From the NCBI GenBank assembly GCA_006384855.1, contig VCJN01003252.1, positions 1 through 64,000 of the forward strand: 64,000 nucleotides of DNA, in the 5' to 3' direction. The notes below the pieces were generated by a model that did no database searches, was not told the DNA's origin, and was given only the letters and a program-made list of their open reading frames with translations. Every line of letters begins with the position of its first letter. The first letter of the stretch is position 1. The DNA comes from Tetraselmis striata. Lineage: Eukaryota; Chlorophyta; Chlorodendrophyceae; Chlorodendrales; Chlorodendraceae. Of the stretch, positions 1 to 64,000 are shown in pieces. The position numbers and the translations under genes were made by a program.

Positions 1-540
1 TTACTGGGCCACGTAGAAAGGGTCGAGGTGGTCGAAGTTGGCTATCGAAAGGTCGGCGGTGTAAAGTCGGCGGCGGTAGGTCAGGCGTGCGAGATCGCGG
101 GAAAAAGGCGAACAATGTCGGCTCTTACCGGGCCGACCGCCACGGTTCGTTCGACATAGCGACCGCATTGCTGACCTACAGGGGTGCTGAAACACCAAGG
201 GTGCCTATGGGAGTTGCAGTGGGGCTTCTGGGGCGTCTCGTGCCTGCACTGCGCTCTATCCGGAGTTCGAGCGGGGCCAGCGTGACACCAGATAGATTGG
301 CGCGATCCGCAATGACATAGTCAACATTAGCACGGCACACTGGCCCCATACTTGTATGCTAACAATGGGGCTTTGTGGAGCCCTTGCTTACATCATGTTT
401 TGGGCCCTAGCCCCCCCCAACTCCTCGGGGGGGCTCAGGGGCCGCAAGAGCCCCGGGCGTGACGGCTGCTTCCTTACTAGTCATAGACTCTTTTAGTAAC
501 AACAAGAGGTAGTGGAATAGCCGCACTCATCCCGGGGGCG
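1..540. other. no gene recognised at window start
   Basis: I see no convincing coding region here. Short open frames exist on both strands but show no motif, splice context or repeat partner. A G/C-rich imperfect hairpin (clusters of C then G) lies around 408-460. The stretch may belong to the mobile element whose tail follows, but nothing in the sequence shows this. Confidence 0.3.
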
Positions 541-654
541 AAAAAAGAAAAACCGCACCCATCCATATATGTAACTGCATCCATGCACCAACACTGTGGT
601 AGCAGTACGACCACACGTACCAGTAGTGATGATACGTGTGGTACGTGTGATCAG

Positions 655-850
655 TACTGCTACGTTGCAGGCCGCTTTTGAGCGGCTTGCTGTGTTGATA
701 TTTCGTGCTGCTTTTAGCGGTACCTGTAGTAGTGGATTGTAGAAGTGAACTATCACGTTCGTTCGCCACATCCGCGAAAGATGCCTTTGTGGTTAGTGTA
801 GTAGTGGATTACTGGCCTTTTTGCAATTCACACCAGTACGACCACGACGA
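655..850 (+). mobile_element. LINE-like 3' tail (copy Z), fragment
   Basis: The stretch shares an ordered set of short blocks with the 3' ends of the LINE-like copies at 32030-32130 (minus) and 44230-44350 (plus): a GCGGC hairpin, GCTTGCTGTGTTGATA, a GCTGCTTTTAGC block, then TACTGGCC and AATTCACACCAGTAC. Only the tail is present. A short internal duplication of GTAGTAGTGGATT splits the tail. The shared end followed by short GTAC/CCAG repeats suggests a 3' end family used for target-primed insertion; that last step is inference. Confidence 0.5.
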
Positions 851-1416
851 CCTATGTACGCCGGCGGCGGTACAGTTGGATTTTAGTGTAGAATCATGCA
901 GATAATCCACAGCAAACTATATTAAAATTCGAGCATTATTTAAGACACCCCGATTTTCCGTTCTGCGCGGCCCCGCACGCGTACATCGCCGCGCCGCGCC
1001 GCGTCCGGTTTCAGTTCGCATCTCACAACACCACCGACCCCACTATCACCAGCTCTGCCAGGCGCGGAACCTAGCAGATGAGGCCCAAACCCGGTAGACA
1101 CGCTCCTCACATATGTTTGACTGCACACTGGGGTTGGCCGGCCGTATGTTCGGGTGTTGACTCGCTCATCGGCCGTCGCGCGCGCGGTACCCGCCTCGGC
1201 GGGCGGGCGTAAATCGTTTTTATCCCACTCACTCACAACGAACCCCGTTGGGGGATGCGAAGGAGATCTCCACACCTCCCCGGAAGGTCTCCCGAGTTTG
1301 TTGTATCGGCAACATATACATGTTAGTGAGGTCGTCATGTTCTTGCTTTTTGAGTTACCGTCCTGTAACGTCCGCGATGTGTGTTCTTGTAGGGCACCCT
1401 GAAGGGTGGGTGAGTC

Positions 1417-2453
1417 ATGGCGTGCCTGATGTGCGCGTTTTGGGGCGCGCGGGCCGATAATGCGCAAGCCACTGGCGAGTGCAATGAGTGCGGTCACAGC
1501 CTCCACGCACAACTGGTGGTCACAGGGAACCTCGGCCGCGGTCCCTTCGTCACCCAGGTCGAGAGGCGGCTTCGGAAGTGCCGAGTTGGGACGAACTGGT
1601 TGACAAGCTTGGCTGGCCTGACCATCGAGCAGCTTCGGACCTGGGACGGCTTCTCGGACTGGCACAAGGTGGACGAGCAACACAGCAACAGGAAGAGCGT
1701 TCGGGACTTTCTCATCACGGACCTCTTGCTCATCACGAAGATAGCTTACCTTCATGGTATCCCCAAGAGCGCTAGACACAAGTATAGGGGGTTCTGGAAC
1801 GTGGTGGCAGACACCCCGAGCATAGCCATCCTGCTCAACCCTCATTTCATTTCTCACAGGTAAGGAGGCTGTGCCCATCACCCTGCTGGTGTGCAATGTA
1901 TTTTTGGCCGACTGTTGCGACTGACGGATGCCGCCTATGTGATGCCCTCCCAGGACTGATTACTTCCCAGACAGGGAAAAGTATGAAAGCCACACAGGAG
2001 GAGAGGACAGCCGGCACTTCAAGGTAGAGAAGGCGATGCTCCGGTTCAATGTGGGATCGCTTAATTATGTAAGGTCAATGCACCCTATGCAGGAGATTCA
2101 GGTGCCAGATGAATGGCTAGACATAGATAACTTTGCGGTGTGGCACGGTATTTGGAGAAGAACTGGATCCGACCCAGTTATTCCCCATTTGCAGCCCCAG
2201 TATTTTTTGCCAGAAAATCAGATGGCACTCTCCGGAAGTGCATTGACTATAGATCGCTAAATAAAATAACACTGGGCACACACTACCCTTTCCTGGCACC
2301 GTCCCGGTATCAAACCATATTAATAACCAGATTAGGGAGTTGTTCAATAAACCCGACGTGCTACAGTATCTGCCTGAAGGAATTCACTTTGTGGTGCAGA
2401 ATGTAGCTGCACGGGGCGTGAAGGATGTGGAGATAGTTGGCAATGAGGATTAA
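1417..2453 (+). CDS. transposon-associated protein with N-terminal cysteine pairs (unrecognised family)
   Basis: I do not recognise the family. A three-exon model reads through cleanly: 1417-1859, 1954-2137 and 2331-2453, with GT-AG introns and matching phases (2, then 0), ending in TAA. The first exon starts at ATG 1417 and has two cysteine pairs in its first 30 residues (CLMC, then CNECGH), which could bind zinc. The rest is open and unbiased, for example [11 protein letters not shown] before the first donor and [11 protein letters not shown] in the last exon. The second intron contains a small reverse-transcriptase fragment. The gene faces the minus-strand gene at 2544-4095 and both may form one DNA transposon. 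The donor at 2138 is less sure than the others (2148 is an alternative). The product would be about 249 residues. Confidence 0.45.
2140..2290 (+). mobile_element. Ty3-type reverse-transcriptase fragment (fossil)
   Basis: A short stretch encodes the segment of a Ty3/gypsy-type reverse transcriptase that runs from the WIRPS block to the DYRSLNK block, as in the complete element at 37.3-44 kb but clearly diverged from it. Only about 50 codons remain, so it is a broken remnant. It lies inside the predicted second intron of the plus-strand gene around it. Confidence 0.7.
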
Positions 2454-2543
2454 CTATATGTAATTACAATTGCTCCTGCAGAGTGAGCAGAAACTCATTC
2501 TGCAGCTCTGCGACTGTCTCTAGCAACCTGTCCCGCTTAACTT

Positions 2544-4095
2544 TCACTGGCCGTCCGGCGTAGGTGGTGCGGACCTCCGTAGCTGTGACTTGACTCCCCT
2601 GTCAAACCCGGGCAGGTAGGGGGGGGGGGGTACCTTGCAGCCAGGGCATCGATATGGTTCAGTGATGCCCCACTTCGCCCCATAAGCATGCGCACACATG
2701 TTTATGCGCAGATTAGATCTGCGCCTGGGTTTTGTCTCGGTTGTGAACTGGCACCGTAGAAATGATAGCTGGTGCTTCATGATCTCACACCAGACACACG
2801 GGTAGTTGCTCGCAGACCCGGCCAGCCCAAAGAACTCGGTTAGAAAGGCCAGGTCGCCGCCCAGGTAGAAGCAGATGGATATCAGACCAAACTTAGTCTG
2901 CAGGCCGTCCCTTTGCAGCCGCTCAAGGGTCTGTTTCACTGTCTCCTTCACCTTGGGCTCATTGGGATCCCCAGGGGCGTATGCAGGCACTGCATTCAGC
3001 ATCTTGTCGATCAGGTGATAGCTGTCCTTGCCAGCGTACAACATCGTCAACATGTTGTTGTCAGGGCTGTTGATGGCGTTGCCTGCCCTTGGCCTGACCC
3101 CACGCTGCCGGTACTTCATGCACAACGGCTTCAGCACCATGGCAGAGTAGTTGCGCAGGATCTTGTTTGAGGGGCGCTTCCTCCAGTTGGTCTTTCGGCA
3201 GGGGGGCACTCCTCCAGGATGTCCTCCACTCTTTCCCTCAGCACTATCTCTGGGCTGGCCACAGCTCCCTGACCCTCACAGATTGAGGCCATGCCATAGC
3301 TGCCTGCTGCCTCAGTCAACTTGTTTTTCATGGCGCCTCTGGCAGCTAGCTTTGGTGCATACACATTGAAACCAAGATGCAGCGGCAACCATCGCTCGAG
3401 CACAGGACAATACCATTTACATAAGGTGTTTATGATAGCCTGATAGCCCTCCATGTCCAACTTGCCATGGACAAATAGGGCACAACATGTATCTGTGGTC
3501 CAGTGCTGCTTCAACCGAGTGATGACTGTGAGGGCAGCCTTCCGCCTGATGTCGTGCTCCTCCACGATGTACTCCAGGACCTCCAGGTGCGCAGCCACAT
3601 AGGCCACCACAGCCAGAAGAGCCACTTTCCCACCGCTGCCGCCCTCGAAGCGCTCGTCCATGAACTCCTCCATATCACTTTTGTAAAGTGGTGCGAGTCT
3701 GGTGCGGGCTGACATGTCCTCGTCGTCTCGTGGCCCACTGCGCTTGCGGTTTCGAATTTGAATTTCTGCCTCGTCGCCATCTGATTCGCTGCTGCCCACT
3801 GCTGTCGTCGTCAGCGCCTCTAGCTGGCGCTCCAGCGCGTGCTGTGTGTCCAAAGCCTGCCGCCGCTGCTTCCTCATAGCATCTTTCAGGGAGGTGGTCT
3901 CTCGACCAGCCGCGCCACCTCCAGCCTGGTGCTGTCCAAGTCTTTTGTCTTCTTAGTGAGTACACCTTTGGCGGCATCGAGCTGATCAGCGATGGTCTCG
4001 TAGGTAGACTTGTTGGCAGTCCGAACAGCAGGCAGCCTCCGAGTGCTGGCCGTCTGAGGACAAGGCCGCCTCGAAGTGTTCTTGGTGAACGGCAT
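2544..4095 (-). CDS. putative DNA-transposon transposase with CxxC zinc motifs
   Basis: A long minus-strand coding stretch runs from ATG 4095 to the stop near 2544 in three frames. The N-terminal part (4095-3780) is helical and charged, likely coiled coil. The middle part (3700-3200) is open and unbiased. The C-terminal part contains GGDLAFLTEFFGLAG followed by a CVWC pair and later a CPGC pair, an arrangement seen in large eukaryotic transposases where a cysteine-rich insert follows an RNase H-like core; the exact superfamily is not clear (CACTA-like or KDZ-like are options). The two frame changes lie at a GA repeat near 3898 and at a run of six C near 3204, so both could be simple slippage or assembly errors. 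A poly-G run at 2619-2630 falls in a proline stretch near the end. The gene converges on the plus-strand gene at 1417-2453. Confidence 0.5.
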
Positions 4096-4099
4096 GGCT

Positions 4100-4760
4100 T
4101 GGCTGCGTGAAAGTGTCGGCTGGGGCTAGTGCTGTGAGCTGAGTGAGTGTGACTGTAGTTGTGCCGACCCGGAAAAAAAAAAGCGGCGGGAGGCCTTCGC
4201 GCTATCTCGCCATCCGACGAACCGGCACCACGGCACACGGCCCAGGGCCTCGGCACAACCTGCAGGACCCGTAAGGGCAGCCTGCTAACCTAGTTCGAGA
4301 CGTTTTGGGGCCCAGGGCTGCCCGGGGGAGGGCTGGGCAGCAGGCCTTCCTGGGCGCGCAAAAGCGCGCTTAAACATGCTAAAAGTTTTAATTTAGTTTG
4401 CTGTGTCCTTACGACCTGGTACCGTAAATAATACATTCAGGTGCTGTGTACGAGCGTTGTCACCACCCGCTACATGCCGCTGTGCCTGTTTGTACACAAT
4501 AATGCTTACAGCTGATGACTCATGATGACTAACTATAATACCCTGGGTGTATTAGTCATCATCCAGGTACCCGGCAGAGGTACCCCGTACCCTCTCTACC
4601 CGTCGCCTTCCTCGTACAGGTACCCGTAGGCGTCGTACAGGTAGTAGTTTGTTTTCCCGCCTACTCCGGAACAGGTAGTGTGGCAACAGTGAAACCCTTG
4701 ATGCAGCATCTCTACGACGGCCGTTTGGGCAGCGATTAATTTTCCAAAAGCCCTGCCTGG
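4100..4760. other. no gene; GC-rich repeat-like flank
   Basis: I see no coding region. The part from 4260 to 4370 is rich in short inverted G/C blocks (for example GGGCCCAGGGC and CCCGGGGGAGGG) and may be the end of the DNA transposon unit. The part from 4540 to 4700 has repeated GTACC/GGTAC words. Confidence 0.3.
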
Positions 4761-4762
4761 GC

Positions 4763-4935
4763 ATGCGACGCTCCATAATAGTCAAGAAGCAAATTGCCGA
4801 AGCAATCTGCAAGACTAATTGAAGGCCAGTGATGGAATTTCCAACACTGTTGGATCACCGTCTAAAACACTGCCATCAAAATACCCGACACTGACCACGG
4901 AAGGTCCGCCCGACCCGTTTGGGCGTCGGCCCATT
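4763..4935 (-). mobile_element. LINE tail fragment (copy 1)
   Basis: This stretch repeats the sequence at 6108-6276 with few differences: the block GCAAATTGCCGAAGCA, then GACTAATTGAAGGCCAGTGA, then CTAAAACACTGCCATCAAAA and GGTCCGCCCGACCCGTTTGG. In the second copy the same block lies inside the C-terminal coding region of a LINE on the minus strand. Here the match stops at 4935, where a foldback sequence begins. Confidence 0.6.
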
Positions 4936-4950
4936 CATGATTCGATTTTT

Positions 4951-5101
4951 TTTCGTGATTCGAATCACAGGTAATATCTGTGTTCGGGCAGGACTGTGCA
5001 TCTCGGCCTCCGGCCTCGCAGCCGGACCTAGCTAAGATGCTCATTCCTGCCCCGAACACAGATATATATAACCTGAGTGACTCGAATCGAGTTTTTCACC
5101 T
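4951..5101. repeat. foldback element of about 150 bp
   Basis: Two arms of about 60 bp are inverted copies of each other: ATCTGTGTTCGGGCAGGA at 4976-4993 faces TCCTGCCCCGAACACAGAT at 5045-5063, and the match extends outward to GATTCGAATCA against TGACTCGAATC. The loop is a short G/C-rich stretch. It begins 15 bp after the end of the LINE tail copy, so it probably inserted into or next to it. The structure is that of a foldback or MITE-like element; no transposase is present. Confidence 0.55.
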
Positions 5102-5804
5102 ACGAAATCCCGGATATTTCTGGACCCTGAAATCCCTTAATGGTACGAGACTATTCTCCCTCGTCCTGAAAACGCCATAAAGTACGCGTACTCGTAACCG
5201 CGCGTCGCAGGAATCTCATGATATCCGGGTGGGCAGACTGCCGCGGGCGCCAACGACAGAAGACAATAACGGCGCAGCGGAGGGACGAAGATCCATTGCC
5301 CTCCATCAGTCTCCACACTTTCTCCCATCCAGCGACACCCTTTCCCAACCGCCCACCGGAACCCTGTCGTCTGTCCTCGGTCACAAGAGAAGCGACAGCG
5401 CGTCAGTAGCCGAGGCGACCAAGGAGTGCTTGCCGCCGCGTTGCTGGCGATTCGCGAGTCTGGGTCCAGGACTACCGGGCTCTACTACATCCCGCTCGAT
5501 GCCGATGCACCGTAGTGACAAGTGGCGCCCCTACCGGTCACGCGCGGTGCTGTGTTTGTGCGAGATATGTTTGCATATGGCGCGGCCGATGTCTGCTTTA
5601 TTGCTTGACTAACATGCTGTTGGTAGCGACTGGTCGCTAGCACAATGAGTCGTTAGCTGAGAATGACCGCCTCGGATCCGACGTGTAATGAACTTTGTTG
5701 TACTTTGTTGATATTGCTTCCATTGTCTGCGACGGGTGTATCAACAATAGCAATGCCGCGGAACGTACAGCGGTAATGTACACGGGATTTCGTAGGTAAA
5801 AAAT

Positions 5805-6060
5805 TCGAGTATTAATGCAAGTTGGGGCAAGCCCCATCCCGCGGATGATGCGCAAAACATTTCGGGAGTAGTGCGATACATGTGCAACAAAAAAGCCAAT
5901 GCAAGGGAGGGCCCGACACCACAAGTGGAAAAATTTCCCATTCCCAGTAAAATGTTGGGCGCCGTGGAGGGAAGGACGAGGGCCCCCGCCCAAAATAAGG
6001 GCAGGTTAGTCCTCTGGTGTTGACGCAATAACCCGTACTATTAAAATCCCTAAACTCAGC
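5805..6060 (-). mobile_element. LINE tail fragment (copy 2)
   Basis: The blocks TTAATGCAAGTTGGGGCAAG, CCCATCCCGCGGATGA and GGGCGCCGTGGAGGGAAGGA recur in the same order at 6284-6430, so this is a second copy of the C-terminal segment of the LINE on the minus strand. To its left, 5780-5800 carries a block that also occurs inverted at 5096-5116 beside the foldback. Confidence 0.6.
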
Positions 6061-6107
6061 AGCAATTATGTTCGGTACCGATTCAGTTTCGGAAAGCCAT
6101 GGGCATG

Positions 6108-7770
6108 CGACGCTCCATTATAGTAGAAAAGCAAATTGCCGAAGCATTCTGCAAGACTAATTGAAGGCCAGTGACAAGATTCCCAACACTGTTGGATCAC
6201 CGGCTAAAACACTGCCATCAAAATACCCGACACTGGCCACGGAAGGTCCGCCCGACCCGTTTGGGCGTCGGCCCATTCGAGCGTTAATGCAAGTTGGGGC
6301 AAGCCCCATCCCGCGGATGAGCAAAACATTTCGGGAGTGCAACAAAAAGGCAATGTGAGGGAGGGCCCGGCGCCACAACTGGAAATTTTTTCCATTCCTA
6401 GTACAATCCAGGGCGCCGTGGAGGGAAGGAGAGGCCCCGCCCGCCAAAGTAAAGGCAAGGAAGTGCTCTACTGTTATGCAATAACTACCCGTACTACTAA
6501 AATCCCCGAACTCCGGAACTAACAATAACCCCATATTATGACGGTGAAACCTCCACCGCATGCACTCCACAAACATATGCGGGACAGTCTCAAAATCACT
6601 TCCGGGACATGCCTCGCCGTGTTCAAGGAGCCGGTCAGGCATGGCATGAATCCGGGCCAATCGGCGGGCAGTGGGAAATACTCCGGTGCGCAATTCTATG
6701 ATATTGTGCAGCCCGGCCACAACCCCCGCAGGGACACTCGCACCGTAGTAATGTGGCAACATGTTTGACTACGCATAAGACGCTTGGACATATATACCGT
6801 AGGTGGGCTAACACTGCCGACGATTCGTAACGCGCCCACACCGATGTCTTTACTATTTTAGTGACATCGCGCGCGGCTAGTGACCTCCGCTCAAGTGGAA
6901 GGTGCGCCCCCTCAGCTAGCCATGCTACGTTGGGCCTCAGTTAGTCGATCTAACCACCGCATAGTCCCCGATGTTTACATGTTAGGGCGCGCCCGACTTG
7001 GCTGATCCACTAAATGGGTTGTACATGTATTCAAGGCGGATGCTTTCATGACCACCCGAGCCCGTGCCATAGCATATAGCGGCCGTCGCCTTCATGGGCG
7101 CAATATATAATTCCCGCATTATCGGTGCAATGGCCACCCCAATTGGGAAGTTTGTACCCACCCCAATAGGCACCGCAAGCAGTGATTGAGTACGGTTTGT
7201 AATTGATTTGCGCCGCTAGTTTTATCGATTACCCATTTACTTCACACCCGTAAGTTAGAACCGGTGGTGTACTTGTTTTAAAGACATATACCCACATTAA
7301 TATAAATTATGCTCCGTCCACCGACTAACACCGAATAGAGCGCCTCAATGGTGCGTTTACCCTTCGTAAACCGGTCGTATACTATGTGCCGCATACCTAA
7401 ATCCGAGTTGATGAACGAACCCAAATACCTATGTTCATTTACGACCGGTAACCCCCCCCCCCCTTCCCCCCGCGCCAAGCTGCCATTGGGCAGCTTGGCG
7501 CGTAACGCGATCTCGTCGGAATATCGACCTAATGCCATCACCCCACACTTCAGTACCCCAAACCCCATAAAATGGTCCTACGCCCAATGCGAGGAGTGGG
7601 CGAACATGGCATGCATGTTATCGAACGAGCCTGTGAGACCTGCAACATCGTCCGCGTGTTACTGACCTGGAAGATGGCAAGCGAGCTGCTCGCGGATGTC
7701 CTAAGTAGCTCCCTGGCCGGGAGCGCAGGGCTCGCGCGGGCGATGGGGCAGCCCGTACTGAAATCGGATG
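6108..7770 (-). mobile_element. decayed LINE (non-LTR) with reverse transcriptase and C-terminal zinc region
   Basis: Read on the minus strand from 7770 downwards, the order of LINE landmarks is kept. A block like the GCP.SP motif lies near 7740 (GLPHRP). The catalytic box HADDVAGL lies near 7650. The KCGVM block and the thumb motif LPVVNEHRYLGSFINSDLG lie at 7560-7400. The C-terminal cysteine region (ACPGS, then VPHMFVEC) lies near 6600. Stops and frame changes interrupt it: at least two stops sit around the ADD box, and the segment 7200-6800 no longer reads well. Base composition is less GC-rich than the host exons. The N-terminal part and any endonuclease are not visible. It is clearly dead; the family could be RandI/Dualen-like or RTE-like, which I cannot decide. 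Confidence 0.65.
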
Positions 7771-9430
7771 GTACCGGTAACTTAACCGGTTGAAACTATC
7801 AACATACCGCGTACGGGTCGCACTATGACAACTATATTGTTGGTAAGCCCCATAATAAACATGTTTATATCATTTCAATAAACATGCAATCGAGTTTGGT
7901 TTTGCCAGTTACACTCGGTTCGTTAACGACTGCGAGCATGGGCACTCGGCAGGCGTGCATACCATATGAAGGCGAATGATGTCTCGACTTGTAGAAGGGT
8001 CTCGCGCCGAGAGGTTGAGAGCCACAATCGAGGGGCAAGCGTAGAACATACACGGACGGGAGATGTTGACGGCGCGAATAACGCCGGCGCGAAATATAGG
8101 CCGGACGGGTCGCGAAATTAAGGCGCCTTCTCCCGACGGCGCCAAGCAGCAATTTCCCCGCGCTCTAGCGCCGTGCGACACGAACCGAAACTGTAGTCCA
8201 GTAGGAACGGGCAGGTTGGCGACGAGTGCCCAAGAGAGCGGCACAGGTAGGGCGAGTACGAGCTGCGCGTGCGGGCGCGCCAGCGCGCCGCGTACAACCG
8301 GGTGAAGTACGCGGTACGATGTAGGCGAAGCGACGGTAACTCTGCAGCTTGCATCTGTAACGGCGGTGTACATTACGAGGGGTGGACTCGGCACCCCGCG
8401 CGACGATGGCGATGTACGGCAGCTGCCATCATCAACGGCGTTCGTCCTACCGCCTCGCACGAGGGGCGGCACCTCTAACGCATACCGCATCGGGACGCGG
8501 GCACATGGGACCCAGTGTGGCCGTGCCGTACCGGGCCTTCTGTGTGTCGGGGTCGGTGGCCGGCGACGTCGCAGAAGACTCGCCGACTCGGTAAATTGTC
8601 GGCGCGGGTCTCGCATCGCGGAGTCTGGTAAGGCGGCCGCCGCGGCTGCGCCAGCGTCGGCTGCCGACCTCTTCACAAGTCGCAGACGTACGATGACGCC
8701 ACTACTTGCCTAGGTCGCGGGAAGTGGCGGAGCTGCCCCCCGGCGGGCAGCTCGTGTTGTCAAAGGTGGGGATGTCGTGACGTCGGGAATGGGTTATTAT
8801 TGGCGACGGTGTAGAGGCTCTGATAGCCTACGCGGGCCGGTAACGATGCCCGTGTTGCCGGGACGAGTGTAATGACGAGGCGGCCGCCGCTGTTGCACCA
8901 GCGACGGCTGCCGAGGTTCCAAACCCGGAATCGGACATGAGTAGATACGGTAACCGCGAGACGTCGAGCACGCCAGATGGTAGAGCCGCCCCGCGGCGGG
9001 CAGCTGTAGGTTGTCGTGATCCTTGTGACGACGACGATGCAGTTGGAAGCGTCGGAGACGCGCCGGACCGAGCCGCGCAGACGCTTCCCACAGCAAACGT
9101 TGCTGCGGCTTGGTTAGAGCGAGGGCAACGAGCCCTCTCAAAACACCGGCGCATGAGCAGCGCGGCCATCCCCGAAACGGACCAATTACGCGGGTTGTTT
9201 CGAAAACCCACAACGAGTAACGACTGTCGATGCCACGACGCCTTGCTGCGAGGAAATGCGGACCGGGTTGAAGTGTCTTGCGTGACGGCGAACGGCCGCC
9301 CCGACGACACGGACGTCCTCCTCCGCCCGCGCCGATTTGTTGCGGTAGTAGGCGTAGTGTCGTCGTTGACAACCGCCACGAGCACCGGCCAACGCATAGT
9401 ATTGAGCGCGTCCACCTCAACTAACCTCTA
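7771..9430. other. GC-rich stretch without recognisable gene
   Basis: Several frames stay open for 200 or more codons on both strands, but this follows from high GC content. The translations are arginine/proline/alanine-rich with no motif, and no splice-consistent chain emerges. Short duplicated blocks occur at 8620-9030 (listed apart). Confidence 0.35.
8620..9030. repeat. degenerate direct duplication, spacing about 250 bp
   Basis: AGGCGGCCGCCGCGGCTGCG near 8632 recurs as AGGCGGCCGCCGCTGTTGCA near 8879. The following blocks, GCCGCCC/GCTGCCC then GGCGGGCAGCT, recur at the same spacing (8740 and 8995). The copies are diverged, so the duplication is old or under no constraint. Confidence 0.45.
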
Positions 9431-9523
9431 GAGTTGATTGCTGCGAGCGGGTGCTCCATTGCGGGAGCCCACGAAAGCGAGCCCATACTGCGACTCGGCT
9501 TCGGGTGTTGAGGTTTAATCCAT

Positions 9524-9546
9524 CCCCCCCCCCCCCCCCCCCCCCC
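9524..9546. repeat. poly-C tract (23 C)
   Basis: An uninterrupted run of C on the plus strand. No gene could be assigned around it, so its relation to a transcript is unknown here, unlike the similar runs inside introns elsewhere in the window. Confidence 0.95.
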
Positions 9547-9549
9547 AGC

Positions 9550-12500
9550 TCTAGTTACATACCGTGCGCATCGCCACCCGAAAGCGTCCAAGCGGCCAAG
9601 CCCGGGCAAAAACTAACGGAAAACGACTTGGGGCGCACCCGTCGGGGAAACCACACTACCGAGGGGATGTCTATCGCTGCCGATGATGTACCGCATGTGC
9701 GTGGCACGGCGACTCACTGCCGGGAATAAGAACATCGGTGCGGACTTGCTTGATCATCCTTTGCGACGCTCGCGCGCACAAGTACGCGAAGCCGTTGCCG
9801 AAGGCAGCGAGCTGGAAGCTGGCAGGCGAGCTGATGGTGGCTGTCCGAAGAACCTCCCCGGGCGGAAGCGGAGGGCTCGCGTTAGGAGGCGCTGGTCGCG
9901 AGCGTCGTGGGTCTTTGCTGGACCCCGCAACGATGACCGCGCGCGGCGCGTGCGTCTGCTCAAACTTAAATCCGTACCATCACTGGTACCCCAAAAAACC
10001 CCTCCTATTATATTAATGTTCAAAAAAACTAATCTCCAAACCCCTCTTGGCGTGGTCTTCGCTGTCAACACGAAGCGTGTCCACCACCGCATCGACCAGC
10101 ATGAGGCGCCATGCCGCTACATGGTGTGCCCTTCCCCCCGGCCAATCCTCCCCCAACCGCCGCAGCCATCCCGCCGCCCGGCGCGTGGCTGCTCAATGCC
10201 ACCACGGGCAGCAACATCGACCCCCGCTTCTTGAATGGCGCCCTCGAAGGCGGCACACTCGAGGCATACACGAAGTCCACGCAAACTGAAACTAAACGCA
10301 CCGAATTCCAGTAAGCGGTGGTGTCCCATCTTACAGGCTGGACCACCGTCGAATATACCCGTCAAACAAATGAAGTAGAGATCCGCGAACCCCAGAAGCT
10401 CTCAATCCGGCTGCGAAGAGGAGCCAGACATGGCCACCTCCACTTGCACCCGCACCCAGCCAACCCGCCCGGTCATCGCCATGAGCGTGGCCATCTGCGG
10501 CGGCATGCAACCCGCCTAGAGCCACGGCCCCGGCCCCCGGGAGAACCGTGTGGCGCACAAACAGACACCTCCTTCCGCCCGGTCAACCCCTGTCCTGCCC
10601 TCCCCCCGCCCCAGAAACTACTCACCGTGGGCCAAAACCCGCCTCCCGGACGACCTCACCTCCCGCGACACCTCCCCAGAGGCCGATCGCCGTAAACTCC
10701 TCATCTAGGAAGCTGTCGCCCAAATGGACCGCACCTCCCCTGCAGACTCATCCGCATTGCGAACACAAATGCCTCCCTCAGTACGGACGGCCCGCTCCAC
10801 TCTCTCACTCTTTCCCCCCTCACCCGCTATGTTAAGCGACGACGAGTAGATGGCCGCCGACGACCATGACTCATGCGCTGACCTCGGTGACCTGGAAGAC
10901 GAAGAAGACTACACGGATGCATATGTAAAGGGCCGCTAAGCCCCCTGCCCGCACAAACCACCCGCACCCCAGGCGGGCGGCGCACCATTCGCAAACCTCT
11001 TTTTGCCTTATAGGCCACACACCGTACTCCCCCAATCGTGACCACCACTACCATATAGCAGGCTTGAGACGGCACCTCATCCATTGGCGGAGACCCATGT
11101 ATGCTGGGGCGCATGCCAGGGCGGGACGCTTCGGCTCCCTCAGTCCGCATGCGCTTCCTCTGCGTGACATATCCCAATGGGAATGGACGGGAACATGGCG
11201 CCGCCCTGGCTAGATGCTGCCTACCCGAGCAACGGGTTGAAGTTGCACATAGCGACCAAACACCCAGAGGACGCCTGGGGATCTATAATTAACTGGGCTC
11301 GGAAGCCGGAGATGCCGCGATGAAGTCAAAGTAGATAGCAGACAGCATGAGGGGCAGCCCAAGGTTGCGACGGAAGGAGGCGGGAAGGAAAACGGAAGAG
11401 GATGGCCGGTAGCCGGAGATGTAATACACATCTGTGACCCTACTATGGTTAGAGCCGGCAGGCCCTTAGAGCGGCACGGTCCGGACGGAGGAGAGCAACG
11501 GACTAGCAATTGCAATTCAATGTCAATTTCGAATTCAAATACTGTATTGGTCTCAATCATGCCACTATACTCGCTCTCATCTACAAAAAATACCAGCCCT
11601 TGGTGGACGCCCTCCGGAAATAAGACTAGGCGTACGTGCCTGATCGAAATCATCCCCGTCGCACTTACAAGGGGGGTATACCAAAGAGTGCCCATGAGCG
11701 TGCCACCGGATGAAACGGTACTTGATACGCGGTACCTTTTATCATAACGGTATACTGTCTTGAACTCGTCCGGGTGGCATGACAGAGGTCGTCGCGGCCT
11801 TTGCGTGCGCCCGGGTTATTTGCCCGCCCGGGTCATTTGCCCGTGGCCCATCGTCGCATCGCGTCATGCTCGGGCATCTTGCTCGCCCATGGCCGGGCAG
11901 CACACAGCTTGGATAAATACTTTTCTAGTTGTCGCCGAGTCTCGCTGAGAGGTGTAATTGATGGGTCGCCAGTGGATAGGTCGCATTTGTCGTCATGGCC
12001 ATCCAAGATGGTGTCCTCATGGTATGGGCGCATCAATTTTGCCGCATCCCTTGACTGCACAATGCACTCCATGCCTTCCCGACGGTACTCCCGAATGTTG
12101 ATCATGCCGCATAGATCTCTTATGGGCAGATATCTGATTTGCGGGTGACACCCCGCACTTTGCGCTTCTTTTTCTGTGGTGACTGGATAGGCGGCGTTGA
12201 AGCTCCGGCTGGTGTTACTTGTCGGGAGGCTGCGGCACGTTTCTCTTGCCTCATGTTTCGCTCCACCTGTTGTGGAATTGATGTGGGGCTGCAAACTTTG
12301 CTTGGCGTTGTGGCTGGTGCTTAAGAGTCTCGCTATTGTGCTCGTAGAGCAGAAAGCTTCTCCATGTGGGGATGTCTGCAAGACGAGCCTCCTCCACTGT
12401 CCAATACCACCCGCCGGGATAGTCCGCATGAGAGCTCCTCACATGATGGTTGCCCCTCTGTCTTTTACCCGTCTTGGGAATTTGGGCCTCCGCCGGATAT

Positions 12501-12600
12501 ATAGTCAGGAGGATTGTTCGAGCTCGCTTGCTTTTTTGGAATGGCCCACTTTTGGCTCCTTAGCGAAGGTAGTGAAAGCGTAGTCGGCGCAAGCAGTCAT
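9550..12600. other. unassigned region, possible mobile-element debris
   Basis: No gene is recognised. The segment 9790-9880 resembles 7660-7735 of the decayed LINE (shared CTGGAAGCTGGCAGGCGAGC-like and GGAGGGCTCGCG blocks), so a second LINE remnant on the minus strand is likely. Frames at 10050-10320 (plus) and 11830-12430 (minus) are open for 60 to 200 codons with unbiased composition, but I cannot place them in a family. A purine/pyrimidine-patterned AT-rich patch lies at 11504-11540. Confidence 0.3.
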
Positions 12601-12916
12601 GAGCAACAAGAGCTGCCATGTTGCCCGCCCGAGCCTCAGGTTGCCCGAAGATCGGGGGATCGGCCGGCCTCGAAACCAAATACGTGCACAATGTGGTCCG
12701 CGACTACCACAGGCTGTCGAAGGAGCGTCCCGAAGCTAAGAGGCACGGTATGAGTCGTTGGGGCGCTGTCGACATCGTGCACACTACGGCATTCACACGA
12801 GCGGAACTGGCAGTTTTGAAATTATCAATGATCCGTAGCTATTTCGTCTATGATTCAAAATACTTACATCATATATTCGTCATAACATATTTTGTTCAGT
12901 TTTATTTCGCGGACGA

Positions 12917-13174
12917 GCACTTCTGAAAATCTGTTTTTTATCTCGACCGTCCGTATTCAAATTGTAGCCGACAACTGCGCGTGAAATGGTGAGTCGGGCA
13001 TAATATGATTTGTCCGAATTGGAGAACAATTGTCAAATTTGGAGATTCATACCTGCTCGAAACTGTCCAGATTGGACGAACGAGGACATGCCCGACCCAC
13101 CACTCGATGCGCAATGGCCGATTTTCTACTTCGATGTTGGCTTTAAATGTCCAGAAAAGTACGTTTAGAAGTGC
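12917..13174. repeat. imperfect palindrome with short terminal inverted repeats (MITE-like)
   Basis: The 258 bp begin with GCACTTCTGAAA and end with the inverted TTTAGAAGTGC. Inner blocks also pair: GGTGAGTCGGGCAT (12987) with ATGCCCGACCCACC (13088), and TCCGAATTGGA (13014) with TCCAGATTGGACGA (13068). The centre is near 13045. It is AT-richer than its surroundings. The shape is that of a foldback MITE; a clean target-site duplication could not be defined. Confidence 0.5.
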
Positions 13175-14540
13175 GCGATGTCCAAAAAGCAACTCATGTA
13201 TACGCTTTCGTATGCCCGCCTCGTACCCGTAGTGGCACCATGCATAAACTCACAATATAAGGCGTCCGCCAACGCTGTACGCGCCCCTCACGGTCCTCCG
13301 CCCCAAAACACATCCCCCATTCAAACCCCCTCCACCCCCCAGCGCCGCTGCGACCGCCTCTGTAGAAAACTCCAAAGACACTCCATAGGATGGCTGCATA
13401 CACTCCTCCGCATATCCGGACAGTCCCTTAAACCAACCAAACCCAATACCTCTGTTGAGTAGTAATAGATTACACTGGTCTGTTTCTGATCTACTGATCT
13501 GATTGTAAGGCCACCAGCTGCAGTGTTAGGCAGACTGCACTGCCCACTGAGAGCTGCATGTGTTGCGCCGATATTTGGCAGTAGTACTTAGTTATAGTAC
13601 ACAAATGGCATAATGTATTAAGGAGCTGGGAGCTCCACCAGGAGCCCAGTTCCTAGAGAGCCATCAGCAAGCATGAGGCGAACATGCCCACTCTAGAATG
13701 ACCTCAGATGGTCATGCAACTCTAGGCACCACCTCAGCCAGTAGTTCAGAGACAGGAGCCGCCAGAATGGCGGCTCAACATGCTTTATATACTAGAATAC
13801 AGCAGTGCCAAGGTGCACCAGCTAGCATCCCCAGCTGAGCCCATAGCCAGCAGGTGTAGCTGCTGATAGTACTAAGGGCTATGTTGAGCCCTGAGAACTG
13901 TAACAGATTCTAAGCCACCCTCCGCTGCTGCTTGTCTGCAAGGCAACCTGCACCAACTCCAAAAACCTCTCACAATCCTATCTCACACACCCACCATTAA
14001 CAGCCACGCTTCCGCGAGACACAGTACACGACACCCCCGCTGCGGCAAGGGGGACCAATACTGATGAGCGGGTGGAAGGAGAATAAGGGGCGTGGGCGAT
14101 TTGGAGGAAGGCTGTAATACCTAGGGTTCCGGCAACGGCTGGATAAAGCAGGTGCTAACAACAACTCGGCTTGGGCAGCGAAGAGCAGCAAGTCAACATG
14201 TTGTATTTCAATTTCAATTGCAACTTCTTCCGGCTTCTAGTATGGTAAATTTCTCAACGATGCTCGTGGGTAAGCCGTCAGCCAGCTGCGCCGCCGCGAT
14301 GCGCGGGACGTGGGGGCGCCATTGTTAGGAAGGCTCCGCTAGCCATCTCAGCGATGCGGACGGCCGCGTGCTGATGCAGCGGGAGGCGGAGGCTGCGTCG
14401 GGCTCGCAGAAAGAGGCGACGGGCTTTCATGGCCATGCCAATATCTCTAGGCTTCGGAATAAAGTGGGCACTTTTCCTGTCACTTGCGGGGAAGAATTGA
14501 TCGTGTTCAGACAGCTCGACGCGGGATTGGGTATCTGGAC
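13175..14540. other. no gene recognised
   Basis: Short open frames only. The stretch 13620-13900 has several palindromic words of the type GGGAGCTCC and GAGCCC...GGGCTC but no clear unit. An AT-rich patch ATTTCAATTTCAATTGCAAC lies at 14205-14224 and resembles, inverted, the patch at 11504-11540. Confidence 0.3.
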
Positions 14541-14559
14541 AGTGGCAATCCCCACTAAG

Positions 14560-14850
14560 AGGACGGTCCTGACCAGGGTTGGGCTGCAGTCCACTTTCCA
14601 GTACCCCAGGCTGCAGTGCAGGCTGCAGTCAACAGGCTGCAGTACTGCGGGTTGCAGTGCAGGCTGCAGTGCAGACTGCAGTAGCACTGAAACTGTTGAT
14701 TATAGGGAGGGGCGGGACAGAGAGGGGCATATATGTGGGGCACTTTGGGTAACTGCACTGCAACCCCTTTTCGGGAAGTACTGCAGGCTGCAGTTTCTGC
14801 AGTCTGCAGTGCAGTAGATACTGCGGCCCAGCCCTGGTCCTGACCCCGTA
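14560..14850. repeat. foldback element packed with CTGCAGT words
   Basis: The ends pair: GACCAGGGTTGGGCTGCAGT near 14570 faces the inverted ACTGCGGCCCAGCCCTGGTC near 14820. Inside, the palindromic core CTGCAG occurs again and again in two clusters (14583-14690 and 14780-14815), many of them as GGCTGCAGT. Between the clusters lies a stretch without the word. This is either a MITE-like foldback or an array of a protein-binding word; no coding region overlaps convincingly. Confidence 0.55.
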
Positions 14851-15857
14851 GGTACTGCGGGAGGTCGCTGCCGGGTACTTCTTTTGGCATTGCCTTGCAT
14901 TGCCCCAGTAGTTGGGAGCCAGATCATTTTGTCCTCGACATAGCACCACCCTGTCATTGTCGCCCTCGTCTATGGCAACGTGCTCATGCACCTCCTGGCA
15001 CTTGCAGACGCTCACTACTGGCGTGCGCAACACGATGCTATTACTTGACATTCGTGTTGGTATACTACTGCATATGTACAATGTCGGTAGGGGATGCCTT
15101 GGTACTTTAGCACAGATCCTCGTTTATGGTCCGCCCCAGCATAGCGCGCGCGCACCAGACACCGCAACGCCTGCCTAGGTGCGTGCGGCGCCCAGTCGGG
15201 CTTGGTCACTTCTCTGTAACCAGCCCCACTCTCCGCGCTCCCTCCCACTGCCCCTTGCTCGCGCCGGGACTATCCACACATGGCGGGTATGGACGCTCCC
15301 TGCTGGGCACAGCAGGTTATGGGCCCTCCACTAGGGAGTGTGGTCTGATAACGACGTAGGAAGTCCGTCTAGACGCGAGCCTGAAGGTAAAACGAATGAG
15401 ATCACCGGCAGTGGGTAACCGGTAACACACAAACAACGACTACACGCCGCGCTCGCGGCGCAACATCGTCTCAAGGTTCGCACACCTGTAGCGATAGCGC
15501 ACACATGGAAGCTTGCTACCACGACGCCAGCGACCGCCGTAGACGAGCTCGCCAGCTACCACGGCGCCAGCAACTGCCGTGTATGGCAGTTCCCGCCCGA
15601 ACATTTTCTCGGCTTGGCCGATCGGAAACTTCGGGCAATGCTCATCGACCAGTCAGAAATTCGCCGCCGACACGTTGGACGCCATGTAGCCACTCATGTA
15701 CCCCGTTGGCCAGGGTAGGGGATCGTTGAGCACTGAGAGGCTATGCGGCCATCAGTCTCCAACCACTTCACACCTGCCAGTGCGCCAGCTCATGCCGCCA
15801 CAAGCTACATATTTCAAGCATCCATCTTGTCGAGCCTCGCAGCTTGTTTTAAGTTAC

Positions 15858-15972
15858 TGCAAATCAATGCCCTGTAGCGTCACGGTAGGCAATGAATGCT
15901 GACACGCAGCCGATGAACAAGATACACTGTACTCTTACAAATCAGCATGCATGCGGAGGGCATTGATTTGCA
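15858..15972. repeat. 16-bp perfect inverted repeat in the 3' flank of the aminotransferase gene
   Basis: TGCAAATCAATGCCCT at 15858-15873 pairs exactly with AGGGCATTGATTTGCA at 15957-15972, with 83 bp between. It may be a small foldback insertion or an RNA stem in the 3' untranslated region. Confidence 0.6.
15935..15939 (-). promoter_or_regulatory. possible TGTAA polyadenylation signal
   Basis: TGTAA on the minus strand, about 290 bp after the aminotransferase stop. Green algae commonly use UGUAA as poly(A) signal; the word is short, so chance is possible. Confidence 0.25.
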
Positions 15973-16230
15973 CATCCGAGCAATACCTTGTATACTCCAC
16001 AAGTCCACATCACCGGCATGGGAATCGGGAGTAATCCATCTGCATGGCCATCATGTCCAAAGGTGCTTGAGACACCAAGACGGAACACCACCCTGCCTAC
16101 GCACGGTCTTGACGACGTACGCAACTCATCCGTTTCCACATCCCATAAACTCCGCTCCCACATAATCCCACAAATTCACGCATCACTCGCCGACCGAATG
16201 TGCCTACAAAGAGCGCACATAGGGTTCATC

Positions 16231-19103
16231 TCACAGCTCTGACATGGCCACATCCATCACGTCCACCAGAAAGTCAGCGTCGCCCTTGGTGAAGCACATC
16301 GGAGGCTTGATGCGGAAGACGTTGCCATACAGACCGCCCTTGCCCATGAGCACGCCCATGTCCTTCATGCGCTCCATGACCACGCTCAGCTCGGCAGAGG
16401 CGGGCTCCTGCGCAACATGTGCCTGTCATGCCTCCCCACAACCTCCTTTCACGCCACAAACCCTAAACCCGCGATCTTTTGGCAACGCAAGAGGCAGCGC
16501 GGGCTCGCCTTGGTGGCGCGGTCCTTCACCAGCTCCACACCCATCATGAGCCCCTTCCCGCGGATGTCTCCGATGATGGAGTGCCTCTCCGCCAGCGCCT
16601 TGAGGCGCGTCTGCAGGTGCGCCCCCACCTGGCACAGCGCCGCCGCCGGTTACAGCCCCGCTGCCTGCCTTTGGATGCCATTATGATGTTTCGGGACCTA
16701 TAACGTTATGGTGTGTGTAGTACTAATCTTGCTTTTTTTTTTGGGGGGGGGGGGGGAGGGGGGGGGGGGGGGGGGGGGTTGCTAAGTAGAGGCACACGCA
16801 CACACCTCTGCACAGTTTGCCTGGTAGCCATCCTCCAGCAGGGTCTTCAGTACCGCACGGCCGCCCGCAGAGCACATGGGGTTGGCCCCAAACGTGTTGA
16901 AGTGGATGCGGTCCTTCATGACCGCCGCAATCTCCGGAGTGGTGACCACCGCCGCGAGCGGCAGCCCGTTCCCGATGCCCTGTCACGCAGTGGACAGCCA
17001 GCCACTCGTCGGCCGAGGTCTTCCTGGGGCTGAGAACCTGGTTGAGAGCTGCGCGAAGTGCGCAATAGATGATGCCAAACGACTCTGAGCCCTAAAACCT
17101 TCGAAGCCGCCTTTGTCATTCTGTGCAATCGAATTGGGCTCATGCGTCGAAACACCGCTGATTGCTTTGAATTGCAGCGTTAAGAATGCACGTCCGTTCA
17201 GTGTTTGTGGCAGCTGTCAAGATAGATGTAGTTTGTTTCTGTTCACGGGTGAGCAAACAACAACAGGAGCACATACACCATCACCTTTAAGGCGGTTCCG
17301 GTGCAGTTTGTCACATTCTGACAAACTACCGACATGTTGACATTGCCAGCAGCAGCAGCTGGGTGATCAAGGGGATACGCCCTTTGTTAAGCCCTTAGAA
17401 TGTGTAACTGTGACTGTGTGACTGAGCCCGTAGAATGGGTGATGTACGGCGCTCATCACCCGTTGTAAGGGCTCAGTCACACAGGAAACCCTGGTGCGAG
17501 ACATCAGGCTCCTTCGAGCAATGTCATCGGCGGATGGACTGGCACGACTGAATTAGGCATCCAAGCATGGCCGGCATCAGACGCCACCGCGTGGCTCGCA
17601 ATTAACCGGACATGTGAGCAACCCTAGTTTGTGCCATTGGCAGCTGGGCAATATGGGTTGCGGCGGGTCAACCCACCTTGGCCATGGTAACAATGTCCGG
17701 CATCACGCCGTGGTTCTGAAAGCCCCAAAAGGCGGAGCCGGTGCGGCCAAACCCGGTCTGCACCTCGTCGCTGATGCACAGCCCTCCGTGCTCGCGGACC
17801 GTCTGGTACACCTCTGGCAGGTAGCCGTCAGCCATGGGCACCGCGCCGCCGACGCCCTGGATGGGCTCAGCGAAGAAGCCGCCCACACGGCCTGCCCACC
17901 CCAGCGGAGGCGTCAGTGCCTCGGCCATGCAACGATAGATGGGGCAGTGCGGGGGTGGGGAGGCGCTGGGAAGGGGGGGAGGGGAGGGGAAGGGGACCTG
18001 AGGTGCCGTGCATGATGAAGTCCTTCACATCCGCCGCGTACGCCTTGCCGTCATTGCCAAACATGCCGCGGTAGGGGTCCGGGTTCATCATGTGGTGCAC
18101 GCCAAAGCCCTGCGGCGTGTTGTACTTCCAGGTGCTGTGGGCGGTGAGGCCCATCGTGGAGGGCGAGGCGCCGTGGTAGCAGTTGCGCAGCGCCAGCAGG
18201 TCGTAGTTGCCTGTGTACATGCGCGCCATGCTCATGGCGAGGTCGTTGGCCTCGCTGCCGCTGTTGACGAAGTACACATTCTGTGCGGTGGCGGGTGCAT
18301 AAGGAGGCTCAGGTCCGCCGCGGGATAGTTACAGGTCGCTGCCAACCAGTTCCCTGCCAGAGCGGAGCGCGTACCTTGAGGTTGCCGGGCAGCGTCTCCG
18401 CGAGCTCCTTCGCGAACAGTGCAATCTGTTCGTTGAGATAGATGGTGGTGGTGTGCTGCACGCGCTGCAGCTGCTTCACGATGGCGTCCACCACCTTGGG
18501 GTGGCAGTGCCCAACGCTGACAGTGACAATGCCGGCGAAGGCCTGCGTGGGGCATAGGCCGAGTTCGCTCAGCGCAGGTCGCACCGGGTAGTTACGGCAG
18601 TATTAATGGGGTGGCCGGGTGGGGCGAGCAAAGTCTTACGTCGAGGAAGCGACGGCCGGTCTCGTCGTACAGATACTGCATCCTGCCTTCGACGATCATC
18701 ACCGGCTTCTTGAAGTGCAGAAACTGTCACCGCACGGCAGCAAGACATCAGGTTCTCGCAGCTCCGGAAGGGCTAGCGACATGTATTCCTACCGACACTC
18801 ACAACGTATGCGCGTATAAAGGGCAAGGCTCATTCGACGTAACAGATATGTGCATGTCACGTGATTGGGGGTGTACGAGTAGCAGTCAAGTACCTTGGCC
18901 GGGTTCATGTACTCCTGCCGCATCGCCATCACCTCCTCCTTGCTCGGCCCGTCGTACGGCAGCGGCACGTGATCGAACGGCGGCATCGTCGGCAGCGCTC
19001 CTGCCGCCTCCGGCGAGGCCGCGGAGCTCGCCCAGGACCTCATGCCCAGAGCGGCCGGCCAGCCGGCAACCGGCAGGCGGGAGCGGAGTGTCGCGCTCAG
19101 CAT
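16231..19103 (-). CDS. AGXT2: alanine-glyoxylate aminotransferase 2-like (PLP class III aminotransferase)
   Basis: Eight coding exons join in phase: 19103-18894, 18723-18640, 18542-18375, 18280-17998, 17891-17677, 16979-16806, 16628-16509 and 16407-16231, giving about 476 residues, the normal family length. ATG 19103 opens an Arg/Ser/Ala-rich leader ([15 protein letters not shown]) typical of mitochondrial import. Class III landmarks follow: [20 protein letters not shown], the [12 protein letters not shown] loop with the PLP-ring aspartate at about 290, and the Schiff-base lysine at about 320 (VTMAK then GIGNG), then HFNTFGANP and RGKGLMMG. By family, the enzyme moves an amino group from alanine to glyoxylate in the mitochondrion (photorespiration or glyoxylate detoxification, also beta-amino acids). 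The intron after the seventh exon starts with GC instead of GT. The intron at 16805-16629 carries a long C tract on the sense strand. It is transcribed divergently from the RING gene. Confidence 0.93.
16743..16778. repeat. poly-G tract (poly-C on the sense strand of the aminotransferase intron)
   Basis: Thirty-five G with one A at 16757, preceded by ten T. It lies in the intron between the sixth and seventh coding exons of the minus-strand aminotransferase gene, so the transcript carries C. Confidence 0.95.
17414..17484. repeat. long hairpin in an aminotransferase intron
   Basis: CTGTGTGACTGAGCCC at 17414 pairs with GGGCTCAGTCACACAG ending at 17484, and GGGTGATG pairs with CATCACCC inside; only the middle seven bases of each arm fail to pair fully. 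The loop is nine bases. It sits in the intron between the fifth and sixth coding exons. Confidence 0.75.
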
Positions 19104-19456
19104 TGTGGCCGACGCGGCAAGGCGCGGCAAGGATCTCAGCGCGCGTGCGGTTGGATCTCGCGTCGAAACCTCAGGTAGTAGCTCCTGTCGGGACGCTGCG
19201 AAGCAGGGGACGGCAGAGGAGGTGTTGCGTCACGCAGGGCGGTCCAACCGACGCGCTGCTATGTATGTGCAACAAATGGATGCCTGTATATTTCTATTGT
19301 GCAACTGCCGCGCGGGCAACGACAACGAAATAACAGCGGTTCCGGACAGGTCGAGGAGCTGGCCGGCGTGGTGCCCGTGCCAGCGAGCAAGATACCTAAG
19401 ATTTGGGTTTTGGGAAGGTCGGGAGTTGGTGGAGATGGCGGGGATTTGAGCTAGGG
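19104..19456. promoter_or_regulatory. shared divergent promoter region of aminotransferase and RING genes
   Basis: Only 353 bp separate the start codons of the minus-strand aminotransferase gene and the plus-strand RING gene, so both promoters and 5' leaders must lie here. A weak TATA-like word (GTATATTTC) occurs near 19287. No known motif decides the start sites. Confidence 0.45.
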
Positions 19457-21552
19457 ATGGGGCAGCCCGGCTCGACTGGTGAGGGCAGGAATGGAGGTTC
19501 CTGTCGGGCGGGGCCGGAGGACAGCCGAACTGACGCACGCGAGCGCCTCCAGGCAGGCTACTTGAAGCTGATGACAAGTGAGAAGGCGCGCCTGAATGAT
19601 GCAGGTAATGCCACCGTGGCAGGCTGCGTGCTACATTGTTGCTGTTCTCGTACCTACACTACACTACATTACTACCGCGGTCGGTAGCGACTATCTATTG
19701 CTCGCTGTCATTCAATTGGTCGCTATATCGCGCTATTATTATGTCGTTGCGTTGATAATATTCCGCATCTTATCGCTAAATCATGTAGCAACCGTGTATC
19801 GCCTTGTCTGGTCAGATTTATGCTGACCTGTATCTGAATAAAATCGAGAGTACACATATATCACGGAATACATTCGTAAAATACACGAGGGTAATCGGGA
19901 CTGACCCGACGCTCTCGACGAATCACCGAGTACTATGTACTTAAAATGAAGTCGTCGGCTGCGCCCGCACCGTAGTCATCCGCCATATTATCGTACAGTA
20001 GTCACAGACGGCGAACTGACGGTGGTTCGTCGACTCGTCGTCGGCTCGTAGCGCGCACCTCCCACATCCAGCATTTATGGGAATGCATCGCCATGGAGGC
20101 CGCACCGAATCGCTAGACTACTTGCAAGCTACCCCCAGGTATGCACCTTCGCGGCTGAGCGTTGAAGAGCTGATAAGCGACTGGCCACCTGTACGCTCAC
20201 TCCACCAAAAGAATCTCGCACGCAGCTCGTGCTGTAACTTCCCCCGCCAGCGGAGATCCGACGCAGCGCCACGCGGCTGAACCCCAGCACCTACTTGCGT
20301 TGACCGCGCAGTCGGCCGCCGCTCGGATCGCCACGGAACCACCCGCACCACCATGGAACCTCGCACGCCAGTGGCCCTGCCTGCCCAGGACGCCGATGTG
20401 CCCACCATAATGACCTGCACGCCGGTACGCTCACAGCGAACCATACTTGCTGTTCCGTTGACGCTCCCGCTATTGAGCTCGGAGTTGTCAGTTCCGAGGC
20501 CGGCTGGGCGGCTCCTGCGCATTCCCAGTATGATACGCAGGACCCCATCGAACAAAAACCTACTGGCCACCTCACGCGCCTATTGACGCCTGGTTGCGAG
20601 GGAGCCGCCCACTCACGCCAAGCTCGCTAACTTGTAGCTAACCACTCCCGAAAACGCAAAGGTGGTGGTCACGTCCACGGCGCAGCTCGTCACCCCGGTG
20701 CGCCCGTCGCCGTGCCCCGTATGCCTGAGCCCGCTGGTGCTGTCGGGCCAGCGGCGCGAGGTGGCGGCTGTCGGGGCGACATCAGCACGCAAGGAGGTGT
20801 TCGTCACCGAATGTGGCCACAGGTAAGGATTCCCTAGTTTGCGGATGCATTGCGAAAGGGAGGAAGTCGCCATCGGCGCCTCTCACTTTCCCAATCGTAT
20901 GTTGTCCATCCGCCTCCGTCATATTGACGGTGCGAGTTCTAAGCCACTGTCGGCCTGCTTCATTCCCCACTCGGTCAGATTTCATCTGCCGTGCCTCGGC
21001 CAGTGGGTGGCGACGCAGTGCGAGGACAGCTGCCCCAACTGCCGGAGCGCGCTGCACTCGCAAACGACGGAGGCGCTGCGACAGTTTGTGCCGGTGCGGT
21101 CAGGCCACTCAACCGCATGTTGCTTCGCGCGCTACTCGACCAGCGCCTGTCAAGCGACATTGCGTCGCACCGTTTCACGTGACGCACCATTAAGCTCTGC
21201 ACCTTCGCCTTGGCAGGTCGGTGGACTCAACCCGGCGCCTGGGGCAACGGTTGCCGGCGACCACTCGTAATCCCCCCCTCCCGCCTAACTTCCCAATCTA
21301 CGTTTCCCGAATTGGGACCACCCCTCCTCCCTGCCAGAGGGCCATCAATATCCAGCGGCGCCCTCTCCTTTGCATGCTTCACTGTATCACGCGACCTCTG
21401 TGCCTCGCAGGTCAACGGCAGCTGCTATGTCCATGCACCGCAACCAGGTCATCGTGAACCGCTCGGCGTCTGCCAGAGAGGCCGTCCGGCGCCGGATGCT
21501 AGCGGCCCAGCAGCAGCAGCAGCAACAGCAGCCACTGCTGCTGTCCAGTTAG
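19457..21552 (+). CDS. RING-H2 finger protein, probable E3 ubiquitin ligase
   Basis: Six exons join in phase: 19457-19604, 20372-20424, 20638-20822, 20979-21098, 21217-21249 and 21411-21552, giving about 226 residues. The RING ligands are all present in C3H2C3 order: C93 and C96 (CPVC), C126 and H128 (ECGH), H131 and C134 (FHLPC), C147 and C150 (CPNC). RING-H2 domains bind two zinc ions and recruit an E2, so a ubiquitin ligase role follows from family knowledge; the substrate is unknown. The N-terminus is polar and lacks a membrane segment or signal. The C-terminus is basic and ends in a run of eight glutamines before PLLLSS. The donor at 21250 (G/GTTGCC) is weak and chosen because it keeps phase; exon 2 also rests on phase and splice words. 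The gene ends 346 bp before the end of the convergent GST-like gene. Confidence 0.75.
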
Positions 21553-21898
21553 CGAGCCCAAGGCAGAACCTGCGGATAGGAAGTCTCCCTTCGGACCGTC
21601 GCCAACCGGCTGGGAATTCTTAGGGTTTTAAAAACTCCTAAACTACAGGTTTGGGCTGGATGGTGTTGAAGACTGTTTCTAGGTCTAGAACAAGTCCAGT
21701 CCACAAGGAAGTTCTGCGCCGACAAGGCCAGATGGTGTGGGGAGTCACAACTGTTCTCCGTAGCAGCAGCCATGCAGGCCGGCGGGCGTCAAGCACGAGC
21801 TGTAGGGGCAGCCCGTCCGCCTCAACGGCACTGCCATCCCTACCCGGGAGGATGTGGCTACACACCCACCGCCCAGCTGCCCCCCTTGCGCTCCCCCA

Positions 21899-24800
21899 TC
21901 ATGCCCTCCCCAGCTCGTCGATGGCCCAGTTCAGATGCGCCCGCAGCTGCATCGCCGCCGGGAAGGACATGTCGCGCGGCACGCCCACCTGCGGCATGGC
22001 CATAGCAAGGGAGGCGCCAACCCTCAGCATGCCGACAAACGGTGGGGGAAGGCAGATGCATTTGCTTGCGGCCCGCATCTGGGCGTTGAATATATGTTTA
22101 TTGATGTCCAATACTCGTACCTTCCAAACACAAACGCTCTGCGGATAAATGCCGTTTTCGATCCCCGCGCCGAAAAAAAGCTATGAAAACGGAAAAATAA
22201 CTCAGAATATTGCGCGAATACAGTAGACGCCCTGTCAAAGTGACGATCAAGACTGTCTACAAAGGGCAAACATGAGTCAGTTGAGGAGAATGCATTTACG
22301 ATTCACTTCTTTTTCGAGAGCCCATTCCAATTCTTAACTCATGATCATTCATGATCACGATCCATTTCTTTTCAAAGAAGATTTTCAGTGAAGAATCTTT
22401 CTACGGGTATGAAAAGCAGCGTGAAATCATTCAGGTCATTACTAGAGTAATTGTTGTTGCCATTGGGCGTTGAATCAGCCAATACTCAGTTACGCCCTTT
22501 CAAGGTGACAATCAGTACTGTCTACAAAGGGCAAACGTGTGTCAGGCGTGAAGGCTGCAGTTACGATCCATGACCTCATGTTTTTCCTTCTCAAAGGAGT
22601 TTGTCAAATAAGCGGTGGAGTGCATCATATTGCTACGAGTATGAAGAAATAGCGCTACGGTAAATCAATCATAAATCATTTTTCGGTACCAAACATCGAG
22701 TAGCAAGGAACATCAACAAACGGCAGCCGGTGTATAGAATACCGGTTTTTGTATCAAACGGAATATTCAGTCACCGGCTTAATAGTATATGCATGGTCGC
22801 AAAGATCTGCAGATATCATCACGGGGGTGTTGAGTTGGGCTGGCGGCGGATATGTAGGGACGACGCACCCTGTCCCGCAGGTAGGCCAGGCATGCCGCCA
22901 GCGTGCCGCGGTCGCCGGCGGCGGTGGGGCTGCTCGCGATGGCCTCGGCGAGCTTCGCGGTCGTGGCGCCCTCCAGCGCGTCGCCTGAGATGAGGGCAGC
23001 GATGACGTGGCGAAGCATCGTGTCCACCTGTGTTCACCGGGGTAAATGAGGGGGGGGGTCATGCAGCCGTTGGATAGGCAGCGCAGGGCCGCCATTTGGG
23101 TTCCCAGCGAATCACGGCTGAGGCGGAGCGCCATGAAAAGTGCGGCGTCGCAGCGCAGCAATGACACCGAGGAGGGCTGATATGTGGAAACCCGATTCCA
23201 GACCCTTCATGATGTATCGGGCAAAGGCATGCCAGTCGACAACGTAAAGTAAGAGTTTGGGGATCCATCCTGGCCGTCACTTGTCTACACTAAGAGACTG
23301 CCATTTAATCGGGCTCGCGGGTTCCCATATATATCGGCTTCTCGAAAATCCGGCTGAGCATTTTGTGAAGTATTTGTGGTGTATTCTTAATGAAAAAGGG
23401 AAATTTGGTGCAAATGAGTCAAGTTTTCATATTGAAAAGCTGTCTATACCCAGCATCCGGGACAGGCCCGCCTCTGAACAACCCGCATAGGGTCCGCTAA
23501 TGAAAGCGCGCACGGCGGGGCATCTGTAGGCGACGTGGCTATGGGCGTATTTTAACAATGGTCGACTAATGTAAGTATTGTGTCCAGGGGCGAAAACAAA
23601 AGTACAAACAAATGGTCAATAACTGTTTATCTTCCCCGTCAAAGTGAAGGGGGGGGGGGGGGGGCTGCAAATCAAATATTATGTGTGAACCCAAAGTGTC
23701 CACCCTAATGAAGTACAAGCAACAGTAATGAGGGCTGCAGGGGAGGAAGGTCCGAGGCGGAAAGGGGCGGCACCTCCCCCTGCCAGTCCATGTTGGGCTC
23801 CGCGTACGGGTCCGCCAGTTGCGCGCCGAAGCGCTTGGACCCAGGCTTGCCCGCCGCGCGGCAGCAGAACCGCACGATGGCGTCCATGTTGCGCAGCACC
23901 TTGTAGGCTGCCTCGTGCCGGGCGGCCTCGTCACCTGGCAGATGTTTGATTGGGGGGGGGGGGGGGGGGGGGGGGCTCAGCTGCTAGGGAGAGCGCGCCA
24001 CGCTCAGTCGGTTCACCAGGCTTGTCACTAGGATTGAGAGGCTCTTGATGCGGGGAGCTTCGAAGCAACATCACAATTTGATGCGGTGCTGTTTCTTCGT
24101 GAAGTAACATGCGAAAAGCGGGGAGTCGGAGTGGTGTTGAGGCCCCCTCAGGACAAGCGGAAAAGGTGGGGGGGGGGGGGGAGGGGGGGCACCGAGGTCC
24201 ATGTGCGGCGACAGCGGCTCCAAAGCATCGGGGCTGCGCAGGTCAAGTGGGAGCTTCCAGGACTCCCCCAGCCCGCCAATTACCCGCATGGCCGCCTCCA
24301 CCGCCGGGCCGTTGTCCGCGTGGCCGGGCCCATACTGCGCCAAGCATCAAAGATCGACAAGACATGACGCTGAGGCTCCAATGTGGTTTGGGCGGAGGTT
24401 TCGCGGAACACGGGGAGGCACGACAAGCGCGCATGCACTGGAATGGCTACCCACCTGCGGAGGGATGTCCTTGATGTGGGTGTAGTAGTCGCTCTTGGTG
24501 GCCTGGCGAGAACGCAACCGGCACAGCGGAGCTGAGCGCCGCAGGAGCAGGCGCCACCGCAAAACAACCGCAACAAATATCGAAACTGATAATCTAACGG
24601 GTCAAAAATCACGGGTTGCATGCATAGCTGCCGCAAATGACTTGTGCCGTTCACGGAAACATGGCATTGAGGGCGCGCACAACATTGAGGGCGCGTACTG
24701 CGGGAAATAGGGTGGGTGGGAGGAGGGGTGTGGGAAGGGTGGGCAGGGGGGAGGCGAGGGGGGGACCTGGTACGAAGGCCGCTGCTCAAAGGCGTCCAGC

Positions 24801-27800
24801 CACTTCTCCAGCAGCGGGTAGCGCTCCGTGCTGCGGAGCTGCATGCCCTTCCAGTAGAGGCAGGACGCCAGCATGCGCTCCACGTGACTGCGCACACAGC
24901 CAGGGAGAGGGAGGGCGGCGTCATGATATGTCTGTTGGAGAGCTTGCTGGGAGATAACTCTGAAAGTGGCCGACCGGACATCACCCTGCCATGCCCTGCC
25001 GCGCCCCCCTCCCCAGCGCTGCTGCATCGGGACGTTGACTCTCAGGCAGCTTGCCTGATGTACTGCATGTCCACGAGACTGGGGACATCGCCGCCCAGCA
25101 GCCACGGCGAGTCGGGGTGCACGGCCAGGGCTTCCTCCACCCTGTACAGCAGCGGCAGCGAGGAGGGCACAGGGGAGGACAAGGGTGAGAAGCATGCGGG
25201 TCTTCCGTCGTCTCCTCCCGCTGCCGAGACATAGCTGCCGAGACATGGCACCAACGCAGCAACAGCAGAGCGTGCATGTGGTGGTGTGGTGGCAGAACTC
25301 TAACTATTATTGGAAAAGTGTATCGCTCGTTGCGTTAGTATACACTTTTCTTGGTATGACTAATGCAATGTGGGAGAATCGACACTTTAATGCTCTAAGT
25401 ACCCGTGGCCATTAGCAAATCGTACGAGTGTGCCTCTTGAGCCATGCTCGGCTCCGAGAAATGTGGTTTGCATCAGAACATTATTGACACAGTCTATGCG
25501 TATTGGATGTCTATGAACGACGTGTAATATTTTGTAGTGGTTTCCCAGGATTATTATTGATATGATGACATGGCGCCAAGCACACAGTGCCGTGCGCAGC
25601 GAGCTAATGGCATGTTGCGACCTATGGTATTGTGTACGACGTGATTGGGGCAGTGTATGGCCTGTTTGATGTGTGTTATGTTATATTGCAGTCGTTTTCT
25701 CAGGATTATTATTGATATGATGACAATGCGCAAAGCACACAGTGCCATGCGCAGCAAGCTAATGGCATGGTGTGATGGTGCGACTAATGGTATTGTGTAC
25801 GACGTTATTGGCGCAGTGTATGCGTACTGGATGTGATGTATATAGTAGTCGTTTTCTCAGGATTATGATTGATCTGATGACATGGCGCCAAGCACACAGT
25901 GCCGTGCGCAGCAAGCTAATGGCATGTTGCGACCTATGGTATTGTGTACGACGTGATTGGCGCAGTGTATGGCGTATTGGATGTGATGTATATAGTAGTC
26001 GTTTTTTCAGGATTATTATTGATCTGATGACATGGCGCCAAGCACACAGTGCCGTGCGCAGCGAGCTAATGGCATGTTGCGACCTATGGTATTGTGTACG
26101 ACGTGATTGGGGCAGTGTATGGCGTATGTATTGGATATGATATATATAGTAGTCGTTTATCAGGATTATTATTGATATGATGACATGGCGAAAAGCACAC
26201 AGTGCCATGCGCAGCAAGCTAATGGCATGGTGTGATGGTGCGACCACTGGTATTGTGTACGACGTTATTGGCGCAGTGTATTGCGTATTGGATGTGATAT
26301 ATATAGTAGTGGTTTCTCAGGATTATTATTGATATGATGACAACGCGCAAAGCACACAGTGCCATGCGCAGCAAGCTAATGGCATGGTGTGATGGTGCGA
26401 CTAATGGTATTGTGTACGACGTGATTGGCGCAGTGTATGCGTACTGGATGTGATGTATATAGTAGTCGTCGTTTATCAGGATCATTATTGATCTGATGAC
26501 AACGCGCCAAGCACACCGTTCCATATGCATCGAGCTAATGGCATGGTGTGATGGTGCGACTAATGGTATTGTGTATGACGTTATTGGCGCAGTGTATGGC
26601 GTATTGGATGTGATATATATAGTAGTCGTTCATCAGGTTTATTATTGATATGATGACATGGCGCCAAGCACACAGTGCCATGCGCAGCAAGCTAATGGCA
26701 TGGTGTGATGGTGCGACTAATGGTATTTTGTATGACGTTATTGGCGCAGTGTATGCGTACTGGATGTGATGTATATAGTAGTCGTCGTTTATCAGGATCA
26801 TTATTGATATGATGACAACGCGCAAAGCACACAGTGCCATGCGCAGCAAGCTAATGGCATGGTGTGATGGTGCGACTAATGGTATTTTGTATGACGTTAT
26901 TGGCGCAGTGTATGCGTACTGGATGTGATGTATATAGTAGTCGTCGTTTATCAGGATCATTATTGATCTGATGACAACGCGCCAAGCACACCGTTCCATA
27001 TGCATCGAGCTAATGGCATGGTGTGATGGTGCGACTAATGGTATTGTGTATGACGTTATTGGCGCAGTGTATGGCGTATTGGATGTGATATATATAGTAG
27101 TCGTTCATCAGGTTTATTATTGATCTGATGACATGGCGCAAAGCACACAGTGCCATATGCAGCGAGCTAACGGCATGGTGTGATGGTGAGACTAATGGTA
27201 TTGTGTACGACGTTATTGGCGCAGTGTATTGCGTATTTGATGTACATATATAGAAGTCGTTTATCAGGATTATTATTGATATGATGACATGGCGCCAAGC
27301 ACACAGTGCCATGCGCAACGAGTTAATGGCATGGTGCGATGTTGCGACTGCGGGTGCTCGCAATGATATTGCGAAAGGCGGGGCGGCAGGTGCGCGGCTC
27401 ACTTGTCCAGCGTCTTCTCAAAGGCCGCCTTGGCGCCGCCGCCAAAGAGGCCGCCCATGCCACCACCGGGGCGGAAGATCAGCCCGCACCAGTCGCCAAA
27501 GAGCTGGCGCTCCAGCTTGAGCAGCCCGTTGGCCTCGTCGAACTCGGGCGTGCCGGGCGGCGGGCACAGCTGCGGCCCCTCAAAGTTGGCCTCCAGGATC
27601 TGCATGATCACGATGGACTCCGTGATCATCTTGCCGTCGATCTCCACCACCGGCAGCAGCCCGCTGGGCACCTTCTGCAGGAACCAGGGCGGCCTGCGCG
27701 CATTTGCCGTGGCAGCAGCGAATCAACGTCACTCCACTGACAACGGGCTTTCCAGGGTTTATAAATATCATTAAATCCGCGCCCAGAGTAAACATAACTA

Positions 27801-29004
27801 AACATAACAACCCTAGGAAGGGTGAAGGAGATTATACACGGCGCTTAAAAGCACCTTCATTCAACCCTTACCCAGTGGAATTCGATGAATGATCGACCAC
27901 ATTAGGACACACGAACAAGTTTTGCCTTATTCGATCGCTTAGATTGGGTGTCAGTGAGTTGGTAAACATTCGATAGCGACATGGCTGTGGGATGGTTATA
28001 ATCCTTAGTGAAGATACTATAATGAGCTTTTGGCCATTTAAGCGCAGCATGTCAGACTCCCCAAAGCAGCAAGTCATTTCCAGGTTGAGTGCCCATGTCG
28101 GCCGGGCCGCTGGGGCGGGGTAGGGGCAGCGCACTTGTCGCCGTAGCTGCGCATGTTGATCTTCTCGATGCGGTACGGGATGCGCTTCTCCTCCAGCATC
28201 ATCCACACCTTTTGGCAGTACGGGCACCAGGCGGCCTTGTCGCGGTACAGCGTCACGCGCACCTGCCAAGACAGCGCAGGACCAGCGGCGGGGGCACCCC
28301 TCAGCAGCGGGGAGGTCGCCTGCTGCAGGGCCACACTGAGGTACCCTGGTGAGGCGTGTGCCTCAGGCGGAGCTCAAGGAAGGGTTTCAGGTGAACATAT
28401 GCTGAACCCCTATAAGGCTCCGCCATACTACAGCCGGAAGTGCATCCGGTTTACCCCCGCACACTTCCAACATTCGCTAAATGTGGCGCTGCATTGAGCT
28501 GCTCAGTGAGCCCAATGGCTCAAATCGCTCAGTTAGCACAGTTGCAGCGATGGTGCCATTCAACTTCAGCTGAATTATCCCCAATCTCTGGTTCGAATGC
28601 AGCTGAGTTGAAACCAGAACTTCAGGACTCAGTGAGCTGAACTGAACTGAGCTGCAGGTTCCAGTTTACCTCTGATTGGAGCGGCTCGCAAGCCCCCATT
28701 CCCCGGAGAGACGCCCCTCCCCCTTCCATTGGCACACGCACACACCCACCTGGTCCTCCGACTGCCCGAACAGGCGCAGCTTGCAGTCGGTGTGCGGTGG
28801 CCCGGCGCCCTCCGCCCACGCGGCCTCCTCCTCCCGCAGCCGCTCCGCCGTGGGCGTCGCTGCCACCAACGTGGACAGCTCCGCGAGCGCCGGCGCGCCC
28901 ATCTCCAGCGCCGCGCCGGCGCGGGGCGGGGCGGGTGCGAGCCGCCGCGGCTCGGTGCCCCGTTGTGCCTTGCGCAGGGTATGCCTGCCGAGCGATTGCG
29001 CGAC
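21899..29004 (-). CDS. glutathione S-transferase-like protein with CPYC thioredoxin fold (5' end unresolved)
   Basis: Ten exons join in phase: 29004-28750, 28262-28135, 27693-27403, 25141-25055, 24887-24767, 24502-24455, 24334-24193, 23934-23774, 23027-22869 and 21988-21899 (TGA), giving about 493 residues. Exon 2 holds the GST/glutaredoxin-type active site ([10 protein letters not shown]) and exon 3 the conserved cis-proline and TES region ([14 protein letters not shown], then [10 protein letters not shown]). Helical GST_C sequence follows ([44 protein letters not shown]). The end ([16 protein letters not shown], then [10 protein letters not shown]) matches the C-terminal extension of the long plant/algal GST-like group. 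It probably acts in glutathione-dependent reduction or conjugation; substrate and compartment are unknown. The start codon lies upstream of 29004, perhaps ATG 29176, beyond an intron with a long C tract. The intron after the fourth exon begins with GC. The third intron is 2.3 kb and filled by a satellite. Confidence 0.85.
22230..22690. repeat. diverged tandem duplication in the last GST-like intron
   Basis: CGCCCTGTCAAAGTGACGAT near 22230 recurs as CGCCCTTTCAAGGTGACAAT near 22494, each followed by CTGTCTACAAAGGGCAAAC and a TGTCAG/GAGTCAG word. The spacing is about 264 bp. Both copies are AT-rich compared with the exons. Confidence 0.6.
23952..23975. repeat. poly-G tract (poly-C on the sense strand of a GST-like intron)
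   Basis: Twenty-four G on the plus strand, about 17 bases upstream of the acceptor of the minus-strand exon at 23934. On the transcript this is a C tract close to the 3' splice site. A shorter run of similar kind lies at 23650-23663 in the next intron. Confidence 0.95.
25540..27345. repeat. satellite array, about 12 copies of a 150-159 bp unit, inside a GST-like intron
   Basis: The word GGATTATTATTGAT (or a close variant such as GGATCATTATTGAT) recurs at 25548, 25703, 25860, 26010, 26163, 26320, 26479, 26636, 26795, 26954, 27111 and 27267, with spacings of 150 to 159 bp. Each unit also has AGCACACAGTGCC, GAGCTAATGGCATG and GCGCAGTGTATG blocks. Units at 26479-26794 and 26954-27266 are nearly identical to each other, 475 bp apart, so a three-unit higher-order duplication happened late. 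The array lies wholly in the intron between the exons at 27693-27403 and 25141-25055. Minus-strand frames stay open across it only because of unit structure; I do not call them genes. Confidence 0.92.
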
Positions 29005-29049
29005 CTGCAGATGATCCAAGCATGAAAAAATAATGTTCAGGCGAAGATG

Positions 29050-29053
<4 letters not shown>

Positions 29054-29087
<34 letters not shown>
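29054..29087. repeat. poly-G tract (34 G)
   Basis: An uninterrupted run. It lies just upstream, in the minus-strand sense, of the first resolved GST-like exon, so it is probably in the first intron of that gene and would be C in the transcript. Confidence 0.95.
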
Positions 29088-29179
29088 CGCATTGCCGCGC
29101 CGACACAACGCTGGATCGTACTCGGGGCGGGCTCTGGACAAGTACGTGTAGCGGCTACTCTTGGTAGCACGACCATAAT

Positions 29180-30656
29180 CTATTTAACGTGCGCTTCTGT
29201 AAGAGCCCTGATGTAAATAACACATATAATCTATTTAACCCACTATCCTCCTCAGCATCACAAGGAAGCATCAATACTGATGAGATAAGTGAGGCCGCAA
29301 TCATCCGCCTTATCATGTTAGCTGGCGGTAAGTCTGAGTGCAAGGGATAGAGGTGTGCTCACCGGCAGCAGTCGAGTGCTTGGAGCAAGCTGGCCTGGCG
29401 CGTTCGCAGCCGAGAGCGCTCCACGCAGCATGGTATGGGTGAGACTCGGACCTAGGACGACGGCGCGCACAATCGCGGTGGGTGCCCTCCCTTCTGGAGT
29501 GCCGCCTGTCGAAGTGGGAGGGACGACGAAGCCTACTCTGCGGGACTGCGCAGTGTTTATCGGCGGCCGCTGCGTCTGATGGATGTGCTCATGATATGCG
29601 CGCGGCGGCGATCCCTCATCCGTATGCGGACACGAGGTACGCACGTACAGGTACGGGTGTGCTCGATATCGACGGCGGCGATAACTTCGTCCGACCCTAT
29701 CGGAGCAAGTACGTGCAAGGGCGCCGATTGACTCGTTCTACACGGACTAGTTACCTTTGCCCGTCAGATAATTTTCCCGGCTGGCAACATACCGCGCAAA
29801 TGACATGCCACGTAGCCTTCGCACCTACGATCGAGCCCCGACATTCTGTACGCGCTGGATAGTCGTGGCCTGTACAGCGACTAGATATTAAGAGGGCATA
29901 CCGCCATAATATGCGGTACCGGTACCGTCTCCGCCGCTAGTACCTGTCGCTTTGCAGATGCCTGGCAACAGAGGCTCCCACCCGACCCAATACTCTCGCT
30001 GGGGCCCTGTCATCCTCGATCCTAAGCGCTGGACACGCGGCATCAGTCTGAGTGCTGCCGCGTTCCGCTAGACGCAGCATATGCAGCTGTACCGCCCCCC
30101 CTTTGACCGCGCGCGGCATGGTAAGCGTATGCGCACCCCGCCCCGATCCAGGCTCGATCGAGCGCGGGGGCAGCGACATATCGTTCACAGATGACCGCCG
30201 CGGCGGGCGTGGGGTCTGAGGAGGTCACTATGCTTTATTGTCCTCGCCGGCGGGCGGCATGGCGACATCGACGGGCAGGATTGCTCGGGTGTGGGTGCCC
30301 GTCAAATGCTGCGAGCTGGACGCCTGTCTGACGGGCGCTAACGTCCGGGCGTGGAAATTTCTCGGAATAAAATAGGTGAATAATAAGGACTGCGAGTATA
30401 CTGTTTGTCTGTTTCAATTACTTTTACTGTTTTAATTATCTGAGGGCCGCGGGGCTCGTATGGATGCGCGGAAACGACGTGGCACGCTAATTTAAGCTTA
30501 TATCTCGGCACATCGTGCTTACGATTTGTACGTTTTCAGTACGTTTCCACCAGCTAATTATCTGACGTGCTACGATAACTAGCGCGGATAGAACGGGTCT
30601 TCTCATGAATATCGTCCATTATGTCAAATCATCATCAGCGCACCTGTCGCGGGATG
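29180..30656. other. no gene recognised
   Basis: Short frames on both strands without motif or splice chain. The GST-like gene's promoter and 5' exon should be in 29000-29500. The rest is of mixed composition; the part from 30350 to 30620 is AT-richer and borders a TIR-like repeat. Confidence 0.3.
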
Positions 30657-32003
30657 TACAGCAGCGCACAAAAGTCGCTGCACATAGAAATCCGCGCGTG
30701 TCCTCGCCTTGGTGCCCGAGCCATGGGGCCACGGGCCATGGAGCGTTGTAATCCAGTGTATGCAAGCCTCCTACGCCAAGGAGGCAGCCATTTCTCCCGG
30801 TTATCGCACTTTTAGAATTGTTCTTCGGCAATGACATTGTTTGATGGCACATGGCTAAATCCACCTAAAACACATGCGATGAACATGGGGCAACTTGTTG
30901 GCGGCGTAGCTACCATCCGTCGCATATGCCCGCGCGCTGCCGGTGGTGGGTGGACGTATGCATGCGCTGTAAGATGACCGACCTTGAGCCCAATCCATAC
31001 ACGCTACCGATGCAATGCATACCATTCCATGAGAGTGTGCCAGTAATGCCGTCGTCGTGATGGGCCAATCATCCCACAATTTTCCAAGCTGCAAGATAAG
31101 GGCCGTTGGCCGCGCCTCGCACTGGATAAAAGTAGCAGACATAAAGTGCCTTCGATTCCATAGGTTCATGCTTATACCGCCCACACCGTAGGCTTAGCGC
31201 GGGCTAGCCCCCTCGACACCAATGTCGCCACTGCTGCACAGGTATGCGCGCATGTTGTAACACATGTCACCCATCATTCAAGGGGAAAAGCCAACGGGGT
31301 CCGCGCGACGTGGAGATATATCCAAGGGGTCCTCGCGCCTAGGAGCTTGCGTGGAAGGGCACATTACATGCCCCCAGCATGTGCCCACACCCACAACTAG
31401 TGGGCTGGCTAGGATGCCAGAACATGGGGTAACTCTGACAGGCCATAACATTTCGACATCTTATTGGATCGGGCTGTAAGTTTGTGCGTTGGAAAGCGCA
31501 AATCACGGGCTTTTCATCGCACCAGCTTACATCCCAATCCAATAAAACGTTGAAATGCTATGAATTAAAACGTGATTGCAATATCATTGCTTCTTGCAAG
31601 GCGAAAAACCAGTTTGCGAATTTCGCATACAACCCGCTAGCTGACAACAGACACCAAACCATGCACCGCGCGGAATGGGATAGGTGGCTAACACATGTAT
31701 CTCGGCAACCATGGGAGAAAAAACACGGTTATTTATCTCCGGATGGCGGTGTGCCGTGCGCGCAAACTATTCACATCCCAGCCTTGCTTACAGCACTTGT
31801 TACACTAGTAGTGCCGCATAAAGGCACCGCGCGCGCCACGCGCGCCGTCGCATTGGCCAAAGCACACCATGTGCACGCTCTTTCAAGGTCATCCTCGCAA
31901 TGGCTGCAACGGCGTAGACTATGCGTGGGTTTACCGGCTAGCAGAAGCGACCAAACCCAAATCACACCCATAAAAACATGCAGACTTTTGTGGCCTGCTG
32001 TAT
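30657..32003 (-). mobile_element. TIR-like repeat, about 1.35 kb, copy 1 (inverted relative to 59881-61244)
   Basis: The whole stretch is an inverted, diverged copy of 59881-61244. Ends carry short inverted words: TACAGCAGCGC at the left and GGCCTGCTGTATA at the right. The shared sequence includes a segment with CSHCE and ACTWC cysteine pairs near the 32 kb end and a conserved frame in the opposite direction (TGSARRGDISKGSSRLG on plus here, minus in the other copy). No intact transposase is seen; stops interrupt all long frames. A DNA transposon is the best guess; the superfamily is unknown. Confidence 0.6.
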
Positions 32004-32012
32004 AGCGAGTGT

Positions 32013-34215
32013 CCACAGCAGTGGACAGGTACCAGAACCAGTACTTGTGTGAATTGCAAAAGGCCAGTAGTAACAAATCCACCTACTGCTAAAAGCAGCA
32101 ATGCTAAAAAACCAACACAGCAAGCCGCCTAGCAGAGGCGGCCCGCATCCCGCACGAGGCGGGATGGATGAGTGATCCGCGCACGGGTCATGGTCCGCCG
32201 GGCCGAGCGTGCACGTGTGTGCGAGGGTGATCCCCGGACGTGTTGTGCAGCTTCGGCAACGGGATTGGCGGACAAATCTGCGCCGTCTGATGAGGCAGCG
32301 ACCACGCTCTAGAGCTGCCACCAAGCTCGAAATCCTGAGGAAACCTCTTGCGAGTAAGGCATCCTGGTAGCCCGGGTTGTGCACCAAGTGCCCCACGATG
32401 AGAGGGCACCCCGATCCGCGGTCAAGCATGATATACCGCGCGCCATGCGGCGCACCCCTTGCTCGGCTCACCCACTGTGCCGAAGACCATGCCCGTGTAC
32501 TCCGACGTGATTGTCCAAGCAAGATGTCTCGAAGAGAGCCCCTTTGTCCGGGCTCCGTGTTGTGCCACGTACGCCGCATCTTGCACTGCCAACCCCCGTT
32601 TTATGTCGCCAAACAAGGAAAGGTCACCGATCCACACCCGTGGCCCGGGGCACCGAAGTGTACTAGACCCCGTACCGCATAGTCCTCTTGAACTTCGTCT
32701 GGTGCGTTGGCTTCAAGCTCCCGGGATCATAGCTCCCGGTCACGACGTTGAACTTACGCCAGGTGGGAGGTCTCTGCGTCCGGCCCTATGTCCTTGAGTT
32801 CATCCCGGGGTACGGTGATGCCGACATGTACTGCATGCCGGAATAACAAGATATCCACCTCCCGGCGTACAACGATATGCAAGTCGTGAACACAATGATT
32901 CATCGCGGAAGGCGGCTTCGATAGCGTCGTGTTGTACACGCTGGTGAGCCTCTCCATGCACCATGAGCGCGTCCCTATAGAGGTCGACAGCAACGCGGGG
33001 TTGTGCTTTGTCGAGGGCAGAATGCATGATCTGGCTCATCCCAACCACCGGGGCCATGCATTTGGGCTAGGCAGACAGAAGTAACTACCCGGCAACGACC
33101 TCCCGCAGCTCGTCATGCGTAGTCACGACCGTCCGCGCGTTGGGATGGCCACCGTCCACATGCCCGACGTCGCGTCAAGCTAGCCGAACAAGATCATTTT
33201 TCTACATGTGACAGGGGGAGTGCCCACCTCATTCTGAAGCCTAGAATAGTTTTTGGCCTAGTCTAGAAATGCTGTCGGCTCCTTTTGCGAGCCAGACGCA
33301 GCCTCCGTCTCCCACTCAGTCGTCCATCACGCGGGCATCACGAATCCATCACGCGGGCATCCGCGTCGCTACTCAGGTGGCTGGTTGTAGCCGCCTGAAG
33401 GTGGCCCAACGCCTCGCGCACCGCCGCGGCGTAGCTAGCCGACCCACGACCATCGTTGAGGAAGTGGTAATACCGGCGGGTGGAAGAACTTGCGGTGAAG
33501 CTGCCTCGGCCAAGTACGGACTCAAGCTTTAATTGGGTCAATGAAACCATACGGCGGGTGCGTGGGGGTGTTACTGTGGAGTTCCTAGTGCTGCGGAACC
33601 TTGGGAGGGCGTACATGCAGCCGATGAAGGCGGCATCACGAACGATAGCCATGCGGCGGATGCTTATTGTGCATGTCAACCGAGTGGGGAGGTGAAGCTT
33701 GCTACGCGCCCTGGCCACTGCATCCTCGCTCAAAGGAGCCGCCCCCGTGGGATCATGATCGTGCAAAAGCTCCGCCAAAAAATCGGTCAAGGGCCACTGG
33801 GTTGGTGTCGGTGCCGTACGTGTTGGAGGGATCAAAAGAGACCCCTAGCATCCGCTTGACAACCGTGAGGACGACGGTATCCACCGCCTCCGCGAAGGCC
33901 TCCACCTCGGACGAGAGGCAAGTGCGAAGCATGTACCCCGTGTTGAATGCAATGCTTGAGCACGACGGCCCATGCGTGGTGATGCATGGCGTGGGTGATG
34001 TACCGCCGGCTGGGGTTGGCAGATAGGAGCGTCTTTAGGCTGGCATCCACCTCCTCTTGTAGCTCCCCCGCCTTGCCGCGCATGTAGGCATGCACATCCC
34101 CTGGCGATCCGAGCGGCACGTTGAGGACCGGGATGCCGTGGTGGTAGCACATGTGTGAATTACCAGAAAGGCTAGTGCAAAGTGGCATGACTGGCGGTGT
34201 GAATTACAACAAGCC
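32013..34215 (-). mobile_element. LINE-like retroelement, copy X, 5'-truncated
   Basis: Read on the minus strand, the segment after the reverse transcriptase core is recognisable: HGIPVLNVPLGSPGDV near 34130, then a segment resembling the thumb and post-thumb (NPSRRYITHAMHHH, AAFIGCMYALPRF), then VRREVDILLF and GITVPRDELKDIGPDAE at 32900-32770, and a 3' end with two G/C hairpins and the tail AATTCACACAAGTAC at about 32045. Stops and frame changes are frequent. From 33000 down to 32030 it matches copy Y (36770-37277 continued at 43972-44350) in the opposite orientation. A TIR-like repeat abuts its 3' end. The catalytic core itself is not visible, so the label LINE-like rests on the downstream motifs and tail. 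Confidence 0.55.
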
Positions 34216-34750
34216 GGGGCGGAGCACAACAAGCTCGCGGCGGACCGGGCGTCTTCCGCCCTAGTGCAAGGTTTTCACCGGTACTACCCTTTTATGGTTG
34301 AGGACCGCGGCCGCCTCGGAAAATCCGCTTTAACGGTGGTCTACATCTTCGCGGTGTTACTTGTTGTGCGAAAGACCAACTAACGCGGTCCTTCCGCCCC
34401 CACTTCATGCTTCCTTCGTGGTGAGTCCGTCCAAGCTCTTCGGAACTACGTTGCCAGCCAACCCGCTGAGTTCCGCCGTCACCTATCGCGGACGCGGCGG
34501 GGGTTGTTGTAGCGAGTCTTTGCTTGCGTGCATGGTACTTTGGGAGGCATTCTCTCTGTCGGAGTGCAGACGGCCAAGTTTGATGCGTGTGCCCGTGCTC
34601 ATTCCGCACCCTCTTTTGGTGATGCTTCCACCGCGCGATTGTTATAGTGGACGTTTCCTATTGCCTTTTCGGGTGGTTTTATAATCGCCTTTTGCAGCTA
34701 GCTCATGTAGCTATATTCCAACAAGGCCAGTATTTGTACCGGTAGCCGTT
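34216..34750. other. flank of LINE-like copy X; no gene
   Basis: No recognisable coding region. The sequence may be more of copy X upstream of the aligned part, but no partner for it exists in this window. Confidence 0.3.
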
Positions 34751-37277
34751 AATTTTCGTATTAATGTCCTTGTACAATACGCAATAATATGTTTTATTTA
34801 TTGTTGACAACGTTGCGTCGCCTACCCATGGCTTTCCGTAACTGGATCGGTGTCAAAACGGCCGTCGTGGAGACGCTGCAAAGCAAGGGTTTCACTGTTA
34901 CTAATCTTGTCCCGGGGGCGAATAAGTTTTTACATCGTCAACAGGCACCGTGGCTTGACTACATCACCGATGCGAGGATCACTTTTGGTATACCAGCCCA
35001 GTACCAGTGCCCGTATATATATTTTCGTCCTGGCCGCTAGGAGTGCCCGCCACCACCAGCGGCCGAGCGGCCCCGGAGGCGCCCCGGGGCCGTGCGTCGC
35101 CATGCCTCAACCGCCGCCCAGACCGCGTAGCTGCCCTCAACCCCCTCCCACGCGACGGCACCGTTATGCCCGGGCTGTGGCGGGTCGCTTGTATCCGGTG
35201 GGGCGCCGCGCGATGTTTGTGCCTTCCGCCAATATGGTGCGGCGGAACACGCCGTTGACCCCGGGTCGCCGCCGCCCCCCAGTACATCCTTCAGTACATC
35301 AGGCAGCCCCGGCGCATCGCGGGCGGGGGGAGCGTCGCCCGTGGCATCGCCTTCCAACGGTAGTGCGCCCGGCGCCACCCAGCCAAGGCCGAGCCCGCCC
35401 GCGCCGCCCTCGCTTGCTGCCCCGCGGGCTCCCACGTACGCCCAGGCGGCGAGCCGGTCGTCGAGTAGTCCCGAGTACGCGACGGGCGTGGTAGGTACGA
35501 CCGGCGCGCGCTGCCTCGCCTGCGTCGTCACCTCGCCGCAGTACTTTCAGCAGTATTTCGGGGCCCGGCGCGTCGCAGCGCGATGACGACGGCGTTCCGA
35601 CCGGCCAGGAAGTCTCCGAGCGGCCCAAGCCGCGGTCGCGCGGTGGAAACCGCCGCCTGGCGCTCACCGGCCTCGATGCTCTCGCCCGCCGCATTCCAAG
35701 CTACACGACAGCGGGCCGGCGCGGCGGGGCGTGGCGCCGGCAGCGGCTCGGGCAGTCGCCGACGCGCTTTCAGTCGATGGCGTCGTCGCGGGCGCCGTCG
35801 TGTGGGCGCCGAGGATCGACGCCACAACCAGGTCGCTCCAACCCGCTCGCGTCAGGCACCACCCGGCCGACGTGGTGGCCTTCGCTGAGGTAGATCGCCG
35901 TTGCGTGGCTAGCCAAGGCGCGCCGCGTGCGGGCCGAGCGGCACCGCCGTCGGGGGGCGCGGCGCGCCGGTGGAGCGGGACAATTGTCAGTGCTGTCGTC
36001 GCCCGCATTGCCGTCCATCGCTGCGTTCCGGGGCGTCGTAGCGCCCCCGGTTGTTGCTCCCGCGCCGCCAAAGGAGGGCGCACCGGCCGGCCGCCCCGGT
36101 AGCCTGGCCTCACGGGCTCGGTATCGTCCCCCCACCCCCCCTCCCTACTCGCCCATCTCCAGCCGGCGACGGGTTGGGGTGGGGTGCGGTGGACCACCTC
36201 TCCGACGTGGACTTGGTGCACATGCCGGCGGAGATGTCCATGGAGACGGCGGTGCCTATCGACTTTCAAGAAGCGTGGGCGGAGGCACAACGCTCCGTGA
36301 ATAAGCGGGTGGTGGCGGCAGTGGAGGCCGATGACCCCGTGGTGTTGGATAGGGCGTTGAAGTGGAAGTACATGCTGCCGCAATTTTTGCTCATGACCCC
36401 GGGTCGAGGCATGTGGCGGCGGCAACAAGCCTTGGCGTGGCGCTTCCGCGCTCTCGCCGAGCGGCGCATGACCGAACTCATGCGCTCATGGGACGACGCG
36501 CGCTCCGAGGCGCTCTACGCCGGACATGCCCGCCAGCGTCGAACGGACGTTGACCTCTTTGCGGCGCTACTCGTGGGCACCGCGGACACCGTCGTGGCGT
36601 TGGTGGAGGACGGAGAGCTCTCCCGAGCGGCGGGCCGACTATCTTCTAAGGGTATGGGCGACCTATCCGATCCTCAGCCTTGCACTGTCTCCTGCTTTCC
36701 TCGCCCAGCTGCACGACAAGCACTAGTCCCGGTGAACGCCGCGACATGTACGGCGACGCGCTCATGAACCTCCCGGCACCGGGAGACGCCCAATGGCGTG
36801 TACAAAACGACGCTATCGCAGATGCCGTCCGCGATCACTATGTTCACGACATGGGTATCGCCGTACGCCGGGAGGTGGATGACTTATTTTAGCATGCAGT
36901 GATTCTCGGCGACACCGTACCCATGGACGAACTCAAGGACCTAGCGCCGGACGCAGAGCGCTTACTCCCGGCGTTCAACGTCGTGACCGGGAGCTATTAT
37001 CCCCGGAGCTTGAAGTTCACGTTGCCGGAGTTCAAGACGACTATGCGGTACGGGTTCAAGTACACTACGGTGCCCCGGGCCACTAACGGATGTGGATCGG
37101 TTTGAGCGCTCCTTGTTTGACGACATAAAACGGGGGTTGGCAGTGCAAGATGCGGCGTGGCACAACACGGAGCCCGGATAGAAGGGCCCTCTTCGAGACA
37201 TCATGGATATGTCGGAGTACATTGGCATGGTTTTCGGCACAATGGGTGAGCCGAGCAAGGGGGTGCGCCACAATGTG
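34750..37277 (+). mobile_element. LINE-like retroelement, copy Y, 5' part (internally deleted)
   Basis: A plus-strand frame begins near 34834 (MAFRNWIGVKTAVV) and is followed by a very GC-rich, proline/serine-rich segment with a CPGCG word. An RT-upstream module lies at 36230-36720 (QALAWRFRALAERRMTEL, ALVEDGELSRAAGRLSSKG, DPQ...AQLHDKH), of the kind found before the reverse transcriptase in algal retroelements. Directly after this, near 36740, the sequence jumps to the C-terminal part (REVDDLF, DTVPMDELKDLAPDAE) that copy X has far downstream, so the reverse transcriptase region is missing. The element then matches copy X until 37277, where the Ty3 element interrupts it; it resumes at 43972. 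Confidence 0.55.
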
Positions 37278-37689
37278 TGTTATACTCCATTTCCCTATAG
37301 CCATAATGTTCTGCTATACTAGCAGGTATAACCCCCGCAAAGGTAGTACGACTACGCATCCGCGGAGTCGCTGTACATATTAGTATTGCGGGCGTAAATA
37401 TTAGTAGTATAAGGCCGAAGACTGTTCTGGAATTCTCTAGAGTTCTCTGACTCAAGCCTTACGTGGCTAACACAGCACGGGTATCCCATGACACCCGGCT
37501 AACATAGCACAGGTATGACTATGACCTCGGCGGGTATAAATACCGCCTCGGACAAGTCTACTAGGCAGAATTCAGAGACAGAACTATAACCCAGGAACCC
37601 CTGTAACCAGAAGAGATTGGCCATACTTTCTAAATCCTTCCGCTGCATCCTAAAGGGCCTAAAGAACAGGCTTAAGCTAGAGCCTAACA
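37278..37689 (+). repeat. 5' LTR
   Basis: 412 bp, TG...CA ends, with a TATA-like word GGTATAAATACC near 37533 that probably drives the element's transcript. It is near-identical to the 3' LTR. Confidence 0.95.
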
Positions 37690-37728
37690 CTTGGTTTCGG
37701 AGCTTAGACAGCGGTAAGCGACGTAAAG

Positions 37729-38889
37729 ATGGCTACACCAGGAGAGACACCACCTGAGGATAGCGGAAGCTTTCCGGTAGCGGCCACTGCCGGCGAAGCA
37801 CAGCCGATTCCGCTTGAAGGAGGTCAAGAGGGCACGCAACCGACCCTCGTAACCATGATGAGCATGCTTCAACGACTAGCCGACCGAGTCGAGACTATGT
37901 CGACGGAGCAAGCGAGGATGCAAGATGTAGCGCAAGCTACAACGGCGGCAACGGCGGAGATTCGCCGCTTGGACGAGTACGTGCGACAAGGCTTCAGTCA
38001 TTTCGACGACCGAGTGAACCGGAGCCGAGTTGTAGAGCAGCAGATGCGAGACCAGCTTCGTTCTGCCCGGACCAGTGACATGCCTGGGCTCATGCCGAGC
38101 GATGTGAAACCAGCGAAGATCGAGAAGCTATCGACTACGAATATCGACGAGCTACGGAACTGGTTTCGTCATGCACGGGGTTACCTGAAATATCACAATG
38201 TAAACCCGGAGGAACCTCGTAGCGTGTACTGGGCATCTGGCTATTTTCACGGACCCGTATCCAAGTGGTGGTACGCGCAAGTGGCGAGTACGCACGACGA
38301 AATTGGCGGCGGTTTTACCGGTATTACGCACATGGAGGCGGCACTAATCACTGAATTCTGTGGACGTACACCGGCGAAGCAAGCTCGTATCAATCTGGAT
38401 CGCGCGACACAGCGGACTACAGTACAGAAGTACGCGAATTATTTCCGCGAGCAACTACTGGAGTTACCCCATCGTCACGAGGAAGATAATGTACATGACT
38501 TCCAGCGCGGACTGAAACCTCATATTCGAAAGGAAGTTGCCCTGAAAAACCCTAAGACCCTGGCAGAAGCTGTACAGGCAGCCCTGGCTGTTGAAGCTGC
38601 GGAGCGGGAGACAGATGTGCACCGCGAGATCCGTCGCGAGCGCCTAAACATCATGGACGACGATGGCGACGACGACGAGCAGTACTACAGCAGTGCTGAG
38701 GGTGAGACTACAGAACAAGAAGACGACCTGTTGATGGCGCGGCGATTGACCGAGGAGGAGTTTGAGAGATTCAAGAAGGAAGGTCGCTGCTTTATCTGCA
38801 GGGCGAAAGGTCATGTTGCGTCCGCGTGCCCGAGCAAGAAGAAGAAGATTTCTGAATATCGACCCAGAAAGACCCGGCCGGGAAACTAA
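37729..38889 (+). CDS. gag of the Ty3 element
   Basis: An open frame of 386 codons. It has an N-terminal acidic and helical part, a capsid-like middle (retrotrans-gag type, around NWFRHARGYLKYHN and FYWASGYFHGP-like sequence), and a CCHC zinc knuckle near the end (CFICRAKGHVASAC). By family it forms the particle shell that packages the element RNA. Confidence 0.9.
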   Translation: MATPGETPPEDSGSFPVAATAGEAQPIPLEGGQEGTQPTLVTMMSMLQRLADRVETMSTEQARMQDVAQATTAATAEIRRLDEYVRQGFSHFDDRVNRSRVVEQQMRDQLRSARTSDMPGLMPSDVKPAKIEKLSTTNIDELRNWFRHARGYLKYHNVNPEEPRSVYWASGYFHGPVSKWWYAQVASTHDEIGGGFTGITHMEAALITEFCGRTPAKQARINLDRATQRTTVQKYANYFREQLLELPHRHEEDNVHDFQRGLKPHIRKEVALKNPKTLAEAVQAALAVEAAERETDVHREIRRERLNIMDDDGDDDEQYYSSAEGETTEQEDDLLMARRLTEEEFERFKKEGRCFICRAKGHVASACPSKKKKISEYRPRKTRPGN

Positions 38890-39029
38890 GACGTGAGTCG
38901 GCCGCGCGCGGCGCGCGACAGGGTGAAGGACTGTCCCCTAAAACGGCTCGCGAGACTACAGAAGTACAGCCCTCGTATCCTCAAACGACACTGAGGCCTG
39001 ATTTCCTCCACAAGGATTTCAGCGACTGG

Positions 39030-42000
39030 ATGGTACATCGCGAATTATTTCACGAGTACACGAAGAAATACGGACCCTGCGACCTGGACGGAGCTTGCGA
39101 TAATGACGGCCTGAATTCTCAAGTTTCTGGTAGTTTTTGCTGTCCGACGCGCCCATTTCAGGAACAGGATCTCGGAGAATATCGGCGTATTTGGCTAAAT
39201 GCCCCGTATGACCGAATTGAAGAATTTTTGGGCCACTACCTTCGACAGAAGTTATTGCATCCGCATCTACGAGCAATTATCGTGGTCCCAAAATGGTCGC
39301 GTAAGCCGTGGTTTCGACTACTGAGAAATTTTCGTCTGGTGGATGAGTTGCCAGCGGAGACTTCTGTGTTTACGTGTCCAACGAACGATGGCATAGAAGG
39401 TGCGAGACAAGATGTTGGCCCCACTCGATGGGCGACACAGATCTACGCTGACGATGGCGCCGGCGTACGGTTTCTACCGCAGCACCTGAGAACCCCACCG
39501 AAGCCTGAGTGGACGCACTCGAAGGTTCTAGTAACCGATGGAAGACGAGTGCTTCTGACTGTAGAAGACAGCGGACTGATTTGGTTTCCAGAAGGCAAGC
39601 GCAGCGACACGGACGCGACGCCGGAGACAACAGCAGTACGACGATTACTCGAGCAAACTGGGTACCGGGTACAGGAGAGCAATCTACGGTACCTCGGCAC
39701 TCAGCGGGCGGGAGACAACCGGTGTCCTGTATACCTGTATCGCGCTCGTCGTAATACTGTACCTACGAAGACCCCTTTGAACCGTGCACTATGGACAACC
39801 TGGAAGAAATTATTGGAGGCACGAAGTACGGGTTATCTGGAGACGGAGACAGTACGCTACCCACTACGGTATGAAAGCTTCGGCGAACAAATTGATGAAT
39901 ATGTCAACCGTAACGTCCGACTACCTGGCGAGGACTCCACATCGCGTTTGTGCAACGTATCTTCACCGAGTGGTACCCGACTGCTAACTATTACTGGCGA
40001 ATTGCGAGGACGACACTGTAAAATACTGGTGGACTCTGGTGCAACCGAAAATTTTGCGAGTACCGAATGGGTGCAATTGCATCAGTGCCCTACAGTATCC
40101 GGAGGAAAACACCGTATAAAACTGGCGAACGGCAGTATGAGTACCAGTACCAAACGGCTGAGGAGCGAAGTACTTACCGTAGGAGCTTTCGACTATAAAT
40201 TGGACGCTATAGTTACAGACCTGGAGAAATTCGACATTATTCTCGGACAACCTTGGCTGGAAACAGTTAATCCTGACATCGACTGGACTGCTAAAATTAT
40301 TAAACACCGGAAGACTGGACAACACATTGCTACAGCGGAACAGTATACAGTACCTACGACGGTTTACCACCTGGACGCGGCTAAGATGGCGAAGGAACTG
40401 AGGAAGAGTCGCGGCGAGGAACTGTTTGCTGTTGCGGTACGCGAGGTGTTCGATGCGGTAGCTGAGCTGCGCACGGACCAGTCGACCGAGTGGACCGAGG
40501 AGCTCAAGGAGTCCCTTATGGAGTTCGCAGACATCATCGCGGAGCCTACTGACCTGCCACCGGAGCGTGAGTTCGACTTTGAGATCAACCTGGAGAGTGA
40601 TGAACCCCCCAAGGAACGAACGTACCGTATGTCACCAGCGGAGTTGCAAGAGGTACGGTCACAACTGGAGGAATTGTTGGCAAAAGGGTGGATTCGTCCG
40701 TCCAAGTCAAACTACGGCGCCCCAATTTTATTTGTGCGTAAGAAAGACGGCACTCTGCGTATGTGTGTGGACTACCGTAAATTGAATGACCTTACGAAGA
40801 AAGACCGGACCCCGCTTCCTCGTATCGACGAATTATTGGACTCATTGCATGGTGCGAATATTTTCAGTACTCTGGACCTGTACAAAGGCTACCATCAAGT
40901 ACGAATTAAACCGGAAGACATCCACAAAACAGCGTTCCGGACACACTATGGACTCTACGAGTACTGTGTGTTACCTTTCGGCTTGACAAACGCCCCAGCT
41001 GGATTCCAGACTATGATGAACCGTGTTTTGAGCCCATATCTCGGCAAATTCTGCGTGGTATACCTGGACGACGTGCTGATCTACAGCAAGACAGCTGAAG
41101 AGCATCTCGAGCACATCAGATTGGTGCTACGGGAGTTGCAACGACACCACTTGCATATCAAGCTGTCGAAGTGTTCGTTCGGCGGTACTAGCGTGGAGTT
41201 TTGGGCCATATCGTCGAAGCAGGACAGATCAAGATGGACCCCCGGAAGGTGGAAGCAGTTCAACAGTGGCCCGTGCCGAAGACAGTAAAGGACGTACGAG
41301 GTTTTCTCGGCCTTGCTGGCTATTACCGCAAGTTCATCCATAACTTCGCGGCTATTGCGGCGCCACTACATGACCTGACGAAGAATCAACCGGAGTTTGT
41401 GTGGACGCCTCGTGCTGATGCAGCGTTTCGTGCATTAAAGGACGCAATGGTACGAGCACCTGTACTGAGTATACCGGACACATCTGCGGACGCCCGTTAC
41501 ACATTGTACACAGATGCTTCTGGATTTGCAGTGGGAGCTGTGCTGCTGCAAGATCAAGGCTCAGGACTTCGACCTGTCGCGTACCATGCACGCAAGATGA
41601 ACAAACACGAAGTTCACTACCCGGTACATGAGCAAGAGTTGTTAGCGGTTCGTGATGCACTCATCAAGTTCCGATGCTACCTTGATGGAGCGGCGGGCTT
41701 TACGGTCATCACCGACCATGACACGCTACGGCACTTCTTTCGCCAACGCGATTTGTCGACGCGGCAAGTACGATGGCTGCAAGTGTTTGCGCCTTACCAA
41801 CGACATATGGACATCGTCTACAAGCGAGGAGCTGCCAATCATGCGGACGCCCTCTCTCGGCGACCCGACTTGAAGGATGCGCTACAGAAGCTAGATCTGC
41901 TGAACAACTGGTCAGAAGACGAGGCTGACTGCGAAATAAATTCAGTTTTATTTGCTATGGAGTCGCGACTACAGGCGGACAACAAATTTTACGACGAAAT

Positions 42001-43474
42001 CAAGACCGCATATGACTCCGACGAGTACCTGAAATCGCGGAAAGCTTTACCATCCTGGCTAGTACGTCACAGTAATGGTCTACTGTACGCCTACGGCTCA
42101 CGACTTTACGTACCAAATGTGGCGGACCTGCGACAACGAGCACTGTATGAACTACATGACGCGCCTACTGCTGGACACCCAGGAGGACGACGACTACTGG
42201 CGCGTACTGTGGAACTGTACTGGTGGCCCCGTATGAAACAGACTGTCACTAACTACGTGCGACGCTGCCCTACCTGTCAACGTACTAAGGCGGCCCGGCA
42301 TAAGCCATACGGCTTACTTCAGCCCCATGACGTACCGTCACGACCATTTGAGGTAATATCCCTGGATTTAATCACAGATCTTCCGGAGTGCCAGGGGTAT
42401 GACTCAGTAGTGGTTTTCGTATGTCTACTGTCAAAGCGAGTAATTGTTGAGCCAACTACGAAGACAGTTACTGCTGAAGGCTTGGCGGAGATTATGCATC
42501 GCTCAGTTTTTCGTCATTTCGGCCTACCGGCTAAACTCATCTCTGACCGAGACCCCAGATTTATGTCGGAACTCTGGCAAAATATGTTCAAGACCATGGG
42601 TACTAAGCTGAACATCTCTACAGCTTTTCATCCAGCAACCGATGGCCAGACGGAACGCACTAACCAAACTTGGGAGCAAGTGCTACGCTGCTACGTGCAC
42701 CCCCTGCACGATGATTGGGTCAACCACCTCACCAACGTGGAGTTTGCGATCAACGCTGCTCAGTCGACTTCGACTACTATGTCCCCTTTCAAGGCGACTT
42801 TGGGATTCGAGCCGACTACACCTGCTACTACTCAACTCGCAACCGAGCCAACTCGAGCTCTTCCGGAACACGTCAAGTATGTACAGGAGCTTCATCGCTT
42901 CGCGCATGATTGCGTACTGGAGGCTCAAACTCGTATGCAGACTGCAGCTAATCGTAAACGACTACCCGTACCATTCAAGACCGGCGACAGAGTTAAGCTG
43001 AAGGCGTCTCATCTGAAGTTTATTCAGCAACCCTGTGCTAAGCTACGCGATCGCTACGTGGGCCCCTTCGTCATTACAGAGCAGATCTCGCCAGTTGCTT
43101 TCCGATTGCAACTACCTGCGGGCGTACGAGTCCACGACGTGGTGCACGCGAGTATGCTGGAAAAGTGGTATGACGACCCTGACCAACCGGCGAAGTCTGA
43201 ACGAGTACCGATTGTCCACGACGCAAACCGATTCCATGTTCAGGACATACTCGATGTTGCCTTCAACAACAATGGCACTGGACTACTGTTTCGAGTACGA
43301 TGGGCGTTCCCGTACAACGTACCAAGCGAAGACACCTGGGAGCCCCTACGCGGAGTCAAGCACTTGGACATTTTCCGGTCGTTCTTACTGTCTAAACCAT
43401 ACCGACAGTTTACTAAGAGCCCAGACTTCATTCGGTTCCGGAATCGCTACCCAAGCCGAGTACCTTCCGCCTGA
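39030..43474 (+). CDS. pol of the Ty3 element (MTase-like, Nudix-like, PR, RT, RH, IN, chromodomain)
   Basis: First comes a domain with CDLDGACDNDG and, about 50 residues on, WLNAPY and IIVVPKWSRKPWF, the pattern of the adenine methyltransferase-like domain known from DIRS-type and other retroelements. Next is a Nudix-like segment at about 39520-39750 (KVLVTDGRRVLLTVED, then WFPEGK and RRLLEQTGY). Then come the aspartic protease (LVDSGATENF), reverse transcriptase (YRMSPAELQEV to YLDDVLIYS), RNase H (LYTDASGFAVGA), integrase (HHCC finger with CPTCQRTKA, catalytic core beginning ISLDLITDLPE) and a chromodomain (FRVRWAFPYNVPSEDTWEP). The frame probably starts upstream of the first ATG. The pol region shows about one break. 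The chromodomain suggests insertion guided by modified histones. Confidence 0.9.
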
Positions 43475-43554
43475 ACTTCAAAATCAAGACTGTAGTTTCC
43501 TGTAGTTCTGTGACACCTGCACAGCGAGGACGCTTGTGCTTAAGGGGGAGAGAG

Positions 43555-43966
43555 TGTTATACTCCATTTCCCTATAGCCATAATGTTCTGCTATACTAGC
43601 AGGTATAACCCCCGCAAAGGTAGTACGACTACGCATCCGCGGAGTCGCTGTACATATTAGTATTGCGGGCGTAAATATTAGTAGTATAAGGCCGAAGACT
43701 GTTCTGGAATTCTCTAGAGTTCTCTGACTCAAGCCTTACGTGGCTAACACAGCACGGGTATCCCATGACACCCGGCTAACATAGCACAGGTATGACTATG
43801 ACCTCGGCGGGTATAAATACCGCCTCGGACAAGTCTACTAGGCAGAATTCAGAGACAGAACTATAACCCAGGAACCCCTGTAACCAGAAGAGATTGGCCA
43901 TACTTTCTAAATCCTTCCGTTGCATCCTAAAGGGCCTAAAGAACAGGCTTAAGCTAGAGCCTAACA
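43555..43966 (+). repeat. 3' LTR
   Basis: 412 bp, near-identical to the 5' LTR (one difference seen). A purine-rich tract lies directly upstream, and ATGTG follows as the target-site duplication. Confidence 0.95.
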
Positions 43967-43971
43967 ATGTG

Positions 43972-44365
43972 CGCAGTGTCGCATGCTTGGCTGCAGATCG
44001 GGGTGCCCTCTCATCGTAGGGCACTCGGTGCACCACCCGGGCTCAAGAGGAGGCCTTACGAGATGTCCTCGGGGTCCTGAGCTTGGTGGCGGCTCGAGAG
44101 CGTGGTCACTGCCTCATCAGACGGCGCAATTTTGTCCGCCATCCCGTTGCCGAAGCTGCACAACACGTCCGGGGATCACCCTCGCACACAAGTGCACGTG
44201 TGGGCCGGACTCATGCGCGCATCACTCATCCATCCCGCCTCGTGCGGGATGCGGGCCGCCTCTGCTAGGCGGATTGCTGTGTTGATCTTTTAGTACTTTT
44301 TTTAAGCAGTAGATGGGTTTGTTTTTATCCTGCTTGTGATTCACACAGCCAGTACCCGTACCACC
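43972..44365 (+). mobile_element. LINE-like retroelement, copy Y, 3' part
   Basis: This continues the sequence broken at 37277. It matches copy X (32440-32040, minus) through CGGGGTGCCCTCTCATCGT, the GCCTCATCAGACGGCGCA block and the two hairpins CATCCCGCCTCGTGCGGGATG and GCCGCCTCTGCTAGGCGG, then ends with a TTCACACAGCCAGTACC tail. The element's end is thus near 44365. Confidence 0.65.
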
Positions 44366-44859
44366 GCTATAGCGAATAATAATACGCGCGAAACGCGCGC
44401 GCGTCCTGGGCGCGCGGTTATTATTGGCGCTCGTCGTCGTCGGTTACTACGACCGCTACGGGGTGTAAGGATTAATCCTTACCCGCCGTGCTGCGACGAG
44501 CAGCATGCGGGTTTAACCAAACCCGTGACAGCATGCGGGTTTGCAGGGCGGGCGCCTGGCGCGGTGGTGGCGGTGGCGCATAGCGACTACTCCCCGCCCG
44601 CTTGAGTGGCAAAGGCGGGCGTAATCGCTGCAGTGGCTGGCCCCGCCGAAAACTCGCAAGGAAGACCGTCTGTGAGGCGTGGGCCCTCGCCTCACAATGC
44701 TCGCGGTGGATAACCTGCCGGAGCTGCCGGGCGGGGGCTTGGGTGTATCGGGGCTGCAGCTGAGGTGAGCCGACACGCATCCCCGCATGCGCGCCCGTCC
44801 GACCCACCTGCGCCCCGAAAAACCCCAGCCAGCAGCCAAAAAAACAGGCCTTCAACGGC
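44366..44859. other. GC-rich flank without assigned gene
   Basis: An inverted pair AATAATAATACGCGCG / CGCGCGGTTATTATT forms a hairpin at 44376-44427. The rest is GC-rich, with a possible upstream extension of the gene that starts at 44860, because its frame stays open back to about 44795. Confidence 0.35.
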
Positions 44860-46959
44860 ATGACGGGAAAGACCCCCGTCAGTCGTACACCCAGCGGCTC
44901 ACTGTTGAAGGCAGCCGGGGGAAGGGGTGGGGGGTGAGGGAGCGCATGGAGTTCCCATGCAGCTCACCTGTTGGAAGTTCCTGCTGGAACACACACTCTC
45001 AACTTCAGCAAGGCAGGCTGGCTGGCCATGATGTCACAGGCTATGCACATCATAGCGACACACATACGCCATTCAGGCCGCTGCCTCCCCCAGGCTCGCT
45101 TCAACTGTGTATGTAGGGTAGCCGTAATACCCAGTCCATTGATTGTGATTAAAGTTCAACATGGTATGTAGGGAATAGGATACCCTCAGTGGGGTCTCAT
45201 CCTGCTGAAGCAATGCACCCATGGACGCAGTCTCTAATGCCTGCGATGGACCCGCCCTTCCAGCCACCAGGAAACACCCCGTCCCTAAGGAACGGTTCAT
45301 TCTGGTCATTTCTGTACGGCGACTCGGTGCTGATCAGTGCCCTCCTCGTGCACACAGGCCGATGGAGCTCTTGCCGTCACCCTCCCTTGGCCGGTTGGCT
45401 TCAGCTCGCCAGCGAGACCACCCGCCGTCATCGCCCCTGCATGCCGCCAGCCTCTTCAACGTCTCCTCCATCAGGCTGGTGGAGCGCCTGGCATCGGACT
45501 CCCGCGTGGCACCCGGCGCCGAGCAGGGCGCGCCACCGCCCCGCAGCTTCCAGCCACGGCTGCTATCCGGGCGGGCTGCCAGGCCACCGCCGGCCATCCA
45601 CGGCAATGGATCGCTCCGGGTCAGAAGGCTGAGCACTGCGGATGACGCTGCCGAGCCGTCATTAGGTCCTGGCGGGCCGGTGGAGCCAGCAGCCATCAGC
45701 GCCAACGTGCCCAGCCACAACCCTGAGCGATCTGGCGCCCCGCCGAGGTCCTCCCTGGCCGGCGACGACGGCGGCATGATCATCGTGCAGCGCAGTCCGC
45801 TGCTTCCGCGGGTAGAAAACGCAGGCTGCGGAGCAGCGCCAGCCAAGCGCAAGGGCGGCCTCCCACGCTTGCGATCGATGCAACCGACAAAGCAGAGCAG
45901 TCGCAAGCGGGGCAAGTCGGCCAGGCGGGGCAAGGCAGGGCGGAGCAGCGACGGCAGCAACGGCGGCGCAGACACGCCGGCTGTGGCCAAGATGCGGAGT
46001 ACATATGCCACCTCCCCGGCATGGGATGAGGCGCTCCGCTCCAGTGGGGATAGCTCGACAATTAGGTGCGGCGATCCCTCCGCCCCCCCCCCCCCTCTGC
46101 TCCAAGCCCATCTCATGTCACCTTGTGGCTCCCGGGGGGCTTGCGTTAGATCAGCAATGGGGATGTTGAGCCTCCGGGAATGCTTATGGTGGTGGAGGCA
46201 AGAACCATGCCCACATTTCTTGCAGTGATGTCATCGGATGAGAAGTAGCAACTCCTTCTCCACTTGCCACACTGTTTGTGTGTGTGTTCATGTATGGAAT
46301 TACACAAGCGCGTGTGACTGATTCCTGTGTTTTCCAACCAAATCGTTTCTAGCAGGCATGGGGGCCGGAGAAGCGAGGACGCCGATTCTCTGCCAGCCAT
46401 CACACAGGCCGCGGCCTCCCCGGAGTCGCCCTCAGCTGAGGGGGAAGACGCGGTAGGGGCGCCGTCGGGTGGTGCTTCCGGCGGCGTCGGGCCTGCTGTC
46501 TCTGGAGTAGCCGCTCCTGTCAGCCGGCGCACGTCGCCCACCGGCGCCACGGCGCGGGTTGTGTCGCACCTGCGGGCAAAGCGACCCCCCGCTGGGCTGT
46601 CCAAGACGGCGCCTCCCGCCACGTTGCGGGCCAGCCGAGGGGAATTCGACCCTGATGAGTGTGCCCGACGGGCTGCGGCTCGGCTAGCGGCGTACCGTAG
46701 GAGCCAGGCTGCGGCCGCCGCGGAGGCGGTCGCGGCGGAGGGCGCCAAGCGGGCAGCGGCTGCGGAGGCACGCCGCGCCGTTTACCTCGAGAGCGAGGCG
46801 CGGCGGCTCCGGGTGTATGCGCTCAACGCCGTGCTGACGCGGCACGAGTGGGCCAACATCCAGGCCGTGCTGGCGGCGGCCGCAGCGGCGGCAGCGGCTG
46901 GTGCGGACGCGGCGCATGGCGCGGAGATGCTGGCCGCGGTGGCGACCAACAGCGTCTGA
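44860..46959 (+). CDS. hypothetical protein, low-complexity, basic middle, helical C-terminus
   Basis: I do not recognise this protein. Five exons join in phase: 44860-44926, 44963-45039, 45231-45313, 45358-46065 and 46356-46959, giving about 512 residues. The second intron would start with GC. The N-terminus has several S/T-P sites (TPVSRTPSGS) and an unbiased stretch (LLEVPAGTHTLNFSKAGWLA; NGSFWSF). The middle is rich in Pro, Ser and Arg and has a strong basic cluster (KQSSRKRGKSARRGKAGR), a likely nuclear targeting signal. The last third is Ala/Glu/Arg-rich and probably a long helix or coiled coil (ARRAVYLESEARRLRVYAL). GC-rich third positions resemble the other host genes. The true start may be upstream. 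A TGTAA word lies about 270 bp after the stop. An overlapping minus-strand frame is taken as a shadow. Confidence 0.55.
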
Positions 46960-47069
46960 GGCCGGCTCAATGCTGTCAGTTCTGGATGCCACCTTGCTGA
47001 TGACTTCACAGCCAATGCGCATTCTCTGGCATGGTCTATTGTTGAGCATCATGTCCTAAGAGGGGCTTA

Positions 47070-47089
47070 GGGGGGGGGGGGGGGGGGGG
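47070..47089. repeat. poly-G tract (20 G)
   Basis: It lies about 110 bp after the stop of the plus-strand hypothetical gene, so it would be G in that transcript, unlike most runs in this window. Confidence 0.95.
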
Positions 47090-47228
47090 CAGAGGCATTT
47101 TAAGATGCTTGTCTTTGGCAAACACATCAATATGCAGTCTCCGTGATTACATCAACAGTTTTATCATCAGCACCCTCGTGCATTTCATCGAGGGTGATCC
47201 GAAAATAATCCTGACGATTACAGGCAGA

Positions 47229-47233
47229 TGTAA
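47229..47233 (+). promoter_or_regulatory. possible TGTAA polyadenylation signal
   Basis: TGTAA about 270 bp downstream of the stop of the five-exon hypothetical gene. It fits the green-algal signal; the short word could occur by chance. Confidence 0.25.
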
Positions 47234-48784
47234 AACGCACTTCACCTTCGCGGATTTTCCTGTCACGCCACGCGCCATTTCTGCCTTTGTGAGGTGCGAC
47301 ATCGGGGAGGGGGCAAAAAGCAATGTGCCTCTCTGTGTCTTCCTGTACGTGAATCAGCAGGTCGGTGATGTCCTTGCTGAGGTTGGTTTTCGAAACTAAA
47401 CCTCTCCGGGTGGTTTGTCGAAGCTACACAAACGTCTGCAATACTAACGAACGTCGAATTTTCACCCTGAAATGGAATGACATGTAGAATCCACCTCATC
47501 GAGTGTGGAGAAACACTGTGCATTGAACTAAATCCACGGTACCTCATTCTATCGCAAGCAACGACTTGCGTTCAGTCTATAGAATTGCAGCATTGTAAGC
47601 AGCACTTGAATATTCTGCGGGTATATTCTTGATGACTAAATCCGAAAATGACCGCACCATACTGCTAGTCATTTGCCATCACACGTTCACAGCATGCACG
47701 ATTATATCATGAGTGTTGATTGCTATACCCGAGTAGCAGCTGTCTCTATACGATCAGTATAACCCTTGGAACACCCACACAGTTCAATTGTCTTATGTAT
47801 ATACAACAGCAGTTTAGTTTATTAACAGGAGTACGAGCAAAGCATTGCGTGCTTTTAATGTTGAAATATCAGCTATTAATACATCCCACCCTGATCTCAC
47901 CATGAAAATTATTGCCGAGGGCAATTGCATACTGCTCCCGCGCGCGGTTTACGTGCGAGCGTGCGATGACTGTATGAGCGCAACCTTTCGGTGTGTGAAG
48001 TAGTCCATGTAAAACATATGAGCAACCAGCGCAGCAGCAGCGCCCGGTAGCCATCCTCGTCCGATGAGAAGCCCAGCAAATTTCAAATTGAGCCTGGTGC
48101 TTCCCAAACAGATTCCGCCTCTATATGTATCCGGTCAAAACACGCTTTTCAAATGTACTCCTCCTAGGCCGGCAGACGCCGGTCACCCTGCTTGAGGCAG
48201 TCGTTTGTTAGGTCGGTACACAAAGGGAAAAGCCCATGCACTCGCCCGGCTGACCGGGCGAACGTCCTCGTAACCAGGCTCTGCTCTCTGTAGTAGCTAT
48301 GGCACCGCGAAGTAGCCGTCCTCGTCACTCGCTAATTTTGCTCCAACACGGCCGCTCATGGCTGGCTCTGGCAAGTCGCTGGGGGCACGCTGCGGCTCCC
48401 CGCTGCCTCTCGGCTGCCCCGTGACGCGCTGCCCAGATCCAGAGCCATGTGCTCCGTCTTCATCGACACCACGTCCGCGAGCCGTCAACTGGGCCAACAA
48501 GGATGCTAGCTCGAGCATCAATGAATGTAGACTTGGCATGCATGTATGCTTGAATACCACATTGAAACTCAGATGGCAGGCTCAGCTGTCGCGGCTGCTT
48601 TTATGTACTCGTGCTGCACGCGAACGGGCGCAGCGACGGGTGAAATAGTAACCCGTACCAATTAGCAGATAATATATCCGGAAGAGCGAAAAGTGGTTAG
48701 GAAATGAGGAAACCCCAAAAACTAGTTTAGATAGCGAATAGTATATTTTAGAATGAGAATTTTAGAATGAGGGTTGGCATACCG

Positions 48785-48880
48785 GTGCGCGGCGCGTGGA
48801 ATGTCTCTATTATCGCTACAGGGTACTGATACATACCTGGATACTGGTGTGAATTACACAACTGGTAGCCAGTATCGCTT
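48785..48880 (-). mobile_element. LINE-like 3' tail fragment
   Basis: On the minus strand the block GTAATTCACACCAGTATCCAG matches the tail seen at 655-850, 32045 and 44350, again followed by short GTAC-type repeats. No coding part of the element is seen nearby. Confidence 0.4.
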
Positions 48881-49455
48881 AGATTATAACAGTGTACAGG
48901 TACCGTAGGCGCACGATACGGTGTGCGATGACGCGCTCGCGCCAGCGCAGCAATCCGGGCGGGCATGCGGTTGCGCCGAGGTCGCGGCACATAAGGATTT
49001 TGTAATCCTACCAATAGGTCGCTACTCCCTAACCATAAACAAAGGATTATAGAATATGTGAGTTGATCCCGCCGGTCGGGCCAGCGCAGCAGCGCGCAGA
49101 AAATCGAGCAAATATTGGATGAGGATATCGTCGCCGCCCTCCCTGCAACCAAAAATACATATATCGTCGCCGCTCCGATGCATTCGCACTGCTTCTATCA
49201 CGTTTCCGCACCACCGGGTGCTGCTTAAACCCACCGGTAGCCTGCCCGACGTTGAGCGATAGCCAGCTCGCCACACCGTTTGAAGCAGCTGTGAGGCGTG
49301 CAAAACCCGTGGTATACGTCTGTCGAGTGCGCTGTTGTGTGCGTCGGCGCTTCGCCCCATCCGCTCGGCCACCCGTCAGCGCTTCATACTCGTACGGACG
49401 CGCGATGACGTCAGCGTCGTCGTGGGTATCGCGCGCGGGATCGGCGGGCGGGACG

Positions 49456-51443
49456 ATGGCGCCGGCGGGCCGGCTGTGCGGCCGCCGCGCCTCGCAGCCG
49501 AGGCGAGGGCTGGCCGCCCGTGTGCGTTCCAGTCCGCCTCGGCAGTCCAAGATGACGCCGGAGGAGGAGCGCTTCCTCCAGGAGCAGGTGAACCGGCCTC
49601 GTAATTGGCGCCCGACCACCCGCAAAAGAGTAATAAAACCCAAAACAACTTTCTTTTTAGTAGAATAGCGCGACTGAATGAGGCGAACGCAAGCCCGAGG
49701 AGGGGCAGCACACCTGGCGGAACAGGTGCTTCGGCGGGTTTACCTGTAGAATGGCGAGGCAGAGTAGGAAGTTGGACACATGCCGCAACACTGGGCAGTC
49801 CTTCTGCGGGAGTCGGCCTGTCCCGCCCCGCCGCCGAATCGCGGGTCTCGCACGGCGCGCCCTGCCGAATTGCCCCCGCCTGCGCCCCCCCCCCCCCCCC
49901 CCCCCCCCACCCCCCCACCCCCGCCCCGCGGAAACAGCGTTGCCTTCAGGGCTCGCCTAGATGGCGCCATTCCGGCTTGTTGATTTAAATGTTACGTCGC
50001 GAGTGCGTTGATATGCTTCGATTACGCCGTGTGTATATATTCTATAATATGTATATAAAGTATGTATGCTGGTTTGTGCCTATATTTATACACATAGGGG
50101 GGGGGGGGTAGAGAGAGTGCTCTTGCATGTGGGCATCCTCAAGCGGCGCAGTGATAACACTAGAGGGCTCAGGGGCAACAATTCAGGCTGATGGGGCGTC
50201 TGCCTGCATCAGCATCTTGATTTGAAAGTGGGGGCCTGGGGAGCTGCGGATGGTCTGCTCCGGCGACATTTGCAATTCTCTCAACCTATGCCACGTCCCT
50301 TCTCTCCGCTCTCCCTCGTCCTGCCCCTCCGCCTTCCGTGCCAGCTTCCACATGCAGCCGACCCCCCCCCTCCCTTGCGCGCAGAACCAGGAGCTGCGCA
50401 TGATGCAGCAGCTGAGCCAGGAGTGGTGGAAGTTCGACTCGCCGGACATGGACCCGGAGCACATTGAGGAGCGGCTGCAGCAGGAGTCGGTGGATCCTGA
50501 GACCGTGGCGGCGCTCGTGCTGGGCGGCGGCACCGGCGATGGGCTCTTCCCTCTCACCGAGGTCCCCCCCCCCCCCCCCCTCCCCCCCCACCCACCCACA
50601 CAGCGACACCCCTGGGCAACCCGTGTCCGGCTGAGCATGGCATGCAGTGGGGTTGGTGGTGGTGGTGGTGGGGGGGGGGGGGCATTGATAGTTACGGCAT
50701 GGGGCGCGCTCAACATCGCCGCTGCCGGGCAGTTTCTATTCAAGCAATGCGGCCCCTTTTGCCGGGCGCTGCCCGCGGTGTCCCCTGCTGAAGGTGGCGC
50801 GCTCTGACCCGGGCGGTGGCTTGTCTGCGGGGCGGCGCAGAGGATGGCCAAGGGCGCGGTGCAGATCGGGGGCAGCTACCGCCTGATCGACATCCCGCTG
50901 AGCAACTGCATCGCGTCCGGCATCTTCAAAATGTACGTCTTCACGCAGTACAACTCCTCGCTGCTCAACAACTACATCGCGCATACATACGACTTTGGCT
51001 ACTCCTTTGGCAAGCGTGGCTTTGTCGAGGTGCCCCCCCTCCTCCCCTGCCCACATCACCCTCCAACCCATCACTCCCTTGTGTCATCATGGCCGCCACC
51101 TGCCACCGGGCGGCGCCTGAGCGTGCCGGTGCCTGCAGGTGCTGACAGCCACCATCACGCCCGACTCCACCGACTGGTTTGGCGGCACAGCCGATGCCAT
51201 CCGGCAGTACGCCTGGGGTACGTGCTGCCCCTCCAGCACCACCACAACCCCCGCTGCCCACATACCTGCGCGCGCCTCTCGACCCATTCGGTAGAGCGAC
51301 AGCAGGCTGAGCCCGCCCAATGGCATCCCGGCGGCGCGCAGCGGTGGACACGCGGCGCAACCGCACAGTCGAGGACATCCTCATCCTCAAGACGGACCAC
51401 CTGTACGCCCCCCCCCCCTTCCCATCTCTCCATGAGATGCGCG

Positions 51444-51477
<34 letters not shown>

Positions 51478-53010
51478 GGGGGAAGGGGAGCAAGGGCATA
51501 TGCGGGGAAGCTGCCGCTGTCGCTGCTGCTGACATGGCTGCCGGTGCCCCACCTCCTCCCCTCCCCCCCACCCCTTCCCCTGGCCGCCGCAGCTACCGCA
51601 TGGACTACCGAGAGCTGGTGCTGGCGCACCGCATCTCGGGCGCGGACGTGACGCTCTGCACGTACCCCGTGGACGAGCAGGCGGCGTGCAAGATGGCGCT
51701 GGTCCAGGTGGACAAGCACGGCCGCGTCAAGGTGCGCCCCGCAGCGGGCGTGAGCCAGCCGAAAGGAAGGCAGCTCGCCTGGCGGCGCCGTTGGATTGGG
51801 GGGCCGCGTGCGTTCATCTGGACGTGCATCAGAATACACTGTGGTCATAGCACAGAATCCCCGACTCGATGCCATTGCGAAACCGTTCCCTGTGGCTGTG
51901 CCCCGCGAACCCATAACATTGCCGGATGGCAGCAGGCCGCGTGCCTGATGATATAATAACGCGTCGCAATCGTTAACGTAATCTTATCGCTGTGCACCGG
52001 TACGCATTCCTGTATTGTTATCCAATTTCACACAACGCACGTGTTCTCCTAATAAGATGGGCAATACAAAGTCGGAAATGTACTTGGTGCTACACTGAAT
52101 CGATGCGCAATATGACTGAGATTTACCTGTCGGATTTCTTTCAAAAAAAGGCAAATTACCAAGGCATTTCTTTTTCCATTAGGCTGTTTATATTCGATTC
52201 TAATTGCCGCACTTGGATCCTAGTATAATGGATAATACAATGGCTTTCCTGCAACGGAAGCTGCAAAGCTGACTCAAGCTGAACTGCAGAGACCACAGAG
52301 GCCGGCGGGGCGCAGTAAGAAAGTGTGTACATGAGAGCTTTTTGGAGCCGTCTGATGCTACTATCTGAACGGCGTCCCGGTTCCGGCATCAGTTCGTCTG
52401 AATATCGGATGGATACCTTCTTCCCATGGACTGTCTTTGCGCCCTGCCAGCAGCCGTACTCGTAGTCGGAACAGGACGCAGGCCTGGAAAGGGAGGGGTT
52501 GGGGTTGATGGCGCTCAGGGGCAGCCTGGCCGCCGCCGCTCTGCGCCACTGCGCACCCTTCTCGCCCATGCAACGCGACTAAGATGTGCCCAACCAACCC
52601 TGGGCGCTGACGGCCGGGCGCTGCGAGCCGCCGGTGCAGAAATTCGAGGACAAGCCCACGGCGCGCGGGTACTCGTACAAGGCGATGGGGCACGCACCGG
52701 GGTACCGCCCCCCGGCGACGCGCGACGCCACGATGCTGGACAAGAGCCTGCAGGTGGACGGCGCGGCGTACGGTGCGCACCTGCAGCTGCCCAGGAGCTC
52801 ACTGGACTCTTGGCTTGAACCGTGGCCGGGACGGCGGGGTCTGTCGTCCGCAGTCAATGGAGGAGACCTAAACTCACCACCTGTTGTTGATCCTGTTGCT
52901 GCGTACCCTGTTTTACGTATTGTGCATTGAGATTGACATACGGGTGAACGTATCATTGCTTTATTCGTTAGTGTCATTTTTAGGGACTGCGATATAGGTA
53001 CATTGATGAG

Positions 53011-53041
<31 letters not shown>

Positions 53042-55490
53042 CGTCTCTCTGTGCCGTGGCCTATTACGACTACATCCCCGCTGCGCTCTCTGCACTTATC
53101 ATTTGAGTAAACACACTGGCAATCAGCACCAATACTTCTACGTACCATCCAGTGTTGTAAGATCGCCCCCCACGAACACCGTAGCATTTAGCTGGGTTCG
53201 CGAGTCGAAAAATGAATGTTTTGCAGCAACAAGGCGTTTGTTCCGCTTGATAGTCGTTGTGTAATCTGATGTATTTCCAGATAACTGCCCAGGAGCTCAC
53301 TGGACTCTTGGCTTGAACGCCCCTCTTGGATGATAACCTCAATAAACGTGCCGTGACCGCGGTGTCTGTAGTCCGCAATCAACGGCGGAGACATAAAGTC
53401 ACAACCCGTTGTTGATCCTGTTGCTCCTCACTCTGTCTTATGTATTGTGAATTGAGATTGGCATACGGGTGAACCTCATCATTGCCTTTATATTCATCGT
53501 TTGGGGACTGCAATAGAGGTACATTGATGAGCTAATTGTACTTTTTCGCTCTTCAGGGGGAGGGGGATGGTCAAAAACGAAATATACCGCAGACCCAAAG
53601 CGTGGTTGCGGAACATGCACATTGCCGCCATCCGTGCGATGCCTTGCATTTGGTTAGGCAAACCGCACCAATGCAGCAATGACGCCCCGTCCCGCTGCCG
53701 CCCCTCTGCCTCCCTCAGGCCAGCCGTCTCACAACGGGGCCACCTACCTGGCGTCGATGGGCATCTACGTGTTCAAGAAGCGGGTGCTCTTTGACATGCT
53801 CAGCAAGAAATTCCCCAAGGCCACCGACTTTGGGGCGGATGTGAGTGCTGCGCCCCACCCTCAGCAGCGCCGTATCCATCACTGTACAGCTGCACCTCTC
53901 GTGCGCATTTGCGTGTAGTCTTATTCTGTTTCATGGAAAGCGGCTTATCGACAGCTGCACGGTATTGCCGCCGCCGGAGCTTCCTGACCCCATGTGCTCC
54001 TGGGGCTCCCCTCAGATCTTCCCAAAAATCCTGGAGGACCACCTGGTGATGTCGCACACCTTCAGGGGTGCGCCCCCTCCCCTGCCCTGAGCGGCACGCG
54101 CCATGCAACACCAAGGGCCCTCTGCAATCGGTACTGAATTCTGCAAGCCAAGCGTGCTCCAGACGCCGCCGTTGCCTCGCTGTCTGACCGGCGCGTCGCA
54201 TCGCCTGTGCGTGCAGGGTACTGGAGCGACGTCAGCACCATCAAGTCGTTCTTCGAGGAGCAGATATCGCTGGCCAGCGAGGTGCGCCGCCGCATGCCAC
54301 AGCCACGCGTGTAATTCGGCTCGCTCAACATTGTTGTTTCGACCCCCTCGCGAAGAAGGTAAAACTATGTGTATCTGGAAACGTAGCAGAGCACACACTA
54401 TCGGATATATATCTCGGAACGTCCGACTCGATGGCTCGAAACCGTTGTTCATTCAGCCCGAGACAGAGCCAATAAAAAGCTACTTAATTCGCCGCTCCGA
54501 GCTCCGCGTGTGATCGGCCTCCGCAGACTCGAACAGGACATCGGCGAAAGTGCCCAATATTATTCACCAAAACATCAGATAGCCGAATCGTAAAATATTT
54601 GCTTCTCAATTCCGAGTCGCTGCCCCACGACGACGAATGCTCGAGGCCTCTCGTATGCATTATTATTTATTTCTCCGGCCGATCGTCACACACTATATGC
54701 TCCATGAAGACCGCCGCCGCCGAGGCACGCCGCGCCCACTACTAAGAGGGCACGCCGGCGCGCGCCCGCGCGCGCCCGCGCGCTCACAGGCCTTCCAATT
54801 CCACGACGTGATGCCCCGCAACTCGAAGCCCGAGTACCTGCCCGCGACCCGCATCGAGCGCAGCAAGCTCAACGACGCCGTGATCAACGGCGGCTGCGTG
54901 CTGATGGACTGCGCCATCACCAAGTCCGTCATCGGCGACCGCGTCGTCGCGGCCAACTGCACGATCGACGTCAGTCCTGCCGCACCCCACTCGCGCCCGC
55001 CGCCATCCCGGCCTCTGTTTTCTATGTCCCCGCGGCTGAGGCCCGCCTAACTCGTCCTAAGACCTTTGGCCCCCCGCCTGCCTGCCTCCGCCGCCTGCAG
55101 AATGCCATCATCATGGGGGCGGACTACTACGAGACGTGGGACCAGGCGGCCGCGCTGACAAAGGCGGGCAAGGTGCCGCTGGGCCTCGGAAGCGGCACCG
55201 TCGTCAAGAACGCCATCATCTCCGTGAACTGCCGGATAGGGAAGAACTGCGTCCTCACGAACGAGGGTGAGGTCCCCGTCCCGGCAGCAGACGGCTCCGT
55301 ACTTTGTCAACAACAAACAACTCATCGGATCGCCTTGAGCCCCTGACGCGGCGTCGAGCTGAATGGTTGATGCTGCGGCGCTGCAGGGGGCGTGCAGCAC
55401 GCGGATTTCAGTCAGAGTGGCTTCTACGTCAAGGACGGCATCATCGTCGTCATGGCGGGGACCACGCTGCCGGACGGTTTTGTGATATGA
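49456..55490 (+). CDS. ADP-glucose pyrophosphorylase, large-subunit-like (divergent)
   Basis: Thirteen exons join in phase: 49456-49587, 50385-50561, 50841-51029, 51139-51217, 51342-51402, 51593-51731, 52640-52772, 53719-53840, 54016-54067, 54217-54281, 54790-54969, 55101-55266 and 55387-55490, giving about 532 residues. The first exon is a plastid-transit-like Arg/Ser/Ala leader; an upstream in-frame ATG at 49405 is an alternative. The sugar-nucleotide domain includes [53 protein letters not shown] (Asp at about 211), [18 protein letters not shown] and [14 protein letters not shown]. The left-handed helix domain follows ([40 protein letters not shown]). The enzyme makes ADP-glucose from glucose-1-phosphate and ATP for starch in the plastid. 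The usual GGAGTRL is [15 protein letters not shown] is RMAKGAVQ, and the C-terminal allosteric Lys position reads VMAGTTLP, so this is probably a regulatory or non-catalytic subunit. Confidence 0.9.
49885..49917. repeat. poly-C tract in AGPase intron 1
   Basis: Twenty-four C, then A, then further short C runs. It is on the sense strand of the intron between the transit-peptide exon and the second exon. A similar tract at 50564-50588 opens the second intron just after its donor. Confidence 0.9.
51446..51476. repeat. (TG)n microsatellite in an AGPase intron
   Basis: About 15 TG units in the intron between the exons ending at 51402 and starting at 51593. Confidence 0.95.
52790..53535. repeat. 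direct duplication of about 220-250 bp in an AGPase intron
   Basis: The block from CCAGGAGCTCACTGGACTCT (52791) to AGGTACATTGATGAGC (53010) recurs from 53287 to 53535, with shared words such as GTTGTTGATCCTGTTGCT and GCATACGGGTGAAC. The copies are about 495 bp apart. The first copy begins at the exon end (its CCAGG lies just 3' of the donor). The second copy carries about 30 extra bases. The first ends in a 30-base C tract. Confidence 0.8.
53011..53040. repeat. poly-C tract (30 C) in an AGPase intron
   Basis: An uninterrupted run on the sense strand, at the end of the first copy of the intron duplication; the second copy lacks it. Confidence 0.95.
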
Positions 55491-57299
55491 GGAACACCCC
55501 GCCGCTCTCCGCCCTCCGTCTTGACATGAAGCTCCATGCCTCGCCGTGCCCCCCGGTGGCAGCAACCTCACGCCAGGCATGCCGACATGCAGCCTTGGGC
55601 CAGCCATGCAGGGATAACAGTCGGTAGTGTGCGCATCTCAAATAACAGCGCAGCTCCTGTCCGCCGTGCGTGCAACCCTACAATTGCCGTCATGCGCGCA
55701 TGTTCCTGATGGAACAGTCTGGCGCGGACTTTTCCCAGGGAGCAATGCTTGGAAGTTTAAACATGAACCGTTACAAGCGCGGATCGAGTAAGATGCGTTG
55801 CAGGACGGCCGTGTGGGTATGCTTTCTACTGTACGCGTTGACTATTACATACTGTGAAGCAGTGACGCTTGTGCCATCATGTCGGTACTCGTTTGGCAGT
55901 ACGTATATGCGGTGTTGCTATTGGCACCGCATTCCAGCGGTACATCTGGATGCCTTTTGTTCACCCTCTCCTAGTACGCATAAGCTCAATCATCTCGGCG
56001 ACACAATTACCGCTGCTGCTTCAGCATGAGCACAATGTTCTTGAAATGCATCCGCCTGTTGCTGCTGTTTATATAATGAACTGGATACACATATAAGCAC
56101 GTAGCTAGCGCAAATTGTATGTGTACGCGAGATGTTGCATGAACCTGACATGGTACTCGTGCCTTATTCTGGTATGTGATGGTGGCATTTGTGAGGCTGC
56201 TGATGAACTACACATAATGGTATTCACACAATACACTAATCCACAAAGATTTCCATCGACAAATCCTCCGGTCGGGGGCGCATTGCATCACAAATACAAC
56301 CAAAACTACACTTCACTCCACACACTGCTCAAGCGTGAGGCCTACTCCGCCCACCCCGCCTGCGTATTCTATCTTGTCCCATCACGTCAGTACTTGTTTT
56401 GCAGTACGTATATGTGGTGTGGCTGTTGGCACCGCATTCATCTGGCATTGACATAATACACTGCAGGTAGCTCGGAAAGGTTGCCGTAGACAAAACACCC
56501 AGTTGGGGGCGCATCGCGCATCGCAATGCTAATGCAACCAAACCTGTCCATATACTTCACTCCACAGACTGCTCAAGCCTATTTCGCCCATTCCACCTGC
56601 TTATTCTAAACTTATTCTATGGGCGTTGTTGCTGCGCGTTCTCCGAACTGTTACTCACGTTCACTTCTGCGTTGCTCGTGTTATATGACCAGCAGGACAA
56701 CGCATGGCACCGCACAGGTGCCCATGCTCCGTCTCCCCAATTCCGGCTGCCACCCGCTAGTATCTCTGCCACCCGCTAGTATCACCCACATTTAACTCTC
56801 GGTTGCCGTAGGTGCGTTTGGCGGCCAAACGAAGGGCATTAATCGCATATTGCGTGGTACAAGCCACATGGTGAAGCTATGATGGCATTATCAACATCAA
56901 CATTAGCAGCATGATTGGCATCGTTCGTTTTACATGGCACACCGTTTTGAGGGGGGTGAGGGAAAAGGTGGGGGACTAGATGGCTACAACATCATCTTTG
57001 CCATCATTCTCACCGTCATTGCCAATGCCACGCATACGATTGGCATTGGTCACCTGACACGGCCTGCCAAAAGGGCGCCGCATGGTGAGGCTTGGGCGTC
57101 ATCATCAACACAACCACCAACAACAAACAGCAATGGCCACTACACAAGTGGGTTGCATCTACCACGCTCTACGATATAGTTGTCAACGTCACAAGCTTGG
57201 CCCTCACTTGGATATGAAAGCGGGTACAACATCAATTAGACAGATGTTGGCGGGATCCCTATTTACTTGACATCGCAGATTGCATTGTGCGGTGGTCTC
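55491..57299. other. AGPase 3' flank and intergenic sequence
   Basis: No gene recognised. Repeated blocks lie at 55860-56610 (listed apart). The rest is of mixed composition with short CAT/CAA-rich patches near 56880-57130. Confidence 0.35.
55860..56610. repeat. diverged repeats with GTACGTATATG and GGGGGCGCAT blocks
   Basis: GCAGTACGTATATGCGGTGT near 55902 recurs as GCAGTACGTATATGTGGTGT near 56400, both followed by TTGGCACCGCATTC. The block GGGGGCGCAT with CTTCACTCCACA and CTGCTCAAGC occurs at 56270-56335 and again at 56505-56575. These are old duplications with unit lengths of about 235 and 500 bp. Confidence 0.6.
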
Positions 57300-59048
57300 T
57301 CAGTCGGTCTTGGGATCCGCCGGGGGCAACTTTTGGTGGGGAGCACGGTAGCTGGGCCACCATACAAAGGGGCAAAAGTACAGGGAGGAGCATGCCCAGA
57401 GGGTGCAAGCGCAGAGGTGCACCAGCATGGGGACCGTTGCAACTGATGGCGGCAGCATGGCACTGCTGGGGATCTTGGCGGGGACCATGCTCGCGGCCAA
57501 TCGGGACGCTTGCGCCAGAGGGTAGATGCGGTACGCATTCCAGAGGGCAGTCACGGGGAGAAGAAGCCACCGCCTCGACGGGCCGCCCATCCACACTGCT
57601 GCCTCGGCAGCAATCTGCGCGAGAAAGGCCACCAGGTGTGGGCAGATGATGCGGCTTGCGTTGCTCGGGGGCCGCCCCTGCTCCTGGCGGTTGAGCATGA
57701 GATACACCAGAGGCATGACCTGTATTTTTTTCAGCACAGCGGTGCAATGCCCTTCAGGGATGCCCACTTCTTTCAGCCAATGCATGGACATGAACAATAC
57801 CATCCCTATTTTCATACAGAAGAGCTTCATTGATTTTCGTACACTTCGTGCTTCTCTTTGTTTGGATTAGAGTGGGCTTATATAAGCTATCAATAGTATC
57901 TAAGCATGGGTGGAAGCAATGGCAAAGAAATACATGTCATCGATAATGGCAAGACGTGCTTGACCTAGAAGTATCATCATCGCAATTCTCAGATTTCCAT
58001 TTCCTATGTTTCCATTCAATAATGTACTATCCATGATAACTTGAATTGCAACATCCAATTTACTATGATGTAGTGAACTTTGACGATCACAGGCAGTCAT
58101 TAGTGTTGATAGTTCACATAAAATACATGTGTGAATTACACGACTCTTCTTCCGGTCTGCTGCATGGGTATCTACATCAGTTCGACTTTCATTATTCGCG
58201 CGGGCGATATGAATTTCAGATTTGCGACTGGACATCGACGTAGCGCGTACTCAACATTTGGCAGACCGTTTTATGTTGCCTATCTGTTTCATGAAAAAGC
58301 ACGCTGCATCGGTCTCCGTTATTATTGCAAAGGTCACAGTGGCGGTCGTCGTATCAGAGTCCGAGCATTGTGAGTAGAAAAACCGACCCGTCGTCGTTCG
58401 TCCTGGCATCAACGATGACTAGTTTTGGGACTAATTTTGGTGCATACTCATTTGCGACCGGGGCGCTGCGGAATATCTCTGTCGTGCGTTGTGTGGAATC
58501 ATCATCGTGCTGTCGATGTTGAAGTGCGGCGCTGCAGCGGTTGAAAGAGGGGGGGGGGGGGGGGGGGGGGGGCGAACCACTGTTGCCAACACCTCAAGCG
58601 AGGACAGTATGTAGAATCGAATCTTGGCTGGTGCGGAAAGTTCTTGGGGCTGTTTGTCACGCGGACACAACAGCGCGAGAATGCAGGTGACGAGAAATAG
58701 CACGCCGATGGCTTGTGAATCGAAGGTCGGCACGGCCGTTCGTTGTGTCGCGAACAAGGCCGCAATCGCCAGCGATGCACCGCAACCCCAAGCCAAACAG
58801 TGCACTAGCGGCGTCGAAGGTTTCGAGTGCGGGATCGGCCTCGGCTTCGGCTCCTTTTTGGTATCTTCACCATCGCGGGCGTGCGGTTGCTGCTGAGTAG
58901 AAGGCAACGAGGTCGTCGGAGTTGTGCCATAACCCTTAGAAGTGTTTTTTGCTTCGACGCCGGCACCCGAAGCTGCAGCGGCGGCCGTCGTCGTCGTCGG
59001 GTCATTCGAGGCGAGGTCTGCCCGCAACGGGCCCGGAATTGAATCCAT
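57300..59048 (-). CDS. predicted multi-pass membrane protein (unknown function)
   Basis: Two exons join in phase 0: 59048-58593 and 57719-57300, giving about 291 residues. Residues 1-80 are polar and low-complexity (Asp, Thr, Ala, Lys, Pro), likely cytosolic or a plastid leader. Hydrophobic segments follow: VHCLAWGCGASLAIAALFA, IGVLFLVTCILALL, ICPHLVAFLAQIAAEAAVW, RWLLLPVTALWNAYRIYPL and MLVHLCACTLWACSSLYF. The spacing resembles plant DUF7733-type membrane proteins, but I cannot confirm this without a search. The intron is 873 bp and includes a C tract on the sense strand shortly after the donor. An AT-rich frame inside the intron (58235-57900) was not used. Exon 1 is well supported by composition; the join to exon 2 is inference. 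Confidence 0.5.
58549..58572. repeat. poly-G tract (poly-C on the sense strand of the membrane-protein intron)
   Basis: Twenty-four G starting 20 bp beyond the predicted donor of the minus-strand gene at 57300-59048. Confidence 0.95.
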
Positions 59049-59599
59049 GCCCTGCGCTCGGAAACGTAGCGGTGTTACTTGTTGCAATGATAAGCCGACT
59101 CCCCTAGAACCACTGTTCGTCGGTCTGTTTCTTCCACTCTAATTCCGAGATGTGGATGTGGATATATTGCTCTGCTTGTTATGTTTTATGCATTCTGCTA
59201 AACTGATTACTGTGCTTACGCGTCCTCGCCTACTGTTACAGGAGAACGCCCACGGTAGGAATGGGGCCGTATATGTGTCGTCTTTCCTCGTCAGCAACCA
59301 CGCAGCAGCAGCTACCACTCTGCCCCCCGGGAGCTTCCAAGCGCGTCTTCTGTGTCGTGTCGTATCATCCCCGTCGCCATGGGGGTCGACCGCGTGCTGC
59401 GCTCGCGCGTACCAGTCCACGTATCATCCTATCAAAAAATGATCATGAGTACCTGTACATTTACATGAGCTAGCAGCATGATCATGAGTACCTGTAGCAG
59501 TCGCTAGTAGTAAGGATGAGTCGCTACGTCGCTACCGCCTACGTGCGCTACAGTAATAAATTGCTCGTTAGAGGGCCTGGGTAGGCGACACTCATTTGT

Positions 59600-59745
59600 T
59601 TGATAGTCAACAGGCAAATGCATTCTGCAAGACTAACCAGCGCTACAGGCGAGTGACGGAATTTCGAATGCTGTTGGATCACTACCTTCTAAAACACTGC
59701 CATCAAAATACCCGGCAGTAGTGACCACGAATAAAGGTCCGCCAT
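59600..59745 (-). mobile_element. LINE tail fragment (copy 4)
   Basis: It matches 4763-4920 and 6120-6250: ATTCTGCAAGACTAA, then CTGTTGGATCAC, CTAAAACACTGCCATCAAAA and a GACCACGAATAAAGGTCCGCC variant. It has an 11-base insertion around the first block. Confidence 0.6.
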
Positions 59746-59880
59746 ACCCTTTCTTTCCGCGGTAGGCCTTCATTTCAATCGCCTTTATTTTTGACAGTAT
59801 TCGTCGGCGCGCGGCCGGCTATGTACCGCCGTACTTCCGGTGCAATAAATACTTGCTGTACTGATGGTGGATCCAATTAT

Positions 59881-61244
59881 ATACAGCAGCCCACAAATGT
59901 CTCTGCATGTTTTTACGCGTATGATTTGGGTTTGGTCGCGTCTAGTCGGCAAACCCACGCATAGTCTACGCCGTTGCAGTCATTGCGAGGATAACCATGA
60001 AAGAGCGTGCACATGGTGTGCTAGGGCCAATGCGATGGCGCGCGTGGCGCGCGCGTCGCATGTTATGCGGCACTACCAGTGTAACCACTGCTGCACGGCC
60101 AGGCTGTGAACGGTTTGAGCGCACGGCACGCCGACATTTGGACAAAAAAACCGTCTTTTTCTCCATTGGTCGCCGAGATACATGTGTTGGCCACCTACCC
60201 CATGCCACGCGGCGCATGGTTTGGAGTCTATGGTCAGTTAGCGGGCTGCATGACTTGGGCGCAAACTGGTTGTTCGCCCTACTAGAAGCATTAATATTGC
60301 AATATCACGTTTTACGTTTTACAACATTCCGGCGTTTTCTCAGTTCGGGCTGTAAGTTAATGCGATGAAAAACCCGTGACCTGGTCTTTCTAACGCACTA
60401 ATTTTCAGCTTAATCTGATAAAACGCCGAAATGTTATGGCCTGTCAAATTTACCCCCCCTGTTCTGGTATCCCAGTCAGCCCACTCACTGTGGGTGGGGG
60501 CGCATGATGGGGGCATGAAATGTGCCCGTTCACGCAAGCTCCCAGGCGCGAGGACCCCTTGGATAGATCTCCACGTCGCGCGGACCCCGTCATCATTTTG
60601 GCGTTTCCCCTTGGATGGTGATTGGGTGATATGTGTGACAACATGCGCGCATGCCTGAGTGTGCAGCAGTGGCGACTTTGTTGTCGAGGGGGCCAGCCCG
60701 CGCGTAGCGCCTACTGTGCGGGCGGTATAAGCATGCACCTATGGAATCGAAGGCACGTTGTGTGTGCTTTTTTCACCCAGCGAGGCGCAGCCTACGGCGC
60801 TTATCTTGCAGCTTGGAAAATTGTGTGACGATTGGCCCCATCACGACGACGGGATTACACTGGCACACTCTCATGGAAATGCCATGCATTGCATCGGTAG
60901 CGTGCATAGATTGGGCTCAAGCTCGGCCGTCTTGCAGCGCATGCATACGTCCACCTACCACCGGCAGCGCGCGGGCATATGCGACGGATGGTAACTACGC
61001 CGCCAACAAGTTGCCCCCTATTCATCGCCCTTTTTTCTGTGGTTTTAGCCATGTGCCAAGCAATGCCACTGCCGAAGAACAATTCCATAAGTGCGATAAC
61101 CGGGATAAACGGCTGCCTCCTTGGCGGAGGATTGCATGCACTGGATTATAAGGGTCCATGGCCCCGGGGCCCCATGGCTTGGGCACCGAGGCGAGGACAC
61201 GCGCGGATTTCTTTGTGCAAAGACTTATATGTGGACTGGTGTAC
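59881..61244 (+). mobile_element. TIR-like repeat, copy 2
   Basis: Inverted counterpart of 30657-32003. Shared blocks include GATTTGGGTTTGGTCGC near 59927, ACGCATAGTCTACGCCGTTG, GTGCACATGGTGTGCT and, at the far end, GGCGAGGACACGCGCGGATT. The ends read TATACAGCAG and CTGGTGTACA. The copies have diverged by many substitutions and small indels, and neither keeps a long intact frame. Because both copies share the same boundaries, these are probably the true ends. Confidence 0.6.
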
Positions 61245-61634
61245 ACGAAGCCGAAGCCGCCCCAGCAAGACCTCTCAGTGCGTCAGCTGCAGTCGTAGGT
61301 CTTACATAGCCATTAAGTACACCTGAGAGTTTACTGGTAAGAATAGTTTGGGGGGTATTAATTTATAGTAAAATACTACTATCAATTAAAGTAACAAGGT
61401 AATTTACCTGTAAGTAATGATATTCCGCGGAGGGTCTCAGCGCGGCGCGCGCCCACGGCCCCGGGCCGGGCCGGGCAGCGGCGGAATCGGCGGATCTGCT
61501 ACGACGGGTGACGCCTACCAGTACGGGTAGTCATCCCGAAGGCCCGCAGCCACGAGAATATAGAACAACGTCGCGTCGCGATGTGCCTACATCTTGGACT
61601 GCTTGAAGAACGCTAGAAGGAAGAGGATGCGATT

Positions 61635-61688
61635 GGTTGCCCTTTTCCATCCCATCCATGAGGTTGCCCTTTTCCATCCCATCCATGA
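61635..61688. repeat. 27-bp tandem duplication
   Basis: GGTTGCCCTTTTCCATCCCA plus seven bases occurs twice in direct succession. The sequence CATGGATGAGG / CCATCCATGAGG nearby also forms an inverted pair with 61713-61723. Confidence 0.9.
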
Positions 61689-61883
61689 AGCTGCTTTTCT
61701 TCTTGACCCCTTCATGGATGAGGCTGGGCAAACATTGCATGCTTCAACCCTGTAGCTAGCACGTTCGTACCATCCTTCGGAAGTACCGCTCATCTCCTGC
61801 GGAGCTTGATGCTACAATGCTAGAGTTCGACGAGTACTGACATCGTTGTTGTTGGTATCTTCACCGAGGCTCACCGGGAGACT

Positions 61884-62287
61884 ATGGCTGAGGCCAAGGA
61901 GCGTTATGCGCGCATGTTGTCCGCTTGGTGGGCTGAGCACCATCGGCGTGACCCCTCCCATACTCAAATGGCAATCATGACGTGCCATTCATCAGGATGC
62001 GCCCTCTTGTGGTGGACTGACAACATACCCAACAAGTCGCGCACTAAGCAGATCGCCCTCCGTGTGCTCTCCTGCTTCCCCACCGCGTGCTCTGTGGAGC
62101 GCATGAACTATGTTCATAAGCGCGTGGCTAACAAGGGCCGTACATCTCTCAAGCATGAGAACGTGTCAAGTTGTTCTACTGCTATGTCAACTTACGTCTG
62201 CTTAAAAAATATGATAAGGATGTGCTTGACATGATAGAGGATGCGCTAGTTGATGCCATGGAGGCTGTAGATAGGGAAGTGGAGTAG
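61884..62287 (+). CDS. hAT-family transposase, C-terminal fragment
   Basis: The frame from 61884 contains the hAT dimerisation region: LLWWTDNIPNKSRTKQIAL, RVLSCFPTACSVERM and HKRVANKGRTSLKHENV. The motif (W..., LA..VLS.P.S....ER.FS, N.L) is typical of the C-terminal 50 to 100 residues. The frame then shifts near 62165; in the next frame it continues as VKLFYCYVNLRLLKKY and ends at TAG 62287. No N-terminal BED finger or catalytic core is visible, so this is a fragment with one frameshift. AT-rich direct repeats (GGGGTATTA...TAAAATACTA) at 61349-61383 and 62500-62530 flank it and may be parts of the element's ends. Confidence 0.75.
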
Positions 62288-62572
62288 GGTGCCCAGCCAG
62301 CAGCCCCAGCCGCCACCGCCCCCCAGCAAGCTGATGCTGATGGGGTTCTCGCTCGTGATGTAGGAGTGCAGTATAGTGCACTATAACAACTCCCCGTGCC
62401 TAGCCCTATTTGCGTTCCTCATTTGTGATGCATTTTACACACTACAACAATATATTACACCGCATGTGTGCTTAACACATGGGTAATTTTGAATATGAGG
62501 GGTATTAGTGAATTGTAAAATACTATTAATTTAGAAAAAGCATTATTTTAGTAAATTACTCCTCTCCATCAG

Positions 62573-62990
62573 ACCGTAGCTTCATTCGAACCCCGCAAGG
62601 CTAATGCATCAACCGGGTAAACCAGGCAACATGGGCCCGGACGACATTGCCTTGAAGTGACAGAGCCGGGAATCGATGATCCGGGGACCTGCTGAGCAGT
62701 AGGAGACCACCGCTCTAAAACTAAAAGTAAAGTTCGCCCCGGGGCATCGGCCGAAGCCTCCCCAACACTTGACCTCTTGCGCCAACTGAAGTCGTAGGTC
62801 TGGCATAGCCCGTCGACCATTGCCTCATTCGAACCCCGAAGGGCTAAATAATGCATCAACCGGGTACGATATCGCCGAAAATATATCGGCCAGGAATCGA
62901 TACCGGGACCTCTTGCGTACGAGACGACCGCTCAATCGAGCGGACAAGGGATGTACCACCGCTCTACTGATCGACAGAGAACGTCTTGAT
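62573..62990 (-). mobile_element. two tandem tRNA-derived SINE-like units
   Basis: Read on the minus strand, each unit has a tRNA-like head: TTAGAGCGGTGGTCTCC (A-box-like) and GGATCATCGATTCCCGG (B-box-like) in the 62573-62740 copy, and GTAGAGCGGTGG with GGTATCGATTCCTGG in the 62815-62990 copy. Each is followed by the same body: ACCCGGTTGATGCATTA, then GGGGTTCGAATGA. The body in between (CTACGACTTCAGTTGGCGC) recurs near 61275-61310 in diverged form. RNA polymerase III promoter boxes and repeated bodies are the mark of SINEs. The heads are too altered to be working tRNA genes. Confidence 0.5.
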
Positions 62991-64000
62991 TGTTGACTGC
63001 ATCATACTACTTCCGGTCATCGTCAGTTGATTGTTTTGAATTTGAAGGTTGAAATAGCGGTATACCGTCACGCGGTACGGTTCTTCTGAATTTATTCCCT
63101 AGTTTACCTGTCCCCCCCCCCCCCCCCCGCACCCCCTCTGATTTTGTGGCTTGCGCACTTTGTATGCCATGGAAGTCCAGTACTGTGTAAAGTCCTGCCA
63201 GAGGATTTTCAAGCGATTCCCCTATGCTAATGCCCCATGCGCAATGTTGCAAGTGCTATAGGAGTGCAGTGCAATGAGAACATATACCATATAGAGTGCC
63301 AAACATGTTAACCACAAAATATAGGTTGATGTGGCTACGCCCCTAGCCATCACGGCCTACCGTCTACTTGTTGCTCGCTTCTCGTTGTCACTGCTCGCGG
63401 TCACTGCTCGATGTCACCCTACTGCTCGCTTTCACTGCTCAGTCGTTGTCGCTGTCACTCGCCGTCGTTGTCACTCGCTTTCACTTCTGCCCGCTGTCTA
63501 GTAGATCCTGCCCCATCTGCATCCCGACCGGTTCGCCTCCACCTTCTCGTCATATCGCCGCTGCAGCTCATGCTCCGGCTCCTTAGTCATCAGCGGGCGT
63601 AAATATGATCATCCAAATATCACCAATTGCATCAATGCAAAAAGGCGCCAGGAGCCAAGGATGGAAGAAGCTGAGTGAGAGTCAGCTAGCCTCAGGGGGC
63701 TTCAATCTCAGACCAAATGCTGAACGGTCAGCAAGATCATATCACAAAAGCTGATGGATGGTAGTGGACATGGCCAGATGCCGGCATTTCAGCGACGCAT
63801 TTATCGACAAACTCAAAGTGATCATGGGTAGCAACCCTAGGGATGCGGAAATCGGCTGGAGCAGGCAGGGGGGACAGTTTTCCATTACACAGGGAAGCCC
63901 TCTTGAATCTAATTCAGAACCCAGGAGATCTCAGAGCAAATATACTGTTAAAACGACAACTGCTTATTGAGGGTGCCAACTTCGGACAAGGGTGTGCCTT
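62991..64000. other. no gene recognised; simple-repeat patches
   Basis: A poly-C tract lies at 63112-63128. A degenerate TCACTGCTCG-type repeat fills 63370-63490. A plus frame at 63758-63970 (about 70 codons) is unbiased but has no recognisable family; it may be a mobile-element remnant. Confidence 0.35.

Follow-up and report, generated by a model that had tools for sequence, protein, structure and literature searches.

Dam-like and Nudix-derived domains ahead of the protease in a Ty3/gypsy retrotransposon family of the green alga Tetraselmis striata

RESULTS

A recent Ty3/gypsy insertion with two additional pol domains

The window, by which we mean the whole 64,000 nt stretch of Tetraselmis striata DNA that was analysed, contains a recent Ty3/gypsy insertion at positions 37278-43966, bounded by a pair of LTRs and carrying the target-site duplication ATGTG on both sides. 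Its features are as follows.

37278-37689, + strand: 5′ LTR, 412 bp, identical to the 3′ LTR at 411 of 412 bases and preceded by ATGTG at 37273-37277
37729-38889, + strand: gag, with Ty3 capsid and zinc knuckle (Pfam: Ty3_capsid E 2e-8, Retrotrans_gag E 1.3e-5, zf-CCHC E 0.0056, the last below cut-off)
38880-38886, + strand: GGGAAAC, candidate -1 ribosomal frameshift site, directly 5′ of the gag stop codon TAA, with pol in the -1 frame of gag
39009-39470, + strand: Dam-like (N6-adenine methyltransferase-type) domain, motif NAPY at 39198-39209
39525-39812, + strand: Nudix-derived domain (PF00293 E 3.1e-6, hhalign), box GKRSDTDATPETTAVRRLLEQTGY at 39594-39665
39990-40301, + strand: aspartic protease, VDSGATENF (RVP_2 E 2e-8, Asp_protease_2 E 1.1e-7)
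40734-41201, + strand: reverse transcriptase (RVT_1 E 7.8e-36)
41402-43363, + strand: RNase H, integrase (H2C2, rve, SH3-like) and weak chromodomain (RT_RNaseH 1.6e-29, Integrase_H2C2 8.7e-20, SH3_Tf2-1 9.1e-16)
43555-43966, + strand: 3′ LTR, 412 bp, one mismatch to the 5′ LTR, followed by ATGTG at 43967-43971

The Pfam matches place the protease (PR), reverse transcriptase (RT), RNase H (RH) and integrase (INT) in the order of Ty3/gypsy elements, and the full pol order is Dam-like methyltransferase, Nudix, protease, RT, RNase H, integrase and weak chromodomain. The H2C2, RT, RNase H and protease matches are above their Pfam cut-offs, while rve (E 2.3e-7) is below its own. The chromodomain (PF00385, E 0.017) scores 15.5 bits against a cut-off of 25.1, and the name 'chromovirus', under which the element was originally predicted, is provisional in that it depends on this below-cut-off match. 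The element resembles Ty3/gypsy chromoviruses (Metaviridae) in its LTRs, zinc-knuckle gag, PR-RT-RH-INT order and C-terminal chromodomain-like match; it differs from them in that the chromodomain falls below cut-off and that extra Dam-like and Nudix-derived domains lie between gag and PR.

Elsewhere in the window, the arms of an inverted repeat lie about 12 kb apart at 32104-32441 and 43971-44293, with 85-93% complementarity in four pairs, and one arm begins at the element's 3′ target-site duplicate. At 50844-51956 there is a piece of ADP-glucose pyrophosphorylase, nearest to chloroplast subunits (E 1.8e-24), which suggests a green host that makes starch.

The pol frame of the window copy is broken into two frames near the end of the RT match, though pol is open in dozens of other copies. 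The 317-aa piece encoded at 39030-39980 matches the genome at least 125 times with 97-100% identity; among the matches listed, a 1539-aa open frame was counted by hand in 49 of 125, one of which has a TAG within the matched stretch. L063, a family copy that has diverged much further, is 77-83% identical. The Nudix box is identical in 32 fetched copies and differs in the window copy, L063 and L067 (35 of 37 copies were readable by pattern), and the methyltransferase motif NAPY is present in 36 of the 37 fetched family copies, the other having NPPY. The NPPY copy, L077, lies at G000:C230:77500-80500.

The Gag-Pol junction

The end of gag reads G GGA AAC, comprising its last two sense codons and the preceding base, followed directly by TAA. 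GGGAAAC is of the type of string used for -1 frameshifting, and a -1 frameshift there that yields a Gag-Pol fusion is likely. The junction sequence GGGAAACTAAG was found in 35 of 77 fetched loci, not every one of which spans the junction, and the old copy L063 is among the 35. Moreover, no stop codon interrupts the pol frame between the end of gag and the ATG at 39030, and this stretch contains ESAARG, PQTTLRP and KDFSDW, strings that recur slightly altered in four related proteins (P0003, P0014, P0016 and P0018). Conservation ahead of the ATG is expected if pol is made as part of a Gag-Pol fusion, and not if it starts anew at 39030. On the other side of the ledger, the RNA behind GGGAAAC folds with -28.6 kcal/mol and a z of -0.95, and 31 of 200 shuffles are at least as stable; the hairpin is thus no stronger than composition predicts, which counts against the reading that we prefer below.

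Profile matches ahead of the protease

The frame at 39030-41288 (752 aa) is open and holds WLNAPY, IIVVPKW, WFPEGK and RRLLEQTGY ahead of the protease, as originally predicted; RVP_2 matches residues 329-424 of this frame (E 2e-8) and RT follows (E 7.8e-36). When the 317-aa piece was scanned against Pfam with hmmscan, both the NUDIX and the Dam profile matched. In particular, PF00293 NUDIX matched residues 166-240 at E 3.1e-6, with 27.7 bits against a cut-off of 21.1; PF05869 Dam matched residues 4-96 at E 7.1e-5, with 23 bits and below the cut-off of 28.1. PF05869 scores for the window range from 21.3 to 24.9 bits, and a related protein, P0019, reaches 34.4 bits and passes the cut-off, so that the proposed methyltransferase-like domain is supported as Dam-type by its relative while the window copy itself stays below threshold. 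NCBIfam returned the same two kinds of domain, both far below cut-off (YtkD, E 0.0029; phage N6A methylase, E 0.024).

Both domains were originally placed within 39030-39760. They do lie there, but neither is contained by these limits: the Dam-like domain starts before the ATG at 39030, and the Nudix part continues past 39760, to about 39812 by profile alignment and to about 39900 by conservation with the relative P0001.

Relatives outside the genome

Relatives were drawn from JGI and ENA proteins. The first, P0001 (860 aa), is 58% identical to the 317-aa piece over 99% of its length, with protease and RT behind. A profile of the window and P0001, scored on the 7999 candidates sharing most words, gave 20 further proteins. 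A six-row Nudix profile then gave 71 rows, made up of 9 already found, 59 new (P0022-P0080) and P0081-P0083; P0080 reached E 0.2 only, and P0081-P0083 are PF00293 carriers with non-significant matches (E 0.49 to 4.7). Overall, 79 relatives outside the genome have E < 1e-3.

Among all 80 relatives (P0080 included), many of which are short pieces, the Dam piece is matched by 29, the Nudix piece by 69 and the protease piece by 13; Dam and Nudix occur together in 24, Nudix and protease in 7, and none of the 80 has Dam and protease without Nudix. Three relatives carry Dam, Nudix and protease in one frame, which is the domain order that was sought in other elements. Together with the genome matches, these relatives rule out a chance insertion unique to the window copy. 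By eye, there are about six branches: the window; P0001; P0002; P0009 with P0006, P0036 and P0054; a large group around P0003 and P0010; and P0007 with P0011 and P0064. The relatives of the large group are often short or decayed and are not independent, which counts against the preferred reading. Four relatives (P0005, P0009, P0059 and P0063) are named NUDIX-family pyrophosphatases by their own source. In P0021, the Nudix piece is continuous with sequence that resembles, on visual inspection, the Dam of DIRS elements; the element may be nested or chimeric.

Descent from a Nudix enzyme

Several observations would suit a chance or convergent resemblance, in which the segment is not Nudix at all. 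The window box is off consensus, and the P0001 piece alone falls below the NUDIX cut-off (E 0.0051). Ten relatives were scanned whole, and eight of these (P0003, P0004, P0005, P0006, P0007, P0010, P0012 and P0019) had no NUDIX match at E 1, two of them, P0006 and P0019, ending in or before the Nudix domain. The AlphaFold model is poor in the Nudix part (pLDDT about 34-61); Nudix chains fill the first six Foldseek rows of this low-confidence model, but at E 0.013 or worse.

The other two scanned relatives weigh against such a resemblance. P0002 matches PF00293 with 42 bits (E 1.2e-10) and P0009 with 29.7 bits, both above cut-off, and P0002 also matches AP4A hydrolase among solved Nudix chains (E 1.6e-4). 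Further, a profile of five rows (window, P0001, P0007, P0009 and P0010), from which P0002 was left out, was compared by hhalign with seven Nudix domains of the same assembly and matched them with a probability of 94.9% over 93 columns. In a repeat run, the real alignment scored 50.3 over 52 columns, against a maximum of 18.0 and a highest probability of 1.6% among 60 decoys with shuffled columns. Some of the seven assembly domains could be bacterial contamination, which leaves the test unaffected. Because of the relatives and the decoy control, a chance resemblance is excluded for practical purposes, and we regard this explanation as extremely improbable. The complete glutamate triad and the 42 bits of P0002 imply descent from a real Nudix enzyme. 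By these sequence comparisons, the window domain descends from a Nudix enzyme, and the originally predicted Nudix segment is borne out by the above-cut-off match, the profile-profile match and the relatives with the same domain order. Our searches found no donor of the domain.

Altered catalytic residues in both domains

In MutT, the box residues E53 and E57 are needed. In the window box, RRLLEQTGY, both are replaced, removing two of the three metal-holding glutamates, and the window lacks the catalytic box GX5EX7REUXEEXGU. P0002 (RELFEETGY), a sequence truncated at its C-terminal end, has full box spacing and a complete triad, and fits this box except for its first E. Counting rows that include the window and leave out P0081-P0083, most of them non-independent members of one large group, E53 is kept in 2 of 62, E56 in 55 of 62 and E57 in 1 of 61; the whole triad is present in 1 of 59 complete boxes, that of P0002, and by branch in one of about six. 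Loss of Nudix hydrolysis in the window family and in most relatives is most likely, judging from these residues. The complete triad of P0002 indicates that catalysis was probably not lost everywhere, which is a point against the preferred reading.

These counts bear on whether the domain could be a working Nudix hydrolase with altered metal ligands, which cleans the nucleotide pool, for example of oxidised dNTPs, for reverse transcription. The box of P0002, its score to PF00293 and the retention of E56 fit such an enzyme, but the replacement of E53 and E57 in the window and the near-universal absence of E57 do not, and we hold this explanation to be distinctly unlikely.

The Dam-like domain is altered as well. 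The Dam catalytic motif is [DNS]PP[YFW], from which the NAPY of the window family departs. Among 15 readable relatives, with the false matches of P0026 and P0068 left out, the motif is NAP[YF] in 11 and NALF, HPPY, IAQF or NAQF in 4, and NPP occurs in none.

Conservation of the additional domains

Identity between the window and P0001 is 60% in Dam, 58% in Nudix, 47% in protease and 83% in RT, and their Nudix parts have runs such as WTHSK, TDGRRVLL and NLR.LGT in common. Within the family, pN/pS was calculated over 36 copies, comprising the window, the 30 best Dam-plus-Nudix matches and 5 found by the NUDIX profile, with L063 dropped. The values are 0.22 for gag, 0.17 for protease, 0.12 for RT and 0.73 for a 39-codon linker; those for Nudix (0.36) and Dam (0.29) are biased low because the copies were chosen by similarity in these two domains. 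Both extra domains are conserved yet have altered catalytic residues, as far as their sequences tell.

The same figures can be read as those of a decaying passenger, a Nudix domain acquired once, whose activity is irrelevant and which survives as a spacer between the Dam-like domain and the protease. The triad is incomplete in 58 of 59 full boxes, the Nudix pN/pS is the highest of the named domains (which also counts against the preferred reading), and one Ty3 family of the same genome, described next, does without Nudix. However, the Nudix part is closer to P0001 than the protease is, its pN/pS is far lower than 1 and amounts to half the linker value (in this biased sample), and the runs shared with P0001 also speak against a passenger. 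We consider a decaying passenger unlikely, while giving it more weight than the other alternatives.

A second Ty3 family without Nudix

A second Ty3 family of the genome (L071, G000:C31:46000-52000, at 535-5136) has a 1534-aa frame, like the window family with a Dam-like domain ahead of the protease. Compared with the window, this Dam-like domain has 26% identity (E 4e-12) and the motif NPVY, and the RT is 48% identical. Unlike the window family, L071 has no significant match to the window Nudix part, the best (E 3.3) lying elsewhere in the element; its Dam-like match ends at residue 289 and its PR match begins at 364. The presence of Dam-like without Nudix indicates that the Dam-like domain is shared more widely, and that Nudix was either acquired by the one family or lost by the other. 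In our best reading, a Dam-bearing algal Ty3 lineage acquired Nudix, which would have lost its triad in most of the branches observed and have been retained for binding.

The Dam profile has at least 151 matches in this genome, and the Dam piece of P0019 has at least 150, in a narrow score band. L072 and L073 are DIRS-like frames by eye, with Dam-like domains that have the motifs NAPF and NPPF, respectively. A further Dam-like frame (L076, G000:C719:39500-42500, at 203-928) has NPPF and a long lead.

DISCUSSION

A possible role in the particle

The reading that we favour, and hold to be moderately probable, is a frameshifted Gag-Pol that carries a Dam-like domain and a non-hydrolysing, Nudix-derived binding module gripping RNA or nucleotides in the particle. 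Gag-Pol would arise by a -1 frameshift at GGGAAAC and would carry, after the nucleocapsid zinc knuckle and before the protease, first the Dam-like and then the Nudix-derived domain. The Nudix-derived domain would have been kept as a binding module of the CFIm25 kind and, adjoining the zinc knuckle and the altered-motif Dam-like domain, probably grips RNA or nucleotides in the particle. There it could assist in choosing the genomic RNA, or in positioning or supplying reverse transcription.

This reading draws on an analogy with CFIm25 (NUDT21), a pseudo-Nudix protein whose Nudix fold is without the box glutamates; it does not hydrolyse, but binds both nucleotides and RNA (PMC3695940). The window domain is likened to CFIm25 by its missing box glutamates, not by sequence closeness, and CFIm25 differs in being a cellular polyadenylation factor. 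The binding role and the site of action are probably as described, by this analogy. The original suggestion that the domain binds rather than cuts gains from the altered acid residues and the rarity of complete triads, which would disfavour cutting.

Two further explanations give the paired domains a role at RNA 5′ ends. In one, a methyltransferase resembling the cap-adenosine type and a decapping-type Nudix formed a cap module that once edited 5′ ends and now recognises them, marking the element's RNA; we regard it as very improbable. In the other, which we regard as quite unlikely, both domains would be captured enzymes that became pseudoenzymes and act together as a clamp, carried by Gag-Pol, for recognising the caps or 5′ ends of RNA, with a working Nudix enzyme in some branches (P0002). 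If such a clamp were real, it would let an LTR retrotransposon distinguish its own RNA from other RNA, or shield that RNA inside the particle.

Relation to known elements

DIRS elements have a tyrosine recombinase, and their Dam-type domain comes after RT/RNase H. The window element shares a Dam-type methyltransferase domain with them, but here the Dam-like domain lies upstream of Nudix and the protease, in an element that has an integrase. PMC6338049 describes DAM domains in DIRS elements; it also counts green algae among the groups whose Ty3/Gypsy and DIRS elements encode DAM and DCM. An orchid Ty3/gypsy element carries an AlkB-type m6A demethylase that the title calls functional (PMC9289625); it is likewise a Ty3 element with a captured domain of RNA-modifying type, but there the domain has a different fold and occupies an additional open reading frame.

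The word 'nudix' is absent from the portions of text examined of PMC6338049, PMC9289625 and PMC9148063, and the other papers that the searches brought up use it in a different connection. In the literature searched, which mostly excludes subscription journals, no LTR retrotransposon is described as having a Nudix domain. The Dam-like part is thus of a known kind, and the Nudix part is unreported as far as the literature was searched.

With the present family, the accessory domains that are fixed in LTR retrotransposons would come to include a Nudix-derived one, and two Ty3 families of the same genome have a Dam-like domain before the protease. Moreover, the elements form a natural series in which the glutamate triad is complete at one end (P0002) and altered further along, and the genome also has a Ty3 family without Nudix. 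This series makes it testable what a retroelement gains from a Nudix-derived domain, and whether catalysis or binding was kept.
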